NCBI GenBank assembly: GCA_040755095.1
Contig: JBFMBH010000024.1
Span: forward strand, 1-38,541
Direction of reading: 5' to 3'
DNA from: Thermodesulfobacteriota bacterium
GTDB taxonomy: Bacteria > Desulfobacterota > Desulfobulbia > Desulfobulbales > JBFMBH01
DNA: 38,541 nucleotides
This document shows, in pieces, positions 1-38,541 of the stretch. The notes under the pieces are model-generated. The model did not search any database. It worked only from the letters and a program-made list of their open reading frames with translations, and was not told where the DNA came from. Position numbers and translations under genes: made by a program. Each line of letters opens with the position of its first letter. Positions within the stretch are counted from its first letter, which is position 1.

Positions 1-154
1 CTGCCGTTCATGGAACGACCTGCAAGATTCTTGAGCAGGTATGGCACATGGCCGCACCGTAACCCCTTGATATTACATACAGAACCCAACTGACATTTGG
101 ATTCATAGCGATATTCGTTGTTCTCTTCTGGGCAGCCGCCCTCCGGCGCCCTTC
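1..154. other. window edge, no gene seen
   Basis: I see no convincing gene here. The stretch is richer in A and T than the rest of the window and lies downstream of the minus-strand Uma2-like gene. It could hold the end of a gene outside the window, but nothing in it is recognisable. Confidence 0.4.
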
Positions 155-718
155 TCACAGCCACAACGCGCCAAGATCGATGATAATCTCCGTAAACGGC
201 TCCGCCCGCACCGGATCGTCGTCAGCATAGGAGCCGGCGAGCAGCCATTGCCCCGGCGCAACCAGCCTGAAGACCTCCAGGGTTCGGGCCAGGGGATCAA
301 GGTGCCACAGACAAGGCACGCCGTGCTGCGCATAGATGGGCATCTTCCTGATCCGGTCGTTGCGGAACGATCCCGGCGAAAGGACCTCGCAGACCCAATC
401 GGGTGCCACGGAGATCCAGTTGTGGCCCTCCTCCGCCGGCAGCCGCTCCTTCTTCCAGCCGGCCAGATCGGGGACGAGGACATCCACACCAAAGCCAACC
501 TCCGGCTCGATCAGGATGATCCAGCCTCCGGGCGCACCACCTTCGCCATACTGGTACGGCGGCCCGAGCTTGTAGCCCAGAGCCGACATCGCCCCGATGT
601 GCTTCCGGGATGGCCTGGGGGTGGCCACCAGCTCGCCGCCAATGATCTCGCCGGTCATGGTTTCAGGGACGGAGAACAGGTCCTCGTAGACCGCCTGACG
701 CTGCACGGTTTCAGCCAT
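155..718 (-). CDS. Uma2 family (DUF820) putative restriction-endonuclease-fold protein
   Basis: The 187-residue product has the usual length and layout of the Uma2/DUF820 family, which has a PD-(D/E)xK nuclease-like fold. Visible family marks are P83-D84 in LVPDLAGW and the acidic motif near E111 in VCEVLSPGS, followed by DRxxKMPIYAxxGVPxLWHLDP and the usual final strand with the element name, here ARTLEVF. GGAGGT lies about nine bases before the ATG. No signal peptide or membrane segment is seen. The gene stands alone, with the CTERM genes upstream on the same strand. Members of this family are common, often multicopy and poorly characterised, so the nuclease activity is an inference from the fold. 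The family assignment is firm. Confidence 0.85.
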   Translation of the reverse strand: MAETVQRQAVYEDLFSVPETMTGEIIGGELVATPRPSRKHIGAMSALGYKLGPPYQYGEGGAPGGWIILIEPEVGFGVDVLVPDLAGWKKERLPAEEGHNWISVAPDWVCEVLSPGSFRNDRIRKMPIYAQHGVPCLWHLDPLARTLEVFRLVAPGQWLLAGSYADDDPVRAEPFTEIIIDLGALWL

Positions 719-836
719 CGTGCGGGTACCTCCCGACCGTCAGCACAGTTGCCAGCTTTCCCGCCGCCTGTCAACGAGCTACCGCCTCCCGACCCTTTCC
801 GGTGGGTGCCGCCTTTCCCGCCGTCATAAACGACAG

Positions 837-870
837 GCCGGCGGTTGCCACGCCCGTGGCGACCGCCGGC
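837..870 (-). terminator. 16-bp hairpin downstream of the CTERM genes
   Basis: Two 16-base arms at 837-852 and 855-870 pair with a single T/G exception that would be a G-U wobble in RNA, and enclose a two-base CC centre (so the real loop is slightly larger). The hairpin begins about 43 bases after the stop of the minus-strand CTERM gene at 913. There is no clear U-run, so it may be a Rho-assisted or processing hairpin. Confidence 0.55.
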
Positions 871-912
871 TCCAGAAAGCAGGCAAACCACCTGCAGGGT
901 CGCTCTGATCCG

Positions 913-1491
913 CTACCTCGACCACCGCCGCCGCAGGAGGCCAAGACCAGCCAAACCGGGAGCCAGCAGCGCCAGCGATGCGGGCACCGGCACCGTGGCC
1001 CGATTGAGCACAATCTCCGAGTAGTCGAGCACCCAGCCATCCGCACCTGTGGAAACCGTGATGAGATCATTCCCGGTCAGGGCGCCCAGGAACGGCATGA
1101 GGTCAAAGGTGTCCAGCCGGGCATAGTTGTAGGCCGGCCCGGTGTTGTCACCGTCGGTCAGCGTGCCGATCACCGTACCATTGATGGACAGGGTGGCCGG
1201 CACCGGCAGGCCCAAGCCTCCGGCCATGATCTCGATGGAGGCACCGGTGATCGTCCCCGGCAAGGCGTACGTCTGGTGCCACGACTGGGAGTACAACACC
1301 CAGTAATCCGTCAGCCCTTCACCCACAGGGGACTGGGAGATAGATGACCAGTCAAACCCCTGGTCCGGCAGAATACCCCGGCCGAAGCCGTCCTTGTCGC
1401 CATACAGACTGACCGTGGCTGCCGAGACGATCCCCGGCGCGGCCAATGCCGAAGCCAGCAAGCCCGCAACCACCATTCCTCGGATCTTCAT
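913..1491 (-). CDS. VPxPA-CTERM sorting-domain exported protein
   Basis: The 192-residue protein begins with a signal peptide (about residues 1-24, ending near VSAATV). It ends in a PEP-CTERM-type tripartite tail: a VPVPA motif, a hydrophobic helix rich in L, A and G, and a basic RRRWSR terminus. Such tails are recognised by exosortase-type enzymes that attach or process surface and biofilm proteins. The ATG at 1491 is preferred over upstream in-frame starts because GGGAGG lies about eight bases before it and it opens directly into the signal peptide. The central domain, with WVLYSQSWHQTY and VLDYSEIVLNRA segments, looks like a beta-sandwich but I cannot name it. It follows another CTERM gene on the same strand. 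Confidence 0.8.
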   Translation of the reverse strand: MKIRGMVVAGLLASALAAPGIVSAATVSLYGDKDGFGRGILPDQGFDWSSISQSPVGEGLTDYWVLYSQSWHQTYALPGTITGASIEIMAGGLGLPVPATLSINGTVIGTLTDGDNTGPAYNYARLDTFDLMPFLGALTGNDLITVSTGADGWVLDYSEIVLNRATVPVPASLALLAPGLAGLGLLRRRWSR

Positions 1492-1552
1492 GTCGTTTCC
1501 CTCCCTACTCTCCGATTTGTGCAACACGATTTGCCGGATTACCGGGCGACGG

Positions 1553-2167
1553 TCAGCGATCCCGCCGCCGGGCCAGGCCGGCCAGGCCGGCGCAACCGGC
1601 GCCCAACAGCCAGATGCTGGCCGGCAGCGGCACGGCGGCATTGTTCAGGGCGCCGAAGGCCGCGTACTCCGGATCCCCGCCGCTGACCCCTCTGGCGGTG
1701 AACGACGAGACGAGACCTCCGGCCGGGACCCCGAACTGGTCGAGATCGAAGAGCGCCACGTAGACATTGGAGAAATCCCAGACCGGCGTCCTGGTCTGGG
1801 TCACGCCGTTGATGGTCAGCCGCACCGTACAGCCGGTGGCCCCGGGCCAACCATACCCCGAGATCTCGAACACGGCCAAGTCGTTGCCGCTGCCGTTTCG
1901 GAGGCGGTTGTCCGTGAAGCCGATATCGGCCCAGGCATTGCCGTCGAAGGTCCAGATGTAGTCGCTGACGTTGTTGCCCACCACCGCCGTCTGGATGTCC
2001 GGGGCACCCACCAGCTGCCAGTTACCCCCGTAACCCAGCACCACGTCGGCAAAGGCGTTGTCCTCGAAGGTGTACGATCCCAGGGTGGTGGCCTGGGCCG
2101 CCTGCCCTGCCGACAGGACGCCCACCAGGGCTGCCGCGGCCATCCATGCTGCATGTCGCTTCCTCAT
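1553..2167 (-). CDS. VPLPA-CTERM sorting-domain exported protein
   Basis: This 204-residue protein starts with a signal peptide (MRKRHAAWMAAAALVGVL, cleavage near AQA). It ends with the VPLPA motif, a hydrophobic stretch and RRRDR, the hallmark of VPLPA-CTERM exosortase substrates. The body, from FEDNAFAD through TCTVRLTIN-like strands, resembles small beta-rich secreted proteins but has no domain I recognise. Upstream on the minus strand, a perfect TTGACA lies at 2284-2289 without a good -10 partner. It is co-directional with, and 61 bases upstream of, the second CTERM gene at 913-1491; the two could be cotranscribed. No exosortase gene lies in this window. Confidence 0.8.
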   Translation of the reverse strand: MRKRHAAWMAAAALVGVLSAGQAAQATTLGSYTFEDNAFADVVLGYGGNWQLVGAPDIQTAVVGNNVSDYIWTFDGNAWADIGFTDNRLRNGSGNDLAVFEISGYGWPGATGCTVRLTINGVTQTRTPVWDFSNVYVALFDLDQFGVPAGGLVSSFTARGVSGGDPEYAAFGALNNAAVPLPASIWLLGAGCAGLAGLARRRDR

Positions 2168-2349
2168 CGCTGTCCCCTCCTCACCGTGTTTTCGCTGCCG
2201 TATTCGCTGCCTTGTCCCGACCGCCATACCGCTCCCCGCCCATGCGGACGGTTGCCATCACAATGCCTGTTCCGCCCCGCTTGTGTCAACAAGAAAAGCC
2301 CTTCCTGGGCAATCCACCGGCCGATGCGGCGGTGGGGCATGACGCCCCC

Positions 2350-3527
2350 TCAATCCTCCGGCGCCACCGGCAGCTCGACGACAAAGCGCGCCCCGGCGCC
2401 CTCCCCCCGGTCCTCCGCCCAGATCCGGCCCTGGTGGTCCTCGATGATGCCCCGGCTGATCGCCAGCCCCAGGCCGGTTCCCGTGTCCTCGTCCTTGGTG
2501 GTGAAGAACGGCTCCCAGATGGCGGCCAGATCCTCCGGCGGGATGCCCGGACCGGAGTCCTCCACCGTGCAGCGGAGGACACCGTCCACCTGCCGCAGGA
2601 CGATGGCCAGCACGCCCTCCTGCTGTTGGCTCATGGCGTCTGCGGCGTTCTTGAACAGATTGACAAAGACCTGCTCCAGCTGGTGGGCATAGGCCATGAC
2701 CGGCGGCAGATCGGCGGCCAGATCCTTGCGCACCGTCACGTGGTACTTGAGCGCATTGTGGCAAAGGGCCAGGGCGCTCTCAATACAGCCGGCCACCGGG
2801 ACCGGGCGCTTGGCCTGCTGCCCCCGGCAGGCAAAGCGCCGCATGAGCTCCATGATCGCCAGGATGCGCCGGGCGCCCTCGCCGATGCGGGCCGGCATGT
2901 CGCCATCCTCGGCCAGGAAATGCCGCCAGTCGGCCAGGACCGCGGGCTCGGCCTCCGCGGGCGGCGGCATCCGGCTGGCAAGCTTGGCCAGGTCGGCGTG
3001 CAGGGCGTCGGCAAACCCCAGAACGTAGGCGAGCGGGGAGCTGATCTCGTGCACAATGCCCGCCGCCAGGGTGCCGAGGGTAGCGAGACGCTCGGCATGA
3101 ATGAGCTGTCTGGCCCGCCGGTCGGCCAGCTCCTCGAGATGGTCCCGGTGGAGCTTCAGCTGCAGGTGGCCGCGGACCCGCGCCTTGAGCAGCTCCGGAT
3201 TGAAGGGCTTGGTGATGTAATCGACGGCCCCCAGCGCCAACCCCTGGGCCTCGTCCTGCTCGTCGGTCAGACAGGTCAGGAAGACCACCGGGATGTTCCT
3301 GGTCTCTTCCCGGGCCTTCAGCCGGCGGCAGACCTCGTAGCCGTCCATGCCCGGCATGACGATATCGAGGAGGATGAGATCCGGAGGGCTGGGGCCGATG
3401 GCCTTCAGGGCCGCCTCGCCGTCCGGCGCGATGCGAAGCTGGTAGTCATCCTCCAGGGCGCGGGCCAGGACATCGAGATGGACCTCGTCGTCATCGACGA
3501 CCATGATCGTGCATTCTGCCAGGGACT

Positions 3528-3531
<4 letters not shown>
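2350..3531 (-). CDS. response regulator-histidine kinase (REC-HisKA-HATPase)
   Basis: The 393-residue protein has an N-terminal receiver domain (about 8-125: acidic D13-D15, phospho-acceptor D56 in [14 protein letters not shown] at 108-110). A coiled linker and a HisKA dimerisation helix follow, with H161 in the H-box [13 protein letters not shown]. The HATPase domain carries N-box [17 protein letters not shown] and the G-box GTGLGLAIS. No membrane segment is present, so it is a cytosolic kinase likely driven through its receiver. Its ATG overlaps the stop of the upstream hybrid kinase by four bases (ATGA), which implies translational coupling and suggests that it accepts phosphate from that kinase. 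A short GGGGC/GCCCC hairpin at 2334-2348 lies just past the stop. Confidence 0.9.
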
Positions 3532-7355
<3,824 letters not shown>

Positions 7356-7657
7356 GATGCTCCCCTCCCTTTTTCACCGGCGACTTTCCGCTGCGCGGCC
7401 GGCCGGCGGGCGGCTCGGCCCTGCCCCCGAGCACCACGAGCCGTGCGGCGACGCTCAAGCGAGGCACCAGACACCTTCCTGTGCTGGGAGATTGCCTGGT
7501 TGCCGCCGGCCTGTCAAGGTCACAGCCGGCGGCCCCGGCCGGCCGTCACAGGGCGACAGCTCCTTGAGGTCCCGGCTCCGGTGTGCTAGGTTGCCGGGCA
7601 GCCACTGGCAGCGCCGCTGCCCAAGCCACCTTCGTCGCCCATCGGGCAGGATACCCC
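7356..7657. other. divergent intergenic region
   Basis: This 302-base gap separates the minus-strand kinase operon from the plus-strand xseB-ispA-dxs operon. It contains a perfect TTGACA on the minus strand (7512-7517), suited to the kinase operon but with a poor -10 match, and a plus-strand promoter candidate at 7564-7592. The middle is GC-rich (runs of GCCGGC). I see no small gene or RNA. Confidence 0.5.
7564..7592 (+). promoter_or_regulatory. candidate sigma70 promoter of xseB-ispA-dxs
   Basis: TTGAGG, 17 bases, then TAGGTT, with a TGC immediately before the -10 (extended -10). It ends 65 bases before the xseB start. The match to the -35 is good and the -10 is moderate. Confidence 0.4.
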
Positions 7658-7894
7658 ATGGCCAAGAAATCCTTCGAAGAGGCCCTCGCCGCCCTGGAGC
7701 AGATCACCCGGGAGCTGGAGAGCGGTGAGCTGTCCCTGGATGAGTCATTGAAAAAGTTCGAGGAGGGCGTTAGACTCTCGGAATTTTGCAACAAGAAGCT
7801 GGACGAGGCCCAGCGCAAGGTCAGCCTCCTGCTCAAAAAGGATGGCGACTTGGTGGAGGTGCCCTTCGCCGAGCCGGAGCCGGACGAGACCTGA
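7658..7894 (+). CDS. xseB: exodeoxyribonuclease VII small subunit
   Basis: The 78-residue product has the length and pattern of XseB: FEEALAALEQITRELESGELSLDESLKKFEEGVRL, followed by CNKKLDEAQRKVSLL, two antiparallel helices that bind the large subunit XseA. The complex degrades single-stranded DNA to short oligonucleotides. The ATG at 7658 is chosen because the family motif starts right after it (MAKKSFEEAL); longer in-frame starts add residues with no family match. It heads xseB-ispA-dxs, a gene order widespread in Proteobacteria. xseA is not in the window. Confidence 0.95.
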   Translation: MAKKSFEEALAALEQITRELESGELSLDESLKKFEEGVRLSEFCNKKLDEAQRKVSLLLKKDGDLVEVPFAEPEPDET

Positions 7895-7926
7895 CCTTTC
7901 CTCCCCCTGCCGAGAAACCTCCCACC

Positions 7927-8811
7927 ATGGATCTTGCCGCATACCTGGCCGACCGACGCGCCCTGGTGGAGAAGGCTCTGGCCGCCTCCCTGCCCGAGCC
8001 CAACGGGTATCTGGCCGACCACCTCAAGGCCATGGGCTACAGCCTCCTGGCCGGCGGCAAGCGGGTGCGGCCGATCCTGTGCCTGGCTGCCGCCGAGGCC
8101 CTGGGCTGCCCGGCGGAGCGGGCCCTGCCCGCCGCCTGCGCCCTGGAATATGTCCACACCTACTCGTTGATCCACGACGACCTGCCGGCCATGGACGACG
8201 ACGACCTGCGGCGGGGCAGGCCCACCAGCCACAAGGTCTTCGGCGAGGCAGCGGCCATTCTGGCGGGTGACAGCCTCCTGACCATGGCCTTCGAGATCCT
8301 CAGCCGGCCGGCAACGCCGCTGCCAGCGGACCAGTGCCTGACCCAGGTCCGGATCCTGGCCCGGGCCGCCGGCCCCCTGGGCATGGTGGGGGGTCAGGCG
8401 GTGGACATCGCCTCCGAGGGCCAGCCGGTGGATGCCGACACCCTGGCCTTCATCCACCGCCACAAAACCGGAGCGCTCATCACCGCTGCCGTGCAGCTGG
8501 GGGCGGTGGCGGCCGCGGCCGACGAGGGGCAATTCGCCGCCTTCACCGCCTACGGCCAGCACCTGGGACTGACCTTCCAGATCGTCGACGACATCTTGAA
8601 CGTCACCTCCACCCCCGAGGAGCTGGGCAAGGCGGTGGGCTCGGATGCCGCCCGCCACAAAGCCACCTATCCTGGATTGTTCGGGATGGAGGCCAGCTGG
8701 CGGAAGGCGGAGGCCGCGGCCCAGGCGGCCGCGAGCGCTCTGGCCGGCCTGGGCGAGAACGCCTGGCATCTTAGGGCCCTGGCCCGCTACGTTCTGACCC
8801 GCAAGCGGTAG
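7927..8811 (+). CDS. ispA: polyprenyl (geranyl/farnesyl) diphosphate synthase
   Basis: The 294-residue enzyme condenses isopentenyl diphosphate with allylic diphosphates to make farnesyl or related diphosphates for quinone, undecaprenyl and other isoprenoid synthesis in the cytosol. The first Asp-rich motif, [14 protein letters not shown], is at about 83-96. The GGKRVRP substrate-binding loop is at about 42-48, and the second Asp motif is [10 protein letters not shown] near 216-225. In that second motif the last Asp of the usual DDxxD is Asn, which is worth noting but does not argue against function. The ATG at 7927 follows xseB by 32 bases and dxs follows by seven, so the three form one operon. 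Confidence 0.93.
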
Positions 8812-8818
8812 GGGGATC

Positions 8819-10756
8819 ATGGAAGCCCCATTCTGCCTTCTTGAGAAGATCGATTCCCCGGCCGACCTGCGCCAGCTGCCGGAGAACCTGCTGCCCCAAC
8901 TGGCCGCCGAGCTGCGGCAGAAGATCGTGGAAACCGTGGCCCAGGTGGGGGGGCATCTGGCGCCCAGCCTGGGGGTGGTGGAGCTGACCGTCGCCCTCCA
9001 CTACATCTTCGACACCCCCAAAGACAAGCTCATCTGGGACGTCGGCCACCAGGCCTATGCCCACAAGCTCCTGACCGGTCGCCGGGACGTCTTCCACACC
9101 TTGCGCCAACAAGGCGGCATCAGCGGCTTTCCCAAGCGGGAGGAGAGCCCCTACGACACCTTCGACACCGGTCACAGCAGCACCTCCATTTCGGCCGGCC
9201 TGGGCATGGCGGTGGCCCATGATCTCAAAGGTGACCCTGGCCGGACCATCGCGGTCATTGGCGACGGCTCCATGACCGGCGGTCTGGCCTTCGAGGCCCT
9301 CAACCAGGCCGGCCATCTGGGCGCCGACCTGGTGGTCATCCTCAACGACAACGAGATGTCCATCTCCCCCAATGTGGGGGCCCTGTCCAGCTTCCTGTCC
9401 CGCAAGCTCACCGGCCGGGCCATGACCCGGATCAAGAAGGAGATGGAGCACTTTCTGAAGGGCTTCTCCCACCTGGGGGAGAACATCCTCCAGGTCCTCA
9501 AGAAGAGCGAGGATTCCCTGAAAGGCTTCTTCACCCCGGGCATGCTCTTCGAGGCCCTCAAATTCGAGTATATCGGCCCCATCCCTGGCCACCGTTTCGA
9601 GTCCCTGCTGGACACCTTGCGAAACGTCCGGGAATTCCACCGCGGGCCGGTTCTGATCCATGTGCTCACCACCAAGGGCAAGGGCTACCTGCCGGCGGAG
9701 AAGAACCCCGGCGACTACCACGGCGTCGGCCCCTTCGAGATCCAGAGCGGCCGCCCCCTGCCCAGCCCTCCCGGTCCCATGGCCTATACCCAGGTCTTTG
9801 GCAAGGCCCTGGTGCAGATCGCCGAAAGCGACCCCCGGGTGACCGCCATCACCGCCGCCATGCCCGCCGGCACCGGTCTGGTGGAATTCGCCGGCCGCTT
9901 TCCGGACCGCTTCTTCGACGTGGGCATCGCCGAGCAGCACGCGGTGACCTTTGCCGCCGGCCTGGCGGTGGAGGGGCTACTGCCGGTGGTGGCGGTCTAC
10001 TCCACCTTCCTGCAACGGGCCCTGGACCAGATCATCCACGACGTCTGTCTGCAGAACCTGCCGGTCACCTTTGCCATCGACCGGGGCGGCCTGGTGGGGG
10101 ATGACGGCCCCACCCACCACGGGGCCTTCGACCTGACCTTCCTGCGCTTCATTCCCAACCTGGTGCTCATGGCCCCCAAGGACGAGAACGAGCTCCAGCA
10201 TCTGCTCTACACCGCCATCTTCCACCCCGGACCGGCAGCGGTGCGCTACCCGCGGGGGGCGGGCGAGGGCCGGCCCCTGGACACCACCTTCCACAAGATT
10301 CCGTTGGGCACGGCCGAGCTGCTGCGGGAAGGGAGCGACATCCTGCTGCTACCGGTGGGCAACCGGGTCTATCCGGCGCTGGAAGCGGCAGAAGGGCTGC
10401 GCAAGCTGGGGATCGAAGCGGCGGTGATCAACCCCCGGTTCATCAAGCCCCTGGATGGGGCGCTCATCACCGAATGGGCCATCCGCACCGGACAGGTCCT
10501 GACCGTCGAGGAGAATGTGCGGCAGGGGGGATTCGGCAGCGCCGTTCTGGAGCTCTTCGCCCGCCAGGGTCTGGCGGGCATCCCGGTCCGGCTGCTGGGG
10601 CTGCCGGACCGGTTCGTGGAGCACGGGGGTCAGAAGGCGTTGCGGGAGAAGGCCCGGATCGACGCCTCCGCCGTCATCGCCGCAGCCCGGGAGCTGGTGG
10701 ACGAAGGCCGGTCCCCGGGACCGCGGGCGCTGCCGAGCGGCACAAGCGGCGCCTGA
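8819..10756 (+). CDS. dxs: 1-deoxy-D-xylulose-5-phosphate synthase
   Basis: The 645-residue thiamine-diphosphate enzyme makes 1-deoxyxylulose 5-phosphate from pyruvate and glyceraldehyde 3-phosphate, the entry step of the MEP isoprenoid pathway. Visible marks include [14 protein letters not shown], the ThDP-binding GDGSMTGG with NDNEMSIS (about 147-180), the pyrimidine domain with [17 protein letters not shown], and [15 protein letters not shown] near residue 420. The C-terminal transketolase domain has [14 protein letters not shown]. The length is normal. It follows ispA by seven bases and supplies its substrate pathway. A GGGGG box sits just before the ATG. Confidence 0.96.
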
Positions 10757-10782
10757 CCGCCGGCCGCGGGCAATCTTCGCGC

Positions 10783-11121
10783 TTACAGCCCGGCCATGTA
10801 GCTGGTGAGGACCGCCATCTCCTTCCGCAGGGCCGCGACCAGTTCGTCCGCCCCCTGCAGGTTGTGGTCCCGCCCCATATACTCCAAGGTCTTGGCGTCC
10901 GCGGCCATCTTCTCCACGCACAGGTTGGCGGCCGCGCCCTTGATGCTGTGGGCCAGAGAGCGTACCTCGTCGCTGTTGCCGGCAGCAATCGCCTCCACCA
11001 GTTGGGGCAGCTGCTCGCTGGTGAGCTGCACAAACTCCTGGAGCATCTCCTTCAGAAAATCCCGGTCGCCATCCACCTGCTCCAGGGCCAGGGCTTCGTT
11101 GATGGGCACCCGTTCGGCCAT
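10783..11121 (-). CDS. stand-alone Hpt (histidine phosphotransfer) protein
   Basis: The 112-residue protein is a single Hpt four-helix bundle. It has the family signature around H58 in LAHSIKGAAANL and the downstream helix KMAADAKTLEYMGRD. It would shuttle phosphoryl groups between receiver domains. The start at 11121 is selected because the protein family begins here and AGGAGAAAG lies about eight bases upstream; longer in-frame starts read through low-complexity intergenic DNA. It stands on the opposite strand between dxs and tlyA, which often sit together in related genomes. Its partner kinase is not identifiable from position; the two hybrid kinases at 2350-7355 are candidates. Confidence 0.85.
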   Translation of the reverse strand: MAERVPINEALALEQVDGDRDFLKEMLQEFVQLTSEQLPQLVEAIAAGNSDEVRSLAHSIKGAAANLCVEKMAADAKTLEYMGRDHNLQGADELVAALRKEMAVLTSYMAGL

Positions 11122-11211
11122 CGGCTTTCTCCTTCCTGTCCGGTCAAGTCGTCCCCGACCTGGACGTGGTGGCGAAGAGCGCTGCCAACCCATCCCTGGG
11201 GCGGCGCCCTC

Positions 11212-11228
11212 CGACCTCCGCGAGGTCG
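11212..11228. repeat. 7-bp inverted repeat upstream of tlyA
   Basis: CGACCTC and GAGGTCG flank a three-base centre, 37 bases before the tlyA start and within the gap between the divergent hpt and tlyA genes. It could be an operator. No other copy was noticed in the window. Confidence 0.3.
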
Positions 11229-11265
11229 TCATCATTGGCTCAGGTTAGCACAGGAGATCCGGCGA

Positions 11266-12018
11266 GTGAAACAGAAGATCCGGCTTGATGCTCTGCTGGT
11301 CAGCCGGGGCCTGGCCCCCAGCCGGCAGCGCGCCCAGGCCCTGATCGGCGCCGGCCAGGTGCGGGTGGGGGGAGCCATGGCCGACAAGGCGGGCCGGGAG
11401 GTGGATCCGGACTGCCTGGTGACCCTGGCCGCGGACCCCTGTCCGTATGTCAGCCGAGGCGGTCTCAAGCTGGCCGCCGGCCTCGTGCATTTCCGGATCG
11501 AGGTGGCAGGACGGAGCTGCCTCGATGTGGGCGCGTCCACGGGCGGCTTTACCGACTGCCTGCTCCAGCACGGCGCCCGGCGGGTCTATGCCGTGGACGT
11601 CGGCTATGGCCAGCTGGATTGGCGGCTGCGCCAGGATCCCCGGGTGGTGGTCATGGAGCGCACCAACGCCCGCCAGCTGACCCGGGATCTCTTGCCGGAG
11701 CTGGTCAGTCTGGCCACGGTGGACGCCTCGTTCATCTCGCTCACCCTTATCCTGCCGGTCCTTCTGCCCCTGTTTGACCAGGCGGTCTCGATCCTCGCCC
11801 TGGTCAAGCCCCAGTTCGAGGTCGGCAAGGGCAGGGTCGGCAAGGGCGGGGTGGTCCGGGATCCCCAGCTCCATGCCGAGGTGCTGGCCGGGGTGGCGGC
11901 CCACGCCGAGGGCCTGGGGCTGGTGGTGCACGGCAGCCTGCCGGCACCGATCCGGGGACCCAAGGGCAACCAGGAGTTCCTCATGCACCTCACCGGTGCG
12001 GTCACAGCGGCGCGATGA
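11266..12018 (+). CDS. tlyA: TlyA family rRNA (cytidine-2'-O)-methyltransferase
   Basis: The 250-residue protein has an N-terminal S4 RNA-binding domain (about 1-60: RLDALLVSRGLAPSRQRAQALI) and an FtsJ/RrmJ-type methyltransferase domain. The latter has YVSRGGLKL, the SAM-binding motif CLDVGASTGGFTDCLLQ, and VALVKPQFEVGK-like motif IV/X residues. Family members methylate ribose 2'-OH of cytidines in 16S and/or 23S rRNA. The start is a GTG at 11266 with AGGAG about nine bases upstream, and no ATG fits the S4 domain. The stop overlaps the next ATG by four bases, so DUF3047 is translationally coupled. Confidence 0.9.
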   Translation: MKQKIRLDALLVSRGLAPSRQRAQALIGAGQVRVGGAMADKAGREVDPDCLVTLAADPCPYVSRGGLKLAAGLVHFRIEVAGRSCLDVGASTGGFTDCLLQHGARRVYAVDVGYGQLDWRLRQDPRVVVMERTNARQLTRDLLPELVSLATVDASFISLTLILPVLLPLFDQAVSILALVKPQFEVGKGRVGKGGVVRDPQLHAEVLAGVAAHAEGLGLVVHGSLPAPIRGPKGNQEFLMHLTGAVTAAR

Positions 12019-12686
12019 TCCGCCTTGCTGCCATCGTGGTCGGCCTCTGTCTCGTGGCCGCCGCCCCCGGTACCCGGGCTGCAGAGCGCGTCCTCGATGA
12101 TCTGACCGACGGCATGGATCCGGCCTGGCAGGAGAAGACCTTCGCCGGCCGCACCCGGTACCGGCTGATCCAGGATCAGAGCGCTCCCTGCATCGAGGCC
12201 CTAAGCGTGGCCAGCGCCTCGGGCCTCGTCTTTCCCATCCGCTACCAGCTGGCCGACTGGCCGATTCTGCGCTGGCGCTGGCGGATCGATCGCTCCCTTG
12301 CCGCCGGCGACACCGGGCGTAAGGAAGGGGACGACTACGCGGCCCGCGTCTACGTCGTTTTTCCGTCCGTGCTCTTCTGGCGCACCCGGGCCTTGAGCTA
12401 TGTCTGGGCCAGCCGCCTGGCCAGGGGTGCCGCGGTGCCCAACCCGTACACCGCCAACACCATCATGATCGCGGTGGAGAGTGGCGACCAGCTGGCCGGT
12501 CAGTGGCAGGAGGAGGAGCGGGATGTCCTGGCCGATTTCCGGACGCATTTCAGCGGCGAGCCGCCGCCGGTGGGCGCCATTGGCATCATGACCGATACCG
12601 ACAACACCGGCGAGACGGCCACCGCCTGCTACGGTCCCATCCGCCTCGCCTCCCCCGCCCCGGCAGCTGGCGCTTCCCGGCCCTAG
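12015..12686 (+). CDS. DUF3047 exported protein
   Basis: The 223-residue protein starts with a signal peptide (MIRLAAIVVGLCLVAAAP, likely cleaved near TRA-AE). It then shows the DUF3047 pattern: LRWRWRID, a DDYAARVYVVFP strand, LSYVWASR, NPYTANTIMIAVESG, the conserved ExRDVLADFRxxF, and the end motif IGIMTDTDNTGETATACYGPI. The family is predicted to be periplasmic with a jelly-roll-like fold and has no established activity. The ATG lies inside the stop of tlyA (ATGA overlap), so expression is tied to tlyA. Confidence 0.85.
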   Translation: MIRLAAIVVGLCLVAAAPGTRAAERVLDDLTDGMDPAWQEKTFAGRTRYRLIQDQSAPCIEALSVASASGLVFPIRYQLADWPILRWRWRIDRSLAAGDTGRKEGDDYAARVYVVFPSVLFWRTRALSYVWASRLARGAAVPNPYTANTIMIAVESGDQLAGQWQEEERDVLADFRTHFSGEPPPVGAIGIMTDTDNTGETATACYGPIRLASPAPAAGASRP

Positions 12687-12701
12687 CCAGACGATTTTGT
12701 T

Positions 12702-12729
12702 TGACAGCGAAAATTCGCGCGCGGTAATG
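12702..12729 (+). promoter_or_regulatory. candidate promoter of the small lipoprotein gene
   Basis: A perfect TTGACA (12702-12707), 16 bases, then GGTAAT. The spacer contains GCGAA-AA-TTCGC (12708-12719), a dyad that could bind a regulator. The region is AT-richer than its surroundings. Confidence 0.45.
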
Positions 12730-12814
12730 CTGATGCAGCGTCGGGCAGCGGGGATACGGATCGCTGCTCCCTGGTGCATCTCCGCCTTGAACCCACGAGC
12801 GAGGGAGGAAACTT

Positions 12815-13150
12815 ATGAAAAGGGTGATCGTGCCGGTGTTGATGTTGGGCCTCCTGGTGACCAGCGGCTGCACGTGCCTGACCAAGGAGCAGGCGGATGA
12901 GCAGATCGGCTCTTTGCAGCAGAGGGTGGAAGCCAGCGACAAGCGCTTGAGCTCTGCCGAGAACAAGCTCGACACCCTGGCCAAGAGGGTGGATGGCCTG
13001 GATGCCCGGGTGGCAGCCCTGGAGGCCGACGTCCGGGAAGCGAAGGCTGCGGCCAGCCGGGCCGACAGCCGGGCCAACGAGGCCCTGCAAAAGGCCGAGG
13101 CGGCGATGCGCCGGGCCGAGGCCTGCCTGGGCAAGGGCCTCAAGAAGTAG
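12815..13150 (+). CDS. small coiled-coil outer-membrane lipoprotein (Lpp/OprI-like)
   Basis: The 111-residue protein has a lipoprotein signal peptide with lipobox LVTSGC, placing the lipidated cysteine at C19. From about residue 25 to 105 it is a continuous heptad-patterned helix rich in A, E, K and R, with repeated short units such as RVDGLDARVAALEADV and ASRADSRANEALQKAEAA. It ends in a basic GLKK. This resembles alanine-zipper murein lipoproteins, and the C-terminal lysine pair could serve peptidoglycan attachment, but the length exceeds Lpp (about 58 mature residues). GAGGGAGGAAAC precedes the ATG. It appears monocistronic, with its own promoter and a strong hairpin after the stop. The envelope-tether role is an inference. 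Confidence 0.75.
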   Translation: MKRVIVPVLMLGLLVTSGCTCLTKEQADEQIGSLQQRVEASDKRLSSAENKLDTLAKRVDGLDARVAALEADVREAKAAASRADSRANEALQKAEAAMRRAEACLGKGLKK

Positions 13151-13162
13151 ATCCACTCTCAT

Positions 13163-13189
13163 CGGGGCGGGGCGCCTCGCCCCGCCCCG
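13163..13189 (+). terminator. 12-bp GC-rich hairpin after the lipoprotein gene
   Basis: CGGGGCGGGGCG and CGCCCCGCCCCG form a perfect 12-base-pair stem around CCT, 13 bases past the stop. No U-run follows, so the terminator is atypical, although the stem is very stable. Confidence 0.6.
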
Positions 13190-13496
13190 CTCCGCCACAG
13201 CTCCTCCCCTTCCTGGCAGCCGTTCCCGTCTTGAGCCTCCCCTGACCAGCCCTTCTCTCCCCCCGGTACCGCCCGCCGCCTTCCGGGCGCCGTGGCGTCC
13301 AGGCGCTTCGCCCCAGACGCCGCCAGCTAAGCCTTCCTAAGCACACAACTACGCAAGATTGAACAGTTGTCCCATATCGGGCCGCCACGGCTCCGTGCTA
13401 GACTCGAATTGAGGCCTGTATGCGGGGATGGGGCCCGCGCAATTGAGCTTCCACACTCCCTAAACTGACGTGCCCCCAGGCCCAGGAGGTAGGATC
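13190..13496 (+). promoter_or_regulatory. upstream region of the multiheme cytochrome
   Basis: The first 130 bases are C-rich and featureless. From about 13335 base composition drops in GC. An inverted repeat, ACAACT-N14-AGTTGT (13345-13370), is followed by a -10-like TAGACT with upstream TG (13396-13404), a possible extended -10 promoter about 95 bases before the gene. No small gene is seen. Confidence 0.35.
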
Positions 13497-14687
13497 ATGA
13501 AAAAGTGCGTATCCCTGTCCCGCGGTTGGCTGGCCCTGGCGATGGGCTGTGGTCTGGCAGCAGGGCTGCTGGCTCCGGCTGGCGTGGCCTGGGCCCTGTC
13601 CGGCGTCTGTTCCGACTGCCACACCATGCACAACAGTCAGGATGGCTCGCCCATGGCCACCTATGGCGGCGGCGCCGGGCCCAACGAGTTCCTCACCCGG
13701 GGCTCCTGCATCGGCTGCCATGCCCAGGGCGGGGCCAGCAAGATCCTGACCGTCGGCTCCGGCGCCCAGATCCCCCAGGTCTACCACACGGACGGCAGTG
13801 GCAACCTGGCAGCCGGCAACTTCGGGTACATCGACGGCACCATCGGCACCGGCGCCTCGGGAACCAAGGGCCACAACGTCATCGACCTGTTTGGTGCCAA
13901 CTCCGACCCGGCAGTGAGCGCCGCGCCGGGCGTCATCCTCTTCCACAACCTTACCGACTCCAACCTGCGTTGCGCCGGTGGCCGCGGCTGCCACGGGGTG
14001 CGCAAGGACGTGGCCGGCAACTACGGTCTGCCGGCCGTGCGCGGCGCCCATCACAGCAACGTCGAGGGTGCCCTCGGCACGGCCGACGCCCTGGGCAACA
14101 GCTACCGCTTCCTACTGGGCGTCAAGGGGGTGGAGAACAGCACCGACCGCTGGCAGAACAAGTCGGCGGCCAGCCACAACGAGTATTTCGGCGCCACCAG
14201 CCCCCAGACCTACGGCTGCGGCGGCGGCTCCGAGGTGACCTGCCATGCGGCCCCGGACAGCCGAGTCATCCCACCCGGCAACACCATGAGCTCGTTTTGC
14301 GGCAGCTGCCACGGCCAGTTCCACTCCCTGGCCGCCAGCAACGGCGTCACCGGCATCGGCACCGGCACCGGGTCGCCCTTTGTCCGCCATCCCACCGACG
14401 TCATTCTCGACCGGTCGGGGGGCACCGCCGAGTACGCCTTCTACAACGGCGGCGGCACCACCTTCAGCGTCGAGGCGCCGGTGGCCCGGCTGACCGTGCC
14501 GGGGGCGGTGTCCAGCGCCGTCGTGCCCTCCCAGTCGGCGGTGATGTGCCTGTCCTGCCACTTCGCGCACGGCTCCGACTACCCGGATATGCTCCGCTGG
14601 GAGTACAACCAGAACGCCCACACGAACGGCGCCGGCAACAGCAACAACGGCTGCTTCATCTGCCACACCACCAAGGACGACGCCTAA
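13497..14687 (+). CDS. exported multiheme c-type cytochrome
   Basis: The 396-residue protein has a signal peptide (cleavage near AWA-L34). It carries five canonical CxxCH heme motifs: C38-H42, C71-H75, C268-H272, C351-H355 and C386-H390. Two further sites have longer spacing, CAGGRGCH (C159-H166, CX5CH) and C241-H250 (CX7CH), and could bind noncanonical hemes. Many extra histidines (HH at 185-186, H227, H298, H375) could be distal ligands. It is expected in the periplasm or outside the cell, in electron transfer. CAGGAGG lies nine bases before the ATG, so this start is preferred to the in-frame one nine codons upstream. It lies just upstream of the hydrogenase operon, but a strong hairpin separates them. 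I do not recognise a named family. Confidence 0.85.
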   Translation: MKKCVSLSRGWLALAMGCGLAAGLLAPAGVAWALSGVCSDCHTMHNSQDGSPMATYGGGAGPNEFLTRGSCIGCHAQGGASKILTVGSGAQIPQVYHTDGSGNLAAGNFGYIDGTIGTGASGTKGHNVIDLFGANSDPAVSAAPGVILFHNLTDSNLRCAGGRGCHGVRKDVAGNYGLPAVRGAHHSNVEGALGTADALGNSYRFLLGVKGVENSTDRWQNKSAASHNEYFGATSPQTYGCGGGSEVTCHAAPDSRVIPPGNTMSSFCGSCHGQFHSLAASNGVTGIGTGTGSPFVRHPTDVILDRSGGTAEYAFYNGGGTTFSVEAPVARLTVPGAVSSAVVPSQSAVMCLSCHFAHGSDYPDMLRWEYNQNAHTNGAGNSNNGCFICHTTKDDA

Positions 14688-14720
14688 GCCTTCCGGATCC
14701 CCCTCCTCCCTCCCCTCAAC

Positions 14721-14760
14721 CTGGGCGAGGCGCGCATCCGCCCGTGCGTGCCTCGCCCAG
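14721..14760 (+). terminator. 16-bp hairpin between cytochrome and hydrogenase genes
   Basis: Arms at 14721-14736 and 14745-14760 pair over 16 positions with one G-U and an eight-base loop, 34 bases after the cytochrome stop. No strong U-run follows. It is the best separator between the two transcription units. Confidence 0.65.
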
Positions 14761-14799
14761 CCTCGTTCTCGGCCCTTCCTTTCCCCGTCTGGCCCGTAC

Positions 14800-14845
14800 T
14801 AGAATGGACCCCACATCATCGGGCGACGCCGGCCTTCCGCCGGCG
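14800..14845 (+). promoter_or_regulatory. candidate -10 and leader hairpin of the hydrogenase operon
   Basis: TAGAAT at 14800-14805 matches the -10 consensus at five of six positions but lacks a good -35, so an activator may be needed. Downstream, CGCCGGC and GCCGGCG (14827-14845) form a seven-base-pair leader hairpin around CTTCC, 12 bases before the Shine-Dalgarno GGGAG. Confidence 0.35.
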
Positions 14846-14868
14846 ATCCCCCGGACCGGGAGATGTCC

Positions 14869-15918
14869 ATGCTTTTTCGGACCCTGACCAGAGAAGAGCT
14901 GCCGCGGCTGGTGTCCCGGCTGGCGGCCGCCAACCGGGTCTTCGCACCGGTGGAGGCAGGTCGCGGCCATGGCGGCCGTCCTCTCTACGCCTTCCGGGAG
15001 GTGGCCGATTTCGCCGCCATGCGGCTGGACTATACCTCCACCCGGATGTCGGCCAAACGCTTCTTCCTTCCCCACCGGGAAGACCTGGCCTCCTTTGCCG
15101 TGGATGGCCGCCGCTGGCACAAGAGTGTGGACTACGGACTCCGGGAGCCCTTCGTGCTCTTCGGCCTGCATGCCTGCGACATCAACGCCTTGCACAAGCT
15201 GGACAAGGTGCTCCTGCACAGCGCCTATCCCATGCCCTCTTACGGGATCAGGCGCCGCAACGCCTTCATCGTCGGGGTCGACTGCCAGCCGCAGCCCTTC
15301 TGCTTCTGCCGCTCCATGGGCGCCAGCACCGCCCTGTCCGGCTTCGATCTCTTTCTGACCAACCTGGGCAGCCACTACCTGGTGGAAATCCAGTCCGACA
15401 CCGCCTTCAACCTGCTCCAGGGGGTGCACACCGGTGAGCCGGAGGAACAGGATCATGTCCGCTACCTGGAGCTGGCTGCCAGCCGCAACCGCCACTTCAC
15501 CGCCCAGGTCGACACCACCGATCTCACCAAGATCCTGGACATGGAGTTCCAGTCCCCGGTCTGGGAGGCCTGGGGGGAGCGGTGTCTTGCCTGCGGCACC
15601 TGCGCGGCCGTCTGCCCCACCTGCTACTGTTACGGCGTGGAAGAGAGCGTGGCCCTGGATCTGCGGCATGCCCGCAAGACCAAGCACCTCCATTCCTGCA
15701 ACCTCATCGACTTCGCGACCGTGGCTGGCGGCCACAACTTCCGGCCGGAGCGGCACGTGCGTCTCAAATACCGGTATTACCACAAGCACCGCGGCTTCGT
15801 GGAGGCCTACGAGGAATCCCTGTGCGTGGGCTGCGGCCGTTGCGGTCAGGCCTGTCTGGCGGAGATCACCGTGCCGGAGGTCATTGCCTCGGTGCGGGGC
15901 GAAGGGGGAGCACGATGA
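14869..15918 (+). CDS. hydB: NiFe hydrogenase beta subunit (iron-sulfur, HydB type)
   Basis: The 349-residue electron-transfer subunit carries two ferredoxin-type cluster motifs at its C-terminus: C239-x2-C242-x2-C245-x3-C249-P and C319-x2-C322-x2-C325-x3-C329. The N-terminal two thirds match the family shared with sulfite reductase subunit A, with [11 protein letters not shown] and a CQPQPFCFC cysteine group (C139-C147). It would pass electrons between the hydrogenase dimer and the flavin subunit. I chose the ATG at 14869 because GGGAG sits six bases upstream; the ATG at 14863 would overlap that site and adds only two residues. It heads four overlapping genes in the order beta-gamma-delta-alpha, as in archaeal sulfhydrogenases. 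Confidence 0.88.
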
Positions 15919-16826
15919 CCAGCTTCCGGCTGTCTTTCGTGGATGCCGCCCATCTTGGACAAGGCCGCCAGCGCCGGCGGGGGGACATCCAGGGCTTCGA
16001 GGCCACCATGACCGCCGAGGTGGTGAGCGTCTTTCCCCTCACCCCCATGGAGACCCTCTACCGCCTCCAGCTCGTCGATGCCGCCGACCGGCGGCACTTC
16101 TCCTTCGAGCCGGGCCAGTTCGTGATGCTGGAGATCCCCGGCATCGGTGAGGCGCCGTTCTCCATCTCGTCCTCCCCAAGCCTGCGGGGGGATATCGAGC
16201 TGTGCATCCGCAAGGCCGGTACCCTGACCAACTTCCTGGCCCGGGTGGAGCGGGGCGCCATGGTGGGGCTGCGCGGCCCCTTTGGCACCGGCTTTCCCAT
16301 GGCCACCATGCACGGTCAGAACCTCCTGCTGGTGGCCGGGGGCCTGGGCCTGGTGCCCTTGCGCTCGCCCATCGCCTATGTGCAGGAGAACCGCAGCCGC
16401 TTTGGCGAGGTGCATATCGTCTACGGCACCCGCTCTCCGGCCCAGCTCCTCTTCACCTACCAGTACGAGCTGTGGGAGAAGGACGACATCGGCCTTCATA
16501 TCATCGTCGAAAGGCCGGACGACGGCTGGGCCGGTCCGGCCGGCATGATCACCGACAGCCTCGAAGGGATCCTTGCCGCCACCACCGCCATCGAGCACCA
16601 CAACACCTTTGCCATCGTCTGCGGCCCGCCGGTGATGTTCAAGTTCGTCTGCAGCCTGTTGCAGCGGCACCAGATCCCCATGCAGAAGATGTTCGTCTCC
16701 CTGGAGCGGCGGATGCACTGCGGCATGGGCAAGTGCTGCCGGTGCAACGTCGGCTCCACCTACACCTGCCTGGACGGGCCGGTGTTCGACTACTGGACGG
16801 TCATGAACCTCAAGGAGGCCATCTGA
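15915..16826 (+). CDS. hydG: NiFe hydrogenase gamma subunit (FAD/NAD(P)-binding, HydG type)
   Basis: The 303-residue diaphorase subunit belongs to the ferredoxin-NADP reductase superfamily. It has an FAD-binding barrel with the APFSISS motif (about 76-82), a nucleotide-binding half with [14 protein letters not shown], and [11 protein letters not shown]-terminal [2Fe-2S] motif, C269-x4-C274-x2-C277-x7-C285, ends it. It couples H2 oxidation or formation to NAD(P)(H). The ATG overlaps the hydB stop (ATGA). An internal Met at the start of MTAEVVSVF is closer to the usual family start, so the first 30 residues are an extension. The symbol follows the archaeal operon and is not the HydG maturase of FeFe hydrogenase. 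Confidence 0.88.
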
Positions 16827-16828
16827 CC

Positions 16829-17635
16829 ATGCCTGCTGCCCCGCCCGACCTGCCGCGCCGCTATCTGGGGGTGCCCCTGTGGCGGCCGCGCGCCGCCTTC
16901 TTCGAGCTCACCTCCTGCGAGGGCTGCCAGCTGCAGATCCTCAACAACGAGGACACCCTGCTGGACTTCCTGTCCTTTCTCGAGGTGGTGCAGTTCCGGG
17001 AGGCCATGACCGAGAAGGCGGAGGATTATGAGATCGCCTTCGTGGAGGGAGCGGTCAGCCGGGCCGACGAGGAGGAGCGGTTACGGCGGATCCGGGCCCA
17101 GGCCCAGGTGCTGGTAGCCCTGGGCTCCTGCGCCGCTTTCGGCGGCGTCAACCAGCTTAGGAACCGCTGGGCCGATCCCGCGCTGGTCGTGCGTGAGGTC
17201 TACGGCGAGGCGCCGGTGGAGACCGCTCTGGTGCGGCCGCTGTCCGCGGTGGTGCCGGTGGATCTTATGATCTTCGGCTGCCCGATTCGCAAGGAGGAGG
17301 TGGAGCGGATCGTCTGCGACCTGGCCCTGGGCAAGACCGTGACCCATCCGGCCTACCCGGTCTGTCTGGAGTGCAAGGCCAACGAGAACCTCTGTCTGTT
17401 CGATCTCGGCGAGCCGTGTCTGGGGCCCATCACCCGGGGGGGCTGCAACGCCTGGTGCCCCAACGAGCGGGCCGGCTGCTGGGGCTGCCGGGGACCAGCC
17501 GAGGATGCCAATGTGGCCCAGCTCCTGGAGATCATGCGCCGCCACGGCTTCTCCGACGAGGCCTTCCGGGATCGCCTGGAGTGCTTCGGCGGCTTTGCCA
17601 GCCTGCCTGCCAGGCCGGAGGGCTTGCCAGCATGA
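16829..17635 (+). CDS. hydD: NiFe hydrogenase delta (small) subunit
   Basis: The 268-residue small subunit supplies the iron-sulfur relay. The proximal cluster ligands are C30 and C33 (TSCEGCQ), C101 (LGSCAAFGG) and C151 (FGCPI). Further cysteines, C179, C182, C189, C197, C206, C210, C217 and C220, are enough for two more clusters. There is no twin-arginine signal, so the enzyme is cytoplasmic. AGGAGG lies ten bases before the ATG. The stop overlaps the alpha-subunit start by four bases. The family is the NADH:ubiquinone oxidoreductase 20-kDa-like group typical of group 3 hydrogenases. Confidence 0.9.
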   Translation: MPAAPPDLPRRYLGVPLWRPRAAFFELTSCEGCQLQILNNEDTLLDFLSFLEVVQFREAMTEKAEDYEIAFVEGAVSRADEEERLRRIRAQAQVLVALGSCAAFGGVNQLRNRWADPALVVREVYGEAPVETALVRPLSAVVPVDLMIFGCPIRKEEVERIVCDLALGKTVTHPAYPVCLECKANENLCLFDLGEPCLGPITRGGCNAWCPNERAGCWGCRGPAEDANVAQLLEIMRRHGFSDEAFRDRLECFGGFASLPARPEGLPA

Positions 17636-18906
17636 AGCGCGACTGTCAGGTGGCCATCGCCCCTTTGACCCGGGTGGAGGGCCACGGCAACATCCGCATC
17701 CGCATCGAGCAGGGCCGGCTGTTGGAGGCGCGCTGGGAGGTGGTGGAAACGCCCCGTTTCTTCGAGGCCATGCTCAAGGGCAAGACCTGGGAGAACGCCC
17801 CCTGGATCACCGGCCGCATCTGCGGCATCTGCTCCATCGGCCACACCCTGGCCAGCATCCGCGCCGTGGAGCGGGCCTTCGGCATCGAGCCAGGTCCCTG
17901 CACCACACGCCTGCGTCTGCTGCTCAAGCACATGGAGACCTTGCAGAGCCACAGCCTGCATCTGTTCTTTCTGGTGCTGCCGGACCTCCTGGGGGTCGGC
18001 TCGGTGCTCCCCTTGCTGGAGACCCACCGGGAGACGGTGCTCCTGGCCAGCCGCATCAAGAAGCTGGCCAACGATGCCTGCGATCTGGTGGGCGGCCGCC
18101 GGCTGCACCCGACCCGCACCGTGGTGGGCGGCTTCACCCTCTACCCGCAGCCCGCCGAGCTGGCGGCCCTGCGGGAACGGCTCCAGGCCGTCCTGCCTGA
18201 CCTGGACGAGGCAGCGGCCCTGTTCGGAAGCCTGCCCCTGCCGGATTTCCAGCGGCCCACCGAGTTCGTCTCCCTGGCCGGCACCGATGCCTATCCCTTC
18301 ATCGGCGGGGAGGTGGTCTCCACCGACGGCGTACGCCAGACGGAAGACGGGTACCGGGCCCTGACCAACGAGTACCTGGTGCCCCGGTCCACCGCCAAGT
18401 GGTGCCGGCTGTCCCGGAGCTCCTTTGCCGTCGGTGCGCTGGCCCGCTTCAACAACAACGCCCATCTCCTGGCCCCAGCGGCCCGGGCCCTGGCCGCCGG
18501 CCTCGGCCTGGCCCCCGTCTGCCACAACCCCTTTGCCAACAACCTGGCCCAGCTGGTGGAATGCGTGCACGTGGTGCACGATGCCATCACCCTCATCGAC
18601 GAGCTGCTGGCCGGCGATCTGGAGCCGGACCGCCAGCCGGTCCGCCCCCGGGCCGGACTCGGGGTGGCGGCCGTGGAGGTGCCCCGGGGCATCCTCTACC
18701 ACGCTTACCAGCTGAGCGACAGCGGCCGCATCATGGCCTGCGACTGCGTCATCCCTACCGGCCAGAACCATGCCAACATCCAGGCCGACCTCACCGCCCT
18801 GGCTGCCGACTTCGCCCGCCGCGGTCACGGCGATCAGGACCTCGAGCTTCTGGCGGCCATGCTGGTCCGGGCCTACGACCCCTGCATCTCCTGCTCGGTG
18901 CACTGA
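17632..18906 (+). CDS. hydA: NiFe hydrogenase alpha (large, catalytic) subunit
   Basis: The 424-residue subunit has the two nickel-binding motifs: RICGICSIGH with C64 and C67 (L1), and DPCISCSVH with C418 and C421 (L2). TRVEGHGN near the N-terminus is the usual E-containing motif. The protein ends exactly at H424, with the TGA directly after that codon. There is therefore no C-terminal extension of the kind that a maturation endopeptidase normally removes after this His. All ligands are Cys, with no Sec. The gene order fits group 3b (NADP-linked, sulfhydrogenase-like) enzymes, an assignment from context. No hyp maturation genes lie in the window. Confidence 0.92.
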   Translation: MKRDCQVAIAPLTRVEGHGNIRIRIEQGRLLEARWEVVETPRFFEAMLKGKTWENAPWITGRICGICSIGHTLASIRAVERAFGIEPGPCTTRLRLLLKHMETLQSHSLHLFFLVLPDLLGVGSVLPLLETHRETVLLASRIKKLANDACDLVGGRRLHPTRTVVGGFTLYPQPAELAALRERLQAVLPDLDEAAALFGSLPLPDFQRPTEFVSLAGTDAYPFIGGEVVSTDGVRQTEDGYRALTNEYLVPRSTAKWCRLSRSSFAVGALARFNNNAHLLAPAARALAAGLGLAPVCHNPFANNLAQLVECVHVVHDAITLIDELLAGDLEPDRQPVRPRAGLGVAAVEVPRGILYHAYQLSDSGRIMACDCVIPTGQNHANIQADLTALAADFARRGHGDQDLELLAAMLVRAYDPCISCSVH

Positions 18907-18940
18907 GCCCGACCCGGCGCCCCCCGGCCCGACTTTCCCC

Positions 18941-18970
18941 TTGACACGAGATCCTGGTGCTGGCTATCAT
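18941..18970 (+). promoter_or_regulatory. sigma70 promoter of the nickel operon
   Basis: A perfect TTGACA (18941-18946), 18 bases, then TATCAT (18965-18970, five of six matches). Transcription would start near 18977, immediately before the NikR-like operator. Confidence 0.7.
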
Positions 18971-18980
18971 CCAGGCCAAT

Positions 18981-19009
18981 CGTGCTACGATATTTTTTTT
19001 CGTAACATG
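18981..19009. promoter_or_regulatory. probable NikR operator
   Basis: CGTGCTAC (18981-18988), 13 bases, GTAACATG (19002-19009): an inverted repeat matching at six of eight positions. It agrees with the GTGTTAC-N13/15-GTAACAC signal that I recall being proposed for NikR in non-enteric bacteria. It lies just after the predicted transcription start of an operon that encodes NikR itself, so nickel-bound NikR would block transcription. The T-rich spacer is a clear base-composition outlier. Confidence 0.65.
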
Positions 19010-19057
19010 AAGAAGTCAACAGAGGTACCTGACCTCGGTCACAAGAAGGAGACTGCC

Positions 19058-19819
19058 ATGCCTGTCCTGAAACCGTGGGCCGTCCTCGCCCTGTTGCTGG
19101 CGAGCAGCACTGCCGCCCTTGCCGCTCACCCCCTCATCACCGACGATGCCGGCACTCAGGGCCAGGGCGGCTTCCAGGTGGAGATCAACGCTGAATACGG
19201 CGACGACGATGAGGATGGGGTCGAAGAGAGGGGAAGCGAAGTGGCCGGTGCCATCTCGTATGGCATTGGCGAGGCGGTGGACCTGGTGCTGGGCCTGCCC
19301 TATCTGCACATCCGGAGCGAGGAGGCCGGGGCCACCAGCACCGCCGACGGCCTGGGCGACCTCTCTCTGGAGGCGAAGTGGCGGCTCCTGGACAGGGACC
19401 GGCTCGGCCTGGCCATCAAGCCCGGCCTTACCCTCCCCACCGGCGATGAGGAGGAGGGGTTGGGCACCGGCCGGGCCACCTGGTCGGTCTTTGCCATCCT
19501 CAGCCAGGAATTCGTTGCCGCGGCAGTCCATCTCAACCTCGGCGCCTTGGGCAACGAGAACAAGCTGGATGAGCGCCACCAGTTGTGGCATGCCTCCCTG
19601 GCCGCCGAGCTGGAGCTTGGCCGGGCCGTGAAGGCGGTGGCCAACGTGGGCGCGGAGCGTAACCCGGATCCAGCCTCCGGCACCGCCCCGGCTTTCGCCC
19701 TCGCTGGTCTCATCTGGGCCGTCAGCGACAACCTGGACCTGGACTGCGGCATCAAGGCCGGCCTCACTGATCCGGAAGTGGATGTGGCCTATCTGGCCGG
19801 GCTGGCCTGGCGCCATTAA
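19058..19819 (+). CDS. outer-membrane transporter-like protein (phenol MetA-pathway family fold)
   Basis: The 253-residue protein has a signal peptide (cleavage near ALA-AHP). It then shows the HPLITDDAGTQGQGxxQxE opening, the KWRLLDRDRLGLAIKPGLTLPTGD segment and regular amphipathic strands typical of the MetA-pathway/transporter beta-barrel family (PF13557-like). An acidic cluster, residues 49-58 (DDDEDGVEER), could attract cations. It is the first gene of the nickel operon, with AAGGAG six bases before the ATG. An upstream in-frame ATG at 19007 lies inside the operator and has no ribosome site. The position under a NikR-like site suggests a nickel-passage role across the outer membrane, which is an inference. 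Confidence 0.7.
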   Translation: MPVLKPWAVLALLLASSTAALAAHPLITDDAGTQGQGGFQVEINAEYGDDDEDGVEERGSEVAGAISYGIGEAVDLVLGLPYLHIRSEEAGATSTADGLGDLSLEAKWRLLDRDRLGLAIKPGLTLPTGDEEEGLGTGRATWSVFAILSQEFVAAAVHLNLGALGNENKLDERHQLWHASLAAELELGRAVKAVANVGAERNPDPASGTAPAFALAGLIWAVSDNLDLDCGIKAGLTDPEVDVAYLAGLAWRH

Positions 19820-19826
19820 GCCAAGC

Positions 19827-19850
19827 GGGCCTCCGCCCCTCTTTTTTTTT
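19827..19850 (+). terminator. weak hairpin with nine-T run between OM gene and nikR
   Basis: GGGC and GCCC around CTCC form a four-base-pair stem, followed by CTC and nine T. The stem is weak. If it works it would reduce read-through into nikR, giving an attenuator inside the operon. Confidence 0.3.
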
Positions 19851-19863
19851 GCAGAGGACAGCC

Positions 19864-20274
19864 ATGCTGCAACGCTTCTCTGTCGCGGCCGAGGACACCC
19901 TGCTCAGCCGGTTCGATGCCTTTATCCAGCAGCGCCGCTACAGCAACCGTTCCGAGGCCATCCGCGACCTCATCCGCAAGGCCTTTGTCCACGACGAATG
20001 GGAGGCGGACCGGGAGGTGATCGGCGTCATCACCATGGTCTACGATCACCACCAGCGCCTGCTCCAGGCCAAGATCACCGACCTGCAGCACGACTTCGCG
20101 GCGCTCATCCTGTCCACCACCCACATCCACGTCGACCACCACCACTGCCTGGAGGTGGTGATCGTGCGGGGAGCCGCCGGCCGGATCCGGGAGCTGGCCG
20201 ACGGCATCGGCGCCCTCAAGGGCGTCAAGGATACCAACCTGGCCATGAGCAGCACCGCCGGCCACCTGGGCTGA
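19864..20274 (+). CDS. nikR: nickel-responsive transcriptional regulator NikR
   Basis: The 136-residue protein has an N-terminal ribbon-helix-helix DNA-binding domain (1-48: LQRFSVAAEDTLLSRFD, YSNRSEAIRDLIRKA) and a C-terminal ACT-type nickel-binding domain. The high-affinity site is complete: H76, H87, H89 and C95, at the same residue numbers as in Escherichia coli NikR. Nickel binding lets the tetramer repress nickel-uptake genes. AGAGGA sits five bases before the ATG at 19864; the alternative TTG at 19849 overlaps it. It follows the outer-membrane gene and precedes nikMN and nikQ, and the likely operator lies at the operon promoter, giving autoregulation. Confidence 0.95.
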   Translation: MLQRFSVAAEDTLLSRFDAFIQQRRYSNRSEAIRDLIRKAFVHDEWEADREVIGVITMVYDHHQRLLQAKITDLQHDFAALILSTTHIHVDHHHCLEVVIVRGAAGRIRELADGIGALKGVKDTNLAMSSTAGHLG

Positions 20275-20287
20275 CGGCTCTGCCGGC

Positions 20288-20305
20288 AGCGGCCTGCGGG
20301 CCGCT
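20288..20305 (+). repeat. hairpin between nikR and nikMN
   Basis: AGCGGCC and GGCCGCT pair over seven bases around TGCG, 14 bases after the nikR stop. There is no U-run. It may be a processing or attenuation hairpin that sets the ratio of regulator to transporter. Confidence 0.35.
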
Positions 20306-20343
20306 CGGACCGCCCCCCTTTCCTTTCATGGAGGACCCGAAGC

Positions 20344-21396
20344 ATGCACATGGCCGATGCCCTGCTCTCCCCTGCCGTGGGCGGCAGCATGTGGGCCGCC
20401 ACCGCGGCCTGCATCGCTTACGCCTCGAAGAAGGTGCGGCAGCGCCTGGACGACCGGGCCATACCCATGATGGGTGTTCTGGGCGCCTTCATCTTCGCGG
20501 CCCAGATGATCAACTTCACCATCCCCGGCACCGGCTCCAGCGGCCACCTGGGCGGCGGCATGATCCTGGCCGTCCTGCTGGGGCCCCATGCCGCCTTCCT
20601 GGTCATGGCCTCGATCCTGACCGTCCAGGCCCTGTTCTTCGCTGATGGCGGTCTGTTGGCCCTGGGCTGCAACATCTTCAACCTGGGCTTCTTCCCGTGC
20701 TATCTGGCCTATCCCCTCCTCTATCGGGGCATCGCCGGTCCCCGCCCCAGCCGTGGTCGGATCACCGCCGGCTCTCTGGCGGGAGCAGTCTTCGGGCTGC
20801 AGCTGGGGGCAGCGGCCGTGGTGCTGGAGACCGTGCTGTCCGGGATCAGCGAGCTGCCCTTCCGCTCCTTCGTGCTGGCCATGCTGCCCATCCATCTGGC
20901 CATCGGCCTCGTCGAGGGCCTGGTGACTGCGGCGGTGATCAACTTCGTCCGCGCCGCCGAGCCCGGGCTGGCGGGCGAGGTGGGGGCCGGTACCGACCGG
21001 CGGGTGCTGCTGGCGCTGCTCACTGCAGCCCTGATCACCGGCGGAATCCTGTCCTGGTTTGCCTCCGAGCGTCCGGATGGCCTGGAATGGGCCATGGGGC
21101 GGGTTTCTGGCCACGAGGAGCTGGCGGCACCAACCGGCGGCATCCACGAGCTTGTGTCCGGCATCCAGGAACGGCTGGCTCCTCTGCCCGACTACGGCTT
21201 CAAGGCGGAGGCCCCCGCCGAGTCGGAGCCCGAGGCGGCAGCCGCCCCGGACTCGCCGGTGTCCCCGGGCACCTCGGTGTCCGGCCTGGTAGGCGGTATC
21301 CTGACTCTGGCCATCGTCGCCGGCCTCGGATTCCTCTTGCGCCGCCGTGGCAGCCAGCTGGGGCCAGCGCGCTCTGCTGGTCGGCTCTCCAGGTGA
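20344..21396 (+). CDS. nikMN: nickel ECF transporter NikM-NikN fusion
   Basis: The 350-residue membrane protein begins MHMADALLSP. The His at position 2 is part of the metal site in CbiM/NikM proteins, so the start must be this ATG. Further family histidines are H68 in GTGSSGHLGGG and H82. About seven membrane helices span residues 1-235. A second part carries PDGLEWAMG (the NikN/CbiN-like PDGLE signature), an extracytoplasmic loop ending in an acidic/Ala linker, and a final helix with LLRRRGS. The fused NikMN form is typical for nickel rather than cobalt systems. GGAGG lies nine bases upstream, and nikQ follows. Confidence 0.9.
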   Translation: MHMADALLSPAVGGSMWAATAACIAYASKKVRQRLDDRAIPMMGVLGAFIFAAQMINFTIPGTGSSGHLGGGMILAVLLGPHAAFLVMASILTVQALFFADGGLLALGCNIFNLGFFPCYLAYPLLYRGIAGPRPSRGRITAGSLAGAVFGLQLGAAAVVLETVLSGISELPFRSFVLAMLPIHLAIGLVEGLVTAAVINFVRAAEPGLAGEVGAGTDRRVLLALLTAALITGGILSWFASERPDGLEWAMGRVSGHEELAAPTGGIHELVSGIQERLAPLPDYGFKAEAPAESEPEAAAAPDSPVSPGTSVSGLVGGILTLAIVAGLGFLLRRRGSQLGPARSAGRLSR

Positions 21397-21420
21397 GCGC
21401 GCCCCGTTCCGGCGGCCCCC

Positions 21421-22224
21421 ATGGCCAAGATCGACGCCGCTGCCTTCGACATCACCTTCCTGGAGACCCTGGCCCAGCGCGACACGCCGGTGCACCGCCT
21501 GGATCCCCGGGCCAAGCTCCTGGTCACCGCCGCCTTCGTGCTGGCAGTGGTCTCCGCCGACAAATACGCGATCTCCGGCCTTCTGATCTTCCTTCTCTAT
21601 CCGGTGGCCATGGTCGGGCTGGCTGATCTGCCAGCCCGCTATCTGGCCGGCAAGGTCCTTCTGGTCATGCCTTTCGCCCTCCTGGTGGGGGCGTTCAATC
21701 CTCTCTTGGATCGGCAGGTGCTCGTGGTGATAGGACCGGTGGAGATTGCCGGCGGCTGGATCTCCTTCGTCTCCATCGTCCTGCGCTCTCTGCTCACGGT
21801 GAGCGCCGCCCTCATCCTCATCGCCACCTCCGGCTTCCCCTCCATCTGCCTGGCCCTGGAGCGGCTGCACGTGCCGCGGATGTTCACCATCCAGCTGCTC
21901 TTCCTCTACCGCTATCTCTTCGTGCTGGCTGGCGAGGCCCGGCGGATGGTGCGGGCCCGGGCCTTGCGCAGCTTCGGCCGCCGGGGCCTGGGACCGCAGG
22001 TGGCGGCCTCCCTCATGGGCCACCTCCTCCTGCGCACCCTCGCCCGGGCCCGGCGCATCCACCTGGCCATGCTCTGCCGGGGCTTCGACGGCGAGATCCG
22101 CATCCTGCGCCAGCTCAGGCTTTCGGGTCGCGATGCCGTCTTTGTCCTGGCCTGGTCCGGCCTCTTTCTGCTGCTGCGCCTGTGCAACGTGCCCCTTCTC
22201 CTGGGGGGTCTGCTGGCGGGCTGA
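21421..22224 (+). CDS. nikQ: ECF transporter transmembrane coupling subunit NikQ/CbiQ
   Basis: The 267-residue integral membrane protein belongs to the EcfT/CbiQ family. It has the opening HRLDPRAKLL, several membrane helices between 30 and 165, and two short Ala-Arg coupling motifs (ARALRSFG near 178-187 and AMLCRGFDG near 218-226) that dock onto ATPase subunits. It would connect NikMN to an ATPase. No NikO/CbiO gene follows: the next gene is on the opposite strand. The ATPase must be encoded elsewhere or is shared. The start lacks a strong ribosome site and may depend on coupling to nikMN, 24 bases upstream. Confidence 0.9.
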   Translation: MAKIDAAAFDITFLETLAQRDTPVHRLDPRAKLLVTAAFVLAVVSADKYAISGLLIFLLYPVAMVGLADLPARYLAGKVLLVMPFALLVGAFNPLLDRQVLVVIGPVEIAGGWISFVSIVLRSLLTVSAALILIATSGFPSICLALERLHVPRMFTIQLLFLYRYLFVLAGEARRMVRARALRSFGRRGLGPQVAASLMGHLLLRTLARARRIHLAMLCRGFDGEIRILRQLRLSGRDAVFVLAWSGLFLLLRLCNVPLLLGGLLAG

Positions 22225-22231
22225 TGGGACT

Positions 22232-22250
22232 GGCGCCTCACCGAGGCGCC
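22232..22250. terminator. hairpin between convergent nikQ and selenoprotein genes
   Basis: GGCGCCTC and GAGGCGCC form a perfect eight-base-pair stem around ACC, eight bases after the nikQ stop and 14 bases past the end of the opposite gene. It can serve both strands. No U-run is seen. Confidence 0.55.
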
Positions 22251-22263
22251 GGGGCTATCGGCC

Positions 22264-23286
22264 TCAGGTGATGCCGGCGGCTGGCGTCACGGGCACCGCC
22301 GGCCGCGGGGGGGTGGTGGCCGGCGGTCCGCTTGCCGCGGCGCCTGCCAGCCTTTCGAAGGCCAGCTTGGTCTTGAACGAGCCGGTAGCCATGGCGATGG
22401 CCGTCACCTCCACCAGCTCCTGCTCGGAGGCGCCGCTTTGCCTCGCGACCGCGAGGCAGTAGTCCACTCAGGAGTCGCAGCCAACGGCCAGCGAGACCCC
22501 CAGGGCCACCAGATGCTTGACCTTGCCATCCAGGGCGCCAGGGCCGAAGGTTGCGCTGAAGAAGGCCTGGAAACTGGTCATGGGATCGTTCATGGATTTG
22601 GCCTCCGGGATGATGGGCAGGGGGATGACGGCGGCCCGCTTCTTCAGGGTAACCGTGAACAGGTCCCGGGGCAGGCTTCCCTCCTGCAGGCGCGCCAGCT
22701 CCAGCATCTCGAAGCCGTGCGCCAGGGCGCGGATCCTCTCCTCACTCAGGAAATGGATCACGAAGGGGCCGACCTCATAAAGGTCCTCGCCCAGGTGGGT
22801 CCCTGTCCGGTAATGGGGATCCAGGGTGCTGCGCACCGAATAGAAGGCCAGGCCGCCAGGCTTGAGCACCCGGTGGATCTCCCGGAGCGCCGAAGCGATC
22901 TGGGCGGTGGTCAGCTCCATGCACAGGAGCATGTGGGAGTAGCAGGCATCGAAGGAGGCATCCGGGAAGGGCAGCGGCTCCACCACATCGTGGAGCTGAG
23001 CGGCCACCAGGTCCGCCAGGCCGCGCTGCTGGGCCGCGGCCGCGATCTCCTTGACCGACCGCTCGGTATAGTCCAGGGCGGTGACCGCCAGGCCGGCCTC
23101 CGCAAAGAACAGCGTATCCCGCCCCTGACCTGGCCCCAGCTCCAGCAAGGACTGGACGCCAGCCTGGCGACAGGCCTCCAGGCTCTGCCGGGCAAACTGG
23201 CTGGGTCCCTTGCCGAAAAACGCCTCTGTCTCGGTGTAGACGCGACCCCAGTGCTCCTTCTGATCGGTTTGCGCACGCTTCGGCAT
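22264..23286 (-). CDS. methyltransferase/AhpD-like (CMD) fusion selenoprotein, UGA = Sec273
   Basis: Read through an in-frame TGA at 22470-22468, this is one 340-residue protein. Residues 35-215 form a class I SAM methyltransferase: motif I is LLELGPGQGRD at 47-57, with LDY at 71-73, FDACYSHMLL and LKPGGLAFYS. Residues 235-320 form a carboxymuconolactone decarboxylase/AhpD-like domain with KVKHLVALGVSLAVGC, then C270-D-S-U273-V-D-Y-C277. Sec takes the second Cys of the AhpD CxxC, and Cys replaces the His normally four residues later. A Pro/Ala tail ends it. GGGGAGGAGAGG precedes the ATG at 23286. The reading frame is intact on both sides, and a SECIS-like hairpin follows the TGA. The substrate is unknown; a redox-coupled methylation is an inference. 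The alternative is a nonsense mutation. Confidence 0.85.
22439..22458 (-). promoter_or_regulatory. bacterial SECIS-like hairpin
   Basis: On the minus strand, TGCCTCGC and GCGAGGCA form a perfect eight-base-pair stem around the loop GGTC. The stem starts ten bases after the TGA, and the loop G is the 18th base. Bacterial SECIS rules ask for a hairpin with a G at the first or second loop position roughly 16-37 bases from the UGA, and this meets them. Confidence 0.75.
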
Positions 23287-23355
23287 GCCTCTCCTCCCCA
23301 ATGGCATCCCCGGGCCACCCTGGCCCGCCATGACCCGCCAAGTCCTACCTGCCAC

Positions 23356-23712
23356 CTAGTCCGTCGCCAGGGCGGCCTCAACCAGATGAAGGTCTTTCAA
23401 GAGCGCACTCATCCTCCGAGGTGGCAACGGCAGGGCCTCTGCCTGTTCCCGCAGACCGGACGGCAGCTCAGCCACCGAGGGCCGCACCACCTTCCTCTTG
23501 GATTCCATGGCGGCACGCCACCTGAGGGCGAATCCGGACTGGTGCTTCTTCCATTCCTCGGCGATCTCCACGGTCATGACCACGCGATGACAGATCCGGA
23601 GAATCTGGATCAGGAAATCCCGGCAGGCCGTCGACACTGGATGCTCAGCCGAGCCGGCCGCCCGGGCAACGGAAGCGTCGATGACGATGGCCCGGGACAT
23701 CTTGCCGCTCAT
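23356..23712 (-). CDS. PIN-domain protein, C-terminally truncated
   Basis: The 118-residue protein starts like a PIN-type ribonuclease: IVIDASVARAAG with D12, then VVMTVEIAEEW with E49/E52/E53, and the family motif KDLHLVEAALATD with D107 and D118. A TAG then ends the frame, where relatives as I know them continue into a last strand of the RxVISLDE type. The four acidic residues remain but the closing strand is missing, and no continuation appears in the other two frames. The start overlaps the upstream ATPase stop by four bases, so the pair is translationally coupled. It may be a decaying or minimal nuclease component of an ATPase-nuclease defence-like pair. Confidence 0.65.
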   Translation of the reverse strand: MSGKMSRAIVIDASVARAAGSAEHPVSTACRDFLIQILRICHRVVMTVEIAEEWKKHQSGFALRWRAAMESKRKVVRPSVAELPSGLREQAEALPLPPRRMSALLKDLHLVEAALATD

Positions 23713-25061
23713 ACCGCCACACCCCGCTTCTCCACGGCGTCCAGATAGTCCTGCTCCGCCTGCAGGGCAACATCATCAAAGTCCTCCGGCCAGTCGCCGA
23801 AGGCGCCTTGCGGATCCAGATCGGCAGCGGTGACCTGCGTGGCACCTGTGGCAGCCTCCCGTTGGAACCAGTGGAGCCCGACCAGGGATGGCGACAGCTC
23901 GCCCCGCGCCACCTGGGTCTGGATGCCCCGCACCAGAAGAGCGCTGTGGGTCTCCACCACCGTGACAACGCCGCGGGTCGCCACCTTGGCCAGGACATCC
24001 GCCAGCCGTCGCTGTGCTCTGGGGTGCAAATGGATCTCGGGCTGCTCAAGATAGACAATCTGTCCGGGGCGGGCGGCCAGGAGCGCCACCAGGACCGGTA
24101 GTGTCTGGGACACGCCAAATCCCACGTCGGCGATGCTGACCAGATCATAAGCGCCGCCACGCTTGGCGTGGGGCATCCGGCCCACCCGCAGCTCGACCCG
24201 GGTGTCATCCAGCGGCTTCGCTTCCACCTTCCAGGTCAGACCAAGATCCTCCAGAACCGAGCTCAGCTCCTGGAGCTTCGGATCGCCGGTGGACTGCCAG
24301 TGGCTGATGATGCTGGCAATGTAGGCCTCGAAGGTACCGGGAAAGGTCTGCCCCACTGCCGTCGTCTTGTACGTCCTCTCCGGGTTGCCGCGCAACCCGG
24401 GAACGTGGATCATCTGCTCGATGAGGGGGCCCACCAGCACCGCAGGGGAGAAGGCCCTGGCCAGCCAGTCAGACCGGGGCACCTTTCCCGAACCGGCCAG
24501 CCCAAAGAACAGGAAACAGCGGTCCCGGGACACCACCCAGTGCAGATCCCATTTACCCCCGCCCGACATGTCTTCCCGCAGCCGCCGCAGGTGCTCGGGG
24601 AGGATGGCCTCGATCTCCTGATGGCTCATTCCCGGACGCAGGGCCGTCTTGTCGCCTGTCGCGGTGACATGGGTCAGATGGTCGATCTCCATGCCCATCC
24701 CGGGGATACGCTTGAAGCCCAGGCCCAGGGTGTCGCCGTCGGCCAGACCGAGCTCCATCGACAACATGGATGGGCAGGAGCCGGGCACCCGGCATGCCAA
24801 CTGCTCGGCCGAAGTCAGCCGAACGTTGGGGCCATCGAGCAGGAGCGCCCCCGGGTCGAATGGCGCCTCCAGAGTCTGCTTCAGGAGGAGGAGCGGCTGC
24901 ATCATGCTGGATTTGCCGGAGCTGTTGGCACCGGCCAGCACGGTAAGTGGCCGCAGGACGATGGCCTGCTCCTGGCATATCGACTTGTAGCCGCAGACCG
25001 CAAGTCGCGAGAGCCCAGGCCTCCCCCCTCCGGCTGGCCGTCTCTGTCTCTTCGTTCCCAT
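23709..25061 (-). CDS. AAA family ATPase, ABC/OLD-like (DUF3696-type tail)
   Basis: The 450-residue ATPase has Walker A GANSSGKSS at 44-52 and a Walker B region IVYLEQPEIHLHPRAQRRLADVL near 330-350. The H-loop-like THSALLVRGIQ follows, and the C-terminal GDWPEDFDDVAL resembles the DWPExF motif of DUF3696 ATPases. These are SMC/RecF-type nucleotide-binding cassettes, with the middle 200 residues as the inserted arm. The start at 25061 has GGGGTG about seven bases upstream; longer in-frame starts have no ribosome site. It precedes and overlaps the PIN-domain gene. ATPase plus nuclease pairs often act in phage defence, so that role is possible but not shown. Confidence 0.8.
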   Translation of the reverse strand: MGTKRQRRPAGGGRPGLSRLAVCGYKSICQEQAIVLRPLTVLAGANSSGKSSMMQPLLLLKQTLEAPFDPGALLLDGPNVRLTSAEQLACRVPGSCPSMLSMELGLADGDTLGLGFKRIPGMGMEIDHLTHVTATGDKTALRPGMSHQEIEAILPEHLRRLREDMSGGGKWDLHWVVSRDRCFLFFGLAGSGKVPRSDWLARAFSPAVLVGPLIEQMIHVPGLRGNPERTYKTTAVGQTFPGTFEAYIASIISHWQSTGDPKLQELSSVLEDLGLTWKVEAKPLDDTRVELRVGRMPHAKRGGAYDLVSIADVGFGVSQTLPVLVALLAARPGQIVYLEQPEIHLHPRAQRRLADVLAKVATRGVVTVVETHSALLVRGIQTQVARGELSPSLVGLHWFQREAATGATQVTAADLDPQGAFGDWPEDFDDVALQAEQDYLDAVEKRGVAV

Positions 25062-25382
25062 GGTGACACCCCATTGATCATCGGGATGGTGTTTGGAGAC
25101 GACCGGCATACCTCGGTCGTCGCTGCCCATCCATACCAGCTTGGCGGCAAAAGTGCCAGAACAAGAGCCGCGGCCGCCGGGGGGCTCTCCCGACTCAATC
25201 CGCGGAACAGATGACGCTGTACGGGATGGGGTAGGCGGCCGTTATGGTGCCGCCGGGGCAGGAGCAGCTGATCGGCGACGGTCAGCCATTGGCAATCGGG
25301 CGAGAAACGGCGCAGGCGGCCGTCCTCCGGGGGCTTGGAGTGGCGGGTGCTCCGAAAACGGGCAGCGGGACAGGCTGAGCGC
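25062..25382. other. intergenic region, no gene seen
   Basis: This 321-base stretch lies between the minus-strand DUF6812 gene and the minus-strand ATPase gene and should hold the ATPase promoter. I see no clear -35/-10 pair and no convincing gene. A long palindrome at its right end, partly in the DUF6812 stop region, is listed separately. Confidence 0.4.
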
Positions 25383-25388
25383 TCAGCC
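25373..25388 (-). terminator. 16-base perfect palindrome over the DUF6812 stop codon
   Basis: GGCTGAGCGCTCAGCC is self-complementary over 16 bases and contains the stop of the DUF6812 gene. In RNA it would give a six-base-pair stem with a GCGC loop. It may end the PAS-DUF6812 transcript. There is no U-run. Confidence 0.4.
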
Positions 25389-25694
25389 CTCCTTCTGGTA
25401 GACCCGCTCCTCCTTGTCCGGCTCCTCTTCCGGCAGGACCCAGACGATGTTGGCCTTGTTGACGATGAAGGTCTTGTTGATGACCGCCTCGCTGATGGCG
25501 GCGTCGAACACCACCACAAACGGGCTGGGGTTGTTGATGAACAGCTCGGAAAGCCGGGTTTCGTAGCCGATGTTGATCTTGCCGACGACAAAGCTGTTGT
25601 CGACCAGCTTGATCCGGACCAGGACCGGTTTGATCCTCCTGGAGACGCCGATCGTGGGCTGCGCCTCCTTGGCGCCGCCAATCGTCATGACCAT
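25383..25694 (-). CDS. small beta-barrel protein, DUF6812-like
   Basis: The 103-residue protein is mostly strands: KPVLVRIKLVDNSFVVGKINIGYETRLSELFINN, then PFVVVFDAAI and the end TFIVNKANIVWVLPEEE. This pattern (short barrel, RLSD/E-like turn, and a final strand with VNKxxIVWV) resembles proteins annotated DUF6812, which have no known activity. No signal peptide is seen. AAGGAG lies eight bases before the ATG at 25694, favouring it over the ATG six bases later. It follows the PAS/Cys-pair gene by 26 bases and is probably cotranscribed. The acidic/basic C-terminus is charged (DKEERVYQKEG). Confidence 0.6.
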   Translation of the reverse strand: MVMTIGGAKEAQPTIGVSRRIKPVLVRIKLVDNSFVVGKINIGYETRLSELFINNPSPFVVVFDAAISEAVINKTFIVNKANIVWVLPEEEPDKEERVYQKEG

Positions 25695-25720
25695 GGTCAG
25701 GGCTCCTTGTCCCGGCAAGC

Positions 25721-26287
25721 TCATCCGGAGGTCGCCGGACTGCCCTTCTTTTGGCAATCCGGACACAGGCCAGCAGCGGAATGCTCCCCCAGCCGCTCCC
25801 GCAGATACCGCTCCACCTCGTGCCAATAGACGCGATCGTCCCGGATCTTCTGGCAGGACGGGCAGATGGGCAGGAGGTGCTGCAGGCGGCGGATCTCGTG
25901 GTCCCGGGTCTCAAGCTGGAGGCTCACCTCCATGGACGAGGTGATGTGACCGGCGAAGCGGCCGGCGCCGTTCGAAAACGGCACCCCCCGGTCCAGCACC
26001 CAACAGTAGACCCCGTCGTAGCGCCGCAGGCGGTACTCCATTTCGAAAGGCTCCTGGTGCGCACTGGCTGCCTGGCAGATGGCAAGGCAGGCCTCGGCAT
26101 CCTCGGCATGGATGCCGGCCGTCCAGCCGTCCCCCAGCTCCTGCTCCAGGCTGCGGCCGGTGAAGGCCAGCCAGCGGTGGTTCACGAAGTCGCAGGCCGC
26201 CCGGGTGTTGCTGCGCCGAATCATGATCGGCGCTTGTTCCACAAGCTGGACATAATCCACCGTTCGTGTACGCTCTTGACTGGTCAT
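25721..26287 (-). CDS. PAS-domain protein with C-terminal paired-cysteine module
   Basis: The 188-residue protein has a PAS fold at about 10-125: FVNHRWLAFTGRSLEQELGDGW, HAEDAEACL, the EMEYRLRRYDGVYCWVLDRGVP core, and GRFAGHITSSMEV. A short coiled linker follows, then a C-terminal module with C142-PS-C145-QKIRDD, a Trp/Glu/Tyr patch, and C175-PD-C178. The four cysteines could bind zinc or sense redox state. This PAS plus cysteine module is frequent in sensory proteins of delta-proteobacteria, often ahead of a GGDEF or kinase part, but here it ends the protein, so the output is unclear. The start is the ATG at 26287, preferred to the GTG two codons earlier. Confidence 0.75.
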   Translation of the reverse strand: MTSQERTRTVDYVQLVEQAPIMIRRSNTRAACDFVNHRWLAFTGRSLEQELGDGWTAGIHAEDAEACLAICQAASAHQEPFEMEYRLRRYDGVYCWVLDRGVPFSNGAGRFAGHITSSMEVSLQLETRDHEIRRLQHLLPICPSCQKIRDDRVYWHEVERYLRERLGEHSAAGLCPDCQKKGSPATSG

Positions 26288-26371
26288 GGCCACGTTTCCC
26301 GGCAGTCCCGGAGAGGCACGGCACGGCCACCCCTGGACCGGTCGGGCTCTCCACCTACAGCCCTAGATGTT

Positions 26372-26406
26372 TATCGTCTTCACAGAATTCTGTAAAGGAA
26401 TATTGC
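26372..26406. promoter_or_regulatory. divergent promoter region with 12-base palindrome
   Basis: ACAGAATTCTGT (26382-26393) is a perfect palindrome in an AT-rich island. Plus strand: TTCACA (26379-26384), 16 bases, TATTGC. Minus strand: TTTACA, 17 bases, TAAACA. The palindrome overlaps both -35 regions, so one regulator could control the PAS gene and the pyruvate-kinase-like gene together. Confidence 0.4.
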
Positions 26407-26442
26407 CATCCCGCCTTTGTCGGCCCCATGCAGGAGAATCCC

Positions 26443-27000
26443 GTGACCAGGCTCTTCGACCGCCCAGGCCCGGCGAATACCCAGGATGCCCTTGCTGTTA
26501 TCGAGGAAGGGATTGAGGTCTTCCAGGTCCGGCAGCTGGTGGTGGCCTCCACCCACGGTGATACCGGTCTGGCAGTCGCCCGTCTTTTGGCCGGCCGCGG
26601 CCTCACCGTGGTGGTGGTCACCCACAACTGCGGGTTCAAGGAGCCCGGACGTCTGGAGATGAGCGCCGCCACCCGCCAGGAGATCGAGGCCCTGGGGGCC
26701 AAGGTGCACACCGGCACCATGCCCTTCCGCACCATCGGCACAGCCATCCGTGGGCTGGTCGGCTACTCCCAGCAGGATCTGGTGGCCAACACCTTGCGCC
26801 TGCTCGGCCAGGGGATCAAGGTCTGTGTCGAGATCGCCCTCATGGCCAGCGACGCCGGCCTGATCACGCCGGAGGAGGTCTTGACCGTGGCGGGCACTGG
26901 CCGGGGTGCCGACACCGTGGCCCTGCTCCTGCCCCAGCCCTCCAACCGGCTGTTTGATCTCCAGGTGCGGGCTGTTCTGGCCAAGCCGCGGATCTGGTGA
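26443..27000 (+). CDS. pyruvate kinase alpha/beta (C-terminal) domain protein
   Basis: The 185-residue protein is a stand-alone version of the pyruvate kinase C-terminal domain. It has FDRPGPANTQDALAVI at the start, VVASTHGDTGLAVARLL, the VVVVTHNCGFKEPG strand-turn and ending strands DTVALLLPQPSNRLFDL. Such proteins lack the catalytic barrel and may bind a small ligand. Although an ATG exists at 26428, the sequence AGGAG (26432-26436) stands six bases before a GTG at 26443, which also places the start where family members begin. The stop overlaps a GTG that opens a truncated oxidoreductase remnant. The function is unknown. Confidence 0.75.
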   Translation: MTRLFDRPGPANTQDALAVIEEGIEVFQVRQLVVASTHGDTGLAVARLLAGRGLTVVVVTHNCGFKEPGRLEMSAATRQEIEALGAKVHTGTMPFRTIGTAIRGLVGYSQQDLVANTLRLLGQGIKVCVEIALMASDAGLITPEEVLTVAGTGRGADTVALLLPQPSNRLFDLQVRAVLAKPRIW

Positions 27001-27113
27001 GGGACTTGCCGGCGATGATCCCCAGGCACATCGGCATCATCGGCACCGGCCGCCATGGCAGCCGCTATGCCCAGCACCTGCTGGCCGACGTGCCGGGCCT
27101 TTCGTTGGCCAGG
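26997..27113 (+). pseudogene. remnant of a Gfo/Idh/MocA-type oxidoreductase (N-terminus only)
   Basis: From a GTG overlapping the previous stop (or the ATG at 27015), the frame reads IPRHIGIIGTGRHGSRYAQHLL then ADVPGLSLA. This is a Rossmann-fold start with GxGxxG-like GTGRHG, typical of Gfo/Idh/MocA dehydrogenases. After about 35 residues the similarity stops and the frame runs into unrelated promoter DNA. No other frame continues it. It looks like a deletion remnant. An independent alternative, a short chance match, is less likely because of the coupled start. Confidence 0.5.
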
Positions 27114-27146
27114 GGGCCGTATCGCCTGCGCCTGTCTTCGCTCGGC

Positions 27147-27175
27147 TTGCCACGAGACCTGGGTCGATTTATAAT
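27147..27175 (+). promoter_or_regulatory. strong sigma70 promoter of tlpA-tamB-tamA
   Basis: TTGCCA (27147-27152, five of six), 17 bases, and a perfect TATAAT (27170-27175). It is the best promoter match in the window. Transcription would start near 27182, about 72 bases before the TlpA-like start. Confidence 0.75.
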
Positions 27176-27253
27176 CCGGCCGCAGCCAGCCGCTACTCCG
27201 AAGCCGTGGGGCGGCTGCCGCCGGCCTCTCTCACCTGGACAAACGAGATCCCC

Positions 27254-27778
27254 ATGCCTCCTCTTCGCGCTCTCCCGCTCCTCATCCTGATGGGCCTTCT
27301 CCTGGTAGCCGCCCCTGCCTGCGAACGGAGCGCCCCGCCACCGAAGACCGCTGTTGGCATCGGCCAGCCGGCACCCGACTTCCTGCTCCGGGACCTGGAG
27401 GGCAACAGCTGGTCCTTGACCGATCTGCGGGGCAACCTGGTATTTCTCAATTTCTGGGCCACCTGGTGCCCCCCCTGCCGGGAAGAGATGCCCTCCATGG
27501 AAGCCCTGCGGCAAGAGCTGGCGGGCCGCTCCTTCCGCATGGTCACCGTGCTGGGCAACGACGAGCCGGCCAATGCCCAGCGTTTCCTGGCCCGCATCGG
27601 CGCTGCCATGCCGGTCCTGCTGGATCCGGACGGCAGCACCACCCTGGCCTACGGCATCACCGGGGTTCCGGAAACCTTCATCATCGACAGCCAGGGTATC
27701 CTGCGGGAGCGGTTCATCGGCGGCCGCGACTGGAACAGTTCCAGCGCCAAAGCGATGCTGGCCCGCTACCTGCCCTGA
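27254..27778 (+). CDS. TlpA/ResA-like periplasmic thioredoxin
   Basis: The 174-residue protein has an N-terminal hydrophobic signal (LLILMGLLLVAAPAC) with C23 as a possible lipid anchor, though the lipobox is weak. A thioredoxin fold follows, with the redox pair C72-P-P-C75 in FWATWCPPCREEMPSM, the TlpA opening GQPAPDFLLRDLEG, and the cis-Pro segment GVPETFIIDSQG. It would reduce or shuttle disulfides in the envelope, for example for cytochrome c maturation. The ATG at 27254 has only a weak ribosome site. The stop is 22 bases before the tamB start, suggesting one transcript with the Tam genes. Unlike the DsbA-like gene at 37131, both active-site positions are Cys. Confidence 0.85.
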   Translation: MPPLRALPLLILMGLLLVAAPACERSAPPPKTAVGIGQPAPDFLLRDLEGNSWSLTDLRGNLVFLNFWATWCPPCREEMPSMEALRQELAGRSFRMVTVLGNDEPANAQRFLARIGAAMPVLLDPDGSTTLAYGITGVPETFIIDSQGILRERFIGGRDWNSSSAKAMLARYLP

Positions 27779-27800
27779 CCCTCGCCCTTCGGCTCCGGCC

Positions 27801-30800
27801 TTGAAACGCCTGGCCCGCAGCCTCGTTCTGCTGCTCCTGGCCCTGATCGGCCTCGGGGGCATTCTCTTGCGGGTTCGCCAGGCGTGGCTCCCCCCCCTCG
27901 TTGTCGCCTTTCTCCAGACGGAAGCCGACCGGCAAGGCTTGTCGTTGACGATCGACCACCTGGAAAGCGTCCCCTGGTCCGGGGTGACAGCGCGAGCCCT
28001 GACCCTCACCAGCCGCCAACCCGACCTGCCGCCTCTGCACCTGACCCTGGACCGGATCGAAATCCGGTACAACTTGGCGACCCTCCTTGCAGGGGGGGAT
28101 GCCTTTGTCCAGGCGGTGACGGTCCGGGCCACCGGCCTCCGGGGCGCCATCGACCTGGCTGCCACTCCGGCTGGGACCGACCACAGCGAGGCGCAGCCGC
28201 CAGCCTGGTCCCTGCCGGCCTTGCCCGATCTGCAACTGGAAGGGGTGGATCTTGCCCTCAGCACCACCCAGGGGGAGCTGGCCATCCACCAGGGACGACT
28301 GGACCTGGCGCCAGCGCCGCGAGAAGGGGGGATCGAGGCCCTCCTGAAGGCGGAAGAGCTGGAGCTGGACCTGGCCCCCCTGGCCCCGGCTCAGCTGCCT
28401 TTGCGGGCCCGGCTTGTCATCGGCCCCGGGTCGGTGCGCCTGCAGGAGCTGCAGCTGCGGGGCGAGGATGTGCCGGCCTCGGCGCGACTGTTCCAGCCAG
28501 CGACCGGGGCCGGCATCGGCCTGGAGATGGCGCTCCGGCTGGCCGGCGGCTCGCTTTCTGGCGAGGGGGTGTGGGCGCCGAGCCAGCTGACCGCCGCCTT
28601 CCGGGGCGAGAGCCTGGACCTGGAGAAGTGGCGCCAGCTGCTGCGGCAGCCGGAAATCGTACCGGCCGGCAGCCTCGATGCCGAGCTGGATCTGCGCCTG
28701 GATCCCCGGACCCCGGACCAGGCCGCAGGCCTTCTCCGACTGTCCTTCCAGGGCCAGCCGGCCGCCCCGCTGCAGGGCCTGGACCTGGCCGGTCAGCTGG
28801 AGGCCGGCACGCTGCGTCTGGACCGCCTGGGCATCTCGGTCCTGGGCAGCAGCCTGGCCAGCGATGGTCTGCTTCTGCCCTTGGCCCCCCTCCTGGCCGG
28901 CAACTGGTCCGGGATGCTGCAAGGCGCGTCTGGCCAGCTGCGAGGGGAGAGCAGCGATCTGCCGGCCATTCTCGCCCTTGTCGGCCAGCCGGTCCCGGAG
29001 CCGCGGGGGGGCTTTCCCGCCCACCGTTTGCTCCTGGCGGCCGATCTGGAGCAGGGACGGCTGGCGGTGACGGAGGGACGACTGGAGGCCGATGGCGTGG
29101 ACCTGCGCCTGGGCACGTCTGGACTCTTGCTGCCCCTGGCGCCACCGCCCGCGGCCGACACCCCCCTGACCGCCAGCCTGAAGGCCCGGATCACCGACCT
29201 TGGCCGCCTGGCCACCCTCTTCGGCCTGCCGCCCCTGGCCGGGGAGTTGACCGCCGACCTGCGTCTGACCGGCCAGCTTGGCGCGCCGCAAGGAGAGCTC
29301 GACCTGGCCGGCCGCCAGCTGGCCGTAGCCGGCCGGCCCCTGGGCAGCCTGCGGCTGGCCGCCAGCTTGGCCCCTGCCGCCATCCAGGTACGGGAGATCG
29401 ATCTTGACAACGGCCGTGACCGGGTCCAGGGACGATTGCGCCTCGACACCGCCAGACGGGCGCTGGAGGACGTGGACCTTACGGTCCGGATCCAGGATCT
29501 TGCCGCCTACACCTCGGACCTGCTGCCCCCGGCATGGGCAGTGGGCGGCAACCTCAAGGCTGAGATCGCCGGAGCGGGAGACGAGGGCAGCGCCCGGGGC
29601 GCCTTTTCTGCCCACATCGCCGGTCTCACCTGGCAAGGCCAGCAGCTGGGTGACTTGGCCGCCCGGGGGCGAGTGAGCCCCCATGCCCTGACCCTGGAGG
29701 CCCTGAACGTGACCCGGGCCGGGGATCGGCTGGACGCGCAGGGCAGCTGGAATTTTACCGACGAGCTTCTGGAAGGGGGAGAGGCCTGGCTGACCATCCG
29801 GGATCTGGCCGCCTGGCAAGGCCTGTGGCCTGGGAGCTGGCCAGCCCTGGCCGGGTCCTTGAGCGCCCGCGCCGCCGCCAGCGGCCCCTGGGCCAAGCCG
29901 CATTTGCAGGCACGCGCAACCTGGCAGCAGCCGCGGCTCGGCTCCTGGCTGGGTGAAGAGGCGCTCCTGGAGGCCGCTGGCCCTTGGACCGGCCTTGCCG
30001 TGACCGCCCAGCTCACGGCACCGCGGTTGGGGAGCCTCGCTATGGAAGGAACGTTGGCGGCTGGGGCAAGAGGCCAGGTCAAGCTCGACCGGCTGGCCTG
30101 GCGGGGAGCGGACTGGCATTTCCAGCTGGCGGCGCCCGCGGCCATCGGCTGGCAGGATGATCAGGTGACGGTGGCCGACCTGCAGCTGACCGGCAGCGCC
30201 GGCCGCCTGCGGCTGACCGGCTCGGTGCAGCCGGCCGGCAACAGCGACCTGACCCTGGAGCTGGCGGAGCTGGCCAGCCACGGCTGGCTGGCGGCCGTCA
30301 TCGACCGGCCATTCACCTTCCAGGGCCTGTCCGCCAGCCTGCACCTGGCGGGCCCGGCGGTCCGGCCGTATCTGCACCTGGCGGGTGATGTCCAGGAGCT
30401 GGGCGCCCTGGAAGAGGGCCCGCCCTTTGCCGGTCGCTTCGATCTCGTTCTGGATTCGTCCGGCCTTACGGTCGCCGACTTCGACTGGCAGGCCACTGGC
30501 GGCAACCGGATCCGGCTGGCCGGCCGGCTGCCCCTCTCACCATGGGGCGCGCAGCCGGTAGCCCCAGGGGATTTGTCCGTGCGCGGCAGCATCGACCTGC
30601 CGGATCTCAACACCCTGCTCGCCATCGTCGCCCCGGAGGCGCAAACCGGCGGCAGCCTCCAGGGGAGCCTGGAGCTGTCGGGCTCGGCAGCGGCGCCCAG
30701 CGGCCACCTGGAGCTGACGGCCAGCGGCCTGTCGGCGCCGGCCGGCCTGCCCCTGCGGCCGCCCGGTCCTTTCGCCGGCCGGGCGGTGATCGTTGCCACA

Positions 30801-32177
30801 GCAGACGGCCTGGAGCTGACCGAGCTGCAGGTGACCTCCCCGGCCCTCACGGCGACTGGCAGCGGCCGCTGGCAGGGTCTGCCGGTGCTTCTTGAGCTGC
30901 TCCGCCTGCGTTGGCCCGGCGGCGGAGGCTCGGTAGCCGGCCGCCTGGGCTTGCAGGCTCCGGACTGCTCCTGGGCCGCGGCTCAGCTTGCCGGCATCCG
31001 CCGCCTGACCGGTGGGCTGAACGCCGAGATGACCCTGAGTGGGCCCGCCGGCCAGCCCAGCCTGACCGGACTTGTCCGGCTCTCCGGCGGCGAAGTCCGG
31101 CCGGATCTCGCCATCCCGGCCGTGCGCCAGCTGGAGGCGACGGCACGCCTGAACGGCCAGGAGGCCGTGATCGAGCTCATGACTGGCGAGCTGGGCGGCT
31201 CACCGTTTGCCGTCAGCGGCGCTGTCCGCTGGCCAGGCCCTGGGCCGGCCTCCTGGGATCTGCGGCTGACCGGCCGCCATCTCCTCTTCTACCGCGACGA
31301 AGGGCTGAAGGTGCGCGCGGATGCCGATCTGGCCCTGACCGGCACCCTGGCCAAGCCAGAGCTGTCCGGCCAGCTCATGCTCACCGACGGCCGCCTGGTG
31401 CGCAACCTGGACTTCCTGCGCCTGCTCCGCGCCGATGGCCGGCCGGCCGGCAACGGTCTGCTGCCCCTCTTCTCGCTCACCGAGCCGCCAGCCAGGGATC
31501 TGACCTTCGACCTGACCATCGGCAGCCACGCCCCCTTTCTGATCAGGAGCAACATGGCGGCGGGCTCCCTGCGGCCGAGCCTGCGGTTGCAGGGCACCGG
31601 CGAGCTGCCGATCCTGGCCGGCGAGGTGTACGTGGATGCGACCCAGGTGCCCCTGCCGGCTGGACGGCTGCTCATCGAGACCGGGGTGATCCGCTTCGCT
31701 GAAAGCCAGGCCGAGGATGCCTCGTTGAGCCTGTCCGGCAGGAGCCGCCTGCGTGGCTATGATGTTGCCGCGGCGATCCAGGGCACCCTGGCCGAGCCGG
31801 TGGTCACCCTGTCCTCCAACCCGCCGCTGCCGGACGACGAGCTTCTGCTCCTGTTTCTGACCGGTCAGCTGCCCCAGAAGGGCAGCCAGCCCGCCCCCCG
31901 GGGCAGCCGCAACACCGCGGTCATGGTGTACGTGGGCCGGAGCCTCCTTGGGCAGATCCTGGGGCAGGAGAGCGTGGAGGCGGACGAATCGGTTCTGGAC
32001 CGGTTGGACGTGGAGGTCGGTCGAGAGATGACCCGGGAAGGCGAGGAGACCATCGACGCCCAGTTCCGCCTGGGCGAAAGCCTCGTGCGCGAGGGTGACA
32101 CCCTGTACCTGACTGCGGACAAGGATGTCTACGACTTCTACAACGTAGGGCTCAAGCTTGTCTTCCGCTTCCGATAG
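27801..32177 (+). CDS. tamB: translocation and assembly module protein TamB (AsmA-like)
   Basis: The 1458-residue protein has an N-terminal membrane anchor (RLARSLVLLLLALIGLGGILL). It continues as repetitive beta-rich sequence over more than 1200 residues, typical of the TamB/AsmA-like family that forms a hydrophobic groove across the periplasm for phospholipid or protein transfer. The last 350 residues match the TamB C-terminal domain, with RDLTFDLTIGSHAPFLIRS, GELPILAGEVYVD, FAESQAEDASLSLSG and ELLLLFLTGQLPQ. The likely start is TTG at 27801: no ATG or GTG fits before the anchor. The gene overlaps tamA by 20 bases and would work with it. Confidence 0.85.
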   Translation: MKRLARSLVLLLLALIGLGGILLRVRQAWLPPLVVAFLQTEADRQGLSLTIDHLESVPWSGVTARALTLTSRQPDLPPLHLTLDRIEIRYNLATLLAGGDAFVQAVTVRATGLRGAIDLAATPAGTDHSEAQPPAWSLPALPDLQLEGVDLALSTTQGELAIHQGRLDLAPAPREGGIEALLKAEELELDLAPLAPAQLPLRARLVIGPGSVRLQELQLRGEDVPASARLFQPATGAGIGLEMALRLAGGSLSGEGVWAPSQLTAAFRGESLDLEKWRQLLRQPEIVPAGSLDAELDLRLDPRTPDQAAGLLRLSFQGQPAAPLQGLDLAGQLEAGTLRLDRLGISVLGSSLASDGLLLPLAPLLAGNWSGMLQGASGQLRGESSDLPAILALVGQPVPEPRGGFPAHRLLLAADLEQGRLAVTEGRLEADGVDLRLGTSGLLLPLAPPPAADTPLTASLKARITDLGRLATLFGLPPLAGELTADLRLTGQLGAPQGELDLAGRQLAVAGRPLGSLRLAASLAPAAIQVREIDLDNGRDRVQGRLRLDTARRALEDVDLTVRIQDLAAYTSDLLPPAWAVGGNLKAEIAGAGDEGSARGAFSAHIAGLTWQGQQLGDLAARGRVSPHALTLEALNVTRAGDRLDAQGSWNFTDELLEGGEAWLTIRDLAAWQGLWPGSWPALAGSLSARAAASGPWAKPHLQARATWQQPRLGSWLGEEALLEAAGPWTGLAVTAQLTAPRLGSLAMEGTLAAGARGQVKLDRLAWRGADWHFQLAAPAAIGWQDDQVTVADLQLTGSAGRLRLTGSVQPAGNSDLTLELAELASHGWLAAVIDRPFTFQGLSASLHLAGPAVRPYLHLAGDVQELGALEEGPPFAGRFDLVLDSSGLTVADFDWQATGGNRIRLAGRLPLSPWGAQPVAPGDLSVRGSIDLPDLNTLLAIVAPEAQTGGSLQGSLELSGSAAAPSGHLELTASGLSAPAGLPLRPPGPFAGRAVIVATADGLELTELQVTSPALTATGSGRWQGLPVLLELLRLRWPGGGGSVAGRLGLQAPDCSWAAAQLAGIRRLTGGLNAEMTLSGPAGQPSLTGLVRLSGGEVRPDLAIPAVRQLEATARLNGQEAVIELMTGELGGSPFAVSGAVRWPGPGPASWDLRLTGRHLLFYRDEGLKVRADADLALTGTLAKPELSGQLMLTDGRLVRNLDFLRLLRADGRPAGNGLLPLFSLTEPPARDLTFDLTIGSHAPFLIRSNMAAGSLRPSLRLQGTGELPILAGEVYVDATQVPLPAGRLLIETGVIRFAESQAEDASLSLSGRSRLRGYDVAAAIQGTLAEPVVTLSSNPPLPDDELLLLFLTGQLPQKGSQPAPRGSRNTAVMVYVGRSLLGQILGQESVEADESVLDRLDVEVGREMTREGEETIDAQFRLGESLVREGDTLYLTADKDVYDFYNVGLKLVFRFR

Positions 32178-34344
32178 ACCCTGTTTCTGGCAGAAGACGC
32201 CAGGGGGCAGCCCCACGGCGCAGGCATTCCGCAGCCTGCTGCTGTGGCTGGTCGTCCTTGGTCTGGTGCTGCCCGGCCCGACTGGCGCCGCCCAGGAAAC
32301 TGTGCTCCCCCTCCTGCCAGGGGTCAGGAGCTACCGCCTCGACTTCCAAGGCAACGAACGGCTGTCGACCTGGCAGCTTGGGGAGGCGATTCAGGAGGAG
32401 CGGGCTGACCTTGACCGGCAAGGGCCGAGCGCGGCCATTGCTGACGACGCCGCCTTCCAGATCGAGCTGGCCTACCGGCGCGCCGGCCATCCCTTCGCCG
32501 AGGTGCACTATGCGATCGAGGCCGGCCAGCCGGCCGTCATCACCTTCCGGATCAACGAGGGTCCTCTGGTTCGCATCCGGGATCTGCGCCTGGTGGGCAA
32601 CCGCGACGTCACCGCTGAGGAGCTGGCCCCGTTCCTGAAAGCGCACGGCCTGACCATCGGCCCGGGCACGGCGATCTTCGAGCAGGCGGGGCTGGAGGCC
32701 GCAGCCAGTGAGATGCGGGACTTCTATCTCGGGGAAGGCTTTCGCCAGGCGCGTGTCCGCCCGCACGTGGAGATCGACCGTGGTGCCGGGGCCGCCGTGG
32801 TGGAGATGGCCATCGAGGAGGGGAGCCGCGCCATGATCCGGGAGGTACGCTTTGCCGGCGAGGTGCTGCCGGATGCTGCCGCGCCCCTGGCGCAGCTGGC
32901 CGCCGAGATCACGGATACCGCCTATGTGGTCCGCAAGCGGCTGCTCCTGCGCAGCCGAGTCCTCCAGGTTTATGGCGAGCGCGGCTATCCGGAGGCCAGC
33001 GTGGCGATCGAGGAGGTGGCGGGTGCGGAGCCAGGGGACCTCGGTCTGGTGGTGCAAATCACCCCCGGCCCCTGGGTCCGGATCAGCGAGGTGGTCATCA
33101 CCGGCAACGACAAGACCCGGGATGACTTCATCCGGAGCCGCCTGCAGCTGCAGCCTGGCCAGGCCTTCGACCTGGCAGCCAGAAGGGGTAGCTTCCACGA
33201 GCTGTACAGCACAGGGCTGTTCTCGGAGGTGGCCTTGGATCTGGAGCCGGATGGGGCCAGGGAGGCCCGGCGGCTGACCGTGCGGGTAACCGAAGCGCCC
33301 AGCCGGGAGCTGTTCGTGGAGCCCGGTTGGGGGTCGTATGAGCTGGCCCGTCTCGGTCTCGGCTACACCGACCGCAACCTGCAAGGCAGCGGCCGGGTCT
33401 TCCAGGCCGAGGGCGGGGTCTCGGTGAAAGGGGAGCGGCTGCAGCTGGCGTTTACCGACCCCTGGCTGCTGGGCTCGGATCTGACCGCCAGCCTGCCAGT
33501 GTCGTACCGGCGGCGGGAGGAGCCCTCCTTTACCCGGCGGGAGGCCATCGTCACTGCTCAGCTTTCCCGGCAGCTCTCCGACGCCGCGACGGCCTCCCTG
33601 GCCTATGCCGGCAGCACGACCCGGATCACCGACCTGGCCGCCGGCGCAACCCTGGAGGCCAGCGACACCGACTACAACCTGGCCAGCCTCCGGGCGCAAG
33701 GCACCTTCGATACCCGGGATGATCTCTTCTTCCCCACCACCGGTTGGCGATTGGCCATGGGCCTGGAGACCGCCGATCCCCTGCTGGGCAGCCAGATCGG
33801 CTTCGTGCGCTGGACCGCCAGCGCCCGCCACTTCTTGCAACTGGGACCGCAATCAGTGCTGGGCCTGCGCTACGCCACCGGCCTCATCCTGCCCGGCCGC
33901 GGCCAGGTGACCATCCCGGTCAGCGAACGGTTTTTCAACGGTGGTGAGGGCTCGGTGCGCAGCTTCGAGGAGTCCCAGCTCGGCCCCCGGGATCCGGCTG
34001 CCGGTGAGCCTCTGGGCGGCAACGCCTACAACGTCCTCACCCTGGAGCTCCGGCGCCGCCTGGGGGAGAGCTGGGCGGGGAGCCTGTTCGTGGATGCCGG
34101 CAACATCTCCCCCAACCGCTCCCGGGCCGAGCGTGGTCTGCCCCCCTATAACGACTCATCCCAGGTGGTTGCGGCCACCTGGGATGAGTATCTCCGGGAT
34201 TTCCGGGCCGGGATCGGGATGGGGCTCCAGTACCTCCTGCCCGTGGGGCCGGCCCGGGTCGACCTGGCGGTCAACCCATGGCCGGACGAGGACCGGGGCG
34301 AAGAGCCCTATGCCGTCCACCTCAGTGTCGGCATGGCGTTCTAG
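32158..34344 (+). CDS. tamA: TamA/BamA family outer-membrane assembly protein
   Basis: The 728-residue protein has a signal peptide (about 22-45: AFRSLLLWLVVLGLVLPG, cleavage near GAA). About four POTRA-like repeats span about 53-385, with markers such as DLRLVGNRDVTAEEL, EVRFAGEVLPD and EVVITGNDKTRDDFIRSRL. The C-terminal beta-barrel (about 390-728) carries FFNGGEGSVRSFEESQLGPR, close to the VRGY-type loop motif of the family, and ends in aromatic-type SVGMAF. Four POTRA units differ from three in E. coli TamA and five in BamA. The start is TTG at 32158, inside the end of tamB. Partnership with TamB is inferred from adjacency. A 15-bp inverted repeat lies within the gene. Confidence 0.85.
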   Translation: MSSASDRPCFWQKTPGGSPTAQAFRSLLLWLVVLGLVLPGPTGAAQETVLPLLPGVRSYRLDFQGNERLSTWQLGEAIQEERADLDRQGPSAAIADDAAFQIELAYRRAGHPFAEVHYAIEAGQPAVITFRINEGPLVRIRDLRLVGNRDVTAEELAPFLKAHGLTIGPGTAIFEQAGLEAAASEMRDFYLGEGFRQARVRPHVEIDRGAGAAVVEMAIEEGSRAMIREVRFAGEVLPDAAAPLAQLAAEITDTAYVVRKRLLLRSRVLQVYGERGYPEASVAIEEVAGAEPGDLGLVVQITPGPWVRISEVVITGNDKTRDDFIRSRLQLQPGQAFDLAARRGSFHELYSTGLFSEVALDLEPDGAREARRLTVRVTEAPSRELFVEPGWGSYELARLGLGYTDRNLQGSGRVFQAEGGVSVKGERLQLAFTDPWLLGSDLTASLPVSYRRREEPSFTRREAIVTAQLSRQLSDAATASLAYAGSTTRITDLAAGATLEASDTDYNLASLRAQGTFDTRDDLFFPTTGWRLAMGLETADPLLGSQIGFVRWTASARHFLQLGPQSVLGLRYATGLILPGRGQVTIPVSERFFNGGEGSVRSFEESQLGPRDPAAGEPLGGNAYNVLTLELRRRLGESWAGSLFVDAGNISPNRSRAERGLPPYNDSSQVVAATWDEYLRDFRAGIGMGLQYLLPVGPARVDLAVNPWPDEDRGEEPYAVHLSVGMAF
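34154..34189. repeat. perfect 15-bp inverted repeat inside tamA
   Basis: ACTCATCCCAGGTGG (34154-34168) is exactly reversed and complemented at 34175-34189, with a six-base spacer. It encodes the SSQVVAATWDEY part of the barrel near the C-terminus. A hairpin this long and perfect is not expected by chance in a coding region. Confidence 0.85.
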
Positions 34345-34371
34345 AGCGCGCCATCGCTGGGCTGGTCCGCG

Positions 34372-35718
34372 CTATTCCTCCAGGAAGGCCTCCAGATCAC
34401 GCCGGCTGGCCACCCGGCGCAGCCGCTTCAAGGCCTTCTTCTCGATCTGGCGAATGCGCTCCCGGGAGAGGCTGAAGCGCCGGCCGATCTCTTCCAGGGT
34501 GTGATCCTGGTCCTCGTCGATGCCGAAGCGCAGGCGGATGACCTTCTCCTCCCGGGGGCTCAGGTTGGCGAGGATGTTGCGAATGTTCTCCGACAGCTGC
34601 CGATCCTTGGTCACATCGAAGCCGGTAGCGGCATTGGGCTCTTCCAGGAGATCCCCCAGGGTACTGTCGCCATCCCCCACCGGTGTCTCCACGGAGACCG
34701 GGGTGAGGTTGCTCTGGAGGATGGCCAACACCTTGGGCAGCCGCAGGCCGGTGCGCTCGCACAGCTCCTGGGGGGTGGGATCACGCCCCAGCTCCTTGAC
34801 CTGGGCGGCGTACGACTTGAAGAACTGGGCCCGCATCTCCAGAAAATGCACCGGCAAACGGATGGTGCGGGTCTTGTCCAGAATGGCTCGGGTCACCGAC
34901 TGACGGATCCACCAGGAGGCGTAAGTGCTGAACCGGTTGCCCTTGGCATAGTCGAAGCGGTAGACCGCCCGCATCAGGCCCAGATTGCCTTCCTGGATGA
35001 GGTCAGCCAGGGAGAGCCCTCGCCCGAGGTAGCGCTTGACGATTGAGACCACCAGCCGCAGGTTGGCCGTGGTCATCCGGTGTGTCGCCTCATCCACCGC
35101 CAGGGCGTACTCCTCCACCTGCAGGCCGAGGCTCCGGAGCTCCTGATCCTGGGGCTGCAGGCCGGCCGCGATCTTGACCCCCTGGCGCAGGGCGTTCAGG
35201 CGGCTCTTCCGGGGGCGAAAGACGCTGTCCAGGCGCTGCCAGCGCTCGATCTTGCGCTGCAGATCCCGGATGCCCGGAGAGGACGATCCGCTGCCCCGCA
35301 CCGCCTCGACAATGGCGGCGTAGCCGTGCTGGATGGAGCGGCTGCAGGTCACCTCTTCCTCCGGCGTGAGGAGGGCGTAGCGTCCCATCTCCCGCAGATA
35401 GGAGACGGTGGCCTCCTCCAGGTCGCTCTCCTCATCCGGGGGGGGGGCCAGGGTGGCCTCGCCGGCGGCTGGGCCGCTTTCCTCCTCCTCGGCGTGTGCT
35501 TCCCCGCCCTCAACCCCAGGCTCAGCAGCCTCGCCACCGGGCTCGGCCAGCTCCACCTCGGCCATCCAATCCACCTTGGCCTCCTCCAGGGACTCCAGGA
35601 TATCCCGCCGCTCCGACGGTGCCTCGTCCCCATCCACGAGGAGGTTATTCAACAGGGCCAAAACTTCACCCTCTTGCCAACCGTTGTCTGCACGAAGCTC
35701 ACTCACTCTCGCTGTCAT
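34372..35718 (-). CDS. RNA polymerase sigma factor, sigma-70 (RpoD/RpoS) family
   Basis: The 448-residue sigma factor has an acidic, low-complexity N-terminal part (about 30-98) in place of a typical region 1.1. Region 1.2 follows (DLEEATVSYLREMGRYALLTPEEEV). Region 2 (about 215-300) contains NLRLVVSIVKRYLGRGLSLADLIQEGNLGLMRAV and FSTYASWWIRQSV. Region 3 and region 4 end it, the last with LSPREEKVIRLRFGI and the helix-turn-helix TLEEIGRRFSLSRERIRQIEKKAL. It may be a principal or RpoS-like alternative factor; the insertion between regions 1.2 and 2 is shorter than in RpoD. The ATG lies downstream of a strong terminator that isolates it from the PepSY gene. Confidence 0.88.
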   Translation of the reverse strand: MTARVSELRADNGWQEGEVLALLNNLLVDGDEAPSERRDILESLEEAKVDWMAEVELAEPGGEAAEPGVEGGEAHAEEEESGPAAGEATLAPPPDEESDLEEATVSYLREMGRYALLTPEEEVTCSRSIQHGYAAIVEAVRGSGSSSPGIRDLQRKIERWQRLDSVFRPRKSRLNALRQGVKIAAGLQPQDQELRSLGLQVEEYALAVDEATHRMTTANLRLVVSIVKRYLGRGLSLADLIQEGNLGLMRAVYRFDYAKGNRFSTYASWWIRQSVTRAILDKTRTIRLPVHFLEMRAQFFKSYAAQVKELGRDPTPQELCERTGLRLPKVLAILQSNLTPVSVETPVGDGDSTLGDLLEEPNAATGFDVTKDRQLSENIRNILANLSPREEKVIRLRFGIDEDQDHTLEEIGRRFSLSRERIRQIEKKALKRLRRVASRRDLEAFLEE

Positions 35719-35764
35719 GGCGCACCATTTCGGGTGACTGGGGGAAGCGGTGCCGCGACACCGC

Positions 35765-35800
35765 AGGAAAAAAACAGGGGGCGAAGCGAGCCTTCACCCC
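35765..35800 (-). terminator. Rho-independent terminator after the PepSY gene
   Basis: On the minus strand GGGGTGAAG pairs with CTTCGCCCC (one G-U) around GCTCG, followed by CTG and seven T. This is a textbook intrinsic terminator. A -10-like TATAGT at 35814-35809 lies just upstream of it, which could make it an attenuator of the sigma-factor transcript. Confidence 0.8.
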
Positions 35801-35870
35801 AGCGTCAGACTATAGGACACGACAATGTGAAAAAAGTTCGCAGGAAACTCCACGCCGGCCCCAACGCCGG

Positions 35871-36425
35871 TTAGAGATAGTAGGAGATGAGAAAAAGGAG
35901 AGGAATGAGCAGACCAGCGCCGGTCAGCCAGCCGCCCCGTCCCGTGATCCCCTGCCGGCCACGCAGCATGAAGAGGCCGGTGCCCGCCAGGAGCATGAGG
36001 GCCACGGCATACAGATCAGCGACCAAGGTCCAGAGGCGTTTCGGATGGTTGAGGTGCAAAAAGTTCATCGGCCGCAGGAGCGGTCTCGGCTGCACCTTCT
36101 CCCAGGTCACCCGGGATGAAGCCAAGTCCACCACCAGCTTGTCCCTGCCCACCAGGATCTGCAGACTTTCAGGGCCTGCCTGAAACACCGCCGAGGCCGG
36201 GGTGGTGATGGCCAGCTGCCGCAGGACCTCTCGGGCTGTCGCCTCCGGCCCGCTGGCCATGGGCAGCGCTTCGAGGGTCCGCTCGACCCGCTCGATCCGG
36301 TAGCTGGGGTTCCAGGCGTCCATATGGTTCACCGCCACCCCCGAGATCCCGTAGATCAGGGTAAGCCCCACGCACAGATAGCCGGCATCACGATGGATGG
36401 CGGCATTCCACCTTCGCCACGACAT
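35871..36425 (-). CDS. PepSY-type membrane protein
   Basis: The 184-residue protein opens with WRRWNAAIHRDAGYLCVGLTLIYGISGVAVNH, a membrane helix typical of the PepSY-TM family. A periplasmic domain of about 85 residues follows (SYRIERVERTLEALP to VVDLASSRVTWEKVQPRPLL), then HLNHPKRLWTLVADLYAVALMLLAGTGLFML, another family segment, and a final helix at the C-terminus. Such proteins are linked with envelope redox or iron systems, but the function here is unknown. It follows the DUF4920 gene by 17 bases on the same strand, implying one operon, and is followed by an intrinsic terminator. Confidence 0.75.
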   Translation of the reverse strand: MSWRRWNAAIHRDAGYLCVGLTLIYGISGVAVNHMDAWNPSYRIERVERTLEALPMASGPEATAREVLRQLAITTPASAVFQAGPESLQILVGRDKLVVDLASSRVTWEKVQPRPLLRPMNFLHLNHPKRLWTLVADLYAVALMLLAGTGLFMLRGRQGITGRGGWLTGAGLLIPLLFLISYYL

Positions 36426-36442
36426 GACCAGGGCTGTTGCAG

Positions 36443-36916
36443 CTAGCTTTCGATCCTGGCCCCCAGGCCACGAATCCGGTAGATCGTTTCGGGAGCGGTC
36501 ACCGACCGCTCGTCAAAGGGACGCCCCTCTTCCTCGGCGAGATGCCGGTGCCAGCGCACCGTCTCCTCCAGGGTCAGGCTCAGCTCCTCCACCAGTCCCT
36601 GCACCAGGGCCTGACGGCCCCTGGCCTCCATGGGGAAGACGATCTCGCCATCGGTAACCTTGACCTGGATCTTCTGTCCAGGCGCGTCACCAGCCAGCTC
36701 CAGCCAGCAGCCGCGACGGCTGCAGACATCGATCACCACCCCGCGCACCAGCACCTCTTTGCCCACATAGGCCTTCGGGGCGGCCAGGATGGTGGAGATC
36801 CTGGTCTCCTCGACCAGGGTCAAAGGCCGGCCATAGAGCTCGGCAGCAGCAGCACCGGAAGCCAAGAGCAGCCAGCCGCAGAACAGGACCAGGAGACCAT
36901 GGCGGCAAACAGACAT
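36443..36916 (-). CDS. DUF4920 exported protein
   Basis: The 157-residue protein has a signal peptide (LLVLFCGWLLLASGAAAA). A small OB-fold-like domain follows, with YVGKEVLVRGVVIDVCSRRGCWLEL, the Cys pair separated by four residues (CxxxxC) and the IQVKV-IVFPMEA segments of DUF4920. The C-terminal 60 residues (LVEELSLTLEETVRWHRHLAEEEGRPFD) form an added helical part. A metal or redox role through the cysteines is possible. It has its own promoter candidate at 36956-36984 and AAGGTG before the ATG. The downstream gene is the PepSY-type protein. Confidence 0.75.
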   Translation of the reverse strand: MSVCRHGLLVLFCGWLLLASGAAAAELYGRPLTLVEETRISTILAAPKAYVGKEVLVRGVVIDVCSRRGCWLELAGDAPGQKIQVKVTDGEIVFPMEARGRQALVQGLVEELSLTLEETVRWHRHLAEEEGRPFDERSVTAPETIYRIRGLGARIES

Positions 36917-36955
36917 GGGACACCTTTTTCAAGTCAAGGTGGACGTGAACGGCAT

Positions 36956-36984
36956 AATCTAGTCGGGTTCACCTGAGGCGTCAA
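36956..36984 (-). promoter_or_regulatory. sigma70 promoter of DUF4920-PepSY
   Basis: On the minus strand TTGACG (five of six), 17 bases, then TAGATT (four of six), about 40 bases before the DUF4920 start. The region is AT-rich. Confidence 0.6.
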
Positions 36985-37058
36985 CAGAAAAAAACCGACT
37001 GAATCAGAAGGCCGGTTGCCAGCCGCTGCACTCCCTGGTTCCGGCACGGGCCAAGCTG

Positions 37059-37067
37059 TGCTATAAC
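37059..37067 (+). promoter_or_regulatory. extended -10 promoter of the DsbA-like gene
   Basis: TGC followed by TATAAC (37062-37067, five of six). The -35 region (TTCCGG at 37039) is poor, as expected for an extended -10 promoter. The gene start is 63 bases downstream. Confidence 0.5.
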
Positions 37068-37130
37068 TTCTGGAGCCCTGGCGGATCCCCTGCCGCCCTT
37101 TTGCTGCCCTGAGACGAAAAAGGAGATTGT

Positions 37131-37973
37131 ATGCGACGCGCTACCTTGCCCCTCCTGGTCGCTGTGCTCTGCTTCCTTCTGACGCCGGTCAGGAGCAAGG
37201 CCGCCGCGGTGCTGACCCCGGCCCCTCCGCTGAAGACCGAGGCCAAAATCCGGGATGTGTCGGTGTCCGCGGATGGCCAGTGGACCTTTGTCCTGGCCGA
37301 GGGCGGCACGGTCCTCCTGTACGGGCCGCAAGGTGAGCTGGTCGACCGCCTGCAGGTGCCCGCGGACACGACCGGGATCGCGGTGTGGCCGGACGGATCC
37401 CGCCTTTTGGCCAGCAGTGCCGGCAAGCCGGACGTGGCGGTCTACGAGGTGGAGCTGGTGGTGGCGATCAATGTCGAAGGCTCACCATTCAAGGGGCCGG
37501 CGACCGCGCCGGTGACGGTGGCGGTGTTCAGCGATTTCCAGTGACCGTACTGTGCGCGGCTGGTGCCGCTCCTCGAGCAGGTGCTCGGGCAATTTCCCCA
37601 GGATGTCAAGGTCGTCTTCAAGAACTTTCCCCTCCGCAACCACCCCTTGGCCATGCCAGCGGCCACCGCGGCGCTGGCCGCCCACCAGCAGGGCCAGTTC
37701 TGGGCCATGCACGATCGTCTCTTCGCCAACTACCAGGGCCTGAGCGAGGCCATGATCGGGGAGACGGCCCGGCAGCTCGGCCTGGACATGGAGCGCTTCC
37801 AAAAGGACCGCCAGGACCCCAAAATCGCCGCGGCCATTCGCCAGGACATGGAAGACGCCCTGAAGGCCCGGGTTCGGGGCACACCCGCCGTGTACGTCAA
37901 CGGCCGTTTCCTGAAGGACCGGAGTCCGGAGGGGCTGGCGGCGGCGGTGGAGGCGGCCCGGAGCAAGCGCTGA
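37131..37973 (+). CDS. DsbA-like thioredoxin-fold selenoprotein, UGA = Sec138
   Basis: Read through the in-frame TGA at 37542-37544, this is a 280-residue exported protein. It has a signal peptide (LPLLVAVLCFLLTPVRSKA). A region of about 100 residues contains one to two beta-propeller-like units (IRDVSVSADGQWTFVL, IAVWPDGSRLLASSAG). A DsbA-type thioredoxin domain follows: VAVFSDFQ, then U138-P-Y-C141, KVVFKNFPLRNHP, and the cis-Pro segment RGTPAVYVNGRFL. Relatives have CPYC here, so Sec replaces the first, attacking Cys. AAGGAG lies before the ATG. A SECIS-like hairpin follows the TGA. Calling it two separate genes would leave a signal-bearing fragment and a DsbA domain without its nucleophile. 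Confidence 0.87.
37556..37569 (+). promoter_or_regulatory. bacterial SECIS-like hairpin
   Basis: GCGGC and GCCGC form a five-base-pair stem around TGGT; a G is the second loop base and lies 18 bases after the TGA. The GGT at positions 18-20 after the TGA matches the loop position in the other selenoprotein gene of this window. Confidence 0.7.
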
Positions 37974-38037
37974 CAGGATCCTGCCTTCTGCCTCCGCCGA
38001 CTCCGACCTGACCCCTCTGCTGCCTGAGGTGTGAATC

Positions 38038-38541
38038 ATGAAAAAAGAGGTCAGCCACCGCATTCTGGTGGTGGACGACGAGGACTACATGCGGGATATC
38101 CTCTCCCGCTGGCTCTCCGCCGAGGGCTATGCCTGCAGCACCGCCGGCGAGGCCGATCAGGCCCTGGCCCTGTGCGAGCAGGAGCCCTTTGCCCTTCTGG
38201 TCTCCGACATCAACATGCCGGGCCGGAGTGGCATCGAGCTTTTGACCGAGGCCAGAAGGCGTTTTCAGGACCTGGCGGTGATCATGGCCACAGCGGTGGA
38301 CGACCGGCGCACCGCCATCCACACCCTGGAGCTGGGGGCTTATGGCTACGTCATCAAGCCGTTCGAGCGGAACGAGATCCTGATCAATGTCGCCAATGCC
38401 CTGCGCCTCCGGGAGCTGGAGATCGAAAACCGCCAGTACCGGGAGGGGTTGGAGCAGATGGTGCTCATGCGCACCCAGGAGCTGCGCAACGCCATCAACC
38501 AGCTCACCAGGACGAAACGGGACCTCCAGCTGTCCCGGGAA
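38038..38541 (+). CDS. response regulator, cut by the window end
   Basis: The visible 168 residues begin with a receiver domain (about 8-125): acidic D13 and D14, phospho-acceptor D57 in LLVSDINMPGRSG, the MATAVDD strand and KPF motif in VIKPFERNEI. A helical segment with QMVLMRTQELRNAINQLTRTKRDL follows, of the kind that links receivers to an HD-GYP or kinase domain. The output domain lies outside the window. GAGGTG lies seven bases before the ATG. It starts 64 bases after the DsbA-like gene on the same strand and could share its transcript, but no functional link is evident. Confidence 0.85.
   Translation, partial: MKKEVSHRILVVDDEDYMRDILSRWLSAEGYACSTAGEADQALALCEQEPFALLVSDINMPGRSGIELLTEARRRFQDLAVIMATAVDDRRTAIHTLELGAYGYVIKPFERNEILINVANALRLRELEIENRQYREGLEQMVLMRTQELRNAINQLTRTKRDLQLSRE

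Follow-up and report, generated by a model that had tools for sequence, protein, structure and literature searches.

A methyltransferase–AhpD fusion of the MduS family that very probably carries two selenocysteines, the second in a C-terminal tail

The 38,541-nucleotide window analyzed here (the whole stretch of contig JBFMBH010000024.1 from a Thermodesulfobacteriota bacterium) contains on its minus strand a gene that we assign, with high confidence and on sequence evidence, to the MduS family of methyltransferase–AhpD fusions with two selenocysteines (Sec). The initial annotation had read one in-frame UGA of this gene as Sec and the next as its end, which appears to have been half right: a second Sec is very probably disguised as a stop codon, with its SECIS element lying past the real stop, so that plain annotation would yield a truncated methyltransferase of 272 residues. 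The additions made here are the second Sec, a hairpin in the 3' untranslated region with covariation, relatives that keep the Sec tail without an AhpD domain, and a count of ArsR proximity. The features of the gene are as follows.

22255–23286, minus strand: mduS coding sequence, 343 amino acids with two predicted Sec, from the ATG at 23286 to the TAG stop at 22255–22257 (translation and NF045649 match)
23288–23299, minus strand: Shine-Dalgarno-like purine-rich stretch GGGGAGGAGAGG, directly 5' of the ATG (read in the sequence)
22639–23178, minus strand: class I SAM methyltransferase domain, residues ~37–216 (Pfam, alignment of 26 relatives, structural model and Foldseek)
22366–22578, minus strand: AhpD/CMD domain, residues 237–307 (PF02627, TIGR00778 and the model, which is all-helical here)
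22468–22470, minus strand: UGA codon 1, predicted Sec273 of C270-D-S-U273 (TGA kept in relatives; Cys in L059, as CEPC)
22439–22458, minus strand: bSECIS-type hairpin 1, UGCCUCGC-GGUC-GCGAGGCA, its loop 17 nt after UGA 1 (fits the bSECIS model)
22264–22266, minus strand: UGA codon 2, predicted Sec341 in the tail ...GIT-U-G-R-stop (tail motif kept in relatives; NF045649 match reaches the tail)
22232–22250, minus strand: bSECIS-type hairpin 2, GGCGCCUC-GGU-GAGGCGCC, past the stop codon, its loop 21 nt after UGA 2 (compensatory changes across 14 relatives)

Family assignment

The mduS frame has a single internal TGA at codon 273; the next TGA is codon 341, followed by codons for Gly and Arg and then by TAG. 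Its product matched NF045649 (2X_seleno_MduS, 'methyltransferase domain-containing selenoprotein MduS') at 466.9 bits (E=3e-140), above the whole-protein cutoff of 380 bits, and when the U-G-R tail was added the match rose to 469.1 bits and covered model positions 2–337 of 338. The N-terminal part matched Methyltransf_11 (Pfam, 6e-19), bearing out the earlier claim of a full SAM methyltransferase upstream of the AhpD domain, and the C-terminal part matched AhpD/CMD (Pfam, PF02627, 4.8e-15). The protein therefore has the MduS order of a methyltransferase followed by an AhpD/CMD domain with CxxU, and its host has selA, selB, selD and tRNA-Sec for inserting Sec; the second Sec, with its conserved tail and own hairpin, is predicted from sequence alone.

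MduS is listed in a 2026 review (PMC13188914) as a CxxU protein with two Sec, and the review credits it to Haft & Tolstoy 2025 (mSystems 10:e0141724). Because of this listing and the NF045649 match, the methyltransferase–AhpD fusion is already known, and the window protein is a further member of a named family. It resembles other MduS proteins in its whole-length match, domain order, CxxU and C-terminal Sec tail, but it is ~52–57% identical to the full-length relatives compared, and its gene is isolated, without the ArsR, ABC-exporter or DJ-1 neighbors of other genomes.

Several other known systems share parts of this architecture. The arsenite methyltransferase/AhpD domain selenoprotein family NF041537 likewise has a methyltransferase followed by an AhpD domain with CxxU, and in two of its members (L057 and L060) a further UGA lies close to the C-terminus, whereas its methyltransferase is of ArsM type with a UGA of its own. 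The window protein was rejected as a member, since it scored 125 bits where the cutoff is 510, and the stretch that matched best was the AhpD part. In profile searches its methyltransferase was generic, falling far below the ArsM and TehB cutoffs. The tellurite-resistance methyltransferase TehB shares the class I fold, with Foldseek and Pfam matches, but has neither an AhpD domain nor Sec, and was rejected at 30.4 bits against the TIGR00477 cutoff of 219.5. Classical AhpD (CxxC...His) was also rejected, as the His four residues after the second Cys is absent and residue 277 is Cys here. The UXX-star and UXPK-star families (NF041114, NF041211 and NF047649) have, by name, a Sec near the stop in a C-terminal tail, but on another protein body, and the match to NF047649 was 41 bits against a cutoff of 460. 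Among the sequences compared were also four NF041537-like ArsM–AhpD fusions (L055, L057, L060 and L061) with one UGA in the methyltransferase and another in the AhpD CxxU; the third, C-terminal UGA of L057 and L060 lies in L060 within the ending ...GGTUPR-stop.

Two UGA codons and their hairpins

The host genome assembly (4.52 Mb in 255 contigs, 99.8% complete) gave profile matches to SelB (358 bits), SelA (604 bits) and SelD (348 bits) and contains a tRNA-Sec (74.7 bits) with anticodon TCA. The initial annotation had named a genome without selB or selC as grounds for abandoning its reading; selA, selB, selD and tRNA-Sec were all found, and with selB and tRNA-Sec in the host that first objection therefore falls away. 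The host selD gene (L018, G000:C121:5522-6445) has one in-frame TGA itself, so SelD is probably a selenoprotein too.

At the first UGA, the in-frame TGA placed at the second position of the CxxC-like motif was confirmed together with its frame, the motif and both flanking domains. Full-length relatives in at least 10 other genomes keep a TGA at the codon-273 position, and in L059 Cys replaces Sec at this AhpD position; the homologs with Sec or Cys at 273 that the initial annotation had anticipated thus exist, with the same methyltransferase–AhpD layout. Host Sec machinery, conserved TGA and these homologs together support its claim of a CxxU selenoprotein. Its extended C-x2-U-x3-C site held up in part: Cys277 is present, but it does not belong to a family active site, because the alignment has S or G at residue 277 in the other full-length MduS proteins. 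Cys at the 277-equivalent position occurs in the related ArsM–AhpD fusions L055, L057, L060 and L061.

The TGA at 22264–22266 is very probably a second Sec (Sec341) rather than a stop, because relatives with two TGAs and relatives that have no AhpD domain both keep the U-G-x tail. The real stop would therefore be the TAG at 22255–22257, and the earlier 340-residue reading, which ended at 22264, is replaced by a frame that continues through UGA 2 to 22255 and encodes 343 amino acids. The relatives end in [PA]-G-x-T-U-G-[VRK]-stop, closed by TAA, TAG or TGA, with S instead of G after U in L024. Both TGAs are present in eight other loci of the phylum; a ninth, G305 C291, was scored with one TGA but apparently corresponds to the gene L024, in which both are read. 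L022, L023 and L092 are additional relatives that support the conserved TGAs. Since the tail is also found on the AhpD-less relatives L025, L027/L044, L029 and L030, conservation of UGA 2 does not depend on the AhpD domain. In none of the relatives compared did we see a Cys in place of the tail Sec.

Alternatively, UGA 1 alone could encode Sec and UGA 2 be the ordinary stop of a 340-residue protein. In favor of this, chance can place an in-frame TGA within three codons of a TAG, and most descriptions put bacterial SECIS elements inside coding sequence (PMC13188914). We consider this alternative very improbable, given that the tail motif, its position and the post-stop hairpin are kept in relatives with compensatory changes, that MduS is curated as a double selenoprotein, and that L092, which was left out of the alignment, repeats the same tail and hairpin. 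There is a negligible probability that the TGAs reflect an assembly error or the mutational decay of a pseudogene: although the assembly is a draft of 255 contigs, the TGA positions are identical in many genomes, the frame is otherwise intact and the Sec machinery is present.

As Rfam at its gathering threshold gave no RNA family in the window, we examined bSECIS elements by hand with controls. The published bSECIS model has a loop of 3–9 nt, a stem of 4–16 bp and a G among the first two loop nucleotides, at 16–37 nt from the UGA and with an energy of <= -7.5 kcal/mol (PMC13188914). Both hairpins lie within these limits: each has 8 bp and a loop starting with GG, with a spacing of 17 nt and an energy of -14.5 kcal/mol for hairpin 1, and 21 nt and -14.9 kcal/mol for hairpin 2. 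When all 821 TGAs of the window were ranked with a bSECIS-like filter (best hairpin 15–24 nt away, G near the loop start), hairpin 1 came 6th and hairpin 2 came 3rd; under a looser filter, hairpins of <= -14 kcal/mol followed ~3% of 430 open-frame TGA stops. Folded alone, the two hairpin regions were each mildly unusual (z ~ -1.8 for hairpin 1 and ~ -1.7 for hairpin 2).

Full-length MduS relatives have a hairpin 16–21 nt after each UGA, again with a G among the first two nucleotides of the loop, and some of their second hairpins are weak (-4.7 kcal/mol with a 5-bp stem), the short stem alone missing the energy limit of the model. For hairpin 1 we counted 6 double-changed cells against 1.4 in shuffled alignments, and for hairpin 2, across 14 relatives, 10 against 3.3; none of 500 shuffles reached 6 or 10, respectively, in a comparison that ignores the relatedness of the sequences. 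Sliding the hairpin partners out of register, as a control, abolished pairing. Hairpin 2 is non-coding, lying wholly past the stop, and its pairs switch among GC, AU and CG. Support for these putative elements thus comes from conservation and covariation, not from folding energy alone.

Methyltransferase lineage and a proposed mechanism

Across the 26 aligned relatives, C115, H118 and C122 are invariant. In the structural model these residues occupy the end of strand 112–118, the fourth strand at the motif IV position, and the loop that follows; the fourth strand of class I methyltransferases borders the substrate site. U273 is at the start of helix 271–283. The methyltransferase part was modeled with high pLDDT, whereas the linker (227–238) and the tail (322–343) had pLDDT below 50, which for the tail is consistent with a mobile, disordered C-terminal arm. 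Foldseek matches of the methyltransferase model were 2p8j, METTL6 and TehB, and a further relative was 4nec, a natural-product enzyme that converts a disulfide to a thioacetal.

In a tree of the methyltransferase domain, most methyltransferase-only forms were outermost and the tail-only forms L029, L030 and L044 branched next. The full-length clade also contains L025 (Geobacteraceae; AhpD apparently lost, tail kept) and L026 and L028, which have lost both. Because the tree was midpoint-rooted and support was moderate at several forks, the order in which the MduS methyltransferase lineage would have gained first the tail and later the AhpD domain is a suggestion. It is rather doubtful that the core Sec element of this lineage is the Sec arm instead of the AhpD domain; in that reading, the mobile selenol of the arm would bind or reduce a metal(loid) directly in the methyltransferase site, and AhpD would have joined later as its reductase. 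A search of literature other than the primary MduS description found no published statement of this tail-first or core-arm reading. The AhpD-less forms, which end in T-U-G-x with a hairpin downstream, are located at L025:5001-5750, L027/L044:812-1579, L029:4992-5732 and L030:2022-2738. We did not find mduS in any of the 17 closely related genomes searched, and the relatives on plasmids were distant methyltransferase-only forms in Streptomyces, with nothing else.

We propose, tentatively and at somewhat less than even confidence, that MduS is a Sec-assisted methyltransferase for which a metal(loid) or a chalcogen is the acceptor and the AhpD CxxU the reductant. The host SelA, SelB, SelD and tRNA-Sec would read both UGAs as Sec, each steered by the hairpin directly downstream. 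The methyl group of SAM would be transferred by the methyltransferase to a soft metal(loid) or chalcogen bound to a thiol or selenol, for which arsenic-like substrates or reactive Se, Te or S are candidates, and C115, H118 and C122, where motif IV borders the SAM pocket, would help to hold the substrate. The flexible Sec tail would reach the methyltransferase site, either to bind the substrate or to supply it with electrons. Between methyl transfers, the tail or the substrate would be reduced again by C270/U273 of the AhpD domain. This idea is open to testing through the ArsR neighborhoods described below, the invariant residues C115, H118 and C122, and the tail forms that lack AhpD.

Selenoproteins of AhpD type are generally regarded as redox enzymes, and an AhpD core with CxxU is present here. 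MduS might accordingly be an AhpD-type peroxidase or thiol-disulfide enzyme whose methyltransferase acts on some unrelated small molecule or has a purely regulatory role. This is unlikely, however, in the light of the relatives that have a methyltransferase and a Sec tail but no AhpD domain and of the many that are methyltransferase-only, which together make the methyltransferase the constant part; the invariance of C115, H118 and C122 also argues against it.

Gene neighborhood and candidate substrates

In the window mduS stands alone. Upstream on the same strand are an AAA_21 ATPase and a small unknown protein, and downstream is the convergent cbiQ. Except for this cobalt-transport gene, no metal-related neighbors were recognized in the window, and no ArsR-type match was found on its contig.

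Outside the window, MduS genes lie near ArsR/SmtB regulators far more often than genome-wide density predicts. Such regulators are within ~1.5 kb of mduS in G267, G223, G021, G285 and at both G363 loci, which are AhpD-less forms; G021 and G223 are not independent, since they come from one family. These genomes have 5–13 ArsR/SmtB genes each in 3.0–5.6 Mb, from which we calculate an expectation of ~0.01–0.02 per locus. In G244 the nearest ArsR/SmtB gene is ~13 kb away, and none was found within 6 kb of mduS in G343, G305, G176, G478 or the host (G000), two of the first four loci being on short contigs. Other neighbors at some loci include a MacB-type ABC permease, a phosphorylase-superfamily protein, a methionine gamma-lyase-like enzyme, a second small methyltransferase, DJ-1/PfpI and HMA proteins.

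The ArsR/SmtB neighbors elsewhere lend indirect support to the earlier guess of a redox-coupled methylation of a metalloid or thiol, which is plausible. A narrower alternative, partly overlapping our proposed mechanism, is that MduS acts on a small thiol or selenol, organic or inorganic (such as sulfide, selenide or some xenobiotic thiol), and not on an arsenic-like metalloid. The Foldseek relatives TehB and 4nec agree with this, as does the methionine gamma-lyase-like gene near some mduS genes, which points to sulfur or selenium metabolism. By contrast, the ArsR/SmtB regulators near mduS, and the parallel ArsM–AhpD family NF041537 with its identical layout, favor metalloids. We regard a thiol or selenol substrate of this kind as somewhat unlikely.

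In other genomes (L066:7450-12638, L070:6595-14907 and L072:1088-4991), mduS lies beside an ArsR-type regulator or a MacB-type permease. Its neighbors there are DJ-1/PfpI, a methionine gamma-lyase-like enzyme and the second methyltransferase, which is small and has the sequence MKxRESGMPD..., and this neighborhood is possibly a metal(loid) handling cluster. A search of the host genome with one query protein, run without a positive control, did not find the companion small methyltransferase.

Two further groups of genes were observed in the window. The AAA_21 ATPase and then the small unknown protein, of 118 residues, occupy 23356–25130 on the minus strand directly upstream of mduS, and might form a defense-type pair, with a weak MADS3 match below cutoff. 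At 27573–34344 on the plus strand, a TamB-like protein is followed by an Omp85 outer-membrane protein, a pair that corresponds to the translocation and assembly module.
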